Assembly (NCBI GenBank): GCA_030673895.1
Contig: JAUTCR010000035.1
Location: 1 to 64,000, forward strand
Direction: 5' to 3'
Length of the DNA: 64,000 bases
Origin: Verrucomicrobiota bacterium JB023
GTDB taxonomy: Bacteria; Verrucomicrobiota; Verrucomicrobiia; Verrucomicrobiales; Akkermansiaceae
The notes beneath the pieces are model-generated. The model did not search any database and was not told the origin of the DNA. It was given only the letters and a program-made list of their open reading frames with translations. Shown here piece by piece: positions 1 to 64,000 of this stretch; positions within the stretch are counted from its first letter, which is position 1; each line of letters starts with the position of its first letter. The position numbers were made by a program, and so were the translations under genes.

Positions 1-1
1 C

Positions 2-307
2 GATGCCAATGATGCGGCGAAGGTGCGGCAAGTGTGGTCCAAATGGATGGCCCAGGAAGCGAAGCTTGCCGAGATGAAGGGCAACGAATCCGAGACCGGA
101 GGCCGAAGCGCCGCCTACGACAAATTCGTCCTCGATCGCCGTCCCCAGCTCCTTTGGGAGCTTGAGAAGACAATCTTCACCATGGGTGAGCAACAAGCTG
201 CTGCCCTCAAAATGCTCGATCACCTCCAAGAATACGAAGGCCACGCCGACGAAGTGAAATGGACCAATGAGTTCAAGGCCCTCCTCGAGCTGAGGACCGA
301 GGGTTGA
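2..307 (+). CDS. hypothetical protein, C-terminal part (5' end outside window)
   Basis: Reading frame is open from the window edge (DANDAAKVRQVWSKWM...) to a stop at 307; the helical protein is not recognised. Confidence 0.45.
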   Translation, partial: DANDAAKVRQVWSKWMAQEAKLAEMKGNESETGGRSAAYDKFVLDRRPQLLWELEKTIFTMGEQQAAALKMLDHLQEYEGHADEVKWTNEFKALLELRTEG

Positions 308-651
308 GTTAAGGAGCGATTTGCGGTGCCTACGGTAGCAGAGGCGCAAGGTGTGATGACTGCTAGCTCGAAGAGAAAAAAAGGACGGTCTGGAGGCGAG
401 TAAAATTCATGAAGTGATGAATCATCCAGTGACCACCCCTAGCTCCGAACCTCCGCGACGGATCAAATGCCTTCGAACCTTTACAAGAGTTAGCACATAA
501 AATGGGGGGCGACATCCACGGTGAAGGGCGAGTCTTCATCGCTCCTTAGTGAAAATCTAATGCGCCGCCTGTGACCTCGTAGCCGCCATTCCCTCCCACG
601 CCCCTTACAGGCGTTCAAGAACAGTGAATAGAGCAGGTTGGCTTCTTCACG

Positions 652-3600
652 CTATTGTCCTTTGTCTGTTTCCAAATACCGGATAAAAGTGTCTTCGAGA
701 TTTTCCGCAAAGTCAGGCTCGGAGGCGTAGCGTTTGTAGAGCTCAAGGTCGTGATTTCTCGCCTTTTTTACAGCTAGCTTGATGATGCCGCGGAGAGCGA
801 GTTTTCGATTCTGTTGGTCTGGGTTGTTGAGGACCTGAGTCTCGTAGTCCGGGTGGGCAATGACTTCATCGCGGATGCGGATGAACTTCACACGCTGCTC
901 CTCGGGGGTAGCGTCCCAATCCGAGAACCAGCGCTCGTTGAAGGTTTGCACGATTTCGTCGAGGGGAGAGAGTTCTTCCGGAGGAGTGTGGGCTCCGCGC
1001 ACATTCTGACTGTCGGGCTCGAGAACGGTTTCCTCGTCGTCCTGCGGAATGGCTTCATTGAGCCGACTGCGTTCCAGTGCGTAGGTGGAGAGGTCCACGC
1101 TTTCTAACAGTTCATCGAGTGAGTCCTGCTCGGGGTCGCGAACCTTCAGTTTTGGGACGAGGAATTTGAGGAACCAATACAGCTTCTCCCAATCCATGTT
1201 CTCAAAGGGGATCAAGCAGGCCATCTGACCATAGAGTTTGACGAACTGCTTGGCCTTGATTTTGAAATCAACTTTCTCGTCGTGCTCTTCAATGAGGTCG
1301 AAGCGGGTCACGACTTCGTCAATGAGGGGGTGGAGCTTCTCGGCGTCGGCATCGTTGAAGAAGAGACGGTTGAAGTTCTCGATCTCCTCGTCGCTGTAGA
1401 GCGCGAACTCTTCGAGCGCATCGCGGATGTCGTGCAGGACGTTGATGTCGGTGGGCTCGGAGAGACTGGTCGCGGTGTAGAACGGGTCGAAGGCCTCTTT
1501 GATGTCTTCGATGGTATTGAAGAAATCGAGGACGAAGGTGTCCTTCTTATCCATCTTCAGATTGGCCCGGTTCAGGCGGCTGAGGGCTTGCACCGCAAGC
1601 ACCCCTTGCAGCTTTTTGTCCACATACATGGAATGCAGCAGGGGCTCATCGAAACCAGTTAGATACTTGTTGGCGACCACGAGGAGGCGGAAGGTTGGGA
1701 CCTGCTTGGTCGGGTTCTCTTTCGCAAAGTCGCCGGACAAGAGCGCCGGGATGTCTTTGGCCGCATAGCCGTTGAGCGAGTCCTCGCTGTGCTCAATGCC
1801 ATCCACCGTTTTCTTGCCGGAAAAGGCGACTAAGGCCGAGAAGTTGGCGTTCCGTTCCTTCAGCTCTTTCTTGATCGCGAAGTAGTAGCGAATGGCGCAT
1901 TCGATATTGCGGGTCACCACCATGCCGCGCGCTTCTCCCCGCAACTTTTTGGTGGCAACGACTTGTCGGGTAAAGTGGTCCACCATCTGGACCGCTTTGG
2001 CTTCGATGGTATCGGGGTGGGCTTCCACGTAGGAGCGCAGCTTGGCTTGCGCCTTCTGGGTGTCGAACTCGGGATTGTCGGCGGTGGATTGACGGACTTC
2101 GTAGTAGCTCTTGTAGGTGGTGTAGTTGGAGAGCACATCCAGGATGAAGCCTTCCTCGATGGCTTGCTTCATGGAGTAGAGGTGAAAGGGGGCGAATCCT
2201 CCTTCGGCGGTTCTAGTGCCAAAGCGCTCCAGGGTGGCCTTCTTGGGAGTGGCTGTGAAGGCGAAGTAGGAGGCATTCTGATTCATTTTCCGCGCTTGAG
2301 CGGTTTTTTGAATCTTCTGTTGGTAGGTCTCCAGGGCCTCAAGGATGGCGTCCTGATCATCCTTCTCTTCCTCGGAGCCCAGCGACATGTTCAGCTTGTC
2401 GGCGGCTTGGCCGCTCTGGGAGGAGTGGGCTTCGTCGATGATGACGGCGAAGTTTTTTTCGCTCATGTCGGCGATGCCATCGACGATGAAGGGGAACTTC
2501 TGGATGGTGGTGGTGATGAGCTTTTTGCCGTTCTCGAGATGGGACTTCAGGTCGGAGGAGCTATCAGCGTGGGCGAGGAGGTTTTTCACCTCGGCAAAGG
2601 CCTTGATGTTCTTGTCGATCTGCCGGTCGAGGACGCGGCGGTCGGTGACCACGATGACGGAGTCGAACAAGTTGTCTTGACCCCATTGGTCGTAGGTCTC
2701 GATGAGCTGATAGGCCAGCCAGGTGATGGAGTTCGATTTCCCGGACCCCGCCGAGTGCTGGATGAGGTAACGTTTCCCGACCCCCTCCTTCTTGACGTCG
2801 TCTAACAGATTGCGAACCACTTGCAGTTGGTGGTAGCGGGGGAAGAAGAGGGTGCGCTTCACCTTGCCGGTCTTTTTGTTCTTCTCTTCGGTGACCTTGG
2901 CGTAGTGCTCGATGATGTTGGTGAGGCTCTGGCGGGTGAGGATTTCTTGCCAAAGGTAGGCGCTGCGATGGCCGTCGGGGTTGGGTGGATTGCCCTTGCC
3001 GTGGTTGTGACCCTTGTTGAAAGGGAGGAAGAAGGTGGACTTGCCGTCGAGCTTGGTGGTCATCCAGACCTCGTCGGGATCGACCGCGAAGTGGACGAGA
3101 CAACGGCGGAATTGAAAGAGCGTTTCCTTGGGGTCGCGGTCCTCGCGGTATTGCTTCTTGGCGTGATTGACGTTCTGGCCCGTCCACGGATTTTTGAGTT
3201 CCAGGGTGGCGAGGGGCAGCCCGTTGAGGAAGAGGACCATGTCGACCGACTTTTGGTCGATGCTGGAGAAGTAGAGCTGCCGGGTGACGGAGAAAAGATT
3301 GCTCTCGAACTTGGCCTTCACCTCAGGATTCAGGTCGTTGTAGGGCAGTCGGTAAAGGAGAGTGAAGTGCGCGTTGTCAACGTCGAGGCCTTTCTTGAGT
3401 ACCGTCAGGATGCCGTCTTTCTTCAGCTTGCGATGGAGGCGTTCGACCACCTGCCGTTTGTAGTCGGGCTTGTAGGTCAGCTTGGCGAGTTCGTCCGCCT
3501 GGGTGGCTTCGAGAAATTGCCAAAATTTGGCTTCGTCGAGGGCGAACTCGGCGTTGAAGTCCTTGGCCTCGCCCCGTAGATAGCCTTTGCCTCCATAGTA

Positions 3601-3705
3601 GGAGACTTCCTCGCCCATGGTAGCGGCCTCGGGGCCGACTGGAGTGCCAAGGAGGTGGTTCTCGATGCAGGCTTCAAGGGCTTGTTCGGTGGTGTCGCTG
3701 CTCAT
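652..3705 (-). CDS. hsdR: Type I restriction endonuclease subunit R (HsdR)
   Basis: 1017 aa; P-loop HSAGSGKSNSITWLAYQL, VIIDEAHSSQSG, FTATPKKATLERFG and the HsdR N-terminal nuclease-like region. Its start overlaps the stop of the upstream DUF1016 gene (ATGA at 3702-3705). Confidence 0.95.
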   Translation of the reverse strand: MSSDTTEQALEACIENHLLGTPVGPEAATMGEEVSYYGGKGYLRGEAKDFNAEFALDEAKFWQFLEATQADELAKLTYKPDYKRQVVERLHRKLKKDGILTVLKKGLDVDNAHFTLLYRLPYNDLNPEVKAKFESNLFSVTRQLYFSSIDQKSVDMVLFLNGLPLATLELKNPWTGQNVNHAKKQYREDRDPKETLFQFRRCLVHFAVDPDEVWMTTKLDGKSTFFLPFNKGHNHGKGNPPNPDGHRSAYLWQEILTRQSLTNIIEHYAKVTEEKNKKTGKVKRTLFFPRYHQLQVVRNLLDDVKKEGVGKRYLIQHSAGSGKSNSITWLAYQLIETYDQWGQDNLFDSVIVVTDRRVLDRQIDKNIKAFAEVKNLLAHADSSSDLKSHLENGKKLITTTIQKFPFIVDGIADMSEKNFAVIIDEAHSSQSGQAADKLNMSLGSEEEKDDQDAILEALETYQQKIQKTAQARKMNQNASYFAFTATPKKATLERFGTRTAEGGFAPFHLYSMKQAIEEGFILDVLSNYTTYKSYYEVRQSTADNPEFDTQKAQAKLRSYVEAHPDTIEAKAVQMVDHFTRQVVATKKLRGEARGMVVTRNIECAIRYYFAIKKELKERNANFSALVAFSGKKTVDGIEHSEDSLNGYAAKDIPALLSGDFAKENPTKQVPTFRLLVVANKYLTGFDEPLLHSMYVDKKLQGVLAVQALSRLNRANLKMDKKDTFVLDFFNTIEDIKEAFDPFYTATSLSEPTDINVLHDIRDALEEFALYSDEEIENFNRLFFNDADAEKLHPLIDEVVTRFDLIEEHDEKVDFKIKAKQFVKLYGQMACLIPFENMDWEKLYWFLKFLVPKLKVRDPEQDSLDELLESVDLSTYALERSRLNEAIPQDDEETVLEPDSQNVRGAHTPPEELSPLDEIVQTFNERWFSDWDATPEEQRVKFIRIRDEVIAHPDYETQVLNNPDQQNRKLALRGIIKLAVKKARNHDLELYKRYASEPDFAENLEDTFIRYLETDKGQ

Positions 3706-4880
3706 GATTCAGGGAGGTCTTTGGATTGACGAACGAGAAAGGCTTCCAGTTCTTCAGGCTTCGGAAGGGCCACTTTGTAGGCCGAGACAAAGAGGTTTTC
3801 ATCCATGCCGCCCAGGGCGTATTCCACGAGGGTGTGGTCCTTGTCGGTGCAGAGCAAGAGACCAATGGGCGGGTTGTCGCCTGTGGCCATCTCATGCTTC
3901 TGATAGTAGTTGAGGTAAGTGTTGAGTTGACCCGCGTTCGCGTGGTTGAAGGGTTCGACCTTCAGTTCGATGAGGACGTGGCAGTGGAGCTTGCGATGGT
4001 AGAAGACGAGGTCGACGAAGTAGTCGCTGGAGCCGATACGGATTTTCTTCTGTCTGTCTTCGAAGCAGAAGCCGTTGCCGAGTTCGAGGAGGAACTCTTG
4101 CAGGTGATCGAGGAGGAGTGTTTCGAGGTCGTTTTCCCGGAAGGCCTCCTTGGGCGTGAGGCCGAGGAACTCGAAAATGTAGGGGTCCTTAATAATGTCG
4201 GCAGGCTGCTGGGATTTCGATTTTTCGGCGGTGAGGCGAAGGAGCTTTTCTTTGTCGGTCGAGAGGCCGAGTCGCTCGAAAAGCAGGGAGCCGATTTGGC
4301 GTTTCAGCTCGCGCACTGACCAGCCGCTCTTGATACACTCGAACTCATAGAATGCGCGTTGGAGAGGGTCGTCGAGGCGGAGAAGTTCGACGAAGTGGGA
4401 GAAGGTCAACTTCTGGATCAGGGTGCTGAAATCCAAGGCGAACTCGGGACGTTGAAATTCCGCAGACAGTGTCTGGGGGATTGCTTCCTCCGTTTTGCCA
4501 AAGATTGCCGACAGCGTCTGCAAAATCCCGGGTCCGAATTCGCCAGACACTGTCTGTCGAATCTCTGACTTTCTCGTTTCCAGTGGCTTGCGGGATTTGA
4601 CAGACGCTGTCTGTTGAATCTCCGGATAGCCAAGGTAGAGCGAACGACAAAGTCTCAGGGTCGTTGGCGGCAAGCCTCGCACTTGGAGTTGCTTCGCCAC
4701 CTCAGAAATCAAGCGTTCCCCATACTCCGCTCGTTCCTCGCCATTTTGCTCAAATTCCACGATGTAGGCACCGACGAGCCAGTTGCGCAGCGTGAGGCCG
4801 ACGTTGGCGGATTGGGCGACATGGCTCTTCAGCGAGCCGTCGAGGTCGCGGAGGCTGGTGAGGAGCTGGTCGAAGTTCAT
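3702..4880 (-). CDS. DUF1016/YhcG-type PDDEXK nuclease domain protein (copy 1, with internal QTxS repeats)
   Basis: 392 aa; VDLVFYHRKLHCHVLIELKVEPFNHANAGQLNTYLNYY is typical of DUF1016. Confidence 0.9.
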   Translation of the reverse strand: MNFDQLLTSLRDLDGSLKSHVAQSANVGLTLRNWLVGAYIVEFEQNGEERAEYGERLISEVAKQLQVRGLPPTTLRLCRSLYLGYPEIQQTASVKSRKPLETRKSEIRQTVSGEFGPGILQTLSAIFGKTEEAIPQTLSAEFQRPEFALDFSTLIQKLTFSHFVELLRLDDPLQRAFYEFECIKSGWSVRELKRQIGSLLFERLGLSTDKEKLLRLTAEKSKSQQPADIIKDPYIFEFLGLTPKEAFRENDLETLLLDHLQEFLLELGNGFCFEDRQKKIRIGSSDYFVDLVFYHRKLHCHVLIELKVEPFNHANAGQLNTYLNYYQKHEMATGDNPPIGLLLCTDKDHTLVEYALGGMDENLFVSAYKVALPKPEELEAFLVRQSKDLPES

Positions 4881-5023
4881 GGGCGGCTGGAGAATGCTAA
4901 ATTTTAAAAAGAGAATGATGAATTTTTCTGTCCGGATTCATTCCACATTTCGAATTCACGATTCACCGTTTCAATGGTGCAGGCTCTGGGAGTTGCTTCT
5001 GTGGTGTCAGAGGGCATGTTCAA

Positions 5024-7324
5024 TTAGAGCTCAGGCAGTGGCCGTAGTGAATCGAGAGCCGCCGCAGTATCTGCAAACAGATCTTCGACCTCAGAGTCGG
5101 CCTCGAAGTGGTAAGAAACAAATCGATGCTGATGTTCGAGGTTTCGATTGTAGAAGTAGCAGGCGTTTGTGGCTGTCTGCGGTGATGCCATTACACGAAG
5201 GAAGGGCAACAGTTTGATGAAACGATCACCATCCGGGTCCATAAAATGCAGGTAGCCGTCATCCATTCCCTCAATGGTGGTTCGTTCGGCTGTCACAAAT
5301 GGGGTTCGAGTGCCGACAAGCCTCTTCACCGAATACTCAAATAGCCCGTTGGTGTATCTGCACTCGGCGGGCTGCGTGAGTTCGTAACGCTCCCACGTAG
5401 TGCCCATGACGCTGCGGCAGGTTTGAATGAGGCCAGAAAGACGCTCGTAGATAATCTCCAGATCTCGAGCGCCCAAGACGCCACCGTGCGCGTGATCATT
5501 GCGCATACCGTTTGCGTCTTGAAGAACCGTCAAGATGCGACGGTCAAATAGCATATCGAGCACATCCTTGCGCCCTGTGCCAAACATTGCAGCGCAGCGG
5601 TTCGAATCCTTTTCTCGGAGATCACGAAACTTCTTGCTGAGCGTTTCGATCACGCACTTCCAAAGACCAAATGTCGCTCGGTCAAAGCTCAGGTTGGCTT
5701 TCTCAAGGTTCGCGTGAAGAGACTTGCCGTGCTCGCTCCAGAACTCGGAATCTGATTTTGCCGCACTGAGATAGATTGTGGCCCAGAACTCTGAAAGAGC
5801 TTCAAAGAAGTGGAGCAGTATCTCGTTACGCTCACGTATGCCACCATTTGAGGCTCTCCATCGCCAAAGAATAGAAGCGAGAGGGAATGGCAAAGTCTCT
5901 ACCCACGCTTCCAGGGTGTCCTCGTGGTTCACCTTTTCGAGCAGAGCCAACTGTTTGTCTGCGGACCGAGGTTGGCGCCTCAGGGCCGACTCAATTTCAT
6001 CCAGTTCAGCGCGGAGCGCAGTCAGTCGGGAGTTGGCATCAATCACCTGATCCTGAATGTCGCGAGGCGGTAGGAAGTAGGTGCTGTCCAGAAGGTCCTG
6101 CACAGAAATGCGCTGAATGGTGCTCCCAGAGCTAATTGAATCGATGAAAAGGCGGCCCACTTCTGAGTTGAGGGAATCGACCATGAAACGGGCATCGACT
6201 TGCTCAGCATCAAGGACCAAGCGGAGAAGTCTTCTGTTCTTTGAAAGGGCGCCCAAGTCACCTGGCGTCAGAGCTGCTCGCCGCTTTCCATCCAGAGTAA
6301 GGAACAAGTCATTGGCTGAGTCCTCAGTTGCGCCATCAAGACCCTTGCGACTTTCATGCTTGGTAACCAGCGAACTGATTGGAATCGCGTTGAGGCCTGA
6401 ACGCCTAGCTAATTTTTGGAGCTCGTCATTGGCTTCAAGAGATGGAAAGCCGCTGAATTCCTCCGGAGTGACGAGGGCACCTTGGGCCAGTCGCTTACCA
6501 CCTTGGTGATTCTCGTAGTTCTTCAGGATTTCCTCCTCAAGCGCGGTGTCCGTTCCAAACTGAGCAGTGAACACCTGTTGCCGCGCCACCTTGTCCACGA
6601 CTACGATGTAGTAATCAATCGATGCCGCTTTGTGATGGCCAGCAGGGACATGGATCAGCGCACGAAGGTGGCCTCCAAGATCCTCCAGTCGATTCCACAG
6701 CTTTCTGCCTTTTTGGCAGGCGTAGGGTGGAGGCAAAAGGAATACCGCGCGACCAGACTCCGACAAACGAGAAACCGATTGGCACAATAGTGCCTCTCCG
6801 ACATCTGTAACTTTGCCTACTCCGCCGGGAAAGCCGAGCGGCGGATTGAGCCGGAGCCCCATCGGCGATTCCGCAACGATACAATCATACGATTCCTCCA
6901 AGGGATGGTCCCCATGGACTGAATCACCGCAGAAAATCTTGGTGTTCTCAGACGCGAGGATACGAGCCGTTTCCACGGTCTCCGCGTTGATGTCTATGCC
7001 ATGGAGGAGCGAAGCGCCGAGGTTCATGCCAACCAACGAGAGGAGTAAGCCGGAGCCGCACGCAGGATCGAGAACTGAATCGCCTCCTCCGATTGCCGCA
7101 AGTTTCGCCATGAACGGCACAACCGCCTCCGATGGCAGGTGTTCGGCATTCCTAGCGCCGCGATCTCCCAATCCGCTGCGGAGCCACGCATTCAATCGAT
7201 CCCATCTGGTTTGATGATCATCGGCGTCCAAAAGCCACTGCTTCAAGTATTCAGCTGCTGGTGCCTTCCCTCGAAGTTCGTCAATAAAGTTCCAAAGCTG
7301 GTGCTGGAGCGTGTCTTGGTTCAT
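5024..7324 (-). CDS. N6-adenine methyltransferase-like protein with degenerate catalytic motif and C-terminal HEPN-like RNDHAH motif
   Basis: 766 aa; SAM-binding motif DPACGSG (aa 86-92). Motif IV reads AESPMG where NPPF/Y is expected (aa 151-156). HsdS-like stretch STYFLPPRDIQDQVIDAN. C-terminal GMRNDHAHGG (RNDHAH, aa 608-613) fits R-x4-6-H. Confidence 0.75.
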   Translation of the reverse strand: MNQDTLQHQLWNFIDELRGKAPAAEYLKQWLLDADDHQTRWDRLNAWLRSGLGDRGARNAEHLPSEAVVPFMAKLAAIGGGDSVLDPACGSGLLLSLVGMNLGASLLHGIDINAETVETARILASENTKIFCGDSVHGDHPLEESYDCIVAESPMGLRLNPPLGFPGGVGKVTDVGEALLCQSVSRLSESGRAVFLLPPPYACQKGRKLWNRLEDLGGHLRALIHVPAGHHKAASIDYYIVVVDKVARQQVFTAQFGTDTALEEEILKNYENHQGGKRLAQGALVTPEEFSGFPSLEANDELQKLARRSGLNAIPISSLVTKHESRKGLDGATEDSANDLFLTLDGKRRAALTPGDLGALSKNRRLLRLVLDAEQVDARFMVDSLNSEVGRLFIDSISSGSTIQRISVQDLLDSTYFLPPRDIQDQVIDANSRLTALRAELDEIESALRRQPRSADKQLALLEKVNHEDTLEAWVETLPFPLASILWRWRASNGGIRERNEILLHFFEALSEFWATIYLSAAKSDSEFWSEHGKSLHANLEKANLSFDRATFGLWKCVIETLSKKFRDLREKDSNRCAAMFGTGRKDVLDMLFDRRILTVLQDANGMRNDHAHGGVLGARDLEIIYERLSGLIQTCRSVMGTTWERYELTQPAECRYTNGLFEYSVKRLVGTRTPFVTAERTTIEGMDDGYLHFMDPDGDRFIKLLPFLRVMASPQTATNACYFYNRNLEHQHRFVSYHFEADSEVEDLFADTAAALDSLRPLPEL

Positions 7325-7352
7325 TGAGGAAATCCGAGGTTCAGTTTAGGTA

Positions 7353-8534
7353 CTACTTCAGGCGAGAGATTAGATCGAAGAGGGCCGGAGGCACGCCGTC
7401 ATCCTTGATGATTCCGCTTGGAGCCGGGCGGAAGAGAGCTTCGAGGATCAGGCGTCTGTCTTTTGACTCCAGTGCCTTCTCGTCTTGGAGAAGCGAGAGG
7501 TAGGTTTTGACCATCACTACCCGCTCCTGGGCGTCGGACCATGCATGGAGCTGACTGAGAAATATCTTGGAGAGAATTCTCAAAAACCAGAATGCCAGAC
7601 CACCCAGGAGGATCATTCCGGCCACCCGCCAGTATTCGATGGGATCTCCGAGCTTGAGACCCTCATAGATCGCTTTACTTTCAGTCACTAGGAGCTGCCC
7701 GGCACCGTAGAGCCCTCCGGCGAACACAACGGCGAGAACAATCGAGGACCAGAAGGCACGCCTTTGCTTCCCTGCCCAGAACGTTACTGGCTCCTTAAGA
7801 TTAATTTCTTCGCGGTGAGCTTTTTTGAAGGCTTCGATGTCCGCTTTTGTTTCTTCAACGAATTGATCCAAAGATGCTGCCCGGGTGTCATGTAAATCTT
7901 GGAGGTTCTGGTCATGCTTGCTTAGCGTGTCATTGATCGTCTGGAGCTGAGAAGTCCATGATTCATCGTGTTCCTTCCGTTGCTCGCGGAGCTTCGAGAG
8001 TTCATCCTCAAGCTCGGCAACACTCTTGGTGATCGCTGCCTTCGTTGCTGGCTTTAACTCTGCGAGCTTCTGATCAAAAATGGCAGCGTTGAGAAGGGCG
8101 ATGAAGCCTCCCTTGTCCAGCTGGCTTAGCTGGAAAGGTTGATCGAGAAAATACGCCAGAGCCATCAGTGCGGGGACGTCGCCAACAGAGTTCTTTGTTT
8201 CGAGAACGAACTGCGCTTTGGGGTCAGAGTCCGATTGCCACCCCTTGGTCCAATGAGCCCGAAAGTGATTCTCTAGGTTTTTCTTGGTTTGTGCCCACTG
8301 CTGGGGGTTTGCCTCCAGTTGCGTTAGAGGCTTCCGGAGTCCTACAATAAAGTTCGTAATCTGTTGGGCTGCCTGATTGATCGGTTGAGAGCCACCCTGT
8401 CGATGAGACTGCGCCCAACCCCACTTCTCTTCATATGATTCAAGCCAGCTTTGTGCGTCTTCGGGTGTTGGAAGGACGAACGTATTTTCGTTGTCCAAAT
8501 CTACCTCAATGAGATTCTCTTTCTTTTCGGACAT
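7353..8534 (-). CDS. Coiled-coil, two-TM protein (DUF6161-like) inside the type I R-M locus
   Basis: 393 aa; long charged coiled coil (aa ~165-250), two hydrophobic segments (SSIVLAVVFAGGLYGAGQLLV; AGMILLGGLAFWFLRIL), C-terminal DAQERVVMVKTYLSLLQDEKAL...LFRPAPSGIIKDDGVPP. The DUF6161 assignment is from memory. Confidence 0.65.
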   Translation of the reverse strand: MSEKKENLIEVDLDNENTFVLPTPEDAQSWLESYEEKWGWAQSHRQGGSQPINQAAQQITNFIVGLRKPLTQLEANPQQWAQTKKNLENHFRAHWTKGWQSDSDPKAQFVLETKNSVGDVPALMALAYFLDQPFQLSQLDKGGFIALLNAAIFDQKLAELKPATKAAITKSVAELEDELSKLREQRKEHDESWTSQLQTINDTLSKHDQNLQDLHDTRAASLDQFVEETKADIEAFKKAHREEINLKEPVTFWAGKQRRAFWSSIVLAVVFAGGLYGAGQLLVTESKAIYEGLKLGDPIEYWRVAGMILLGGLAFWFLRILSKIFLSQLHAWSDAQERVVMVKTYLSLLQDEKALESKDRRLILEALFRPAPSGIIKDDGVPPALFDLISRLK

Positions 8535-8537
8535 AGA

Positions 8538-9845
8538 TCAGACTTTGATTCTGCCGGTGACGGCGTGGGCGATGAGGGTGCTGCGGAGAGTTTTGAGAGA
8601 TTCGATCTCGTCCGAAATCTTCTTCGCTGCCTTGTGGGAATTCGCAGCCAGTTGATTGCAATGCGCGACGACCTCTTTTTGCTCTTCGAGCGGTGGAGTT
8701 GGAATCCGAAGCCTTCCTAGATCGTCGAGATAAATTCCGGGTTGCGCCGCGTATTTCGTGGCCAGTTCCCAAATCACTTTTTGAGTAGCCCGGTTCTGAA
8801 TCGCGTAGTTCAGGAAGTGGCTATCAACTTTCTTGGGATTCGGGCGGAGTATTCCGAGGCTTCGTTGGACGGAAATCTCAGCGGTGTCGATTTCAACAAC
8901 CGCCGATTTCCCTGTAGTTCCTCCAACTAAGGCGATAACCACGTCCCCAGGTTCGACAGTGTATGAGCGTTGAAGAATCTTGAACTCCCTCGCAGACATC
9001 TTTCGGTCGTCTTCTCGCGTAAAGAATCTCCCTTCCTGAATGTTGCGGACACTCAGAAGCCTGTGAAGTCCTTCAGTTGCAGGTGGCGGGTTGTGAGTTC
9101 CGTCTCGAATTGAGAGGCACAGGTAAAGGAACTTAGGTATCTCCCAATGCTCCGGGATGTCGCCGATCCATTCGATGCCGGAGGGTTTGAGTTTGGCGTT
9201 GGGGTTGAGGCCTCGGGTGACGGCGCGGTTGATGAGGATGGCTTTTTGCTCGTCGAGGAGTTCGATCTGGCGCTGCTTTTTGGCAATCAAGGCGTCGATC
9301 TCCGCCGTCTTCCGATCCAGGAAGGTGACGATGCGGTCTTGTTCGGGTTTGGGGGGGATGGAGAGTGGGAGATACTTGAAGTCTCGCCAGTCGAGGTTCT
9401 GCCGAAGGCCCGTTCCCATTCCGTAGTAGACTTTCAGGAGGTCGTAGCTGTGCAGAAGGTAGTAGAGGTATTCTGAGGAAACCTTGTCGTCGTGTTTGAG
9501 GCCGAGGTAGGCGGAAGTGATGATTCCGCGATTCTTGGCGAGGCCGACTCGGAGGCTCGTCCAATCGTTTTGGAGGTCGGTGGGGCGAATGACAATGTCG
9601 CCCGGATTGATGATTTGGTAGCTTTCAAATGATTCGGGAACGAGTCCGGTGAGTTTCTCAGGTGGCTTGATGACGAGGCGGCCGTAGCTGAGGGAAAGAA
9701 CGGTGTCCTCGATGTTACCCGTGTTTTTTTCCTTGTTTAGAGACAGCGTGACTCGTCCGGGAAGAAGTTTCCAATGCTCGGGAATCTCCCCGAGCCATTC
9801 GACTCCGGAGTCCTTGTAGCGGTCGTATCTGGGGAAGGTGGTCAT
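8538..9845 (-). CDS. hsdS: Type I restriction-modification specificity subunit S (HsdS)
   Basis: Two half-repeats: YKDSGVEWLGEIPEHWK and LKPSGIEWIGDIPEHWE, each followed by a PPKPEQDRIVTFLDRKTAEID or PPLEEQKEVVAHC conserved region. The listed ORF is over-extended; a start at 9845 gives an ATGA overlap with the upstream gene. Confidence 0.93.
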   Translation of the reverse strand: MTTFPRYDRYKDSGVEWLGEIPEHWKLLPGRVTLSLNKEKNTGNIEDTVLSLSYGRLVIKPPEKLTGLVPESFESYQIINPGDIVIRPTDLQNDWTSLRVGLAKNRGIITSAYLGLKHDDKVSSEYLYYLLHSYDLLKVYYGMGTGLRQNLDWRDFKYLPLSIPPKPEQDRIVTFLDRKTAEIDALIAKKQRQIELLDEQKAILINRAVTRGLNPNAKLKPSGIEWIGDIPEHWEIPKFLYLCLSIRDGTHNPPPATEGLHRLLSVRNIQEGRFFTREDDRKMSAREFKILQRSYTVEPGDVVIALVGGTTGKSAVVEIDTAEISVQRSLGILRPNPKKVDSHFLNYAIQNRATQKVIWELATKYAAQPGIYLDDLGRLRIPTPPLEEQKEVVAHCNQLAANSHKAAKKISDEIESLKTLRSTLIAHAVTGRIKV

Positions 9846-10900
9846 GCGTTTTCTCCTTCCTTGTTCTCGAGTCTGGCCTTGGAAAGCGCGATGGCGGCGT
9901 GAAGTTTTTTCTGGAGAAGTTCGCGGGGCGGCAGGGCGGTCAGGTATTCTGCGACGTGGATGCCGGACTGGTCGAGTTCGAGCAACTCGATTTGTTCCTC
10001 TTTCTTGCCCGCGCAAAGGATGAGGCCAAGCGGCGGATTCTCGCCGGGTTGTTGTTCGTGTTTGGCGAGCCAGCGGAGGTAGAGTTCCATCTGGCCTTTG
10101 TGCTCGGGTTTGAAGTCGCCGAGTTTGAGGTCGATGGCGATGAGGCGTTTCAGTCCGCGATGGTAGAAGAGGAGATCGAGATAGAAGTCGTCCGAGTCGA
10201 TGGGGATGCGGAACTGGCGGGCTTGGAAGGTGAAGCCTTGGCCAAGTTCGAGGAGGAAGGTTTCGAGCTCACGCAGGATGGCGTCTTCGAGGTCTTTTTC
10301 GAGGTAGCGGTCCCTGAGGCCGAGGAAATCGAGGATATAGGGATCGCGGAAGATGAGGTCGGGGGTGAGCTGGTCCTCGGCGCGGAGGTCGGCGAGTTCC
10401 GCTTTGGCGACTTCATCAGGCTTCTTCGAAATGGCGGTGCGCTCGAAGAGCATGGAGTCGATCTTTTTGCGCAGAGTGCGGACGCTCCAGCGTTCGACGC
10501 GGCACATCTCCGCGTAGAATTCCCGCTGGAGGTCGTCTTTGAGCGGAATGATTTCTTTGAAATGCGACCAGCCCAATTGTCGCGACAGTGTAGCAACAAT
10601 TTCCGCCTCATCGAACACCTCCGAGAATCTCACCATTCGAGTCAACGCCGAATAGCTGAATCCACGCCCAAAGTCGGTGGTCAATTCTTGCGACAGCGTA
10701 GCAAGAATCTCTTTTCCGTATTCTGCCCGCTGATTCTTAAGCACTTCCACCTGGATCCTTCTGCCGATGCGCCAGTAGAGCAGGGTCATCCCCGCATTGA
10801 CGGTGCGAGCGACTCCTTCGCGGGTCTGCTCGATCATGGAGCGCACGTCGGCGATGAGGCCGTCGTCGCTCTCGATGATCTGAAGGTCGTTGCTATCCAT
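9842..10900 (-). CDS. DUF1016/YhcG-type PDDEXK nuclease domain protein (copy 2)
   Basis: 352 aa; LDLLFYHRGLKRLIAIDLKLGDFKPEHKGQMELYLRWL plus EIVATLSRQLGWSHFKEIIPL. Confidence 0.9.
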   Translation of the reverse strand: MDSNDLQIIESDDGLIADVRSMIEQTREGVARTVNAGMTLLYWRIGRRIQVEVLKNQRAEYGKEILATLSQELTTDFGRGFSYSALTRMVRFSEVFDEAEIVATLSRQLGWSHFKEIIPLKDDLQREFYAEMCRVERWSVRTLRKKIDSMLFERTAISKKPDEVAKAELADLRAEDQLTPDLIFRDPYILDFLGLRDRYLEKDLEDAILRELETFLLELGQGFTFQARQFRIPIDSDDFYLDLLFYHRGLKRLIAIDLKLGDFKPEHKGQMELYLRWLAKHEQQPGENPPLGLILCAGKKEEQIELLELDQSGIHVAEYLTALPPRELLQKKLHAAIALSKARLENKEGENA

Positions 10901-10954
10901 GTGAGTGGTTCATTAAATTTCAGGCTACTATTCTTAAATAGGGGCATTTCTGAT

Positions 10955-13252
10955 TTAAATTTTGCTACATTGGGCGAAATCGAGGATGCGTTCGAGGAGG
11001 CCTTCGGTTTCCTTCTCCAAGTCGCGGATTTCTTGCACGACTTCGTCGAGGTCGCGCAGCGGTTGGTGGACGTAGAAGTATTTGTTGAAGGAAATTTCGT
11101 AGCCAATGACGGTCTTGCTGTGGTCGATCCAGGCGTCTGGGATGTGGGGGAGGACCTCTTTTTCGAAGTAGGCTCCCACCTTCGCCGAGGCTTCGGCGGG
11201 CAAGTCGCTGCCCATGTAATTCATGGGGACGTTTTCGGTGTCGCGGAGTTCGCTGTCGGCCTCGTAGCCGTCCTTGGTGGTCACGGGTTCAGCCTCTGGG
11301 TCGCGCCAGGAGACGGCTTCGAGGATGGCCTTGAGCTGGGGGGCGCTGAGTTTGAGCTTCAGTTCCTTGAGGGCGGCTTTGACGTCCTTTTGGAACTGGT
11401 TGAAGTCGTGCGAGAGGTCGTCGCCGAGGTGTTGGTGGAGTTGTTTGGCGGCTTGGAGAAGTTCGCGCTTGGCGGTCCAGAACTTGGAATCGAGCAGCTT
11501 CTTTTTGTCGGCGGCTTTGCGGTCGATTTCTTCTTTCTCAAGCCAGTCGTCGAGGGCGTCCTTTTGTTCCTTGGCGCTGAGGAAGTCGGGTTCGTAGACT
11601 TGTTCGCCCCATTGCTCGAACATCCATTGCATTTCCTCGGCGAGGCGTTTGTCGAAGCGGAGGGATTCGATGCGTTCGGCGGTGAATTGAGCGGATTTGC
11701 GAAGGGGGCGTTCGACGGTGATCTTCCAGTAGCCGAAGTCGCGGTTGTCGAAGACCTGGGATTTGAGCCCGTCGACTGCTTCCTTGCCGGTGTCGACGAG
11801 ATCGAGGTAGGCGCGGGTGATCTGCGCGATGTGCGCGGGGGTGAAGGCGCAGTTCTTCTCACCGAGGTTTTTGCGAAGCTTTTCGTAGAGCTGGGAGGCG
11901 TCGATGAGCTGGACCTTGCCACGGCGGGCCTCGGGTTTGTGATTGCTAAGGACCCAGATGTAGGTGGTGATGCCGGTGTTGTAGAAGATGTTGTTGGGCA
12001 GCTGGATGATGGCCTCGAGGAGGTCGTTCTCGATGAGGTATTGGCGGATGTTGCTGGCACCGCCGCCGGCATTGCCAGTGAAGAGGGCGGAGCCGTTGTG
12101 GACGGTGGCGATGCGGCTGCCGAGGGGGGCGTCCTGGAGGCGTTTCATTTTGCTGACCATCTCCATGAGGAAGAGGAGCTGGCCATCATCGACGGCGGGG
12201 GCGGCGGAGACCGTTTGCATCCGGCCTTGAGCATCGGGGAGTTGGACTTCGAAGCGGGGGTCGATGATTTCGGTTTTGGAGCCCTTTTTCTCGAGAATCT
12301 GGCCCTGGTCGGTTTTCCAGCTCTTTCCATAGGGAGGATTGGAGAGCATGAAGTCGAAGCGGAGGCTGGAGAACTCGTCGGTGGCGAGGGTGGAGCCGAA
12401 CTTGATGTTCTCGGGGTCGTTGCCCTTGATGAGCATGTCGGACTTGCAGATGGCGTAGGTCTCGGGGTTGACCTCTTTCCCGTAAAGGTAGGTGGCGGCG
12501 GTGGACTGGATTGGGCCATCGGGGAGCTTGATGTAGTCCTGGGCCTCGGTGAGCATGCCGCCGGAGCCGCAGGCGGGGTCGTAGATGGTGATGACGGGCG
12601 GGAGCTGGTCCTTCACGGGCTCGATGAGGAGGTGGACCATGAGCTGGATGACCTCGCGCGGGGTGAAGTGCTCGCCGGCTTCTTCGTTGTTCTCCTCGTT
12701 GAACTTGCGGATGAGTTCCTCAAAGACATAGCCCATGCCGAGGTTGGTGAGGCCGGGGAGCTTGCGGCCGTCGGGGCCCTCGACGTCGTGATGGGAGAGG
12801 TTGATGGTGGGGGCGACGAATTTCTCGATGACGCCATGGAGGGCGTCGGCCACCGCCATCTTGCGGATCTGATTGCGGAGATCGAATTTCTCGATGATTT
12901 CCGCGACGTTGGGGCTGAAGGCGTCGAGGTATTGATTGAAGTTCGCCTCGAGCTGGGAGGGGTTGCCGAGGAGTTTCTTGAGGGTGAATTGAGAGGTGTT
13001 GTAGAAGACTTGGCCAGAGGCGTCGCGAAGGCCATCGGGGTCGAGAACGGCCATGCCCGCTTCTTCTTTCTGGAATTTCACTTCAGCAAGAACGGCGTCC
13101 TTGGTGTCCTCCAACAGGCAGTCGATGCGTCGGAGGACGAACATGGGGAGGATAACGTCGCGGTATTTCCCTCGAACAAAGACATCCCGCAGGCAGTCGT
13201 CCGCGATGGACCAGATGAAAGAGACAATCTTGTTATGCGTTGCGTGATCCAT
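10955..13252 (-). CDS. hsdM: Type I restriction-modification DNA methyltransferase subunit M (HsdM)
   Basis: 765 aa; EHFTPREVIQLMVHLL, DPACGSGGMLTEA, FMLSNPPYGKSWK. Confidence 0.95.
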   Translation of the reverse strand: MDHATHNKIVSFIWSIADDCLRDVFVRGKYRDVILPMFVLRRIDCLLEDTKDAVLAEVKFQKEEAGMAVLDPDGLRDASGQVFYNTSQFTLKKLLGNPSQLEANFNQYLDAFSPNVAEIIEKFDLRNQIRKMAVADALHGVIEKFVAPTINLSHHDVEGPDGRKLPGLTNLGMGYVFEELIRKFNEENNEEAGEHFTPREVIQLMVHLLIEPVKDQLPPVITIYDPACGSGGMLTEAQDYIKLPDGPIQSTAATYLYGKEVNPETYAICKSDMLIKGNDPENIKFGSTLATDEFSSLRFDFMLSNPPYGKSWKTDQGQILEKKGSKTEIIDPRFEVQLPDAQGRMQTVSAAPAVDDGQLLFLMEMVSKMKRLQDAPLGSRIATVHNGSALFTGNAGGGASNIRQYLIENDLLEAIIQLPNNIFYNTGITTYIWVLSNHKPEARRGKVQLIDASQLYEKLRKNLGEKNCAFTPAHIAQITRAYLDLVDTGKEAVDGLKSQVFDNRDFGYWKITVERPLRKSAQFTAERIESLRFDKRLAEEMQWMFEQWGEQVYEPDFLSAKEQKDALDDWLEKEEIDRKAADKKKLLDSKFWTAKRELLQAAKQLHQHLGDDLSHDFNQFQKDVKAALKELKLKLSAPQLKAILEAVSWRDPEAEPVTTKDGYEADSELRDTENVPMNYMGSDLPAEASAKVGAYFEKEVLPHIPDAWIDHSKTVIGYEISFNKYFYVHQPLRDLDEVVQEIRDLEKETEGLLERILDFAQCSKI

Positions 13253-13370
13253 TGAGGTCCAAAATTTGTATGAACTCTCTGGTTAGATAAAAGCAAGGAA
13301 TCGGAGAAATATGGGGATTGAGGACGTTTTGGGAGGCCAATGGGTGCAGCTGAAAGCCATGAATTGGCTG

Positions 13371-13423
13371 TCCAAATGCTCCAGCATGCTGGTGAGGCGG
13401 CAGGCGAAGCCGGAGGCGGTAGT
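13371..13423 (-). pseudogene. Relic of the 3' end of the Lhr-like helicase gene
   Basis: 53 bp matching 14968-15020 at 46/53 positions by hand alignment; encodes TTASGFACRLTSMLEHLD versus TTATDFASRLARMLEHLE at the intact gene's C-terminus. Confidence 0.75.
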
Positions 13424-13467
13424 CTTTCTTACGGGCCTTGTCTATCTTGTTGCGCATTCATCACTTC

Positions 13468-14559
13468 TCATTTCCCCAGAATTTCGAGAAGTCGGTGGTT
13501 GATGAAGAGGAGTTCGTTGCCGTATTTGACGGGGGTGACAAATCCGATTTCGGCGAGTTCGTGGAGGTAGCGGGAGGCGGTAGCCCGTTTGGCGAGTCCG
13601 GCGTCCTGAACGAATTTGATTTTGCAATAGGGGCGGTAAAAGAGGAGTTCAATGAGTTCCTTGGAATAGGTGGGACGGGAGAGTCGCTCCTTGCCCGTTT
13701 CGCAGAGTTCGTCAAAGAGGCTGGAGATGGCGCGGATTTTTTCAGAGGTGTCGTTGGCTGTTTGTTCGATGCCGTTGAGCATGTAGAGGAGCCAGTTTTC
13801 CCAGCTTTCGGTCTCCGTGACCTGGCGCAGATGCTGGTAGTAGTCGGCCTTGTGCTCGATGATGTAGCGACTGAGGAAGAGCACGGGTTGTTCGAGAAGA
13901 CCGGTGACGAGGAGGTAGAGGATGATGAGGATCCGGCCGGTACGGCCATTGCCGTCGTAAAAGGGGTGAATGGCCTCAAATTGGTAATGGGCGAGGGCGA
14001 CCCGGATGAGGGGATCGAGGTCGCCGGGGGGCTCGTTGAGAAATCGTTCGAGGTCGGCGAGCTTGGCTCGGATGAGGTCCTCTCCTTCGGGGGGAGTGTA
14101 GAAAATTTGGCCGGTGGTTGGATTCTTGATTTGAGTGCCGGGCTGGGAGCGAATTGCGGCCTCGTTTTGCTTGAGAACCTGGACGATTTCGATGAAGAGG
14201 TTGGTCGTCAAGAGGGGGCTATTGGAGAGCTTTGCCGCCGCCGACCAGAGGGCTTCGTTGTAGTGGAGGACTTCCTTGGCGTGGGGGGAGAGGCCGAGAG
14301 TTTCCATGCTGAGGCCCCGATAAAGCTCGTCGTTGGTCGTGACGATGTTCTCAATCTCGGAGCTGGCCTTGGCTTCCTGCAGAGCGATGGTGCTGGTGAG
14401 AATGCTGGGATTGGGAAGAGTGCGGGTGCGGCCCTTGAGCTCGGCAAGAGCCCGGGCGGCTCGGGTGACAGCTTTGAGGACGGGAACGCTTTCCAAGTCT
14501 GCAGCCGGAGGAAGTGCCGGGAGATCGTTGTAAGGCTTTTCTCGGGAGAAATTACTCAT
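13468..14559 (-). CDS. Fic/DOC family protein with C-terminal winged helix
   Basis: HPFYDGNGRTGRILIILYL Fic motif; N-terminal SSEIEN fits the inhibitory (S/T)xxxE(G/N) motif; C-terminal wHTH ELIELLFYRPYCKIKFVQDAGLAKRATASRYLHELAEIGFV. Start chosen at MSNFSREKP (14559). Confidence 0.93.
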   Translation of the reverse strand: MSNFSREKPYNDLPALPPAADLESVPVLKAVTRAARALAELKGRTRTLPNPSILTSTIALQEAKASSEIENIVTTNDELYRGLSMETLGLSPHAKEVLHYNEALWSAAAKLSNSPLLTTNLFIEIVQVLKQNEAAIRSQPGTQIKNPTTGQIFYTPPEGEDLIRAKLADLERFLNEPPGDLDPLIRVALAHYQFEAIHPFYDGNGRTGRILIILYLLVTGLLEQPVLFLSRYIIEHKADYYQHLRQVTETESWENWLLYMLNGIEQTANDTSEKIRAISSLFDELCETGKERLSRPTYSKELIELLFYRPYCKIKFVQDAGLAKRATASRYLHELAEIGFVTPVKYGNELLFINHRLLEILGK

Positions 14560-14571
14560 GACTGGCAGGAG

Positions 14572-14762
14572 TGTTCGTTTTTTGAAAAGAAATGAACATG
14601 GAAGACCGGAAATCGGTTTTCGTGTGCAAAGAGTGAACACGGATGATGAGTAATGTTCAAGAAATTGATTTTTTTGAACAAAGGTTGAGCGAATTTTAAA
14701 CCTTTGTGCAGAAAATGAACACAGTCCGGGAAGTCTGTTCAAAAAATTTCAATTTATGAACA
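14572..14762. repeat. Phased TGTTCA/TGAACA array upstream of fic
   Basis: TGAACA at 14593, 14634, 14675, 14716, 14757 (exactly 41 bp apart); TGTTC(A/G) at 14572, 14654, 14736 (82 bp apart); TGTGCA at 14623 and 14705 (82 bp apart). Confidence 0.85.
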
Positions 14763-14958
14763 GAGCTTGAGAACGAGACCGTGCGTCATTGCCGATTGTG
14801 GCAGGAATAAGGACGGGTGCGGCGTCCTTGCTCATCAGATAGGTCATTTTGGGAGAAAAAATCTCGGCGAGACTTGGTCTTCTGTCGATGAGTCAAATCG
14901 AGAGCGGTGTCGGCAAGGGGGTGTTTGCCTGGGATAGGTTCTTTTTGTGAAATGCTTT

Positions 14959-17628
14959 TTAACCTTCCAAGTGCTCCAGCATGCGGGCGAGGCGGGAGGC
15001 GAAGTCGGTGGCGGTGGTGTTGGCCTGGAGGCGGTCGGCCCAGAGGGGGAAGGCGAAGGGGGTGAGGCGCTTCGTTTGAATGAGGTGGATGGGGAGGTCG
15101 GAGAGGGTGATGAGGACGGATTGAAGGCGGGTGAGCTCGAGTTGTTTCTCCAGGATTTCGCGGCGGGCTTGTTCGAGGAGGAGGTTGTCGGGGTCGTAGT
15201 TACTAAAGACGTCGTAGAGGAGAGAGGCGGAGGTTTGGAGCTCGCGGGAGGTCTTGCGCTTGCCGGGAAAATTCTCGACGACAAGTCCGGCGATGCGGGC
15301 GATGTCACGGAATTGGCGGCGGGCGAGCTCGGTGGCGTTTAGGGCGGCGAGGAGGTCGTCGACGAGGTTCTCGGTGGTGAAGAGGGCGCGCCAGGCGGCT
15401 TCGTCGGTAGGGAGTGGGTCGGGGGAGGAGAGGGAGAACCCGTAATCGTTTTGCGTGGCTTGGACGGTTTGGCCTGCGTTGTTGGTGAGGCGGGAGGCGG
15501 CGAGAGCGCCGAGGCCTTCGTTGGCGAGGCGTCCGGCTAGGGTGAAGACGAAGGCGTGGTGCTGGAAGGGGTCAGCGCTGGCACGGGGAGCGGACTTGGA
15601 GGTGCTGGGCTGGCGAACGGTCTCGGCCTCGATGGTGGTGAGCTCAATGAGGAGGCTGGTGTCCTCAGGGAGTCGAGAGGTTTTCGACTGAGTTTCTAGT
15701 AGGGGGAGGAGGAGCTTGGTCTCGGGTTGATCGTCAGCAGGCTGATGAAGGCGATGGGCGATGGAGTGGATGAGTTCGGAGGAGAGGGACATCTTGGCTC
15801 CGGTCCAGGTGGCGATGTTGCCTTTGTTCTTCTTCGTGGCGGCTTTGACTTGGGCGACACTGGCGCGAAGGCGGACAAGCTCGAGACGACGACCGGCGAA
15901 GATGAATTGTTGCCCGGGCTTGAAGCGGGAGACGAAGCCTTCTTCGACGGTGCCGAGGACCTTGCCGTTACTCATCTTGACGGTGATGTTTTGGTCGGAG
16001 GTGATGGTGCCGATCGACATGCGATGAAGTTGAATCTTGCGCGGGTCGGTGACGGCGAGTTTGCCGTCGGCTTGTTCTTCGGCCTTGCGGTAGCCGGGGT
16101 AGGCTTTGAGGGCGTTGCCTCCATGAGTGATGAAGCCGAGGGCCCATTGCCATTCTTCATCTGTTAGTTTCTGATAGGCGTGGGTGGTGCGGATTTCGGC
16201 AAGGAGATCCTCGGGATCGGAGGGCTCGGAGATGAGGAGGGTGACGAGATGCTGGACGAGGAGGTCGAGGGGCTTGGAGAGCGGTTGGCGGGATTCGATT
16301 TGGTAGTCGGGGTGGCTTGTCGGACCGTTCGTGTTCTCGATTCGGGGAGCTTCCGGACGTTGCGGACGCCTCGGCGAGGCGTCTCTACCGGTGGCTTGGA
16401 TGGCGTCGCGGGCAGCGGCGAACTCGAGGAGTTCGAGGGCATTGGTGGGGACGCAGATGAGGCGGGAGGTTTGGCCGGGGGCGTGGCCGGAGCGGCCGGC
16501 GCGCTGGAGGAGGCGGGCGATTCCTTTGGGGGAGCCGACTTGGATGACGAGGTCAACGGGGGAGAAATCGACGCCGAGGTCGAGGGAGGAGGTGCAGACG
16601 ACGCATTTGAGGGAGCCTGCGGCGAGACCTTGCTCGACGCGGGTGCGTTCTTCTCGCTCGAGGGAGCCGTGGTGCATGGCGAGGGTGTCAGCCCACTCGG
16701 GCCGGAGGGCGGTGAGTTCCTGGAACCAGATTTCGGTTTGAGAACGGGTGTTGGTGAAGAGAAGGGTCGAGTTGTGTGCGTCGATTTGTTTGGCGACTTG
16801 GCGAGCGAGGCGGGTTCCGATGTGGCCCGCCCAAGGGAATCGTTCGATGGAGCGGGGAAGGAGGGTGGTGATACGGAGGGATTTTTGTTCGTGGGAGTGG
16901 ATGAGGGTGGGGGAGGAGTTTGCAGGGGGCGAGTGTTCAGATTGGCGGTCTTGGGCTTCGCGGATGCCTCGGGGAGGCATCCCTACCGAGGTGTCTGTCG
17001 GGGTGAGGACGCGGGCGGCTTCTTCGAGGTTGCCAAGGGTGGCGGAGAGGGCCCAGGTGCGAAGCGCGGAGGCGTATCGGCGGAGGCGGGCGAGGCCGAG
17101 TTCGGTCTGGACGCCGCGCTTGGTGCCAATCAGCTCGTGCCACTCATCAATGACGATGCATTGTAGGTTGGCGAAGTAACTACGAGAGTCTTCGTAGGTG
17201 AGGAGAAGGGAGAGGGATTCGGGCGTGGTGACGAGGGTGAAGGGGGGCTTCTCTCGGATTCGCTTTTTCCGGTAGCCGGAAGTGTCGCCAGTGCGGGATT
17301 CGACGGTGAGCTGAGGAGCCAAGTCGGTGAGAGGCTCTCGCAGGGACTCAACGGTGTCATTGGCGAGGGCTCGAAGGGGAGTGAGCCAGAGAACGCGCAG
17401 CTGGCCGGGTGGAGGCGTTTGGTTAACCGCGTTAGCCACCGGGCCGAGATAGGCGGCAAGGGTCTTGCCCAAGCCGGTCGGGGCGTGGATGAGCCCGCTC
17501 TTCCCCTCCTGATAAGCGTTCCAGGCTTCAAGCTGGAAATCAAAGGGGGTCCAGTTGCGTTTGGAGAAAAAGGGCTGGAGGATGGCGTTCAGGTGGAAGG
17601 AATGAACTACAAGTTGCGGGTGGTGCAA
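14959..17628 (-). CDS. Lhr-like / ligase-associated DEXH box helicase
   Basis: 889 aa; HAPTGLGKTLAAYLGP, IDEWHELIGTKRG, GSPKGIARLLQRAGRSGHAPG and an Lhr-type C-terminal region. Confidence 0.9.
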   Translation of the reverse strand: MHHPQLVVHSFHLNAILQPFFSKRNWTPFDFQLEAWNAYQEGKSGLIHAPTGLGKTLAAYLGPVANAVNQTPPPGQLRVLWLTPLRALANDTVESLREPLTDLAPQLTVESRTGDTSGYRKKRIREKPPFTLVTTPESLSLLLTYEDSRSYFANLQCIVIDEWHELIGTKRGVQTELGLARLRRYASALRTWALSATLGNLEEAARVLTPTDTSVGMPPRGIREAQDRQSEHSPPANSSPTLIHSHEQKSLRITTLLPRSIERFPWAGHIGTRLARQVAKQIDAHNSTLLFTNTRSQTEIWFQELTALRPEWADTLAMHHGSLEREERTRVEQGLAAGSLKCVVCTSSLDLGVDFSPVDLVIQVGSPKGIARLLQRAGRSGHAPGQTSRLICVPTNALELLEFAAARDAIQATGRDASPRRPQRPEAPRIENTNGPTSHPDYQIESRQPLSKPLDLLVQHLVTLLISEPSDPEDLLAEIRTTHAYQKLTDEEWQWALGFITHGGNALKAYPGYRKAEEQADGKLAVTDPRKIQLHRMSIGTITSDQNITVKMSNGKVLGTVEEGFVSRFKPGQQFIFAGRRLELVRLRASVAQVKAATKKNKGNIATWTGAKMSLSSELIHSIAHRLHQPADDQPETKLLLPLLETQSKTSRLPEDTSLLIELTTIEAETVRQPSTSKSAPRASADPFQHHAFVFTLAGRLANEGLGALAASRLTNNAGQTVQATQNDYGFSLSSPDPLPTDEAAWRALFTTENLVDDLLAALNATELARRQFRDIARIAGLVVENFPGKRKTSRELQTSASLLYDVFSNYDPDNLLLEQARREILEKQLELTRLQSVLITLSDLPIHLIQTKRLTPFAFPLWADRLQANTTATDFASRLARMLEHLEG
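16362..16389. repeat. Intragenic REP-like palindromic element, copy 1
   Basis: GACGCCTCG-G-CGAGGCGTC (16365-16383) followed by TCTACCG; in frame in the helicase gene. Confidence 0.75.
16961..16988. repeat. Intragenic REP-like palindromic element, copy 2
   Basis: GGATGCCTC-GGG-GAGGCATCC (16962-16982) followed by CTACCG; shares CGGAYGCCTCGGSGAGGCRTCYCTACCG with copy 1. Confidence 0.75.
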
Positions 17629-17747
17629 TGACTTGTCTGCGTGTTCGTCTTGCGAGTGAGGAGGCGGTGGCTGGCGATTCTTCCTTTGTGAAGGAGGTTT
17701 TCGCGATTTTGGGCTGAGTTTGCTGAATCGGAAGGCAAGATGCCCAG

Positions 17748-18428
17748 GTGATTGATATTCCCCTCTGGAGGCTGTCCTTGATGCTAATTCCGCTCGCGAT
17801 AGTGGGCTTGGTGATGTGGAAGTGGTCGGGTGGAGTGGCTGACTTGCTCATCTCTACCGGGCGGATGGTGGTGCAGCTTTTGGCGGTTGGCTATTTCCTG
17901 GTCTTCCTCTTCGAGAGCGAGGCGTGGTGGCTGCACTTTTTGGTCGTTCTCTTCATGGTCGGCGTTAGTGCGGCGATTGCGATTCGGACGGTTAAGAGCG
18001 ACCGGCTGCCGGCTTATCGGGACGCGTTGCTGTCGATTGGTCTGGGAGGGGGAGGGGTGTTTACCCTGGTTCTCTTCGCGGTCCTGGGGATGAGGAGCTT
18101 CGAGGCCCGTTATGCGATTCCCATCGCGGGAATGATTTTTGCCAATGCGATGACGGCGGTGACGCTCGCGGCGGAAAGATTTGAGGCCGAGAAGGCGAAT
18201 GGCAAGGCGGGAGAGAATGCGCGGGTGGTCGCTTGGAATGCTTCTCTCATTCCTCAAATCAATTCTTTCCTCGCGGTGGGGCTGGTCTCCTTACCGGGGA
18301 TGATGACGGGGCAGATCCTGGCGGGCGCTTCACCGCTGGATGCGGTGCGTTACCAGATCATGGTGATGGCCATGGTCATGGGCTCGGCGGGTATCTCCGT
18401 CTTCATTTTCCTGCGGAAGCGGAGCTGA
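17748..18428 (+). CDS. FetB/YbbM (UPF0014)-like ABC transporter permease
   Basis: Polytopic; GRMVVQLLAVGYFLVFLF, SLPGMMTGQILAGASPLDAVRYQIMVM. Confidence 0.8.
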   Translation: MIDIPLWRLSLMLIPLAIVGLVMWKWSGGVADLLISTGRMVVQLLAVGYFLVFLFESEAWWLHFLVVLFMVGVSAAIAIRTVKSDRLPAYRDALLSIGLGGGGVFTLVLFAVLGMRSFEARYAIPIAGMIFANAMTAVTLAAERFEAEKANGKAGENARVVAWNASLIPQINSFLAVGLVSLPGMMTGQILAGASPLDAVRYQIMVMAMVMGSAGISVFIFLRKRS

Positions 18429-18439
18429 ACAGTGCTTAG

Positions 18440-21085
18440 TCACTCTAATTCGCCGGGGGCTTCCACCTGCAGTTGATAGAAGGCGGTCGGCCAGTCGGCG
18501 ACTTCGGTATCGGTGAAGCGCAGGGGGCTGCCGTTGCCGGTCTGTTGGCTGATGGGAGAGCCCCAGTCCCCGGTTTGCAAAGAGAAAGTACGATGAAGGT
18601 CGTAGCGTCTCCCGTCCACCGAATCCCACTCCAGGACTGCGGCCCCATCGGAGGAGCGCTCAACGAGGCGTAGATGAAGCGTCGAGGCGGAGTCGAGCGG
18701 ATCGGTCCCTGCGATGGTTTCGTCACCATCGTTCATGCCGTCACCATCAGAGTCGGCGAGATGGGGATCGGTTCCGTGCAGAAGGATTTCCTCACCGTCG
18801 CTGAGGCCGTCACCGTCTTCATCAGCAAGTTCGGGATTGGTGGAGAAGACGTTTTCCTCAGCGAAGTCACTGATGCCGTCCTGATCGCGGTCCATGCGGC
18901 GGACCAGCCGGAGGCGGGGGCCCGGAGAGTCGCTGGTGCCGCCCTCGGTGGAGACGAGGTCGAGGCCGTCGACTTGCGTGTCGCCGATCTCAAGGGAGGG
19001 AAGGGTGATGTCCCAGCGGGGGTCTTGCGAAAGGAGAAAGGATGCCTTGCCATCCGTCTGTGATTGGAGGAATGCGGTGACGTCCACCATGCGGGTGCGG
19101 TAGTCCGTGCGATTGAAGACGAATTGCCCTTGCAGGTGGGCACTATCGCCTTGTTCGGCGATGAAGCGATTGGCGATGAGCTTGCCCGCCGGAACGTTCG
19201 TTTGCAGATTAGGAGCGGTCTGCCAAGTGACGGCGCCTGTCCCTGACCAAGCGTCATTGTCGAGGCCGTAGAGATGGCCTTGCACGGTGGCGCCCTCGGT
19301 GTGGGTGCGCCCCTCTACCGAGAGGACGGCCAATTGGATATCAGGGGGATAAACAGGCGGGAGAGTGAACTGGATGAGTGCCGCACTCCGCTGATCCACC
19401 GAATCAGGATCGTTGCGGGCGAGAAGAGTGGTAGTGCTAGCGAATGAGGTGTCTGCATGAACCCCGTCCGTGATGGTCGCGTCGAAAGAGGCCTCTATCA
19501 CTTCCTCTTCCTCGAGGTCGACCGCCGGGACGGTGATCAGGAAGACGGTGTCGGAATTGTGGAGAATGTCGTTGTCGCCGGGATTGAAGTTGAGGGTGCC
19601 GTCTGCGGCCACTGTTCCCCAGCGGCGAACGGTTCCGTAGTAGGATTCGCTGACTTGTTCGAGCAGGAAGGGCGTGTCAGCGGGGATGTTCCAAGCGGAC
19701 GTGTCGATGGTGATCTGGGCATTGCCGCCTTCGTTGGCGAGGAAGATATAGTAGTTGTTCTCCTCGGGCACGTGAGTGACCCGAATCTCCAAGTCATCGA
19801 CGGAGCCATCGGCGTCCCGATCGAAGCGCAGTTGATTACCTCCGGGTTGCAGGGCCTTGTTGAATAATCGCCAGACTTCCGCCGCCCGGGTGGCTCCTCC
19901 GTAGGTGTAGGGTTCCCCCGTGTTGTTCACGTAATGCATCCCGTTCTTACTAACGGGGTAGTTGGCATTCGAGTTCGGCGTCTGCGCGAACTTGAAGCAA
20001 TAGAGTTCCTTCTCAAAGTTCTGGGCGAGGCGGGCGCTGATGGCACCGAGGCGGGTGTATTTCTCGGGCGTATCCAGAGTTTCCGGGATGGTGTCGAAGG
20101 TGCCGTTGGTGTGGACGTTGAACTCGGAAATACTCATCCGGAAGCGGGTCTCGGGAGCCATGTCCGCTGCGATGTCCGCTCGCATGTCATTGAGCTCGGA
20201 GGCGAAGCCCGAGGGGGAGCTATTGTATTGATGATAATCATAGCGATGCATCACCAGATAATCGGGATCGGTTTCCCCGAGGAAGTTCGTGTGGCGATTG
20301 CGCACGCCGACCGAGCCCCAGCTTTGATAGGCGTCTCCCCCGGAATTGACAGGGCCATAGACGAGGGGAGTCAGCGACTTGCCATAGTGGGCATTGACGT
20401 CGGCCACCGCATTCTGGATAGCGTCGGAGGCGAGCTGCAGACGCATGAGCCAATTGGCCTGGGTGAGGCCGTCGGCGTTCGGATGATTGGGCTCATTGAA
20501 CATCTGATAGCGCTCCACATCGAACTCACGCGCTAGATAGAAGGCCTGCGCGTAGTAGTGCTGCCAGAATTCCCACTTCCCGGCCCAGTCCTCATCATTG
20601 GCGATGGGGAGGCTACGTTCGCTGCCTGTGATTTGGACCAGGATCTCGATATCGAGCTTCCGCAGCTCGGCCAGCGCGAAGCTGGGATAGAAGCGATTGC
20701 CGCCTGAGGAATTGCCGGTGAGGTTGTTCTCGTATTGGTCGATGAAATCGGGCCAATCAATGAAGTCTTCATTTAACGGGTCGGCGCGCAAAGCCGCACG
20801 GCGGGTGAGGAAGGAGTCGAGGTCAGTCACCCCGTCTCCGATGCCGGGGATGTCGTCATCGGGCTCGATGTTTCCCGGGCTGAGGAACATGCGGGCGCCA
20901 TTGACTCCGGAGTATCTCCAGAAGTCCTGCGCATTGGTGCCTGGCACGAAGTGGCCGACATTGTAGGCGAGGATGTCTGGATTACTGAGCTGCACGGTCG
21001 TCTCCACCGTGATGACGCCGGCGGGCAAGGAGGAGACGAGGAGAGGGTGAAAAAGAGTCAGAAGGCTGAATGGGAGGAATTTCAT
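18440..21085 (-). CDS. Secreted glycoside hydrolase-like protein (GH86/GH39-like, clan A type) with thrombospondin type 3-like Ca-binding repeats
   Basis: Signal peptide; YQMFNEPNHPN and MSISEFNVHTNGTF consistent with acid/base and nucleophile strands; C-terminal DRDQDGISDFAE, DEDGDGLSDGEE, DSDGDGMNDGDE. Confidence 0.6.
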   Translation of the reverse strand: MKFLPFSLLTLFHPLLVSSLPAGVITVETTVQLSNPDILAYNVGHFVPGTNAQDFWRYSGVNGARMFLSPGNIEPDDDIPGIGDGVTDLDSFLTRRAALRADPLNEDFIDWPDFIDQYENNLTGNSSGGNRFYPSFALAELRKLDIEILVQITGSERSLPIANDEDWAGKWEFWQHYYAQAFYLAREFDVERYQMFNEPNHPNADGLTQANWLMRLQLASDAIQNAVADVNAHYGKSLTPLVYGPVNSGGDAYQSWGSVGVRNRHTNFLGETDPDYLVMHRYDYHQYNSSPSGFASELNDMRADIAADMAPETRFRMSISEFNVHTNGTFDTIPETLDTPEKYTRLGAISARLAQNFEKELYCFKFAQTPNSNANYPVSKNGMHYVNNTGEPYTYGGATRAAEVWRLFNKALQPGGNQLRFDRDADGSVDDLEIRVTHVPEENNYYIFLANEGGNAQITIDTSAWNIPADTPFLLEQVSESYYGTVRRWGTVAADGTLNFNPGDNDILHNSDTVFLITVPAVDLEEEEVIEASFDATITDGVHADTSFASTTTLLARNDPDSVDQRSAALIQFTLPPVYPPDIQLAVLSVEGRTHTEGATVQGHLYGLDNDAWSGTGAVTWQTAPNLQTNVPAGKLIANRFIAEQGDSAHLQGQFVFNRTDYRTRMVDVTAFLQSQTDGKASFLLSQDPRWDITLPSLEIGDTQVDGLDLVSTEGGTSDSPGPRLRLVRRMDRDQDGISDFAEENVFSTNPELADEDGDGLSDGEEILLHGTDPHLADSDGDGMNDGDETIAGTDPLDSASTLHLRLVERSSDGAAVLEWDSVDGRRYDLHRTFSLQTGDWGSPISQQTGNGSPLRFTDTEVADWPTAFYQLQVEAPGELE

Positions 21086-21237
21086 GAGGGGTAGGGAGCG
21101 GCCTCGAGCTGATGGGTCGACGGGGAAGGAGTTGGATTGCTAATGCTTTGACTGACGCGCGTGGAGAAGCGCTCAAATCAATCAACGTTCAACTGGGAGT
21201 TCTCTTTGTGAAAAGGGAGGCCCTCAGGCGGGGTAGA

Positions 21238-22728
21238 ATGGGTCACTTCGTGAAACTCACTCCAATGGTCGCTCATCAACTCTTTCTCTCGGTCATGGCC
21301 CTGGCGGGCCTCTGTGAAGTCGTAGCCCAGCAGAAGCCGAATATCATCCTCGTCATGACAGATGACCAGGGCTACGGCGATCTTGGCGCGCACGGTCATC
21401 CCTTCCTGAAGACTCCTCACCTTGATGCCTTGCATGCGAAGTCGGTTCGCTTCGAGGACTTCCATGTCAGCCCTACCTGCGCACCCACGCGGGCGGCTCT
21501 AATGTCAGGCATGTCCCCCTTCAAGGTCGGGGTCACCCACACTGTTCTGGAGCGCGAGCGGCTGGCGCCGGGCTTCAAGACGGTGGCGGATGTCCTGAAG
21601 ACGGCGGGCTATACGACGGGCATCTTTGGCAAGTGGCATCTGGGAGATGCCGATGAGTATCAGCCGGACCAGCGGGGCTTCGACGAGGTCTTCATCCATG
21701 GAGCGGGAGGGATTGGGCAGCGGTTCCCCGGCACCCAGGGAGCCGTGCCCGGGACCAGTTACTTTGACCCCATCATCAAGCACAATGGCACGTTCGTGCA
21801 GACGGATGGTTATTGTACGGACGTCTTCTTCCAGCAGGCGCTATCGTGGATGGAGGAGAAGGTCGAGGAGGAGAAGCCCTTCTTCGCTTACATTCCGACC
21901 AATGCCCCCCATGGCCCCTTCATCGCGCCAGAGAGCTACGCCTCCCTCTATGATGAGAAGGAGCCGAACAAACGCACATCGATCTTCTTCGGGATGATCA
22001 CGAATATCGACGACAACATGGGGCTCCTCATGAAAAAGCTCGCGGACTGGGATCTTGAGGAAGACACCGTGCTCATCTTCATGACCGACAATGGGTCGGC
22101 GAGGGGCACTCCAGTCTTCAACGATGGCATGAGAGGGGGCAAGGGGACCGTCCATGAGGGTGGATCACGGGTCCCGTTCTTCTGGTATTGGAAGGGACGG
22201 CATGAAGGGGGGCGAGCCATCGAGACCATGGCCCGTCATCTCGATGTGTTGCCGACGCTTGCCGACTTGGCTGACGCCGAATTACCTGGGGAAAACGAGG
22301 CCGAGGGGAGGAGCTTGCTTCCTCTCATTGACGGGCGCGAGGTGGAATGGCCGCATCGCTACACCTTCTTCCACCGCGGGCGATGGGCGGATCTCCGCCG
22401 TTTCAAGAATGACCCCAGTGCGCCCTTGGGGACTCCGGAAGACCTTAAAGATCGGAACTTCGCGGTGCGTGATGAGAAGTGGCGCCTAGTCGAAGGCGAG
22501 CTATTCAATCTGGAGAAGGATCCGGGCGAGACCACCGATGTCTCGGAGGAGCACCCGGAGATCGCCGCGACGATGAAAGAGGCTTACCAAGCCTGGTGGG
22601 AATCCGCACGCCCCGGGATGGTGAACGAGGGAGCGGACCTCAATACCGGAAAGCCTTTCGTGAAGGCCTTCCGGAAACAGAAGGAAGAGAAGGGAATCCC
22701 GGCTTGGGAGAATCCCAACTATCAATAA
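21238..22728 (+). CDS. Sulfatase (arylsulfatase A-like, Cys-type)
   Basis: PNIILVMTDDQGYGDLGAHG; SPTCAPTRAALMSG fits the formylglycine signature C-x-P-x-R. Start trimmed to MGHFVKL. Confidence 0.93.
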   Translation: MGHFVKLTPMVAHQLFLSVMALAGLCEVVAQQKPNIILVMTDDQGYGDLGAHGHPFLKTPHLDALHAKSVRFEDFHVSPTCAPTRAALMSGMSPFKVGVTHTVLERERLAPGFKTVADVLKTAGYTTGIFGKWHLGDADEYQPDQRGFDEVFIHGAGGIGQRFPGTQGAVPGTSYFDPIIKHNGTFVQTDGYCTDVFFQQALSWMEEKVEEEKPFFAYIPTNAPHGPFIAPESYASLYDEKEPNKRTSIFFGMITNIDDNMGLLMKKLADWDLEEDTVLIFMTDNGSARGTPVFNDGMRGGKGTVHEGGSRVPFFWYWKGRHEGGRAIETMARHLDVLPTLADLADAELPGENEAEGRSLLPLIDGREVEWPHRYTFFHRGRWADLRRFKNDPSAPLGTPEDLKDRNFAVRDEKWRLVEGELFNLEKDPGETTDVSEEHPEIAATMKEAYQAWWESARPGMVNEGADLNTGKPFVKAFRKQKEEKGIPAWENPNYQ

Positions 22729-22734
22729 GTCAGT

Positions 22735-24141
22735 TTAGAACGGCAGCTTGGGCCCCTTGCCTCCACCGCCTCCCAGCAGGCCACCGAGGCCGCCCATGCC
22801 GCCGCCGTCTTCGCCACCGAGAGCCTCCATCTGTTGCATCATCTGCTTCATCTTGGACTTCGAGCCCATGAGCTTCTTCATCTGGCCGAAGTTCTTGAGG
22901 AGCTGATTGACCTCAATGAGGCTACGGCCGGAGCCTCGGGCGATGCGCTTGCGGCGGGTGCCTTTGATGATCTCCGGGCGTTTGCGCTCCTTGGGTGTCA
23001 TGGAGAGGATGATGGCCTCCATGTGCTTCATTCGTTTGTCGTCGAGGGCTCCGGAGGGAAGTTGTTTCTTGATTTTATTGAAGCCAGGCATCATCCCGAG
23101 CAGTCCTTCGAGAGGACCGAGGTTCTGGATCATGCGCATCTGCTCAAGGAAGTCCTCGAAGTCGAACTTGCCCTTGGCCATCCGTTTGGCGGCTTTTTCC
23201 GCCTTCTCCTGGTCGATCTTCTCGGACATTTGCTCGACCATCGAGACCACGTCACCCATGCCGAGGATGCGGTCGGCCATCCGGTCGGGGTGGAACTCGG
23301 CGAGGTTCTCGAGCTTCTCGCCCTCACCGATATACTTAATCGGCTTGCCGGTGACGGAGCGCATGGAGAGGGCGGCACCCCCGCGGGCGTCGCCGTCGAG
23401 CTTGGTGAGAATGATGCCGGAGATGCCGACGGCATCGTTGAAGTGATTGGCCACGGAGACGGCCTGTTGACCGGTGGCGGCATCGGCAACGAGGAGGGTT
23501 TCCTTGGGCTTGACGAATTTGTGGAGCTTCTTGAGCTCCTCGACGAGGCGATCATCGATTTCCTGACGTCCAGCGGTATCAAAGATGATCACGGAGGCCT
23601 CGCGAGCGGCATCGGACTTCAGTGCCTGCTTGGCGACCTTGACGAGGTCGGTCTCGCCCGGGGAGGGGGTGAAGACGGGGACCTCGGCTTGGCCAGCCAA
23701 AGTGGCAAGCTGCTCGATGGCGGCCGGGCGATAGAGATCGCAAGCCACGAGGAGAGGCTTGCGGCCGTCCTTCTTCAGCCGGAGGCCGAGCTTGGCGGCA
23801 GTGGTGGTCTTACCCGCGCCATTGAGGCCACAGAGGAGGATGTGGGCGGGAGGGCTCAGATCGAGAGGGGCCTGGTCGCCTCCCAGAAGGAGGGCGAGCT
23901 CGTCGTGGAAGATTTTGACGATTTGTTCGCCAGGTTTGACGGATTTGAGGACTTCTTCCCCCATCGCCTTCTCCCGCACGCTTTCGATAAAGCCTTTCGC
24001 TACGGAAAACTCCACGTCGGCCTCCAGGAGCGCGAGGCGGATCTCGCGGAGGGCGTCGGAGATATTTTCCTCGGTGATCTTCCCGGTTCCGACAAGATTC
24101 CGGAAGGACTTGTCGAGGGCGTCGCTGAGATTTGAGAACAT
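22735..24141 (-). CDS. ffh: Signal recognition particle protein Ffh
   Basis: LCGLNGAGKTTTAAKLGLRLKK, DTAGRQEID, TKLDGDARGGAALS, M domain RIARGSGRSLIEVNQLLKNF. Start at MFSNLSDALDK. Confidence 0.96.
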   Translation of the reverse strand: MFSNLSDALDKSFRNLVGTGKITEENISDALREIRLALLEADVEFSVAKGFIESVREKAMGEEVLKSVKPGEQIVKIFHDELALLLGGDQAPLDLSPPAHILLCGLNGAGKTTTAAKLGLRLKKDGRKPLLVACDLYRPAAIEQLATLAGQAEVPVFTPSPGETDLVKVAKQALKSDAAREASVIIFDTAGRQEIDDRLVEELKKLHKFVKPKETLLVADAATGQQAVSVANHFNDAVGISGIILTKLDGDARGGAALSMRSVTGKPIKYIGEGEKLENLAEFHPDRMADRILGMGDVVSMVEQMSEKIDQEKAEKAAKRMAKGKFDFEDFLEQMRMIQNLGPLEGLLGMMPGFNKIKKQLPSGALDDKRMKHMEAIILSMTPKERKRPEIIKGTRRKRIARGSGRSLIEVNQLLKNFGQMKKLMGSKSKMKQMMQQMEALGGEDGGGMGGLGGLLGGGGGKGPKLPF

Positions 24142-24289
24142 GAAGGACAGTTTGTACGGAGAATCGAGGCTGGTCCAACCTTCATTGCAGGCGGGAGGCG
24201 GGACTTTTCGCTGAAATGGGTAAAATGAGAACGAAAAGAAGATCGTTGTCACACTAGCGTTCCGGGCGGCGAACAAGGGGTAGGACGCG

Positions 24290-24817
24290 ATGGAAACTGT
24301 GTTGAAAATGAAAGACGAGACCGCGCGGGATGCGCAGACCTTTGGCGAGCTGGCGCGCGAGCATCAGGGAATGATGCTGGTCTATGCGCGGACCCTGCTG
24401 CGGGAGGAGGAGCTGGCAAGGGAAGTGGTGCAGGAGTCTCTGGTGGCCGCCTGGCGAGGCTTGGAGCGCTTCGATGTCACGCGAGACGTGGCGGCTTGGC
24501 TTCGGGGAATTGTCCGGAACAAGTGGCGAGACTTCTGTCGGCGTGAAGGGCGAAGGCGAGAGTTCTCAGAGGAGGACTTGGAGTATCTTGAGGGCCAAAT
24601 GCAGGGCTGGGCAGGTCGTCCGGAGGTCTTTGACCGCTTGGAGGACTGCCGTGGGCACTTGTCCGGTGACATGGCGGCGGTGGTGGAAATGAGTTACGAC
24701 GAGGGATTGAAGAGCGAGGAAGTCGCCCAGCGCCTGGGACTTGCCGCCGCGACCGTGAGGAAGCGGCTGGAGCGGGCCAGGGCAGCTCTACGGGAATGCT
24801 TGGAGAAGGCGAATTGA
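24290..24817 (+). CDS. RNA polymerase sigma factor, ECF/sigma-70 family
   Basis: 175 aa; region 2 AREHQGMMLVYARTLLREEELAREVVQESLVAAWRGLERFD, region 4 EMSYDEGLKSEEVAQRLGLAAATVRKRLERARAALRECL. Confidence 0.9.
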   Translation: METVLKMKDETARDAQTFGELAREHQGMMLVYARTLLREEELAREVVQESLVAAWRGLERFDVTRDVAAWLRGIVRNKWRDFCRREGRRREFSEEDLEYLEGQMQGWAGRPEVFDRLEDCRGHLSGDMAAVVEMSYDEGLKSEEVAQRLGLAAATVRKRLERARAALRECLEKAN

Positions 24818-24827
24818 GGCGTGAAAC

Positions 24828-26861
24828 GTGAATTTGAAAGGAAACGGAATGAAAAAAGAAGATATTGATGAGCGCTTGATGGACGCGCTGCTGAGGGGCG
24901 AGGTGAAGGAAGACCTGGCTGCGGGAGTGGAAAAGAGAAGGAAAAAGAATCCGGTGGGCTCGGCAGGGAAGGCCCTCGCCTTGGTGGCGTCGCTGGCGCT
25001 TGTCGCCGGGCTCGTGGTAGTGGGGCTCACGAGGCAAGGGGAAGTCCCCGAGTTGGCTCAGTCGCGGCCGGAAGAGCAGCTCGTCGCCGATTCATTAAAT
25101 ACGAATGGGCGGACGAGCAGCTTGGGTGTTCTTGAGACGATGAAAGAGGCTGGTGCTTCATTGGCTCAGGTCGATGACGAGATTGCCGCCGATGCCTTCG
25201 CGATGAAGCCTTCGGCGCCGAATTCAGCAATGGCCAAGGTGATTGCATCGCAAACGGCTAGCCCAAGCGCGGTTCCCGTCCCAGAGGTCTATTCTGCTCC
25301 TGCATTTGCTTATGGAGATGGGGATGACTTCGGGAACGGCTGGGGTGCGGCGGGAATGGGCAGCGGTGGCGAAACTTTTTTCGGCCGGGCTGACGCACTG
25401 AACTTGAAGACTCAAACCCGTGGTGGAGAGTTGCGGCGCATCCCGCTGCCAGAGCAAGATACCGGGCGCAACCGGGAGCAATATGGACAGCTCACTGATC
25501 AACCGTGGAAGTCCCCTCTGCAAGAGGCTCTCTCCACCTTTTCCGTCGATGTCGACACGGCGAGCTACACCAATATCCGCCGCTTGCTCAAGGCAGGCCA
25601 ACCCGTTCCCCCCGATGCCGTTCGCATCGAGGAGCTGGTGAATTACTTCGAGTATGACTACGCCCAACCGGCTGGAGAAGATGACTTCGCCGTCCATCTG
25701 GCGATGGCCTCCTGCCCCTGGGAGGAGAAGCACCACCTCGTTCGGGTTGCTCTGCAGGGCAAGGAGGTGACCCGTGAGGAGCGGAAGGCGGCCAATTTGG
25801 TCTTTCTTATCGATGTCTCCGGCTCGATGAATTCTTCTGATAAGTTGCCTCTGCTGGTGAACGCGATGACAACGATGCTGGAGGAACTGGGAGATAAGGA
25901 CCGCGTCGCCATCGTCGTCTATGCGGGGAGTGAGGGCGTGGTGCTGCCCTCCACTGAATTGAATGATGAAGGGCGCGCCGCGGCGATGAAGGCCTTGCAG
26001 AATCTGACTGCGGGAGGCTCGACCAACGGAGGAGCGGGTATCAAGCGAGCCTACCAGCTCGCGCGGGAGAACTTGATCGAGGGAGGAACCAATCGGGTCA
26101 TCCTGGCGACGGATGGCGACTTCAATGTCGGCGTCACAGGGCGAGAGGCCTTGGTCGATTTGGTCAAAAATGAGGCTCGGAGCGGGGTCTTCCTGAGTGT
26201 TTGTGGGTTCGGATCCGGCAATCTCAATGATGCGATGCTGGAGGCGGTGACCAATGAGGGCAACGGAGTCTATTACTACATCGATAGCCTGCAGGAGGCT
26301 CGCAGAGTCTTCATGCAGAAGCTGAGCGGGACGCTGGTCACCATTGCCAAAGACGTCAAGGTGCAGGTCGAGTTCAATCCGGCGAAGGTGGCGAAGTACC
26401 GCCTCATCGGCTATGCGAACCGGGTCCTGCAGAAGGAGGATTTCAATAACGACCGCGTCGATGCGGGAGACATCGGAGCAGGACACCAAGTGACTGTCTT
26501 CTATGAAGTTCTACCGATAGGTGCCGAGGATACGACCACGGGAGTCGACCCGCTCAAGTATCAAAAGTCAGAGGAGTCGCCTGTTGAAGTCGCTCTCACC
26601 GATTCCCCGGAGTGGTTGACGGTCAAGCTCCGACACAAGCAACCTGACGGTGAGACAAGTCAGCTGCGGGAGGTTCCCTTCGAGGCAAAGGTCACTGCGT
26701 TCTCCGATGCCGACCCTGATTTTCGCTTCGCTGCCGGGTTGGCTTGGTGGGGCGAGAAGCTGAGGGCGGGGGAGAGTGATTGGGAGGGGCCGCGACAGGT
26801 CCTGGAGGCCACGACCAAGGAGCGGGACGAGCGTCTCGAGCTTCTGAGGATTATGGAATAA
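24828..26861 (+). CDS. TM-anchored von Willebrand factor A protein (YfbK-like)
   Basis: N-terminal anti-sigma-like cytosolic segment plus TM (GKALALVASLALVAGLVVVGL); TFSVDVDTASYTNIRRLL; MIDAS NLVFLIDVSGSMNSSDKLPLL. Confidence 0.88.
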   Translation: MNLKGNGMKKEDIDERLMDALLRGEVKEDLAAGVEKRRKKNPVGSAGKALALVASLALVAGLVVVGLTRQGEVPELAQSRPEEQLVADSLNTNGRTSSLGVLETMKEAGASLAQVDDEIAADAFAMKPSAPNSAMAKVIASQTASPSAVPVPEVYSAPAFAYGDGDDFGNGWGAAGMGSGGETFFGRADALNLKTQTRGGELRRIPLPEQDTGRNREQYGQLTDQPWKSPLQEALSTFSVDVDTASYTNIRRLLKAGQPVPPDAVRIEELVNYFEYDYAQPAGEDDFAVHLAMASCPWEEKHHLVRVALQGKEVTREERKAANLVFLIDVSGSMNSSDKLPLLVNAMTTMLEELGDKDRVAIVVYAGSEGVVLPSTELNDEGRAAAMKALQNLTAGGSTNGGAGIKRAYQLARENLIEGGTNRVILATDGDFNVGVTGREALVDLVKNEARSGVFLSVCGFGSGNLNDAMLEAVTNEGNGVYYYIDSLQEARRVFMQKLSGTLVTIAKDVKVQVEFNPAKVAKYRLIGYANRVLQKEDFNNDRVDAGDIGAGHQVTVFYEVLPIGAEDTTTGVDPLKYQKSEESPVEVALTDSPEWLTVKLRHKQPDGETSQLREVPFEAKVTAFSDADPDFRFAAGLAWWGEKLRAGESDWEGPRQVLEATTKERDERLELLRIME

Positions 26862-26898
26862 ACGGCTGGTCGCTCGCTGAATGGATTCGTCGCTTCTC

Positions 26899-27594
26899 TC
26901 AGAGGGGCGGCGAGTGAGCGATCGCCTCCTTCAGTAGTTTGGCAGGCCATTGTCCCGGGGCGGTGGCTTCGGCGCCGAGGAAGCCGTAATTCAAGCGACT
27001 ACCATGTTGGGCCGCCAGCAAGCGGGAGGCCGGACCGTAGGCTCCCATGCCCATGATGGAGACTGGCTGATTGGCAAAGTCATGGGCCAGGCTCTCAAAC
27101 AAGGTCAGGTCGAGGGCGTCCTCCAGATGGACGGCTACCTTCGCTATCGAAGCTCCCAGGCTCTGCGCTTGAGCGAGGTGCTCGACGGTGAGGACGTGGT
27201 CGAACTTTTTGAAGTCATGGGACGAGAGGACGAGATCAATCTTGCGCTCGTGCAGCTCTGGCTCGAGCTCGGCGAAGGATGACCAATTCGCCAATTCGAT
27301 ATCGATCGCCGAGGCGAATGGCAGCAAATCGCAAATTATTTTTTTTCTCGCCACTTCATCCCACTCTCTGAGACCTCCTTCTTCCTTGGCGCGAGGGGTG
27401 AGCAGGAGAGGCACCTGCCCCGCATGTCGTTCGCAAAAATCTCGGAGAGACGGCGACTCCCATAAGGCATCAAGACGGAGTTCGATGAGGTCGCAATCAT
27501 TGATGCTAAATGACTCATGAAGAGCCGAAGGATCGGTGATGGCGCCGACGGTGAGCGCGCGAGGATGGTCCGGGAGCACGGGCCGACTGTGCAA
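26899..27594 (-). CDS. aroD: Type I 3-dehydroquinate dehydratase
   Basis: DLIELRLDAL, VLSSHDFKKF, IAKVAVHLEDALDL, SIMGMGAYGPASRL. Confidence 0.85.
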   Translation of the reverse strand: MHSRPVLPDHPRALTVGAITDPSALHESFSINDCDLIELRLDALWESPSLRDFCERHAGQVPLLLTPRAKEEGGLREWDEVARKKIICDLLPFASAIDIELANWSSFAELEPELHERKIDLVLSSHDFKKFDHVLTVEHLAQAQSLGASIAKVAVHLEDALDLTLFESLAHDFANQPVSIMGMGAYGPASRLLAAQHGSRLNYGFLGAEATAPGQWPAKLLKEAIAHSPPL

Positions 27595-27710
27595 AAAACA
27601 ATTTAAAAAAGCCAGTCGGAGTTCTCATGTTGACGATGTGAATACGCAAATTTTTCTACCATTTTGAAAGGTTTCTGCTCGCCAAGCGACGGCGAGCTTC
27701 CCTAGGTTTT

Positions 27711-28355
27711 TTGAAACTCCAAAACCTTATGGCAACACACCTTTCAATCTGGAAAAAATCGTTCACTTTGCTCGCTAGCTTGGCCTTCCTCTCTGGAGGA
27801 CTGGCTGCTCAGCAGGTGAAGGTTGATGTGGACGATCCTGTGTTTGAGGATCTTGACTCACCCGAGTTCAACGGCGCGGGCAGCATCGGCAAGAAGAAGT
27901 GGGATCCCAAGCAGTGGCTCGAGGCTGAAGTGAAAATTCGTATCCAGGCCCGCCCTGAGCCGAAAGACGGCTACCTTGATGAGCTTCGGGTCAAGTGGTA
28001 CGTCGCAGTCGAAAATCCGGCTGGCAAGGGCTATTTCCTCCTCGAGAAGGAGATCACTTACGTCAACATCCCCGTCGATGAGGATGTGTTCAGCTCGGTT
28101 TACCTCTCGCCATCCAGCATCCAGCGCCTGACCGGCAACGAGCGTGCGAGCAAGAACGACGTTTGGGGCGTCGCGGGCGAAGTGATGTTCAACGGTGAGT
28201 CCGTCGCGACTTTCAACTCCCAGTCGAGAGACAAGTGGTGGGAATCTCCACAGCTCTCCCGCACCAACAAATTTCCTCTCCTCAGCAAGAAAGAGACGCC
28301 ATTCGCTTCTCTTTGGTATGACCGTTACTTGCAGGAGCAGGAAGACAATCGCTAA
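27711..28355 (+). CDS. Secreted protein, Amuc_1102-like component of pilus locus
   Basis: Signal peptide plus a ~190-aa domain; first gene of an operon with Amuc_1101/1100/1099/1098-like genes. Confidence 0.65.
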   Translation: MKLQNLMATHLSIWKKSFTLLASLAFLSGGLAAQQVKVDVDDPVFEDLDSPEFNGAGSIGKKKWDPKQWLEAEVKIRIQARPEPKDGYLDELRVKWYVAVENPAGKGYFLLEKEITYVNIPVDEDVFSSVYLSPSSIQRLTGNERASKNDVWGVAGEVMFNGESVATFNSQSRDKWWESPQLSRTNKFPLLSKKETPFASLWYDRYLQEQEDNR

Positions 28356-28444
28356 TTAATCGGCGGTTTTCAACACACCAGGCACACACACATCGGGCTC
28401 CATGAAAGTTGGGGCACTTAAGACAGAAATCAGATCGTATTAAC

Positions 28445-30316
28445 ATGGCTGAATCGCAGTCGATCATTGCACTCAACATTGGTTCGCAACGCGTGGCAAT
28501 GGCCTCCTTCTCCCCGACCAAGGGAGGCCTCGCGTTAAAGAAATATCAGGCCGTTGACATCCTCGCCGACCCCGCCGGCGAAGGAACCCGTAACGCGGAA
28601 GTCCGCGCTGCGGTCGCTCAGCTCGCCAAGTCTCTCAAAGCTGGTAAATCGAAGATCCGCGCCGCTGTGCCCGGGCATTCGGTTATTACCAAGTTTGTCA
28701 AACTCCCGCCCATCGATAGCGACGACCTCGGTGAGCTGGTGAGCATGGAGGCCCAGCAGCAAATTCCTTTCCCACTCTCCGAAGGAGCTTGGGATTGGGC
28801 GGCAATTGATAGTCCCGGCATCGAGAAAGAAGTGCTTCTCGTTGCTATTCGTCAGGAGCTTCTTGACGATATCAGTGAATCGGTGGCCGGAGCCGGTCTT
28901 GGCCTCAAGGAGGTCGATTCCTCGCCCACCGCACTCTATAACGCCTTCCGCTACAATTACCCGGACGTCAACGAGCCCGTTCTCTTGCTCGACATTGGAG
29001 CGAAGTCCACCGAGCTCATCTACATTGAGGGCAAGAAGCTCTTCATCCAGAGCGTCAACGCTCCCGGCACGACCGGAGCCAGCCTCACCACCGCGATTGG
29101 CAAAGAATTCGGTGTCGGATTCGAGGAAGCCGAAGCTCATAAAGTGGGCGGTGGCATGGTGAGCCTCGGAAGCACCGAAGGAATGGACGAAGGAGCAGCC
29201 GCTCTTGCCTCATTCATTCGGAACAGCATCAATCGTCTCCCGGGTGAAATCTCTCGCCGGACAAACTTCTACCGCTCGAATCAGGGCGGGGGAGCGCCTA
29301 CCAAGATTTATCTTGCTGGTGGCGGTGCCAACCTTGGTTATCTCGGTGAATTCCTTCAGGAAAAGCTTTCTCTTCCCGTGGAGGCATTCAATCCCTGCCG
29401 TCGCGTTTCAGCGGCTGGCGGAGTGGAAATCGCCGGCCAGGAGCACACCCTTGGTGAGCTGGTTGGCTTGGCCGTGGAAGGTGCAGGCAAGGCTGAGCTT
29501 CACATTGACCTCGTGCCGACGCTGGTCGAGGCCGAGCGTGAGAACGCCCGCCGTCGTCCTTGGCTTATTGGTGCCGCTGCCGCTGCGATTGCCGGTTGCG
29601 CCGCATTCGCTGGACTCAAGGCTGCTGCTGCCAGTGCAGCGCAGGAAAAAGTTGTTGCCATGGAGGAGCGTCGTGAAGAACTGGCTTCTCCCGCGGCCAC
29701 CCTCAACAAGTGGAATGAAAATCTCGAGATTCTCGAGATCGTGGGCAGTGACTACGCAGCCGCGCAAGCGAGTCGCACCGTATGGCAGGACATGCTCAAT
29801 GAGCTGGCCGGCTACTTTGCGAGCGATACCATCTGGTTAACCTCGATGTCACCTCTGGTCGATTATGAGCCGGGTGAAGCCAGCTCGGGAGACCCCTACT
29901 TCAAGGGCGGTTTTGACCGTTTGGCCTATGGCGAGTCCTTCGTTGATACCAAGAACATTGGTGGTGAAGGTTCCTCCATCAATGCCATCAAGCTGGAAGG
30001 ACTCTGGATTTCAGGCTCCGATGGTAAGGACCACCGGGCGGTTGCCGAAGTGCTGGGCCGCATCAAGGACGGAGTTGCCGCAGCCAATAAGGAAGCGAAT
30101 GAATCCGAAGAAGAGACCGAGCCGGAAACCTACTTCACTCTTGTAAAGCCTGATCCGGAAAACAGCCGCAGCACCCTCCCGATGGCGGATGCGGAAATTC
30201 TCGTGAACAACAACACCACCCTGGCCGAGGACACTTACGGCGCGCAATTCACCATGATTCTTCCCCTGCGCGAACCAATCTCCGTCGACGAACTGTCCAA
30301 AGGCAAAACTAACTGA
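28445..30316 (+). CDS. pilM: PilM-like type IV pilus assembly ATPase (Amuc_1101-like)
   Basis: IIALNIGSQRVAMASF, VNEPVLLLDIGAKSTELIYIEG, KIYLAGGGANLGYLGEFL. Start taken as ATG 28445 (MAESQSI). Confidence 0.87.
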   Translation: MAESQSIIALNIGSQRVAMASFSPTKGGLALKKYQAVDILADPAGEGTRNAEVRAAVAQLAKSLKAGKSKIRAAVPGHSVITKFVKLPPIDSDDLGELVSMEAQQQIPFPLSEGAWDWAAIDSPGIEKEVLLVAIRQELLDDISESVAGAGLGLKEVDSSPTALYNAFRYNYPDVNEPVLLLDIGAKSTELIYIEGKKLFIQSVNAPGTTGASLTTAIGKEFGVGFEEAEAHKVGGGMVSLGSTEGMDEGAAALASFIRNSINRLPGEISRRTNFYRSNQGGGAPTKIYLAGGGANLGYLGEFLQEKLSLPVEAFNPCRRVSAAGGVEIAGQEHTLGELVGLAVEGAGKAELHIDLVPTLVEAERENARRRPWLIGAAAAAIAGCAAFAGLKAAAASAAQEKVVAMEERREELASPAATLNKWNENLEILEIVGSDYAAAQASRTVWQDMLNELAGYFASDTIWLTSMSPLVDYEPGEASSGDPYFKGGFDRLAYGESFVDTKNIGGEGSSINAIKLEGLWISGSDGKDHRAVAEVLGRIKDGVAAANKEANESEEETEPETYFTLVKPDPENSRSTLPMADAEILVNNNTTLAEDTYGAQFTMILPLREPISVDELSKGKTN

Positions 30317-30321
30317 TTAAG

Positions 30322-31311
30322 ATGAAGGAAAACGGATTTGCAATAGGATTGCTCGCCGCCACCGTGCTCGTGGGCGGTGGACTCGTGGCCGTGGGGGTCA
30401 TGCAAGGGAGCAAATATAACGAAGCTCTCGCGAGCTACGACGAAGCCAAGAACGATGTGGAACGGATGGTGAGAATCAGCCCCTTCCCCTCAGAGGCTAA
30501 TGTTGAGGACCGCAAGCAGGAAGTGACCAAGTTTCTCGGTAAAGTCGAGGGTCTGCAGAAGGCGCTTGAAAACTACCGGCCAGAGACACTTGAGGAGGTA
30601 TCACCTGCCGAATTTCAGAACCGGCTCGTAGCGGCTAACAATGAAATCAAGGCTCTCTTCGATGAGAAGCAAGTGGCCTACCCGGAGCAATTCGCTTTTG
30701 GGATGGAGCAATACACTGACGGATTGGCTAATCCTGATTCGACCGGCGAGTTGGATTATCAGCTGAAGGCGTTCAAATGGCTCTTCACCGAGCTGGCCAA
30801 TGTTGAGACCTACAAGCTCAATAATGTCCGCCGCGAGGGGCTTCCCTCCGAGCAGGGGCTCGACTGGTTGGAAAATCTGGAGCGCGGAGAGTATCCCGAG
30901 GAGCAAATCGCCCAGGCGATGCCCTTTGAGATCACCTTCCTTTGCAGTGAGGAAGCCGCCCGCGAGTTCATCAACACAGTGAGCACCACCGGTGAATATT
31001 TCTTCACAATCGACGCCGTTCGGATTGAGGCGGAAAGTCCGAATCCTCCAACCCGCGAGATGTCCGGACTTGAGGAAGAGGGTGGAGCTGCGGAAAGCGC
31101 CGCTCCAGCTGATGCCTTCGCGGCTTTCGGAGACTTCGGAGACGATGAGGAAGAAGAAGTTGAAGAAGAGACGGCAGACGTCGTCGATGCCGGACGGGTC
31201 CTCGGTCAGATTGCCGGACCTGGCACCGTTGGGCTCGATGGAGTCTATGTGGGTCTTCAGATGCGTCTGATGTATTTCACTGACTTTGTGAACCTTCCAG
31301 AATTTAACTGA
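30322..31311 (+). CDS. Amuc_1100-like pilus-associated membrane protein
   Basis: 329 aa, one N-terminal TM. Matches remembered Amuc_1100 segments: AEFQNRLVAANNEIKALFDEKQVAYP, DYQLKAFKWLFTELANVETYKLNNVRRE, MPFEITFLCSEEAAREFINTVSTTGEYFFTIDAVRIEAE, VYVGLQMRLMYF. Confidence 0.85.
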   Translation: MKENGFAIGLLAATVLVGGGLVAVGVMQGSKYNEALASYDEAKNDVERMVRISPFPSEANVEDRKQEVTKFLGKVEGLQKALENYRPETLEEVSPAEFQNRLVAANNEIKALFDEKQVAYPEQFAFGMEQYTDGLANPDSTGELDYQLKAFKWLFTELANVETYKLNNVRREGLPSEQGLDWLENLERGEYPEEQIAQAMPFEITFLCSEEAAREFINTVSTTGEYFFTIDAVRIEAESPNPPTREMSGLEEEGGAAESAAPADAFAAFGDFGDDEEEEVEEETADVVDAGRVLGQIAGPGTVGLDGVYVGLQMRLMYFTDFVNLPEFN

Positions 31312-31326
31312 TAGCAACGACGAACG

Positions 31327-32328
31327 ATGAAAGAGAATTACGAAAAAGTATTACTTGGTCTCGGCGTGGTCGTGGCCATCGTCTTGGGAGTCTTTGGATT
31401 CCTCTCCCTCAGTAGTGTGGATGAGGAATTTGGCGAGGCGTCCAACACCATGAATGACGCTGAGCCGATTCGGAGTCGGGGTTTTATTGATGAATCCGTG
31501 GCCAGCTTGACAAGTCCGCCAATGCTTTCCCAGGTGGAGACTGCTCAAGGGCGCTCCGTGGACCTCTTCACCAGTGTGCCTTATTACGTGCGCAAGGGTG
31601 AGGAACAGGCTATTGATCTCCTCGCACCCGGGGCACCCGTGGTCCATCCTCCTATCCCGAACGAATGGTGGATTACCCACAAAATCGATCCCGGATTCGG
31701 TGACTCCCCGCAACGGGACGAGGATGGGGATGGATTTTCAAACCTTGAAGAGTACGAAGCCGAAACCAATCCGACTGATGAGAATAGCTTCCCATCACTC
31801 TTTGCCAAAGTGAAGGTCTCCGATCTTAAGGAGACCAAGTGGCTCCTCAAATTCACTGATTACGGCGCGGCTGGCTATTCCTTCAAGATTGAGGATACCA
31901 ATCGCCAGACAAACCGCATTTCTGGCGGGGGTGCCGTTAAAGTTGGAGAACGCTTTTTCCCTGATGGTCCTTACGCTCAGCGTTTTCTTTATCAGGAAAA
32001 ATTCACCAAAGAGGAACGTGGTCTTCAACGTGCTCACGCACGCGTCGAGGACCTCAAGCCTGGCAAGGAAGGAACCATCTACGAGATCCCCAACAACAAC
32101 AAAGAACCAGAAAGTGACTTCACGGCCACTTTCTACCTCGATACTCCGGATCAAAAAGGCAATCCCTTCGATATTGACGAGGGAATGTCCTTCGCACTCC
32201 CCTACGATGAGGATGCCGAGGTGAAGCCATTTACCTTCAAAGAGGTGCAGGATGGTGGAAGTTCGATCTTGCTCCTTTGGGAGTCCAATGGAGAGACGAA
32301 AGAGCTCAAATTATCCGTACCGCAATAA
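31327..32328 (+). CDS. Amuc_1099-like pilus locus protein
   Basis: Single N-terminal TM, VDLFTSVPYYVRKGEEQAIDLL, DEDGDGFSNLEEYEAETNPTDENSFP; syntenic position between the Amuc_1100-like gene and the secretin. Confidence 0.7.
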   Translation: MKENYEKVLLGLGVVVAIVLGVFGFLSLSSVDEEFGEASNTMNDAEPIRSRGFIDESVASLTSPPMLSQVETAQGRSVDLFTSVPYYVRKGEEQAIDLLAPGAPVVHPPIPNEWWITHKIDPGFGDSPQRDEDGDGFSNLEEYEAETNPTDENSFPSLFAKVKVSDLKETKWLLKFTDYGAAGYSFKIEDTNRQTNRISGGGAVKVGERFFPDGPYAQRFLYQEKFTKEERGLQRAHARVEDLKPGKEGTIYEIPNNNKEPESDFTATFYLDTPDQKGNPFDIDEGMSFALPYDEDAEVKPFTFKEVQDGGSSILLLWESNGETKELKLSVPQ

Positions 32329-32397
32329 GGAATTTTACAGAATTCAAATTTCTGCTTCACAAACCACCCACTAATAAGGGAATCTAATTAACACACC

Positions 32398-34965
32398 ATG
32401 CAGCACACCACATCGCGTCTAAACGCAGGACTGCTTGCTTTGGTCTGCGCCACTTCACCACTGGTGATGACAGCACAGGGACAGAGCTTGCTTGTTGAAG
32501 AGCGCATCCGCAGGGAGGCGGCTACCCAGGAGGCGGTTGATCTCCTGATGGAAGGCCGGAAAGCATACGCAGCAAAAGATTACCAGGAAGCTGTTGATCT
32601 TTACCGTCGGGCCAACGCCACGTTGCCCTACGGGCCTAAGACTGCCGCACAACGCAATGAAATCGCGGCTCACCTTGCCGACGGCTCCGTTGCATTGGCT
32701 CAGGACTACCGCCGCAAAGGCAAATACGAGGAAGCCAAGAGTCTTCTCAATGACGTCCTCGTGGCAGACCCGAATAACTTCCAGGTCCAGAAGTCTCTCG
32801 AGTACTTCGACGACCCTATTCGTGTAAATCCTGCGCTCACCGAGGAGCACAGCCAGAATGTCGACGAAGTTCGACGCCTCCTCTACATGGGTGAAGGTTA
32901 CTACAACCTCGCTGATTACGATCAGGCTGAAGTTCAGTTCCGTAAAGTGCTCCGCATCGACAAGTACAACAAGGCTGCCCGCCGTTGGTTGGAGCGTTGT
33001 GCAAATATCAAGTCCGATTACTATCGTGCTGCATACGATCAGGCTCGGGCCGAATTGCTTATGCAGGTCGACCAAGCTTGGGAATTGGCTATCCCACCTG
33101 AAGTTCAGGAGAGCCAGTTCGTTACTTCCGGACCAAGCCAGGACAACTTCGGTCAAGGTGTGATTCTCAACAAGCTTCGCACCATCAAGCTTCCAATCGT
33201 TGATTTCGAAGACACCCCGCTGACCGAAGCGATGGAGTTCTTGACTCAGAAATCAATCGAGCTCGATCCCGATCCGAATTCCGACGAGCGCGGCATCAAC
33301 TTCGTTGTCGAGCGCAGCACAGTTAGCTCGAATGCTGGAGCGGATACCGACTTGGATGGCGGTCTGGGCCTTGGTTCATCTTCCGGTGGCGAGGTCATTG
33401 ATAACCTTCGCCTCCGCAATGTCCCACTGATCACCGTCCTTGATTACATCGCAACCAAAACTGGCAAGCGTTACCGAGTGGACGAATACGCAGTTACTCT
33501 CTTGCCCGTAGGAGCCGAGGGTAGTGGTGAGCTTCTTAACCGCCAGTGGGTGGTGCCTCCAACATTCCGCACCGACCTGCAAGACAGCAGCAGCGGCGGT
33601 GGTGGTGGAGATCCTGATCCATTTGCCGATGATTCCGGTCTCGGAGGAGGAGGAATTCAGGTCCGCCAGTCGGTTCAAGAGCTTCTTGCGCAGGCAGGTG
33701 TCGGTTTCCCTGATGGAGCAACCGCTCGATATATCCCCGGTTCCTCGACTTTGATCGTTAACAATACGGTATCCAATCTCGATTTGGTGGATCAAATCGT
33801 CGAAGGTCTTGTCTCACAGACACCCAAGCAAATTCGCATCGTCACCAAGTTCGTTGAAGTCTCTCAGGAGAACACGGACGAACTCGGCTTTGATTGGTTG
33901 GTAACTCCTTTCCGCGTCTCCAGTGACTTCTGGCCTGGTGGCGGAACTCAAAGCAACGGTGCGCTTCGTACCGGTGGTGATTTCATCCAAAGCGTCGGCG
34001 GGTTCACCTTGGGTAACATCCCGGCTGATACCACTGAGGCTCTGGATAACGGCACGCTCACCAGCGGACTTCGTAGTGGTGACTACGCCATCTCGCAGAA
34101 CAGCATTGACGCTGTTTTGAACAACCCAAACCGCACTGCTCAGGACAACGTTGTCGCTCCTGGCATCCTCTCCCTGACCGGTCTCTTCACCGAGGGTCAG
34201 GTCCAGATGATCATGCGTGGATTGGCTCAAAAGAAGGGCACGGACATCATGACCGCTCCTTCCGTCATCGCTCGTTCCGGCGAGACTGCGACTATCGAGA
34301 TCATTCGCGAGTTTATTTATCCTACCGAATACGAACCACCCGAGCTTCCTAACCAGGTTGGCGCCACCGGTAGCACCGATGGCTTGGGGTCTAGCTCCGG
34401 TATCTTCCCGGTGACTCCTTCGACACCAACAGCATTCGAAACACGGAACACTGGTGTCACCCTCGAAATCCAGCCGACCATCGGCGCGAGTGATTTCGTC
34501 ATCGACCTTCGTTTCGCTCCTGAAATCGTGGAGTTTGAAGGATTCATTAACTACGGCAGCCCGATTACATCTCCTGCGTCTGACGTCTTTGGTAACGCAA
34601 TCAGCGTGACCATTACCGAAAACCGCATCGAGATGCCTGTCTTCGCAAGCCGTCGGGTGAATACCGGTTTGACAATCTATGATGGTCACACCGTTGCTGT
34701 TGGTGGATTGATGCGCGAAGATGTTCAGCGCGTTGAAGACAGTGTGCCGATTCTCGGGGATCTTCCTTGGGTAGGCCGTCTCTTCCGCAGCGAATCTGAG
34801 AACCATATCAAGAGTAACTTGATTGTGTTCGTGACCGCTCAAATCATCGATGCCACCGGTTCTCCGGTCCGTGGTGCAGCCACCATGTCGGACCCAACCA
34901 CCGGCACCCCTGGAGTCTCTGCTCCCGGTGCGATGGATGCAGGGCTTTTGCCTCCCCTCAACTAA
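32398..34965 (+). CDS. Secretin with N-terminal TPR-like region (Amuc_1098-like; GspD/PilQ family)
   Basis: 855 aa; C-terminal secretin VGGLMREDVQRVEDSVPILGDLPWVGRLFRSESENHIKSNLIVFVTAQIID. Confidence 0.93.
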   Translation: MQHTTSRLNAGLLALVCATSPLVMTAQGQSLLVEERIRREAATQEAVDLLMEGRKAYAAKDYQEAVDLYRRANATLPYGPKTAAQRNEIAAHLADGSVALAQDYRRKGKYEEAKSLLNDVLVADPNNFQVQKSLEYFDDPIRVNPALTEEHSQNVDEVRRLLYMGEGYYNLADYDQAEVQFRKVLRIDKYNKAARRWLERCANIKSDYYRAAYDQARAELLMQVDQAWELAIPPEVQESQFVTSGPSQDNFGQGVILNKLRTIKLPIVDFEDTPLTEAMEFLTQKSIELDPDPNSDERGINFVVERSTVSSNAGADTDLDGGLGLGSSSGGEVIDNLRLRNVPLITVLDYIATKTGKRYRVDEYAVTLLPVGAEGSGELLNRQWVVPPTFRTDLQDSSSGGGGGDPDPFADDSGLGGGGIQVRQSVQELLAQAGVGFPDGATARYIPGSSTLIVNNTVSNLDLVDQIVEGLVSQTPKQIRIVTKFVEVSQENTDELGFDWLVTPFRVSSDFWPGGGTQSNGALRTGGDFIQSVGGFTLGNIPADTTEALDNGTLTSGLRSGDYAISQNSIDAVLNNPNRTAQDNVVAPGILSLTGLFTEGQVQMIMRGLAQKKGTDIMTAPSVIARSGETATIEIIREFIYPTEYEPPELPNQVGATGSTDGLGSSSGIFPVTPSTPTAFETRNTGVTLEIQPTIGASDFVIDLRFAPEIVEFEGFINYGSPITSPASDVFGNAISVTITENRIEMPVFASRRVNTGLTIYDGHTVAVGGLMREDVQRVEDSVPILGDLPWVGRLFRSESENHIKSNLIVFVTAQIIDATGSPVRGAATMSDPTTGTPGVSAPGAMDAGLLPPLN

Positions 34966-34996
34966 AGGGGACAGCCCATTCCTTTGATTCTGGCAG

Positions 34997-35030
34997 AAAG
35001 CCTGATGGCGGCGAGTCATCAGGCTTTCTT
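34997..35030 (+). terminator. Rho-independent terminator after secretin gene
   Basis: Perfect 11-bp stem AAAGCCTGATG (34997-35007) / CATCAGGCTTT (35017-35027) followed by a T-rich tail. Confidence 0.8.
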
Positions 35031-35053
35031 GTTCAGGAACAAACAGGTGTTTT

Positions 35054-36949
35054 ATGATTTCACTCGTTTTAACGGGAGGAGTCGCCAGTGGTAAATCGAC
35101 GTTGGCGAAGCTCCTCATGGATAGAGTTGAGGGACTTGCGTTCTTTGACAGTGACGAAGCCGTCGCCGCTTTATTGACCGAGGAGTCGGTCATCGAAAGC
35201 ATCGCGAAGACATTCGGCGAGGATTACGTTGTCGACGGTTCTGTCGATCGGCCTGCCTTGCGAGAGCTTGTCTTCTCCGACCGGAAGTCACGTCAGGAAC
35301 TCGAGTCAATCCTCCATCCACTCGTGCGTGCGCGACTTGGCGCGGCCAGCAGGAAAGGCCTCCGGGAGGGAGCCAAAGTGATGCTGGCTGACATCCCGCT
35401 CTTTTTTGAGACGGGGATGCGTGTCGAGAATCGAGGTGTCCTTGTGACAGCTTGCCCACGTGAAGTTCAGCACGAGCGTTTAACGCAACGAGAAGGAATC
35501 AATGGCGAGATTGGTGATAAGATCATCAACAGCCAATGGTCTTGGTCCCGAAAGGTGGAACAGGCCGATTATGTTTTCTGGACCTCTGGCAATCAGGATT
35601 TCCTCACCCAGCAGGTCGACGTTTTCATCAAGAAACTGGAGATTTGGGTAGCGTCGGACAAGACGCCAAACCCCGCTAATTTTTCATTCGATATTCCCGA
35701 AAAAGTCCAACTGTCGGAGTTTCGCAATCGCCCCATGGGGGAATTGGTTCCGATGGCTCAAGAGATGGGGATCAAGGTCCAAGGCGATAGCAAGAGCCAA
35801 CTGATCTTTGACCTGACTTGCAAACTCGCTGAATTCGGGAGCGAGATCGTTACCGAAGGCGTGATCGAACAAGCAAAAGAGACCTTCGGGATGATTCGAG
35901 ATCCCAAGAGAAGTTTCCGCCCCGAGACCGATGATATCTACATCGGTAAGAATCTTCTCAACGACTACGGACTGAGGGTCGGAAACCTGGTTGAAGCCAG
36001 TGTCCGGCCGCCGAAAGGTCGTGATAACTATCTTTCTGTCAATCAATTGACGCATATTGAAAGTCGGGCAGCCAGTCAGTTCGAGGCGAAGACTGAATTC
36101 GACGACCTGACCTCCGAGTTTCCCAATGATCGCTTTCATCTTGAACCCAAGGATTCGGCCGACATGGCTGTTCGCCTTGTGGATTTGATCGCTCCTTTGG
36201 GCAAAGGACAGCGAGGTCTCATCGTTGCGCCCCCGAGAGGCGGAAAAACGATCTTGTTAAAGCAGATTGCGAGAGCAATTCGGGCGAACGATCCGGATTG
36301 CGAGCTCATCGTGCTCCTGCTCGATGAGCGCCCGGAAGAGGTCACTGACTTCGAGGAAACGGTGACTGCCACCGTCTATAGCTCAACCTTTGACGAGAGC
36401 TCGAAGCGTCATGCCCAGGTTTCTGATTTGGTCCTGGAGCGGGCCAAACGCTTGGTGGAACAGGGAAAGGACGTTGTCATCTTGCTCGATAGTCTGACCC
36501 GATTGGCTCGAGGCTACAATAATGCGGCCTCCGGCGGTCCCATCGGCTCCGGCGGAGTCAATCCCGGCGCTTTGGCGAAAGCGCGCAAATTTTTCGGTGC
36601 TGCGAGAAACGTAGCGGAAGGAGGCAGCTTAACCATTCTTGCGACCTGTCTCGTCGAGACTGAGAACCGGATGGATGATGTCATTTTCGAGGAGCTGAAA
36701 GGGACAGGAAACATGGAAATCCGTCTCGATCGCGACCTTGCCGAGCGAAGAATCTACCCCGCGATTCACATTCCCCAAAGCGGAACCCGGAACGACGACC
36801 GATTGTATCATAAGGATGAGCTGCCAAGGATCATGGATCTCCGTAGGCAGCTTGCAGCTATGCCAGTAGGCGAAGCTGTGGAAGTGCTTATGAATCAACT
36901 TAAAAAGACGCAGAATAATGCAGAATTCCTACTTAAAGGCCTAAAATGA
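35054..36949 (+). CDS. coaE-rho: Fusion: dephospho-CoA kinase (CoaE) + transcription termination factor Rho
   Basis: N-terminus LTGGVASGKSTLAKLL, HPLVRARL (CoaE); C-terminus GQRGLIVAPPRGGKTILLKQIA, LLLDERPEEVTDFEE, DSLTRLARGYN (Rho). One uninterrupted 631-aa frame. Confidence 0.95.
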   Translation: MISLVLTGGVASGKSTLAKLLMDRVEGLAFFDSDEAVAALLTEESVIESIAKTFGEDYVVDGSVDRPALRELVFSDRKSRQELESILHPLVRARLGAASRKGLREGAKVMLADIPLFFETGMRVENRGVLVTACPREVQHERLTQREGINGEIGDKIINSQWSWSRKVEQADYVFWTSGNQDFLTQQVDVFIKKLEIWVASDKTPNPANFSFDIPEKVQLSEFRNRPMGELVPMAQEMGIKVQGDSKSQLIFDLTCKLAEFGSEIVTEGVIEQAKETFGMIRDPKRSFRPETDDIYIGKNLLNDYGLRVGNLVEASVRPPKGRDNYLSVNQLTHIESRAASQFEAKTEFDDLTSEFPNDRFHLEPKDSADMAVRLVDLIAPLGKGQRGLIVAPPRGGKTILLKQIARAIRANDPDCELIVLLLDERPEEVTDFEETVTATVYSSTFDESSKRHAQVSDLVLERAKRLVEQGKDVVILLDSLTRLARGYNNAASGGPIGSGGVNPGALAKARKFFGAARNVAEGGSLTILATCLVETENRMDDVIFEELKGTGNMEIRLDRDLAERRIYPAIHIPQSGTRNDDRLYHKDELPRIMDLRRQLAAMPVGEAVEVLMNQLKKTQNNAEFLLKGLK

Positions 36950-37014
36950 AAAAGCTTCATTCAAAACAAAAGAATTTCCTTGAAAGGGAATATGGGGAAG
37001 CGAAAATTCTCCCG

Positions 37015-39225
37015 ATGAACCACAATCCCATTATGAGGATGCTGACAGCGAGCTTGGTCGCCGTCACTGTTCAAACGGCGCTGGCGGTGCCGGAGATCAC
37101 CTTTATCAACGAGAAGATCTATCGCGCTACTGGTGAAGACGGCTTCGAATTGCGGGACGGAAATCTGCAATTCATTCTCCATGATGGCTATTTCGTCCGG
37201 GAATGTGCCTTCCACCTCGATCCGCAGGATGAAATCTTCAACTTCCCGTTCCCGGCAGGATTCATCCTCGAGTGCCCGGCGGGTGACAATGCTCTGGTGA
37301 CTAGCCGTTTCGGCGATAGCACGGGAGATATTGCGACAGTGTGGACACGGGTTAGCACCGTTAACGAAGCCACCTCCGTTCCGCCAAATTTCCCATCGAT
37401 GATCGAGCTCACTGCGGCTCCAGTGACTGACCTGCCACGTCCGATTCGGGATTTCCGGGATCGTTCGACCTTGGTTCTTCACGATCTCCAAACGGCCTCA
37501 TTCAGCGAAAAGGACGTGACGATTTATGAAATGAATCGCGCCTACGACCCCGGTGATCCCGACGTGAATGCTGATGGCGTCATTTCCGCCGAGGAGCGTG
37601 CTTCGTTCACGGAAAGAAGTGAAGACGCGGATCTTCGCCAGACCCGTGAGACAATGATTCTTTACGGTAACTCGAATGGCTACCTGTTGTCCTACCCAAG
37701 CAAGATTTGGGTTGACGCAAATGTTGGCCGTGACCCGTCAAACGCACCTCGGCTTGAGAGTGCGGTGAATCAACTGACGATGATCGAGGCATGGCCAGGT
37801 CAATCGGTCCGAGCTGGTCTTACCCGTGTTGAACAAGGTTTCCGTTTCACAGAGCTGGATCAATTCGGAACTGACTTTGATGGCGACCCTGCGTTGTTGA
37901 TCGACCCTCGCGATCCCCCTCGCATCTCTTGGGAAGGAAATGACCCCTCGAACACCTTGAGCAGTATCGATGGAATGTATGTGCGCATTTTCGAACGTCG
38001 CTACAACGATGATGGTATTCCGATTCCCAACAGCACCGATACGGAAGCATTTGATATCACTGCGATTACGCCAGCATTGGTTGGTGAAGATGCAGAGGAT
38101 AGTGTCGGCGTGATCATTGAAACGGTGATGAACGAGGCGACTCAGGAAACAATTGCGGAGGCTTTGGAAGAAGGTCTTTTCACCGCAGATGATTTTGTTG
38201 ACCTCTACGTGGCCGACAACGAGCAAATCCGCCTCTACAACACCGGTTATGAGGAGCTTGACGGTATGTCGTTCTATGCCCGGGTTCTCGAAGGTCCTGT
38301 GGTTGACGCAATCAACAACACCATCACGTTCACCCAAACCATCGAGCTCTTCACCGACGATGGTCTGATTACCCCGACCGATTTTGAAACATTGACAGGC
38401 ACTCCCACCGGAGAAGGTGTTCTTATCTCCGAGGAAGCCGACTTCGAATATCCAATCTGGCCCTATTCGTTTGTTGAGGACAATTTCGGAGGTCAACTCG
38501 TTCTGCCAAGTGTTTATGAGCAAGGGTATCAGATCCCCTTCATCGCGCTGACCTTGAACCTTGCGGATAGCAGCCCGACCCGGGTCGATTTGCTTCCCGA
38601 TCCCAAGCCACGCAATGACCTCATATTCCGCGTCCGCTTCGAGCGAAATGTTCAATCGGCAGATTCATCCGGGAACCAATTCCTAGTTAATGGAGATAAC
38701 TCACTTCGCGACTTTGAGCTCGAGATGTGCATCTGCGACACCTTTGATGGTGCGATTAATGGCGCGCTGACGAACAAGTCGGTGAAAGGGAAGACAAATA
38801 AGGATGCCCAGTTTTCTCCAGATGCCGACTACGACGGAGATGGAAAAACCAACTTCTTCGAGTTTGCCTTCGATAGCTCCGGTTCAATTACCGAAACAAA
38901 GGCGGCGATGTTTGATTCGAAGAACACAGTTGATGCCGAGTTCGACGTCTCAATCGACCCTGATACCAAGCAGTGTATTCTTAAGTTGGCCAAGCGTCCG
39001 GGGGTTCGTGAAACCATCCTCTATGGATTCGAACAGATTGATCCAACGACAGGCGAGAAGACTCGCATTGATGCTGATTCCGAGGGTTGGGAGGTCGTCA
39101 CAAACGATGCTTTCACAATGGAGCTGCGGAGTGAGGCTTCAGTGAGTGGTAGTGCTTTGTTCTGTGCAGTTGCCGAGCAAAATACCTTTGAATTGGTTAC
39201 CGAAGCCGGTTCTGAAAGCGAGTAA
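37015..39225 (+). CDS. Large secreted protein of unknown function
   Basis: Signal peptide MRMLTASLVAVTVQTALA; PDVNADGVISAEERASF EF-hand-like segment. The listed ORF (36946) overlaps the rho stop; a start at 37015 precedes the signal peptide. Confidence 0.7.
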   Translation: MNHNPIMRMLTASLVAVTVQTALAVPEITFINEKIYRATGEDGFELRDGNLQFILHDGYFVRECAFHLDPQDEIFNFPFPAGFILECPAGDNALVTSRFGDSTGDIATVWTRVSTVNEATSVPPNFPSMIELTAAPVTDLPRPIRDFRDRSTLVLHDLQTASFSEKDVTIYEMNRAYDPGDPDVNADGVISAEERASFTERSEDADLRQTRETMILYGNSNGYLLSYPSKIWVDANVGRDPSNAPRLESAVNQLTMIEAWPGQSVRAGLTRVEQGFRFTELDQFGTDFDGDPALLIDPRDPPRISWEGNDPSNTLSSIDGMYVRIFERRYNDDGIPIPNSTDTEAFDITAITPALVGEDAEDSVGVIIETVMNEATQETIAEALEEGLFTADDFVDLYVADNEQIRLYNTGYEELDGMSFYARVLEGPVVDAINNTITFTQTIELFTDDGLITPTDFETLTGTPTGEGVLISEEADFEYPIWPYSFVEDNFGGQLVLPSVYEQGYQIPFIALTLNLADSSPTRVDLLPDPKPRNDLIFRVRFERNVQSADSSGNQFLVNGDNSLRDFELEMCICDTFDGAINGALTNKSVKGKTNKDAQFSPDADYDGDGKTNFFEFAFDSSGSITETKAAMFDSKNTVDAEFDVSIDPDTKQCILKLAKRPGVRETILYGFEQIDPTTGEKTRIDADSEGWEVVTNDAFTMELRSEASVSGSALFCAVAEQNTFELVTEAGSESE

Positions 39226-39229
39226 GACT

Positions 39230-40285
39230 GTGGCAGGTGAGCCTCTCTCTGGCCCGGTTATCTGGGGCTGCGACGACGAATTGCTCAGCGCGAAAGCGCT
39301 GGGCGTTGATTTGGAAGCCGATAGTCTCTTTCGATATCGTGAGCGTATTTGCCTAATTCAGCTCACCGATGGTTCTCATTCCGTCCTCGTCGACCCGCTC
39401 GACGAGGACGTTTCGGACCTCGCTTCTGCGCTTCTATCCCGCGAGGTATGGATGCATGGGGCGGACTACGATATGGCCCTCATGAAGAGGGAATGGGGAG
39501 GCGTTCCTTCTCGAATCTGCGATACGCAAATTGGGGCCAGGCTCTTGGGCAGCCGGCGATTTGGGTATGCCAATCTTGTAGAGGATTACTTCGGGGTCAC
39601 TCTTTCGAAAAGCTCCCAGAAAGCGGATTGGGGGAAGAGACCGCTTCCGTCGAAGATGGCTGAGTATGCGCTCAATGACGTCCGCTATTTGATGCCTTTG
39701 GCTGAGGCCATTCTGGAGAGGCTTGAGGACAAAGGGCGTCTTGATTGGTTCCTCGAGAGCTGCCATTGGGAAAGGGAAAGGGCGCTCTCGCGACCTGGTG
39801 AACGGGAAGACGCTTGGCGAATTCGGGGTTCGGGTAAATTTGACCGCCGGACATTGGCCTATCTCCAGGCATTCTGGAATTGGCGGGAAGAGGAAGCGGA
39901 GGCTTGGGACCGGCCAAGTTTCATGGTTGCTGGCAACAAGGACCTCTTAGAATGGTGTCAACTCGCCTCGCAAGGAAAGCGATTTCAATTGCCTAACTCA
40001 ATGAGAACCGACCGACGTCGTCGATTGTTCGAAAAGATTGAGAAACTCAAGCAATCCGCTGAAAGCGATTGGCCGCAGCGGGTTTTCAGCGAACGGAAAA
40101 AGCGAGACCGCGAAAAGGAAAAGCGTGTCGATGAGCTTCTCGCTCGTCGGGACCAAATTGCGGAGGAACTTGAACTCGAGCCGAGTGTTGTGGCTTCGAG
40201 AGGTCTGATGGAAGCCTATGTTCAGGGTGAAACTGATCGACTCATGTCCTGGCAGCGGGAGGTGATGGGCCTTGATGTCCCATAA
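39230..40285 (+). CDS. rnd: Ribonuclease D (3'-5' exonuclease, HRDC)
   Basis: LGVDLEADSLFRYRERICLIQL, MHGADYDMALMKREWG, CDTQIGARLLG, AEYALNDVRYLMPLAE. Start placed at GTG 39230. Confidence 0.88.
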   Translation: MAGEPLSGPVIWGCDDELLSAKALGVDLEADSLFRYRERICLIQLTDGSHSVLVDPLDEDVSDLASALLSREVWMHGADYDMALMKREWGGVPSRICDTQIGARLLGSRRFGYANLVEDYFGVTLSKSSQKADWGKRPLPSKMAEYALNDVRYLMPLAEAILERLEDKGRLDWFLESCHWERERALSRPGEREDAWRIRGSGKFDRRTLAYLQAFWNWREEEAEAWDRPSFMVAGNKDLLEWCQLASQGKRFQLPNSMRTDRRRRLFEKIEKLKQSAESDWPQRVFSERKKRDREKEKRVDELLARRDQIAEELELEPSVVASRGLMEAYVQGETDRLMSWQREVMGLDVP

Positions 40286-40328
40286 GGTGATGGGAGTCGC
40301 TCGGGCTTGAGTCTATCTTTCTTCCGCG

Positions 40329-40733
40329 ATGCCTGAGCCAGTATCGAAGGAAGTCATCCAATTTACCTGTAGCGAGTGTGGAATTCACCTCTCGGTCGCG
40401 TCGTCGCTTGCAGGAATCGAAGGGCCGTGTCCAAGGTGTGGAAAGACCATCCGCGCCCCAAGAGAGGTTTCTGGGCCTATTGTCGGACGAGATTCAAGCT
40501 CGCCTCGGGTTCAGCCGCTGCCTCGAGTCATGGTCAGGGAGCGGACGGGATTGCAAAAATCCGAAAGCCGGGGAGCTGTGACCAAGGGTGCTGGAGTGGC
40601 TGGTCTGGGAGACTATCATCCTGATCGGAGCGAGCGGGAAGCCCTTTCGACTTTGCTTCGTATTTCCCTCGCGGTGCTATTGGTCGCTGGGATTGTGCTT
40701 CTCGTGACTTATTGGCTCAATGCTAGCATGTAA
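40329..40733 (+). CDS. Small zinc-ribbon protein with C-terminal TM helix
   Basis: CSECG...CPRCGK and a hydrophobic C-terminus LLRISLAVLLVAGIVLLVTYWL. Confidence 0.7.
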   Translation: MPEPVSKEVIQFTCSECGIHLSVASSLAGIEGPCPRCGKTIRAPREVSGPIVGRDSSSPRVQPLPRVMVRERTGLQKSESRGAVTKGAGVAGLGDYHPDRSEREALSTLLRISLAVLLVAGIVLLVTYWLNASM

Positions 40734-40757
40734 GGGGAAGGGAGCGTCATTTTGTGA

Positions 40758-43397
<2,640 letters not shown>

Positions 43398-43422
43398 AAA
43401 TCTACTATACTTTTCGTAATTC

Positions 43423-46038
43423 ATGTCTTCAGACGGAATCAAACGCATCAATGTTGCCGAGGAAATGTCGAGTGCCTTCCTCGACTACTCCATGTCCGTG
43501 ATCATCTCCCGCGCGCTGCCTGACGCGCGGGACGGACTCAAGCCCTCACAGCGGCGCTTGCTTTATGCGATGCACCACGACCTCTCCCTCAATCCGTCGA
43601 AGGCGCACCTGAAGTGTGCCCGTATCGTGGGTGAGACGATGGGTAAATATCACCCCCATGGTGATAGCGCGATTTATTCGACCCTGGTCAACATGGCACA
43701 ACCTTGGACCATGAAAGAAACCTTGGTTGATGGCCAAGGTAACTTCGGGTCGGTGGAAGGTGACGCGGCTGCGGCAATGCGTTACACCGAGGCTCGGATG
43801 ACCCACATGGGTTCTGCGATGATGACGGACCTCGAAAAGGAGACCGTCGATATGGGGCAGACCTATGACGAGAGCTCGGAAGAGCCTACGGTCTTGCCCG
43901 CGGCAATTCCCAATCTATTGGTCAACGGTGGTACGGGCATCGCGGTGGGCATGGCGACCAATATCCCTCCTCACAACTTGGGAGAGGTGATTGATGGCGT
44001 CTGCGCGCGAATCGATCGACCCACCATCTCGCTGGCTGAGATGTCGAAGATCATCAAGGGTCCCGATTTCCCGGTCAAATGCCAGATCCGGGGCACGAAG
44101 GGCATCGACAGCTATTTCGCCACCGGTCGCGGGAGCGTGAAGATGCGGGGCTATATCGAGGTCGATGAAAAGCCGTCGGGTGCGGCTGTGCTGACGATCA
44201 CCGACGTGCCGTTCAATGTGAACCGGGCCACCTTGCAGCAGCGCATTGCTGAACTGGTGCGGGAGAAGGTTCTGACGGACATCAGCGGGATGCGGGATCT
44301 GTCAGATGAGCAGACTCGTATTGAAATCACTTTGAAGCGTGATGCCCGCCCTCAGGTCGTGGTGAATCAGCTTTTCAAGCTCACCGCGCTGGAGACGTCG
44401 TTCGGGGTGAATATCCTGGCTATTCACGAGCGCCGTCCCAAGCAGATGGGATTGATGGATGCGCTGGATGCCTTCATTGAGCATCGCCGGGAGGTCATCA
44501 TTCGCCGCACGCGCTATCTCTTGCGCAAGGCTGAAGAGAAGGCAGAGAACCTTGAGGCCTTCTTGCTGGCATTGGGCCATCTGGATGACTTTATCCGCAT
44601 CATCAGGGAGTCGAAAAACCGTGATGAGGCTCGTCAGCGCCTCAAGGCCTATGACTTTCCGGTCAAGACCGCAGAAGCTCTTGGGATTCTGATTCGTGAC
44701 CAGCCATCGATCCAAGGAGATCGCTACGTTTTCACGGATCGTCAGGTCAATGCCATCCTCGAGCTGCGCTTGTATCAGTTGACCGCGATGGAGCAGGACA
44801 AGGTCAAGACCGACTACGATAACATCCTCGCCGAGATTAAGGATTTTCTCGATATTCTAGGGAGTGAGAGTCGCGTGCTGGGCATCATCAAGGACGAGCT
44901 GCTCGCGATTAAAGAGAAATTTGCCACCCCCCGCTTATGCGAAATCGTTCCTGATGAGGGTGATATCGCTATCGAGGATCTCATTGCCAATGATGGCATG
45001 ATCGTTTCCTTGAGTCACCGCGGCTACATCAAGCGGACTCCTGCCAGCGAATACCGCACCCAGGGCCGTGGCGGCAAGGGATTGCGCGGCATGGAAACGC
45101 GTGGAGCGAATGAAGATGAGGATGACTTCGTCGAGACCCTCTTCAGCGCTGGCGCTCACGACTACCTCATGTTCTTCACGAACACGGGCCGGGTCTATGT
45201 GGAGCGGGTCTATGACGTACCCGAGGGCTCCAGAGCCTCCAAGGGGCGCAGCATTCGCAACGTGCTCAATCTGCAGGCCGAGGAGAAAGTCGCGGCCGTC
45301 TTGCGTGTGGAGCGATTCCTGAACGATCGGGGTGAGGATGTCACCTTTGGGGAGGAGGACCGCTTCGTCTTCTTTGCGACCCGGACCGGCAAGGTGAAGA
45401 AGACGGCGTTGACCGATTTCCGCAATTTCCGCAAGGATGGCATCATCGCGATCAATCTGGAGGAAGGGAATGAATTGATTGGCGTGCGGCTGACCACGGG
45501 TAAGGACGAGATTGTCTTGGTGACTCGTCAGGGGCTCAGTTTGCGATTCGACGAATCCCAGGCCCGGGCAATGGGGCGTACCGCTGCCGGTGTCGCCGGC
45601 ATCAAGCCGGGCACGGACGATTATGTTGTCGGTGTCGCGCTCGTTGAGGATGAAGGGACCCTCTTGGTCGCCTCAGAGAATGGCATTGGTAAGCGCACGC
45701 CTTACGGAGAGTATCGGAGTCAGACGCGGGGCGGTAAGGGGATTATCACCATGAAGGTGACCGAAAAGACCGGGCCAGTGGTTGGTGCTCTCGCGGTCCA
45801 CGAGGAGGATGAAGTGATGCTGATCACCTCCGGCGGGCTGAGTATCCGTATCCGCGCTAATGAAGTGCGGGAAGCGGGTCGAAATACGCAAGGGGTTAAG
45901 CTGCTGACTCTCAAGGAGGGCGAGCGCCTACAGGATGTGGCCCGAGTTGTTCCTGATGCGGAGAATGAGCTTGGCCTCGACGAGGGCGCGGAAGACGTGT
46001 CCGAGGACTCGGATGCGGCAGCCGATGTTGAAGAGTGA
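43423..46038 (+). CDS. gyrA: DNA gyrase subunit A
   Basis: [56 protein letters not shown]-terminal domain [10 protein letters not shown]. Confidence 0.97.
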
Positions 46039-46050
46039 GCCTGAATTAAT

Positions 46051-46215
46051 TCACTCAGAGCCAGCCGTTTCCTCATCGGCTGGCGGTTCGTCATTCACGC
46101 GTTGGAATTCCAGATGATTGGACGTTGAGACGAAGAAAAAGGCTGAGCCAGCAAAGGCAAGAAAGAGGAGAATTGCTAAAAAGAAGTTCAGAAACGTCCG
46201 CATCGCTGGGTTCAT
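46051..46215 (-). CDS. Small single-TM protein (54 aa), below the ORF-track cutoff
   Basis: Reverse-strand translation MNPAMRTFLNFFLAILLFLAFAGSAFFFVSTSNHLEFQRVNDEPPADEETAGSE*. Confidence 0.45.
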   Translation of the reverse strand: MNPAMRTFLNFFLAILLFLAFAGSAFFFVSTSNHLEFQRVNDEPPADEETAGSE

Positions 46216-46617
46216 CTAAGCGAGAAAGCGGGTCATGGCTAGCTTGGAAATTGAGCAGATTTCGGGCTCTTAAGTGTTTCTGAGATGCTCCTTGCGGGGC
46301 GACGACATCGGCCCGTCGACGACGAAAGGGCAATTTCGGCAAAGTTTCCGAGTCCGATCGTTGTTAAATCACTCTGAATTTTCAGGTTCGGACTCATCAT
46401 TTTTTGTTCTTTCAAGTTGGGGACGGGGCGCAATGGCTGGCTATTGTGCATACCATGAGTGGCCTTTTCGTGCTGTGTTTCACCCTCTTGAGGTGAAATC
46501 TTCATTTTTAGTTCCGCCGGATTGACAAGGGGGGGCGATTTGGAACAGCGTCTTTAAGCGGTCGAGGAAATTTCAATTTCTCGTCATCTATTTTCAAGCA
46601 CACCAAAACGCGCTCTC

Positions 46618-48273
46618 GTGTATTCTAATCAGGATTATCTCAGTCAATTGTTAGTGGAGGCCGGTGTTGTCACCCCAGAGGCAGCGCAAGCTGCTGGTAA
46701 CTCCGTCGAACGCCTCATCATGGAAGGCGCCGTTAACGAGGATCAGGTGACAGCAGTCATTGCCCAAAACGCCTCTTTGGAAATAGTCGACCTCTCGGAA
46801 TACGAAATTCCGCAAGATGTCGCCTCCCAGATGCCGGCGGACGTTGCCAAACGCTTCCAAGCAGTGCCTGTGCATGACGACGGGACGCAGCTGATGGTGG
46901 CCATTGCCGACGGCTTGAATTTCGAGACTCTGGACAGTCTGCCCCACGCTCTTGGTCGGGAAGTGAATCCGGTCATGGCCAATCTTTCCGATATTCAGCG
47001 TCTCCTCATGGAGGTTTACCGGGTGGGTTCTGCTGATTCTGCTGAGATTCCTGAATTCGAGGTCCTGACCATGGAGGGAGTCGAGGAGGTGAGCGAGGAA
47101 GATGCGCCTATTGTTCGCATCGTGACCAACATGCTCATCAGTGCGACCAAGATGAACGCGTCGGATATCCACATCGAGCCTCTCGAGACGACGTTGCGCG
47201 TTCGCTTCCGCATGGACGGCAAGCTGGTTGAGGTGGAAAATCACCCCAAGAAGCTGACTCCTGCCATTGTGGCTCGTCTCAAGGTGATGAGCGGCTCAAT
47301 GAGTATCGCTGAAAAGCGCCTGCCGCAGGATGGTCGGATCCAGATGCGTATCGCCGGTAAGTCCATCGATCTTCGTGTCTCCACGGTGCCATCAAACCAC
47401 GGTGAGAGCGTGGTCATGCGTATTTTGGACAAATCGGCCCTGACCCTCGGTTTGCCTCAGCTCGGTTTCTTCTCCGATGACGAGGCCGTCTTCAAGAAGA
47501 TGATTAATCTTCCGGACGGCATCCTGCTCGTTACCGGCCCCACGGGTTCGGGTAAGACGACCACTCTTTACGCTTGTTTGAACGAGATCAACAAGCCTGA
47601 CCGGAAGATCATCACCGTTGAGGATCCGGTGGAATACCAGCTCGCGGGGATTAACCAGGTGATGGTGAAGAGTGATGTCGGCATGACGTTCGCCGCCGCC
47701 CTTCGCTCGATGCTCCGTCAGGCGCCGAACATCATCATGGTCGGTGAGATTCGAGATAAGGAAACCGCTACCATCGCGATGAACGCCTCGCTGACGGGTC
47801 ACTTGGTATTCTCCACACTGCACACCAACGATGCCACTGGAGCGGTTGCTCGACTGGCGGATATGGGTATCAAGCGATTCCTCATCGCCTCCGCGGTCCG
47901 CGCTGTTCTTGCCCAACGTCTGGTGCGGGGACTTTGCGAGCGATGCAAGGCTCCTGCCGAATTGACCGAGCGCGAGATGCGAATTCTCAATATCGACCGC
48001 GAGCGTGCTGCGGCCGCCGGGGTTCTCGGGCCACAGGGTTGCCCGAAATGTCGTGACTCTGGATACAAAGGGCGAAAAGGTATTTTCGAGATTTTCCAAG
48101 TGGATGACGAAGTCCGCCACCTCATCAATGACAACCTGAGTAGTCCTGAGATGCGGAAGCGGGCCCGCGAGCTCGGCATGCGCACAATGAGGGAAGACGG
48201 CATCCGCAAGGTCCTTGCGGGTATCACTTCAGCGGAAGAGGTCATCCGCGTCACCATGGCCGACGAGAACTAA
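46618..48273 (+). CDS. gspE: Type II secretion/type IV pilus assembly ATPase GspE/PilB (paralog 1)
   Basis: VTGPTGSGKTTTLYACLNEI, ILRQAPNIIMVGEIRDKETA-type Walker B, LVFSTLHTNDATGAVARL, tetracysteine CERC...CPKC. GTG start. Confidence 0.93.
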   Translation: MYSNQDYLSQLLVEAGVVTPEAAQAAGNSVERLIMEGAVNEDQVTAVIAQNASLEIVDLSEYEIPQDVASQMPADVAKRFQAVPVHDDGTQLMVAIADGLNFETLDSLPHALGREVNPVMANLSDIQRLLMEVYRVGSADSAEIPEFEVLTMEGVEEVSEEDAPIVRIVTNMLISATKMNASDIHIEPLETTLRVRFRMDGKLVEVENHPKKLTPAIVARLKVMSGSMSIAEKRLPQDGRIQMRIAGKSIDLRVSTVPSNHGESVVMRILDKSALTLGLPQLGFFSDDEAVFKKMINLPDGILLVTGPTGSGKTTTLYACLNEINKPDRKIITVEDPVEYQLAGINQVMVKSDVGMTFAAALRSMLRQAPNIIMVGEIRDKETATIAMNASLTGHLVFSTLHTNDATGAVARLADMGIKRFLIASAVRAVLAQRLVRGLCERCKAPAELTEREMRILNIDRERAAAAGVLGPQGCPKCRDSGYKGRKGIFEIFQVDDEVRHLINDNLSSPEMRKRARELGMRTMREDGIRKVLAGITSAEEVIRVTMADEN

Positions 48274-48294
48274 AACAACTTTTTAAGTAGCGAC

Positions 48295-49968
48295 ATGGAC
48301 AACCAACAAGTCATCGACCTTTTCAAAACCCGCGGGATGCTGGAAGCGGGTATGGAGCAAGAGCTCAAGAGCCAGCTCGAAAACAGCGGCAAGGACATCT
48401 CCGAGCTGCTGGCCGATTATCAGATCATTCCTGACCGGGACGCCGTTTGGCCAATTATTGCCCAAGAGCTTGGCGCCGAAATGGTGGATATTTCCTCCTA
48501 TGTGCCGCCCAAGCCCGTTTTGGCCATGGTGCCCGCCGGTTTGGCCCGTTTGCATGGAGCCCTGCCACTTAAGGTGGATGAAATGGGCCTGAGCGTGGCG
48601 CTGGTCGACCCCTTCAACCCTCAGACAATCGATGATCTCAGGCACGCTCTGGGTCAGAGCGTCAATCTCGTCATCGCCCCCAGTTACCTCGTTGAGAGCA
48701 AGATCAACGAACTCTACTCCGGAGATGGCGGCGCGATGATGCAGGATCTGCTCGGACAGATTGAGGCTGAATTCAGTGGCAAGAAAGCGAACGAACTCGA
48801 AGATGAGGCCAACTCAGCTCCAATCATTCGCTACGTCGACTTGGTGATTTATCAGGCCATCAAGGAAAAGGCCTCTGATATTCACTTCGAGCCTTTCGAG
48901 GGAGATTTCCAGATCCGTTACCGGGTCGATGGCGCGCTTTACGCCATGGCTCCGCCGCCCGCACACTTGGCTACGCCTATCATCTCGCGGGTCAAGGTGA
49001 TGGCGAATATGAACATCGCCGAGAAGCGGGTTCCTCAAGATGGCCGGATTGTGAAACAGGTTGGGGAACAGCAAGTTGATTTGCGTGTGTCTTCCTTGCC
49101 GACCACGCACGGGGAGAGTGTCGTTCTGCGGGTTCTTGACCGCTCTTCGGTCAATCTCGATCTCGATGCCCTCAATCTTCCCCAGAATGTGGATAGCTAC
49201 ATTCGGGACACAATCGAGAAGCCCAACGGAATTTTCGTGGTTACCGGACCTACGGGAGCCGGTAAGACGACGACGCTTTATGCGGCGCTTCGCCATGTCA
49301 ACCGGGTTGATACCAAGATTTTAACGGCCGAAGATCCGGTGGAATACGATGTGGACGGAATCATCCAGATTCCGGTCCAAGAGGCCATCGAGCTGACCTT
49401 TGCTCGTGTTCTCCGTGCCTTCCTCCGTCAGGATCCGGACAAGATTCTCGTTGGTGAGATTCGTGATATCGAGACCGCCCAGATCGCCATCCAAGCCTCG
49501 CTGACGGGTCACTTGGTGCTCTCCACCTTGCACACGAATGATGCCGCAGGTGCGGTCACCCGTCTCCTTGATATGGGAGTCGAGCCTTTCCTCGTTGCAG
49601 CTTCGCTGGAGGGGGTTCTCGCTCAGCGACTCGTCCGTAAGATTTGCGCGGACTGCAAGGCGGATTACGAGCCCAACGAGGCCACTGTCGCACAGCTTGG
49701 TCTTTCAGCCCATGAATTGGGAGACAAGCGCTTCTACACCGGCACTGGCTGTGAGCGCTGCGGTGGCAACGGCTATCGTGGACGACGCGGTCTCTTTGAG
49801 CTGCTTAGCGTTTCGGATCCAGTCAAGGAGTTGATCACCGAACGCGAGGCGACCGTCGTAATCAAGCAGAAGGCGATTGAGCTGGGTATGACCACCCTGC
49901 GAGAGGATGGCCTCCGTAACATTTACGACGGAACGACCACCATTGAGGAAGTTCTGAAATACACCTAA
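48295..49968 (+). CDS. gspE: Type II secretion/type IV pilus assembly ATPase GspE/PilB (paralog 2)
   Basis: VTGPTGAGKTTTLYAALRHV, LRQDPDKILVGEIRDIETAQIA, LVLSTLHTNDAAGAVTRL, CADC...CERCGG. Confidence 0.93.
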   Translation: MDNQQVIDLFKTRGMLEAGMEQELKSQLENSGKDISELLADYQIIPDRDAVWPIIAQELGAEMVDISSYVPPKPVLAMVPAGLARLHGALPLKVDEMGLSVALVDPFNPQTIDDLRHALGQSVNLVIAPSYLVESKINELYSGDGGAMMQDLLGQIEAEFSGKKANELEDEANSAPIIRYVDLVIYQAIKEKASDIHFEPFEGDFQIRYRVDGALYAMAPPPAHLATPIISRVKVMANMNIAEKRVPQDGRIVKQVGEQQVDLRVSSLPTTHGESVVLRVLDRSSVNLDLDALNLPQNVDSYIRDTIEKPNGIFVVTGPTGAGKTTTLYAALRHVNRVDTKILTAEDPVEYDVDGIIQIPVQEAIELTFARVLRAFLRQDPDKILVGEIRDIETAQIAIQASLTGHLVLSTLHTNDAAGAVTRLLDMGVEPFLVAASLEGVLAQRLVRKICADCKADYEPNEATVAQLGLSAHELGDKRFYTGTGCERCGGNGYRGRRGLFELLSVSDPVKELITEREATVVIKQKAIELGMTTLREDGLRNIYDGTTTIEEVLKYT

Positions 49969-50051
49969 TTTCTTCTTCAGCCGCGACCGAAGTTTTTTCG
50001 TCTCGCGGCTTGCACACCAACTCACGCACAAGTTAGAAACCACACATCAAT

Positions 50052-51329
50052 ATGGCAAATTTTCAGTATATTGCCCTCAACGCGGCAGGGGAACAGAGTG
50101 AGGGCGTTATCGACGCGACAACGCGCGAAGAGGCCATCCAAAAACTTCAAGGGCAAGGCCTCTACCCGACCAAGGTCGGCGAGGCAGGCAAGAGCGGCGG
50201 AAAATCCAAGGGCAAGAAAAAGCCCGCTGCCAAAAAAGGCAAAGCCAAGGGCAAGGCGAAGGCTGGAGGAAAGATCAAGCCGAAGGTGCTGATGATCTTT
50301 ACGCGTCAGCTGGCAACCCTGATTGACTCCGGCCTCCCGCTCCTCCGTGGCCTTAACGTCCTGGCCAACCAAGAGCCTAATCCCGTCCTGAAAGGTACCA
50401 TCTCCTCGCTGGCGGATTCAGTGCAAGGTGGCTCGACCTTCTCGGAAAGTCTTTCCCAGCACCCCCGCATCTTCAACAAGCTCTATGTGAACATGGTGAA
50501 AGCCGGTGAGCTGGGTGGTGTTCTCGAAGTGGTTCTCAATCGTCTCGCCGAATATCAAGAGAAGGCGCAGAAGCTGAAAAACAAGATCGTCTCGGCAATG
50601 GTTTATCCGGTGATCGTGATGTTCATCGCGGTCTTCATTTTGACCTTCCTCATGATCTTCATCGTTCCTCGCTTCCAAGAGATGTTCGATGACATGGGTA
50701 ACGTCGACCTCCCGCTGATTTCCCAGATCGTTTTTGGGGCTTCGGGTTTCATGATGGCCAGGCCTCTGGTCGTTCCGAATGTGGTTTTCCTCCTCCTCGC
50801 GGTCGTTGGTATCTACCTGGCCTTCAATGCTTGGGCCAACACCAAGGGGGGGCGTTTGGCGGTTGATAAGTTCAAGCTAAATGCTCCGCTATTCGGCGAT
50901 ATTCAGCGGAAGAGCGCGGTATCGAGATTCGCCCGAACTCTGGGAACGCTGGTCAGCTCGGGTGTGCCGATTCTGCAGGCCTTGAATATCACCAAGGAGA
51001 CGGCGGGTAACGTGGTCATTTCCAACTCAATCGAGAAAGTTTACGATGCTGTTAAAGAGGGTGAATCGATCGTTCAGCCCATGCAGGCGAGCAAGGTCTT
51101 CCCTTCGATGGTGATCAGCATGGTCGATGTGGGTGAAGAGACCGGTCAGCTCCCGGAAATGCTGCTGAAGATTGCCGACGTTTACGATGATGAGGTTGAC
51201 AATGCGGTGACTGCGCTGACGTCGGTGCTTGAGCCAATCATGATTGTTTTCCTCGCGGTCGTTGTCGGTGCCATTGTTTTTGCTCTCTTCCTGCCTCTGA
51301 TTAAGGTGATTCAGGAGATGCAGGGATAA
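50052..51329 (+). CDS. gspF: Type II secretion system inner-membrane protein GspF/PilC
   Basis: FTRQLATLIDSGLPLLRGL, VSRFARTLGTLVSSGVPILQAL, MVDVGEETGQLPEMLLKIADVYDDEVD; Lys/Gly-rich linker aa ~45-75. Confidence 0.93.
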   Translation: MANFQYIALNAAGEQSEGVIDATTREEAIQKLQGQGLYPTKVGEAGKSGGKSKGKKKPAAKKGKAKGKAKAGGKIKPKVLMIFTRQLATLIDSGLPLLRGLNVLANQEPNPVLKGTISSLADSVQGGSTFSESLSQHPRIFNKLYVNMVKAGELGGVLEVVLNRLAEYQEKAQKLKNKIVSAMVYPVIVMFIAVFILTFLMIFIVPRFQEMFDDMGNVDLPLISQIVFGASGFMMARPLVVPNVVFLLLAVVGIYLAFNAWANTKGGRLAVDKFKLNAPLFGDIQRKSAVSRFARTLGTLVSSGVPILQALNITKETAGNVVISNSIEKVYDAVKEGESIVQPMQASKVFPSMVISMVDVGEETGQLPEMLLKIADVYDDEVDNAVTALTSVLEPIMIVFLAVVVGAIVFALFLPLIKVIQEMQG

Positions 51330-51351
51330 ATCTGGAAACTTCAATCGCCCT

Positions 51352-51918
51352 GTGCGAATCTTAACTGCAATGAAAATCCAGCTTTCCCGTCCTCATTCGC
51401 GCCGTTCTGGTTTCACCATGGTGGAGCTGTTGGTGACGATTTCAATCATCATGGTTTTGATGGCCCTGGCATTCGGGACCTACACCTTGCTGCAGGGCAA
51501 GGCGAAGATTTCGAAGGCTTCCACGGAAATCAAATTGTTCGAGAATCGACTCCAAGAGTATGAAGCGGACACTGGAGAGTTTCCGGCTGGGGATGGTACC
51601 GAAAGGAGTACTAGCGAACTTTATCAGCGTCTTTATGAAGACGGGGTGTTGAACAGTTCGTCCAAGATCTACATGTCAGAGCTTGATCCTGATGGGAACA
51701 TGTTCAGCCGCCGAATTAAGAACGGCATTATCATCGACCCTTTTAAAGACAAGAACCCCTACTTCTATCTTCGTGGTGTGGACGAGAATGGCCAGCAGCG
51801 CGAAGACGCCTATAATCCTGATTTCGACCTGTGGTCTCTCGGGCCTAATGGTGTTGGACGTGGAAAAGGTGGCAACGATCAGGATGCTACCGAAGATGAC
51901 ATCACAAACTGGAGATGA
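51352..51918 (+). CDS. gspG: Type II secretion major pseudopilin GspG-like
   Basis: Prepilin motif RRSGFTMVELLVTISIIMVLMALAFGTY. Confidence 0.85.
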   Translation: MRILTAMKIQLSRPHSRRSGFTMVELLVTISIIMVLMALAFGTYTLLQGKAKISKASTEIKLFENRLQEYEADTGEFPAGDGTERSTSELYQRLYEDGVLNSSSKIYMSELDPDGNMFSRRIKNGIIIDPFKDKNPYFYLRGVDENGQQREDAYNPDFDLWSLGPNGVGRGKGGNDQDATEDDITNWR

Positions 51919-51969
51919 TCATCGGACCGTTCATGCCTGAAATCAAAACGGGGGATAGCTTATAGCGGA

Positions 51970-52590
51970 ATGTCAGAAGAAGAATCGAAGCCTGCTAAAC
52001 CAACAAAGCGGGTGGTAAAAAAGGGAGTTCGCGGCAAGCGGGCTCCTCGGAAGAAAGTTGTCATGAAAAAAGCGGCTTCCGATGAGGAGCCGCCAAAGTC
52101 CGACGAAAAAGAGAAGGCGGCTAATCAGACTGATCAGGTCTCAGAGAGTCCGGCTAAACCGTCATCGGACGAGAAACCCTCGCCGGAAAAGACCTCAAAA
52201 ACGAAAGAAGCCAGCTCCGCTCCGGAGAAGAAGGCGACGATTGAGGTGGTCGAGGAGGGTAAAGCTGAAAGCGACAAGGGCTCTGCCCAGGAAGCGTCTG
52301 AGCCATCCGACCAGTCTGGAGACAACGACGAAGGAAAAAAATCAAATCGTCGGGGACGTTCGCGTCGTGGGGGCCGCTCCGGAGAGGAGCGAAATCGCGA
52401 CTCATCGGATAAGAAAAAGTTCGACCCTGAAGAGGTCGCCGAGAAAGCTTGGCTGATTTATCAAGGGGAACTTGAGGAAGAGGGAGTCTCTCTCATCGAT
52501 CCTCGAAGAGGGCGGGAGATTGCTAGACGCTGCTTCGAACTCGCCGTCGTTTTCTGCGAAGAACGCGAACGGTTCTCATCCCAACGATAA
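51970..52590 (+). CDS. Lys/Glu-rich low-complexity protein with short C-terminal helical domain
   Basis: Basic, disordered N-terminus; C-terminus FDPEEVAEKAWLIYQGELEEEGVSLIDPRRGREIARRCFELAVVFCEERERF. Confidence 0.65.
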   Translation: MSEEESKPAKPTKRVVKKGVRGKRAPRKKVVMKKAASDEEPPKSDEKEKAANQTDQVSESPAKPSSDEKPSPEKTSKTKEASSAPEKKATIEVVEEGKAESDKGSAQEASEPSDQSGDNDEGKKSNRRGRSRRGGRSGEERNRDSSDKKKFDPEEVAEKAWLIYQGELEEEGVSLIDPRRGREIARRCFELAVVFCEERERFSSQR

Positions 52591-53063
52591 GCGCATCAGC
52601 GACAAGAGCCTGCCAATCCGGGAGTCATCACACGTGGTGACTCCTTGCAGTGCTTGTTGAAGGAGGACCGGGATGGTCTATCTCCTGTTTCTGGCCTCAA
52701 TGCCGTCGCATGCAGTGGACGGGTAAGACGAGGCTGGCTCCTTCCCGGGTGGATTTCTCGCTTAGGAGCTTTGGGCTGCTGTCGCAGGTAAGAGAGTCCC
52801 TCAAAGAGCGATCGTTTCGCCGGAGTCGGATTATATTGTTCAAATGTCCGTTTGGCATCTTCATCGCTCACTCGATCGCTTCGGTGCGGTGCTGTGTTTT
52901 ATTCGGACGAGTGTTTTCCGCGATGCCTCCTGCACCTAGGTCGATGGCGGGTAGAACGGTGTTCTCTTCAACGAGGTAACACGGGCGAATCTCGGGCTGG
53001 TTTTTTTAAGTTGTCATTACGACGAATTGGAGGCATGTTGAGTCGCCCCGCGTTCATCTTGTC

Positions 53064-53543
53064 GTGGGATTTTGTCAAATCAACGAAGGAGAGCTTATCG
53101 CAGAAAGTCAGAAAAAAAAGCCAGCCGGAACCTCGCCTAGTGGCGGTGGAGCGAAAGGTAAGGGAGGACCCGCGAAGAAGGGTGCCAAACCAGGGAGTCC
53201 ATCTGGAAATCGTGGAGGTGGTGGTGGACGTGGACGTCCAGGAGGCCGTGGACGAGGAAGAGGACGTGGACGTGGCGGTCGTGGCCGTTTCGGAAACAAG
53301 CGTCCCGAGAAGAAGGTCAATGAGGATGGTGAAGCAAAATCCGTTGAGATCGAAGGAACGGTCAGTGCAGTTCTCGCAGGCACGATGTTCAAGGTCAAGC
53401 TGCCCAGCGGGCACGAGGTTTTGGCTCACATCTCGGGTAAGATGCGTAAGCGTTTCATCCGACTCGTGATTGGTGACAAGGTGAAGATGGAAATGTCTCC
53501 CTACGACACCTCCAAGGCCCGCATCGTTTATCGAGTTGGCTAA
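53064..53543 (+). CDS. infA: Translation initiation factor IF-1 with N-terminal RG-rich extension (true start uncertain)
   Basis: C-terminal [63 protein letters not shown] is IF-1; preceded by [27 protein letters not shown]. Confidence 0.87.
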
Positions 53544-53686
53544 GGCGCGGTAGACTTGCTCGCCAAGGTTTAGCTGCAGCACTAAGCGGCTAAAAATAAC
53601 CCCTCCATCTCATTCTTTTGTTAGAGTGATAAAATGGCGGGGTTTTGTATTTCCACCCAGCCTGTATTAAGGCAAGGACAACGCCG

Positions 53687-54496
53687 ATGAATCTATGGCA
53701 GGCAATCGTTGTGGGAGTGGTCCAAGGGCTCGCGGAGTTCCTGCCAATTTCATCCTCCGGACACATTGTCCTGACCCAGTTTCTGTTGGGAATTAAGCAA
53801 GGGGGAGAGGATTCGATCCTATTCGAAGTGGTGCTGCATGTAGGCACGCTCTTGAGTGTCTTGGTTTACTTTCGGGGCCAGCTATGGCGGATGACCGAGT
53901 CACTCTGGAAGAAGGAGTATCAGGAGGAAAGAAGTTGGATCTGGATGTTGGGGCTGGCGACGGTGCCCGCGGTGATCTTGGTTCTCACGCCCTTGGGGGA
54001 TTTGTTTGAATCAGCCTACGCAAATCCGGTGGTTGTTTCTGGTTTGCTGTTGGTAACTGGGGCGCTGCTTCTGGCTCCCAAAGTGATCAAGGCGAAGAAG
54101 AAGGAACTCACGTGGAAGACGGCGTTGATTATGGGGGTCGGTCAAGCCTTTGCCATCCTGCCGGGGATTTCCCGGAGTGGGTCCACGATCACGGCGGGTT
54201 TGCTCAGCGGGGTGGAGGCCAAGAAGGTTGCGGAATTCGCTTTTCTGATGTCGATTCCGGCCATTGCTGGTGCGGTGGTTAAAGAGCGCGAAGCTTTTGC
54301 ATCGTTATCAGGCGAGTTGATTCTCCCTTATGTGCTCGGAGCGTTGGCCGCTTTTGTGAGTGGTCTCTTTGCTGTTTATCTTGTTCTGGCTGCGATCCGG
54401 AAGGGGCGGTTCGAGTGGTTTGCCTACTACTGCTTTGCCGCCGGCGTGCTCGGCCTAGTCTGGTTCGGTATGGTCAGCACAGGCTGGAAAGCCTGA
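53687..54496 (+). CDS. uppP: Undecaprenyl-diphosphatase UppP/BacA
   Basis: VVQGLAEFLPISSSGHIVL, PGISRSGSTITAGLLSG. Confidence 0.95.
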   Translation: MNLWQAIVVGVVQGLAEFLPISSSGHIVLTQFLLGIKQGGEDSILFEVVLHVGTLLSVLVYFRGQLWRMTESLWKKEYQEERSWIWMLGLATVPAVILVLTPLGDLFESAYANPVVVSGLLLVTGALLLAPKVIKAKKKELTWKTALIMGVGQAFAILPGISRSGSTITAGLLSGVEAKKVAEFAFLMSIPAIAGAVVKEREAFASLSGELILPYVLGALAAFVSGLFAVYLVLAAIRKGRFEWFAYYCFAAGVLGLVWFGMVSTGWKA

Positions 54497-54538
54497 TTCC
54501 GATGTGACCTCGGAGCTTAGATTCCCCTCCAAAAGCTG

Positions 54539-55258
54539 ATGAAAAAGCAGAAAAGTCTGGGTTCAATAATTCTGGGGCTGCTCGTTGCTGCTCTGGTTTG
54601 GTTCCTGAAAGAGCGGGGTATCATTACCGATGAACAGGCTTCAACCTGGTCCTCCGGAGGGGGTCAAAGTGAGCTCTCGAAGGGTGAGGTCGAGGTCGCT
54701 CGACTGAGCCCTGTTCGGGAACAGGGGGCGGGATTGGAGCTCCTTCAAGATTGCCAGCTGATCTTGGGAAGAAATAACGATGGCGATAGCTTCCACGTCC
54801 GTCACGGAAATCGCGAAAGTGAGTTCCGGCTCTACTTCGTTGATACACCCGAGAGCCAATTTAAGACCTATCGGGGTGGTGAATCGAATGGAGAGCGCCT
54901 GGCCGAGCAAGGACGTTATTTCGGGGGATTAGCCCAAGAGGCGACCACTGAGGTTGGGCGGGCTGCCAAGGTTTTCGTCAAGCGGCTGCTGGAGGGATCG
55001 AGCTTCAAGGTGCTGACGAAGTGGGAGGATGTGTATGGGCCGGACCGCCAGTACGGCTTCGTCATCGTTCCTTGGGAGGGAAGTGAGGTTTACCTGCATG
55101 AGCTGCTCGTAGCGAAGGGGTTGGCCCGTATCCACACCCGCGGGGCTGACCTGCCTCAAGGGCGTAGTTGGCGCAAGCAGAAGGATTTTTTGAAAACCCT
55201 TGAGAAAGAGTCGAAGTCCCGGAAGCTTGGCGCGTGGGGCATCTCAGGCTCCCATTGA
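54539..55258 (+). CDS. Thermonuclease (SNase)-like membrane-anchored/secreted protein
   Basis: N-terminal [56 protein letters not shown]. Confidence 0.8.
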
Positions 55259-55266
55259 TTCAGCTT

Positions 55267-56034
55267 ATGCTCGCGAAACGCATTATTCCCTGTTTGGACG
55301 TTACTGATGGCCGCGTGGTCAAGGGCGTGAATTTCGTTGATTTGGTCGATGCTGGTGATCCCGTGGAAAGTGCGGTCGCCTATAATGAGCAAGAGGCTGA
55401 CGAGATCGTTTTTCTCGATATTACGGCGACTTCGGATGGCCGATCCACCATGGTGGACGTGGTGGAGAGGACCGCGGAACGTTGTTTCGTGCCTCTCACT
55501 GTTGGCGGGGGGATTCGGAAGGTCGACGACATGAAGCTAATGCTGGGAGCTGGAGCGGATAAGGTGGGAGTCAATTCCGCCGCGATTCATCGACCGGAGC
55601 TTGTTGATGAAGGAGCGGGGACTTTTGGCAGCCAGGCGATTGTCGTTGCGATTGATGCCAAGCGGCAGGGGCCGGGCAAGTGGGGAGTTTACACCCACGG
55701 AGGTCGACGGGCAGTCGATGGCATGGATGCCATTGAATGGGCCAAAGAGGTCGCGGACCGGGGCGCGGGGGAGATCCTCCTCACCAGTATGGACGCGGAC
55801 GGGACCCAGGCAGGCTATGATATTGAACTGACTGCCGCAGTCAGCGATGCAGTGGGGATTCCCGTCATCGCCAGTGGGGGAGCAGGAACGCTCGACCACT
55901 TGGTTGACGTTCTTAATGAGGGCCGGGCCGACGCGGTCCTCGCGGCAAGTATTTTCCACTTCGGGACTTTCACCGTCCCTCAAGCCAAGAAAAAATTAGC
56001 TGAATCCGGCATAGTGGTTCGGAATGCTTTATAA
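55267..56034 (+). CDS. hisF: Imidazole glycerol phosphate synthase subunit HisF
   Basis: [65 protein letters not shown]. Confidence 0.96.
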
Positions 56035-56182
56035 TTTGAAAAAATTAAATATTGCATTTTGCTGCCGTCTGGCAAACTATCTGCTTGCGAAGTGGCTCCA
56101 TTGGAGGCTTTTAAGTCTCTGGACCTCGCATACCGGAAATCGGTCCGGGACTGCGCGGAGCCCAACCCAACCAGACAGACCT

Positions 56183-56893
56183 ATGAAAAAGACAATCGCG
56201 CTTGGCGCAATCAGTGCAGCAGCCCTGACCGGCTTCGCATATTCCGAAATCGAAAGCTCCTTCCACGTTGGCTACAACAGCACCTACGTTTGGCGTGGCC
56301 AGGACCTTGGTGACAGCATGTATGAGTATGGCCTCGATTTCGCAGGCTCCTGCGAATGCGGCCTGGATTGGGCAGCAGGCGTTTGGTATGCAAATCCAAG
56401 TGATGGAGCCCTCAACGATGAGCTCGACATCTACGGTGCCGTTTCCAAAGACTTGGGCTACGGTTCTGTTGAGCTTGGTTTCATCCACTATGAGTTCGAC
56501 GAGAACGGCGCAGACAACACCGAGATCTACCTCGGTCTTGGCGCTGCTTACGCTGGCATCGACCTTGGTGCTGCTCTCTACTACGTTGTTGACGGTAGCC
56601 TTGGCGGCAACCCTCTCTACGGTGAGCTTTCCGCTGAGTACGGTTACGACGTTTCTGACGCTCTTTCCGTAAGCTTCGGCCTGAGCCTCGGTTCTTACCT
56701 CGACGGTGACGACGTTGTTGACGGTTACACCACCTATGGCGCTCGCCTTGGTGCTGACTACGCTATCAGCGAAGACCTGACCCTTTCTCCTTACGTTGCT
56801 TACTCCGAGACCGACAACTACAACGCCGGTTTCATGGGAGTCGACGATTTCTCCGGTTTCTTCGGCGGCGTGAGCCTTGCCTTCAGCTTCTAA
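56183..56893 (+). CDS. Outer-membrane beta-barrel porin-like protein
   Basis: Signal peptide, alternating beta strands with aromatic ends, terminal FFGGVSLAFSF. Confidence 0.8.
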   Translation: MKKTIALGAISAAALTGFAYSEIESSFHVGYNSTYVWRGQDLGDSMYEYGLDFAGSCECGLDWAAGVWYANPSDGALNDELDIYGAVSKDLGYGSVELGFIHYEFDENGADNTEIYLGLGAAYAGIDLGAALYYVVDGSLGGNPLYGELSAEYGYDVSDALSVSFGLSLGSYLDGDDVVDGYTTYGARLGADYAISEDLTLSPYVAYSETDNYNAGFMGVDDFSGFFGGVSLAFSF

Positions 56894-56923
56894 GCGGAGC
56901 GACTTAAACCTCTTTGTTATCTT

Positions 56924-56954
56924 AACGGTCCTGCTCAAGCGGGACCGTTTTTTA
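56924..56954 (+). terminator. Rho-independent terminator after porin-like gene
   Basis: AACGGTCC...GGACCGTT stem followed by TTTTTT. Confidence 0.85.
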
Positions 56955-57016
56955 TTCCTTCTAGCAAACTTTTTCGCCTAGAGGGATATTCTCATTGAAA
57001 AGCTTGTGGTCTTTCC

Positions 57017-58360
57017 CTAGCGTCCCCGCCCGCGCCCGACCAAGCGCGTTAGCTTAATAAGGACAGATGCCAGAGTGGTCGAATGGGCTCGCCTGGAAAG
57101 CGAGTGTGCCGGCAACGGTACCGAGGGTTCGAATCCCTCTCTGTCCGCCATTTTATCATTTGGCCAGCCTTGGACAAAATTGGTCAATCTTACCTCAAAG
57201 ACCTGATTTTCAGTGCTATCAAGGTTCATGGACACCGTTCCATTCCATTCTCGATTGGACACTGATGGACAGGTTTTCCCAGACTTGAGGGAAGAAAAAC
57301 GGGATGATTTGAGTCGAGGCACCTTAGCCAATTCTCGTTCCAGAGGAAGAAGGCGTGCATCATTGTAATCCGTCATCGTCAGACGGAGATCACTGTGCCT
57401 CATTAACTCCATCGCGATTCTCGGAGCGATTCCGGACGAGTTAAGAAGGGTTGCATAGGTGCGACGAAACGTGTGAAACACAACAGGACGGCCTCGGCTG
57501 TCGAACTCGTCGATTCCGGCCTCCTCTAGGTCTTTCCGAAACCTCTTCATCTGAGTCACCCCCTTGAAAAACACCAAAGTCTTTTGGCTGGGACAAAGTT
57601 CTCTCAGATGAAGGAGCGAATCATAAGCCTCGGGGTGAAGAGGGAAGTTTCCGCCTTTTCGGTTTTTGGTTTTCTCAGGGGCAAGGTCGATTCGAGCAGC
57701 ACCATCTCCGAAGGATATTCGAGACCATTCCAAGGTTTTGAGTTCAGATCGCCTCAAGCCGGAATAGGCGGCAAACCGATAGAGACATGCTCGATAGGGT
57801 GGGACCGATTCAACCAAGCGACTGAGTTCATCAAGGCTAAATGCGCGCATTGAATCGGGCCGAATGTTCCGAAGGCGTTTAACTGACCTAAGAGGATTCA
57901 CCGCAATCATCTCCCGATCTAAAAGCCATCCGAAGAAGCTGTGCAAATGACCGTAGTATTCATTCAGAGTCTTCGCCGACACCCCATTCCTATGCTCTGA
58001 GCTTCTCCAGCTCTCGAAGCTTTCTGCGGACACTTCTGCGAGCCGACTCCAACCGCATTCTTCAATGACCCGAAGCGAACGATTCCGACAGTAAGTGCGA
58101 TGCTTGTGCGTCACATCAGGAGCGAGTCCTGTGGCTATCCAGGTATCCAGAATCTCAGCAAGAGACATCTTTGCTACATCGCGTTGGAGTTTTGGGGCAA
58201 GAATACCAGAAGCCTCTCGTTCTTTCTCCCTGAGAAGATTGAGTGCCTTTTGATAGGCGACTTCCTTACTTCTTGTCCCCAAGGGGAGATCGAAGGCTCG
58301 ACGTTCGACCGTAAACCGGACCCGCCAAGTCTTGCAGCCCTTCTGCTGAAAAACTCTCAT
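57017..58360 (-). CDS. int: Tyrosine recombinase/phage-type integrase
   Basis: AYSGLRRSELKTLEWSRI, VFHTFRRTYATLLNSSGIAPRIAMELMRHSDLRLTMTDYND. The C-terminal frame reads antisense through the tRNA gene. Confidence 0.93.
   Translation of the reverse strand: MRVFQQKGCKTWRVRFTVERRAFDLPLGTRSKEVAYQKALNLLREKEREASGILAPKLQRDVAKMSLAEILDTWIATGLAPDVTHKHRTYCRNRSLRVIEECGWSRLAEVSAESFESWRSSEHRNGVSAKTLNEYYGHLHSFFGWLLDREMIAVNPLRSVKRLRNIRPDSMRAFSLDELSRLVESVPPYRACLYRFAAYSGLRRSELKTLEWSRISFGDGAARIDLAPEKTKNRKGGNFPLHPEAYDSLLHLRELCPSQKTLVFFKGVTQMKRFRKDLEEAGIDEFDSRGRPVVFHTFRRTYATLLNSSGIAPRIAMELMRHSDLRLTMTDYNDARLLPLERELAKVPRLKSSRFSSLKSGKTCPSVSNREWNGTVSMNLDSTENQVFEVRLTNFVQGWPNDKMADREGFEPSVPLPAHSLSRRAHSTTLASVLIKLTRLVGRGRGR
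57061..57150 (+). tRNA. tRNA-Ser (GGA anticodon)
   Basis: Acceptor GGACAGA/TCTGTCC, anticodon arm CTCGCCTGGAAAGCGAG, long variable arm, T-arm GAGGGTTCGAATCCCTC, encoded CCA. Confidence 0.95.
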
Positions 58361-58551
58361 GGAATGCGTGTCCGTTGGGATTTCGCTGCGATGTAAGTCA
58401 GAAGGTCAGACTCAAAGACTAGAATTCTTCCTCCTTCTTTGAATGAAGGGAGTTCGCCAGATTGGATTCGCCTGCGAATGGTTTTGACTGAGGTCTTTAG
58501 AGAGCTGGCCACTTCCTCGAGCGTCAGAAGGTGGGGGATATTCGGCTTCAT
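58357..58551 (-). CDS. Excisionase-like helix-turn-helix protein
   Basis: 64 aa; LLTLEEVASSLKTSVKTIRRRIQSGELPSFKEGGRILVFESDLLTYI; ATGA overlaps with both neighbouring genes. Confidence 0.85.
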   Translation of the reverse strand: MKPNIPHLLTLEEVASSLKTSVKTIRRRIQSGELPSFKEGGRILVFESDLLTYIAAKSQRTRIP

Positions 58552-59354
58552 TTTTGACCTCCTTTTTCCATTTCAACTCGTAGCGCTTCTTCACTTTCCA
58601 GAGCATTGGCGCGAGAGATCGGCCCGAGCGCTTTGATTGCTTGCTTCTTCAGTTCGTTGGTCTCGGAGAAGGTGCAGACTTTTCCATCTTCAACGACCTC
58701 AATGATCGTATACTGGCACGCGAGAAGATCAGAAAGATCGCCCATCATTCTCTTTGAATCTTTCAGGAACACTTGGTCGAAACGGCCGCCATCATGAAGC
58801 GTTTGGTAGGCGAGAATAGCGTATTTGGAACTACGCTTCGAAACCTCTTCACGGAAGCTCTCAAGCCGCTTTAGGACATCATAAATGACTGCACGCTGGC
58901 CCTGTTCATAGCGAATCCAAAATTCCTCTGGCCAGTCCGGCTTGGCTTCTTCTAGCTCCTCTCGGCTAACCTTGCCGAGCCTCAACATTCGCTCTTCGAG
59001 TTCTTGCCCCCAGGCCTTCAACTCCGAGGTGGGAATGTAGACCAGAGGCAACTCCCGTGTTTTTCGCTGCTTGCCGAACAAGCCCTTTCGAGTACTTGTG
59101 ATGTAGAAATAGAACGCCGTAAGGTTGCCTTCTTTAATTCGCTTGTGCACCGCTGGCCGCGAAACAGGAGCGAACATGCTGCCTCCTCCAGGTGAAACCG
59201 TGCTGCCGGCAACCGCGCAGACAGCTTCGAACCATGGACCGGCCTCTTCTTCGGGGCCCTCCTTCTCATAAATTCGCGTGTCAGGGATTCTTTCGCCAAA
59301 GACGTGAAGTTCGTCCTCGGGAATTTCAACAAAGGGGAATGGCTCTCGCTTCAT
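58548..59354 (-). CDS. Element-encoded protein of unknown function (possible DNA-binding segment)
   Basis: 268 aa; SRPAVHKRIKEGNLTAFYFY resembles a HTH; translationally coupled to the xis-like gene. Confidence 0.6.
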   Translation of the reverse strand: MKREPFPFVEIPEDELHVFGERIPDTRIYEKEGPEEEAGPWFEAVCAVAGSTVSPGGGSMFAPVSRPAVHKRIKEGNLTAFYFYITSTRKGLFGKQRKTRELPLVYIPTSELKAWGQELEERMLRLGKVSREELEEAKPDWPEEFWIRYEQGQRAVIYDVLKRLESFREEVSKRSSKYAILAYQTLHDGGRFDQVFLKDSKRMMGDLSDLLACQYTIIEVVEDGKVCTFSETNELKKQAIKALGPISRANALESEEALRVEMEKGGQK

Positions 59355-59501
59355 GCTGAGAGCTATATTCCTAAAAGGTGACGAAATGGCAACTAAAAAG
59401 TTTCGATTACGTCACTTCTCTTCTGCTCTGGTTCGGACAGTTACGGTAGTGGTGTGAACTTAAAAGAATCGGGGTCTACGTCTGCTCAGAAGCCTACACT
59501 T

Positions 59502-60416
59502 TTACCCGATAAAGCGTTTGAGATTTCTGTACCAAGCTCCCGAGTGAACTATTCGAGCTTCATGCAAATTTCCTTGGATAATTTCTCGCTTGGATAAATT
59601 GGACAGCTTTTCCCAATCTTCATTCAGAATGTAGGTTGCATTGTCGAGATGAATGCTCTCGAGAACGAAGAGCTTCTTGTCCGTGAAGCCAAAAGCGAAA
59701 TACCCATTGAATCCGCCCAATCCAATCGCCAGAATATCAGGTGAGAAAGCACTTATTTTCTGCATCCGATAGTCGATCACGATCTGTTCATTTTTTGGGA
59801 GCTGGTTTGTTACCGACTGAATATGACTCTTGGCCTGTGCCCAAGGATAAGCACCTTGAGGTAGCAGGGTCCAATTTCGCTTCTTGAGACGTGGTGACTG
59901 CACGGCCTCACCGTCTTTGTTTAAGAGCTCACATTCTTGGAAACACTCGAGGAAGAGATTTAAGCAATGCAATATTTCATCATCGTTCTGATTGCTAAAA
60001 ATAAGCCTTCTCGTGGTGATGAACAGCTCCCCATTTATTTCAGATATTTGAAGCTCCTCTTCAGGTGGCTCGACCAATGTGCGAGGCCACCTCTTGTAGG
60101 CAACAGCCGATACCCCCGAGTGAGGATTTCCATGCCAGTCGGTCCACGAACGGTCAACCATTCTATATAAAGTTTCCTTACCTCCCGAGCGGTCAACAAT
60201 TTCATCGCCGTGTGCATTGAAATTAGTCGTTTTACCGATTGCAGACGGAACGAAAAAATCTCCAGCTGCAATGGGGGAAGGAGCACCGATTTTATTCAAT
60301 GTTGAATCGCAAATATCCGAGACTTTTAGCCCTAGCGAAAAAGGCTGGCCCTCGGAAAGGTAAGGTTTCAAGGGAGATAGAGTCCTGGCATTCGATTGTG
60401 AAATTTTTAAATTCAT
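59502..60416 (-). CDS. Element-encoded hypothetical protein
   Basis: 304-aa open frame in the element; no recognised family. Confidence 0.55.
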   Translation of the reverse strand: MNLKISQSNARTLSPLKPYLSEGQPFSLGLKVSDICDSTLNKIGAPSPIAAGDFFVPSAIGKTTNFNAHGDEIVDRSGGKETLYRMVDRSWTDWHGNPHSGVSAVAYKRWPRTLVEPPEEELQISEINGELFITTRRLIFSNQNDDEILHCLNLFLECFQECELLNKDGEAVQSPRLKKRNWTLLPQGAYPWAQAKSHIQSVTNQLPKNEQIVIDYRMQKISAFSPDILAIGLGGFNGYFAFGFTDKKLFVLESIHLDNATYILNEDWEKLSNLSKREIIQGNLHEARIVHSGAWYRNLKRFIG

Positions 60417-60540
60417 GAATAAGATTTTTTATAACGGATAACAAAGATGTCAAATACTTAGTTGTGTAATTATTGAATAAATAAGTTATCAGCTAAATTG
60501 GAGCCAGACTTGACTAGGGGCTGCCGCCCCAAACCCCGCC

Positions 60541-60618
60541 AAGCTGAAGCCAGCTTGACCGCACTTCTTTCCCCCTAAATCCCCAAGGGGACTTCTCCCC
60601 TCCCGTCCCCCAGGGGAG
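60541..60618. other. Hairpin-rich region downstream of rep (candidate replication origin)
   Basis: AAGCTG-AAGC-CAGCTT (60541-60556); CTCCCCT (60595-60601) / AGGGGAG (60612-60618). Confidence 0.4.
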
Positions 60619-60698
60619 CGGGGACAGGCCTTTTGCCTAGGCGTGGTTCGCGAATTTACGACAGGTGGGGCACGATGGGGGCCTCCGCGGAAACGCAT

Positions 60699-62060
60699 TT
60701 AGCTTGGAAAAGCGTTAGGAGGTTTGAACGCCGCCAGACAATGCTCCCTCAACTTACGAATCCGTGAATTCTCCGAGATTCTTTGGCCGGTATGGTTGAG
60801 CACGACGGCGATTGGTTCGGCTGTATTGGAAAGAGCGAATGATGGAGGCAATGTGCAAACCAACCAGTCTTCGGGGCCATCTGAATTCGACCTTTGGGCT
60901 TCGTGTTCTTTTGACGAACTTCGTTTAGGATACCTGTTCCAGTCAGAGACGAGTTCCCAATGTGACGACTCTTCCGAATATTTTCGCACGAGCTTCAGCT
61001 TGGTCTCTTCGAGTTTCTGTCTCAGTTCCTTGAAGTCCCCTAGGCACTGAACGAGGTGCAGCTTAAATAGCTGGTGATGAAGTTCTCCAAGTTCTTTTGA
61101 GGTGAGCGCTTCAAGGTCGCTTGGCTTGACACAATACTTGCAAGCTTCCCGCGCTTGCTGCAGCTGCTTGGAGTCCTTAAAGTGAAATTTCCACCACGAA
61201 CGGACTTTGGAAAGTAGGCGACTCCATTCGTTTTTAGGAATCTTTTTTTCAAGATCGACGATGGCATGAGCGTGAATGTGAAAGGTCGGTTCGCCGCTTC
61301 CGCTTCTCTCAACGCTTCCAAGTTCACTTGAACGGAAGACGATACGAATACCGGAGGCTTTCATGAAGCCTTCTGCGTTCAGTTTAGAAAGCCTGCGGTG
61401 CATCTCCGAAATTCGCGCTCTCACGCCGGACAAAGTTACTCGTTCGCCGGAGGTGAAGACCCACATTCGGGCGTAAGGGCGGGACTGTAGAAAATACTCC
61501 AGCTGCTTGAGCATCTTGTTTCGTTTCCTCTGCGCGACCGCCGGAATGAAGACGATGTTCCTAAAATCGGGCAATTCAACGACCTGACCCGAAAGCACGC
61601 CGAGAAGAGACATTTTCGATGCGCCATAGGCTTTGATTCCTTCAGCCTCTAAAGCATCAGCAATGCGAAAGGACTGGGATATCAGCCGAGAGCGGTTCTC
61701 GTCCTGAACTTTCTTCAGTTCAGGATCGAGCTCTCTTCCCGATTGCTCACGACACAATTGCAAGTATGCAGCTTCCGCAGCTGATTGGAAATGCGCGCCT
61801 CGTGCGCTGGGTTCGCTTCCGCGAATCCCAGCTTCACGAGGCTGCGCATTGACCTGCGAGGGGTGGAGAGGGTAGGCTCTGGGCGAGTTTCTAAATCCTG
61901 CTAGATTTGAGGAAGCTTCTTTGGGGGTCGATGGTGTTGGCGCACTATCGGCCCCGTCATTTATTCGGGGCGGGGGATTTCTCAAGGTTCGGCCCCCCTT
62001 CCTGTGGAGCGGACAATCGATAAGATTGCCTCTTTCAGTGACGAGCTGAGAATTGGCCAA
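60699..62060 (-). CDS. Rolling-circle-type (HUH) replication initiator-like protein
   Basis: MWVFTSGERVTLSGVRARISEMHRRLSKL, HIHAHAIVDL (HUH, aa 261-265), EACKYCVKPSDLEAL (catalytic Tyr region, aa 306-). Confidence 0.8.
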   Translation of the reverse strand: MANSQLVTERGNLIDCPLHRKGGRTLRNPPPRINDGADSAPTPSTPKEASSNLAGFRNSPRAYPLHPSQVNAQPREAGIRGSEPSARGAHFQSAAEAAYLQLCREQSGRELDPELKKVQDENRSRLISQSFRIADALEAEGIKAYGASKMSLLGVLSGQVVELPDFRNIVFIPAVAQRKRNKMLKQLEYFLQSRPYARMWVFTSGERVTLSGVRARISEMHRRLSKLNAEGFMKASGIRIVFRSSELGSVERSGSGEPTFHIHAHAIVDLEKKIPKNEWSRLLSKVRSWWKFHFKDSKQLQQAREACKYCVKPSDLEALTSKELGELHHQLFKLHLVQCLGDFKELRQKLEETKLKLVRKYSEESSHWELVSDWNRYPKRSSSKEHEAQRSNSDGPEDWLVCTLPPSFALSNTAEPIAVVLNHTGQRISENSRIRKLREHCLAAFKPPNAFPS

Positions 62061-62333
62061 CTCTTCTCAATCTCGGCCAATTCTGGGCATTGATTCCCAG
62101 TCTTGCGGGAAGAAAAAAGGGAAGATGGCCTTAGAGCACGATTCTCAAATGGCAGAGAATCAGAACTTTGTGAGGAAGGTGAAGAGGGTTCGAATCCCTC
62201 TCTGTCCGCCATCTTGATAAAAAGGCTGGCTCCTTTTCTGACAATTTTCAGCAATTGCCGAAGTCAAAATTTTCGTCGGGTGATTTTCGTCTTCTCGATC
62301 GAGTAATCTTTCCGTAAAGCATTTGACTCGCGG

Positions 62334-62363
62334 CCATTACTTGGCATTTTCGCCAAGTAATGG
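62334..62363. promoter_or_regulatory. Perfect 12-bp inverted repeat overlapping arsR start codon (candidate ArsR operator)
   Basis: CCATTACTTGGC-ATTTTC-GCCAAGTAATGG; the arsR ATG (62360-62362) lies in the right arm. Confidence 0.7.
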
Positions 62364-62659
62364 CGAGCCTAACGACCCAACTGCAAGTTGAGATTATCAA
62401 GGCACTTGCTCATCCAGCCCGATTGGAGATTGCGCAGGCCCTGTCCAAGGGAGAACGCTGCGTCTCGGATCTGGTCGAGCTCGTAGGGAGCGATATGTCC
62501 ACGGTTTCCAAGCACCTCCGTCTGATGCGGGAGGCTGGCTGGATCGACTGCGAAAAGAAGGGGCAGCAGGTTTTCTATCACCTCGGATGTGATTGCTTGC
62601 CAACCTTTCTCGATTGCATCGCTGCCATTGGGCAGGGGGGAACGTGTTCCGACTGTTGA
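62360..62659 (+). CDS. arsR: ArsR family transcriptional regulator
   Basis: ALAHPARLEIAQALSKGERCVSDLVELVGSDMSTVSKHLRLMREAGWI; Cys-rich C-terminus. Confidence 0.92.
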   Translation: MASLTTQLQVEIIKALAHPARLEIAQALSKGERCVSDLVELVGSDMSTVSKHLRLMREAGWIDCEKKGQQVFYHLGCDCLPTFLDCIAAIGQGGTCSDC

Positions 62660-62693
62660 GCAGCCATTGCCCTATCAACCTATCAACTAAAAT

Positions 62694-63755
62694 ATGTCTG
62701 AAAACGTCACAGCCCGCATGTCCTTCCTCGACCGCTATTTGACGGTCTGGATTTTCGCCGCGATGGCTCTAGGAATCTTCATCGGGAAGGTGCTGATTGC
62801 CAATCCGGAGAGCTTCTTTGCTCCCTTCACCGTCGGGACGACCAATTTGCCTCTGGCGGTCGGCCTCATCGTGATGATGTATCCGCCACTCGCGAAGGTG
62901 AAATATGGAAAATTGCCCCAGGTATTTTCCAACCCCCGCATCGTCGGGCTTTCTCTCGTCCAGAACTGGATTATCGGCCCGGTCGTTATGTGGGTGCTTG
63001 CGGTTCTCCTGCTGCATCATCAGCCCGAGTACATGATCGGGCTCATTCTCGTAGGGCTGGCCCGCTGCATCGCAATGGTGCTTGTTTGGAATGATTTGGC
63101 CAAGGGGTCTCCGGAGTACGCAGCTGGGCTGGTCGCTCTCAATAGCATCGCGCAGATTCTCTTCTACGGAGCCTATGCCTGGCTGTTCATCACGGTGCTG
63201 CCTCCTCTTGTCGGCTTGGAAGGGGTGGTGGTCGACATCTCGATGATGGAGATTTTCGTCTCGGTGATGATTTATCTTGGGATTCCCTTTGTGGCGGGAC
63301 TCCTCTCCAGGTTGATCCTGAGTAAGGTGAAGGGGGAGGAATGGTATGAGAGCGTCTACCTACCTCGCATCGCGCCGCTCACCCTGGTGGCGCTGCTCTT
63401 CACCATTGTGGTGATGTTTACTTATCAGGGTGATGCAATTGTCGACCTTCCTCTGGACGTGCTGCAGATTGCGGTGCCGTTGGTGCTCTACTTCGCCATC
63501 ATGTTCTTCGTTAGCTTCGTGATGGCGGCCAAGCTGGGGGCTGATTACCCGCGGACAGCCAGTGTCGCCTTCACCTCAGCGGGTAATAACTTCGAACTCG
63601 CCATTGCGGTTGCAATTGCGGTCTTCGGGATCGATTCGGGCGTCGCCTTTGCGGCCGTGGTCGGGCCACTTGTTGAAGTGCCAGCTCTCATCGGTCTTGT
63701 GCACGTCTCCTTCTTCCTGCAGCGGAAGCTCTTTGGAGACAGGGCGACGGCTTAA
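62694..63755 (+). CDS. arsB: ACR3 family arsenite efflux transporter
   Basis: [69 protein letters not shown]. Confidence 0.93.
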
Positions 63756-64000
63756 TCAAGGAACGCCTGCAGCCTGATGAAGCCTTTGGCTCCTTCCGGA
63801 TAAGTGACCGTACGGGTGCCTGTGCGACCTTTGCTCAATGACCCGGAGAGATAGTCTCCGTCCAAGGTTTCCCATCCCACCAGATTGGAGGAATAAAGGA
63901 CCGCGAGCCGAAGGTTCGAGCCCTCGTCTGGCAGATCGAAAGAGACTGAAGGAGGGCTGCTTTCAAAGCGGAGAGGGAGTGACGCTGTTTCAGCCGGAAG
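63752..64000 (-). CDS. C-terminal part of a secreted protein (continues beyond window)
   Basis: Open reverse frame [82 protein letters not shown]; absent from the ORF track because it has no start in the window. Confidence 0.65.

Follow-up and report, generated by a model that had tools for sequence, protein, structure and literature searches.

The type I R-M operon and its additional genes

The window analysed here, a stretch of 64,000 nucleotides, lies on contig 35 of a 4.03-Mb genome and contains a type I restriction-modification (R-M) operon on the minus strand, with the genes in the order hsdM, DUF1016, hsdS, DUF6161 (393 aa), a gene encoding a 766-aa protein, DUF1016 and hsdR (Table 1). 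The spacing is tight, since only 3 bp separate hsdS from the 393-aa gene and 28 bp the latter from the 766-aa gene, and the second DUF1016 gene overlaps hsdR. When re-read from the sequence, the coordinates, lengths, strand and 28-bp gap that an initial annotation had given for the 766-aa/393-aa pair were found to be correct; its description of the pair as a two-gene insert between hsdS and hsdR is right as to position, but it had overlooked the DUF1016 gene that lies before hsdR. The two DUF1016/YhcG paralogues bracket hsdS, DUF6161 and the 766-aa gene, and a Fic gene is found upstream of hsdM (13468-14742). Third-position G+C is 58-59% in the 766-aa and 393-aa genes, compared with 81% in hsdM and 77% in hsdR, which fits an insertion. 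A promoter scan gave no surplus relative to shuffled sequence.

Table 1. Genes of the type I R-M operon and features of the 766-aa protein, with their positions in the window
Feature	Position	Strand	Evidence
hsdM, type I methyltransferase subunit, NPPY intact	10955..13252	-	Pfam N6_Mtase 1.3e-57, HsdM_N 2.2e-23; NPPY from sequence
DUF1016/YhcG PD-(D/E)XK nuclease-like gene, copy 1, between hsdM and hsdS	9842..10900	-	Pfam YhcG_C 3.8e-47
hsdS, specificity subunit	8538..9842	-	Pfam Methylase_S 5.6e-17
DUF6161/AbiZ-like 393-aa coiled-coil gene, two TM segments	7353..8534	-	Pfam PF19658 4.7e-19; PADLOC AbiZ 1.5e-13
766-aa pseudo-methyltransferase/TRD/HEPN-type gene	5024..7324	-	Profile matches, alignment, structure model
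DUF1016/YhcG nuclease-like gene, copy 2, between the 766-aa gene and hsdR	3702..4880	-	Pfam YhcG_C 1.1e-55
hsdR, restriction/translocase subunit	652..3705	-	Pfam HSDR_N 1.2e-16, SWI2_SNF2 2.7e-28
Degenerate N6-methyltransferase domain, aa 66-260	6545..7129	-	PADLOC mad2 1.8e-16, MTase_I 3.3e-6; Foldseek 7eew E 1.6e-13
Motif I DPACGSG, aa 86-92	7049..7069	-	Sequence
Motif IV site, ESPM in place of NPPF/Y, aa 152-155	6860..6871	-	Alignment of 40 sequences
HsdS/TRD-like stretch and long helix, aa 336-450	5975..6319	-	PADLOC Specificity_I 2.3e-6; modelled helix 421-450
Helical HEPN-type bundle, aa 471-640	5405..5914	-	AF2 C-terminal module pLDDT 93; HEPN_Swt1 profile similarity
RNDHAH, aa 608-613, invariant R608, N609 and H613, followed by G615	5486..5503	-	40/40 identical
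Conserved beta-rich tail with YFYNR and SYHF motifs, aa 648-760	5045..5383	-	Alignment, AF2 model

Domain architecture of the 766-aa protein

The only Pfam matches on the 766-aa protein are marginal methyltransferase ones, with none beyond aa 260, and PADLOC detects similarity to methyltransferases over aa 55-257 and to type I specificity subunits over approximately aa 336-450. An AlphaFold2 model of the full protein, obtained with 28 relatives (mean pLDDT 85.6, pTM 0.58), was matched by Foldseek to type I M subunits and to single-chain M-TRD enzymes (7eew, PacII, CamA and M.BseCI). The SAM motif DPACGSG, the ESPM that replaces the catalytic NPPF/Y and the HsdS-like segment PPRDIQDQVI, all read from the letters by the initial annotation, are present, the last of them within the region similar to type I specificity subunits. 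ESPM departs from the (D/N/S)PP(Y/F/W) pattern of HsdM motif IV. Membership of the MADS system (MAD1-8) was considered and rejected, given that the matches are at the domain level only (mad2 over aa 60-257; mad5, 3.7e-5), that the NCBIfam MADS5 score of 15 bits falls short of its cut-off, 400, and that the neighbours are ordinary hsd genes.

No model of Pfam, NCBIfam or PADLOC covers the C-terminal module. Modelled alone (pLDDT 93, pTM 0.91), it is predicted to form a helical bundle followed by a beta-rich tail, and the modelled helix 141-159 carries R608 and N609 near its end and H613 at the end, followed directly by a turn and a further helix. PDB phmmer matches of aa 674-731 to designed 'Cake' proteins contained no passing stretch and were discarded as spurious.

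The R-x4-6-H motif of HEPN RNases, with a polar residue after the arginine, is present in its exact form (R608, N609, H613), as had been proposed for RNDHAH. Comparison of the module profile with HEPN_Swt1 sequences by hhalign gave a score of 34.7, against a maximum of 24.1 for 300 unrelated control proteins, and the alignment falls on RN..H. When single members were compared with the relevant Pfam families, HEPN_Swt1 was the most consistent match, although a weak one (best E 0.045). The module profile also aligns weakly (E 0.18-0.45) with a solved CRISPR-associated protein at RNSVAHGG, a chain that to judge from its motif is probably a HEPN protein, and a core HEPN profile run against PDB and Pfam returned weak scores, again with HEPN-motif matches. 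Foldseek of the module returned no HEPN structure, even though the model is a confident helical bundle; its top matches (flavohaemoglobin, E 6.5e-3, TM <0.25) were set aside as a spurious helical-plus-beta likeness. Considering the sequence-profile support together with a fold search that did not recover the family, the C-terminal module is quite likely a HEPN domain.

Relatives and motif conservation

A genome scan with the C-terminal alignment yielded 39 loci, making 40 aligned sequences with the window protein. The relatives belong to Verrucomicrobiota, Actinomycetota, Chloroflexota, Bacillota, Bacteroidota, archaea and other groups, and their C-terminal modules share 22-65% identity with that of the window protein. 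R608, N609, H613 and G615 are identical in every one of the 40 sequences, so the motif noticed by the initial annotation is not a chance occurrence. The methyltransferase part behaves differently: of 36 relatives in which the motif IV site is readable, one has a canonical sequence (DPPW in L073), a count that omits L046 and L049, in which the site is absent, and L080, which has no methyltransferase part. The site varies freely across the family, with readings such as ESPM, EIPY, DAPW, CLPF and FPPS. The HsdM proteins of the same loci carry NPPF or NPPY in 19 of 19 cases. Selection therefore maintains the HEPN pattern and not methylation. Motif I, intact in the window protein, has been lost in many members; it is retained in 14 of 17 with R-M neighbours versus 11 of 22 without them (p 0.049, uncorrected for shared ancestry).

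Further copies are found on plasmids of Gordonia and Streptomyces; the Gordonia copy (L026:7768-10287) has an in-frame stop mid-gene and may be broken. The plasmid tblastn with the Streptomyces protein gave an output dominated by ordinary HsdM. Other matches lie on AHPND Vibrio plasmids. A scan of viral contigs produced a single match, confined to the methyltransferase part, and a tblastn search of phages likewise returned a methyltransferase match only.

Genomic context of the relatives

At least 20 of the 39 relatives lie in a type I R-M operon, a fraction that is a lower bound because several contigs are short; a strict script count gives 17, to which three more were added: L049, where the frame is split, L058, with one intervening gene, and L073, at the end of its contig. 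With X denoting the 766-aa homologue, the gene orders are hsdM-hsdS-X-hsdR or hsdM-hsdS-hsdR-X, the arrangement hsdS-X-hsdR being found in L042, L043, L044 and L071; where the order is hsdR-X, the genes overlap or abut. The HsdR types of L074, L049 and L056 differ from that of the main group (the latter two with EcoEI_R_C), and since X occurs alongside unrelated HsdR families the R-M link probably arose repeatedly. In one locus (L080:6776-10912) the HEPN-type module forms the C-terminus of a complete HsdR. The earlier proposal of a degenerate methyltransferase/HsdS-like chain that carries a HEPN-type motif is supported, as is its recurrent tie to type I R-M operons.

The L080 operon, from a Sericytochromatia MAG, also includes hsdM, DUF1016, hsdS and a GmrSD gene. 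Extra genes are present in other type I operons as well, namely GmrSD (L043), SIR2-like and HerA-like genes (L044), and DUF4268 and DUF3644 (L071).

Approximately half of the members have no detected adjacent hsd genes, among them archaeal ones and one beside McrBC (L079), and consequently R-M cannot be the sole partner. In six archaeal standalone members (L054, L055, L057, L060, L069 and L070) the gene is followed by one of about 285 aa, which is an OGG-type DNA glycosylase in both cases scanned (L054 and L057); several of these six show stronger decay of the methyltransferase part. The distance correlation between X and HsdR is 0.60, much looser than the 0.99 between HsdM and HsdR.

The DUF6161 neighbour

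The initial annotation had described the 393-aa protein as a coiled-coil protein with two TM segments. Both the coiled coil and the hydrophobic segments (approximately aa 260-284 and 302-327) are confirmed, but membership of a named family had been missed: DUF6161 scores 69.2 bits against a Pfam cut-off of 27, and the C-terminal half of the protein fits both the DUF6161 and the AbiZ profiles, the difference being that the gene described here lies in a type I operon. Of the 19 DUF6161 occurrences seen, 7 are inside type I operons. In one such operon from Bacteroidota (L106:8918-11351) the gene adjoins a Fic gene, between hsdS and hsdR.

It had also been claimed that the 766-aa and 393-aa proteins are a two-gene abortive-infection module with a membrane partner, a reading that accommodates their adjacency on the same strand and the third-position G+C that they share and that sets them apart from hsdM and hsdR. 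This claim is largely refuted, and we regard such a dedicated module as very unlikely. A DUF6161 profile search gave no match in the 39 genomes that encode a homologue of the 766-aa protein; the profile itself works, as it picked up the family elsewhere; even the closest relative, in Opitutus (L042), is without DUF6161. Moreover, in a sister genome (G275, locus L039) hsdM and DUF6161 are each 95% identical in amino acids to those of the window, and the 90% DNA identity stops at the DUF6161 stop codon; the slot of the 766-aa gene is taken by an unrelated gene with a deoxycytidylate-deaminase domain (L039:7849-10628; Pfam 1.1e-18), followed by hsdR at 77%. The deaminase-domain protein is of a type familiar from anti-phage dCTP deaminases. 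In Acinetobacter (L028) the gene after DUF6161 is SIR2-like by motif only, with no convincing Pfam match. The DUF6161 protein is a recurrent but independent AbiZ-like accessory, loosely linked to the 766-aa gene.

Relation to known systems and possible mechanism

The closest functional precedent may be PrrC, an anticodon nuclease of the HEPN type whose gene lies in a type I operon; it is held latent by the R-M enzyme EcoprrI and freed when phage T4 blocks the enzyme (PMC3874165, PMC12707154, PMC3710099). The 766-aa protein resembles it in the HEPN-type nuclease motif and in the location of its gene inside a type I hsd operon, and latency through R-M is proposed here by analogy. PrrC differs in having an ABC-ATPase N-terminus and no methyltransferase/TRD, where the 766-aa protein has a pseudo-M/S N-terminus; searches of Pfam, NCBIfam and PDB gave no match to an ABC-ATPase domain in the latter. 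With HEPN_Swt1 and other R-M-linked HEPN families the protein has in common the RN-x-H motif at a helix end, the R-M linkage and a weak profile similarity, but it lies outside all Pfam models, and no methylase fusion has been described for those families. The fold predicted for approximately aa 66-450 is that of type I HsdM/HsdS and of single-chain M-TRD enzymes (CamA, M.BseCI, BpuSI), from which the protein differs by the loss of motif IV and the gain of the HEPN-type module. TgvAB and other embedded defences (PMC11411939) are likewise additional defence genes between hsd genes; these are GmrSD-like modification-dependent DNases without sequence kinship to the 766-aa protein.

We consider, with about even confidence, that the 766-aa protein is a PrrC-like accessory effector, or guard, of the type I R-M enzyme. 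The observed basis of this model is the architecture, the decay of the methyltransferase motifs against the invariance of the HEPN motif, and the recurrent type I context; from it we infer the RNase activity, docking, latency and trigger. The N-terminal two thirds would mimic an HsdM plus half-HsdS chain whose methylation site has been lost, and this pseudo-M/S chain would most likely dock onto the R-M enzyme or its DNA, or lie next to them, holding the C-terminal HEPN-type RNase latent. A phage that blocks or evades the R-M enzyme would then cause release of the RNase, and growth would stop.

The main rival to the guard model is a self-contained sensor-effector, in which the degenerate MTase/TRD chain reads phage or modified DNA and activates the HEPN RNase independently of R-M, the operon position reflecting defence clustering. 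Standalone members in archaea, Bacillota and other groups, the looser covariation of X with HsdR than that of HsdM, and the precedent of TgvAB, which shows that a defence carried inside a type I operon can work apart from restriction (PMC11411939), speak for it. We nevertheless judge it rather improbable, since hsd genes directly adjoin about half of the relatives, with several HsdR families and one direct HsdR fusion, and the more frequent retention of motif I beside R-M neighbours, uncorrected for ancestry, hints that the partner matters. Less probable still is that the C-terminal module is a non-catalytic RNA- or protein-binding domain and that the whole protein regulates or re-specifies R-M as a dummy M/S subunit; this would agree with the fold search and with the existence of non-catalytic HEPN domains (PMC3710099), but the residues that never vary coincide exactly with the HEPN catalytic pair and the polar residue after R, and complete invariance across bacteria and archaea is what an active site predicts. 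That the protein still methylates, adding a second modification by way of an atypical motif IV, is highly improbable despite the intact motif I of the window protein and the DPPW of L073, as the motif IV site varies freely and many members have lost motif I.

Both the linkage of HEPN domains to R-M (PMC3710099) and the embedding of defences in type I operons (PMC11411939) were already known. What is new is the pseudo-MTase/TRD/HEPN-type architecture and a module without a Pfam, NCBIfam or PADLOC model, with respect to open PMC papers, so that an earlier description is possible. Anantharaman et al. (2013, PMC3710099) described R-M-linked HEPN domains as joined to nucleases, helicases and ATPases but 'not to the methylases', a statement that the fusion of a pseudo-methyltransferase to a HEPN-type module contradicts. 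The guard model may extend, more tentatively, to a widespread, so far undescribed class in which a dead type I methyltransferase, serving as a decoy M/S chain, would hold a HEPN RNase latent while sensing the condition of the R-M enzyme, across several type I families and including the direct HsdR fusion.

Among nucleases that guard a type I R-M enzyme, PrrC has long served as the main well-studied case. The near-identical operon with a different cargo gene in the sister genome provides a natural experiment in the swapping of embedded defences, and the dead methyltransferase offers a concrete and testable idea for how an RNase senses the R-M enzyme. If the guard model is true, the family would represent a second, unrelated guard architecture in bacteria and archaea, and R-M systems would have repeatedly gained RNase back-ups.
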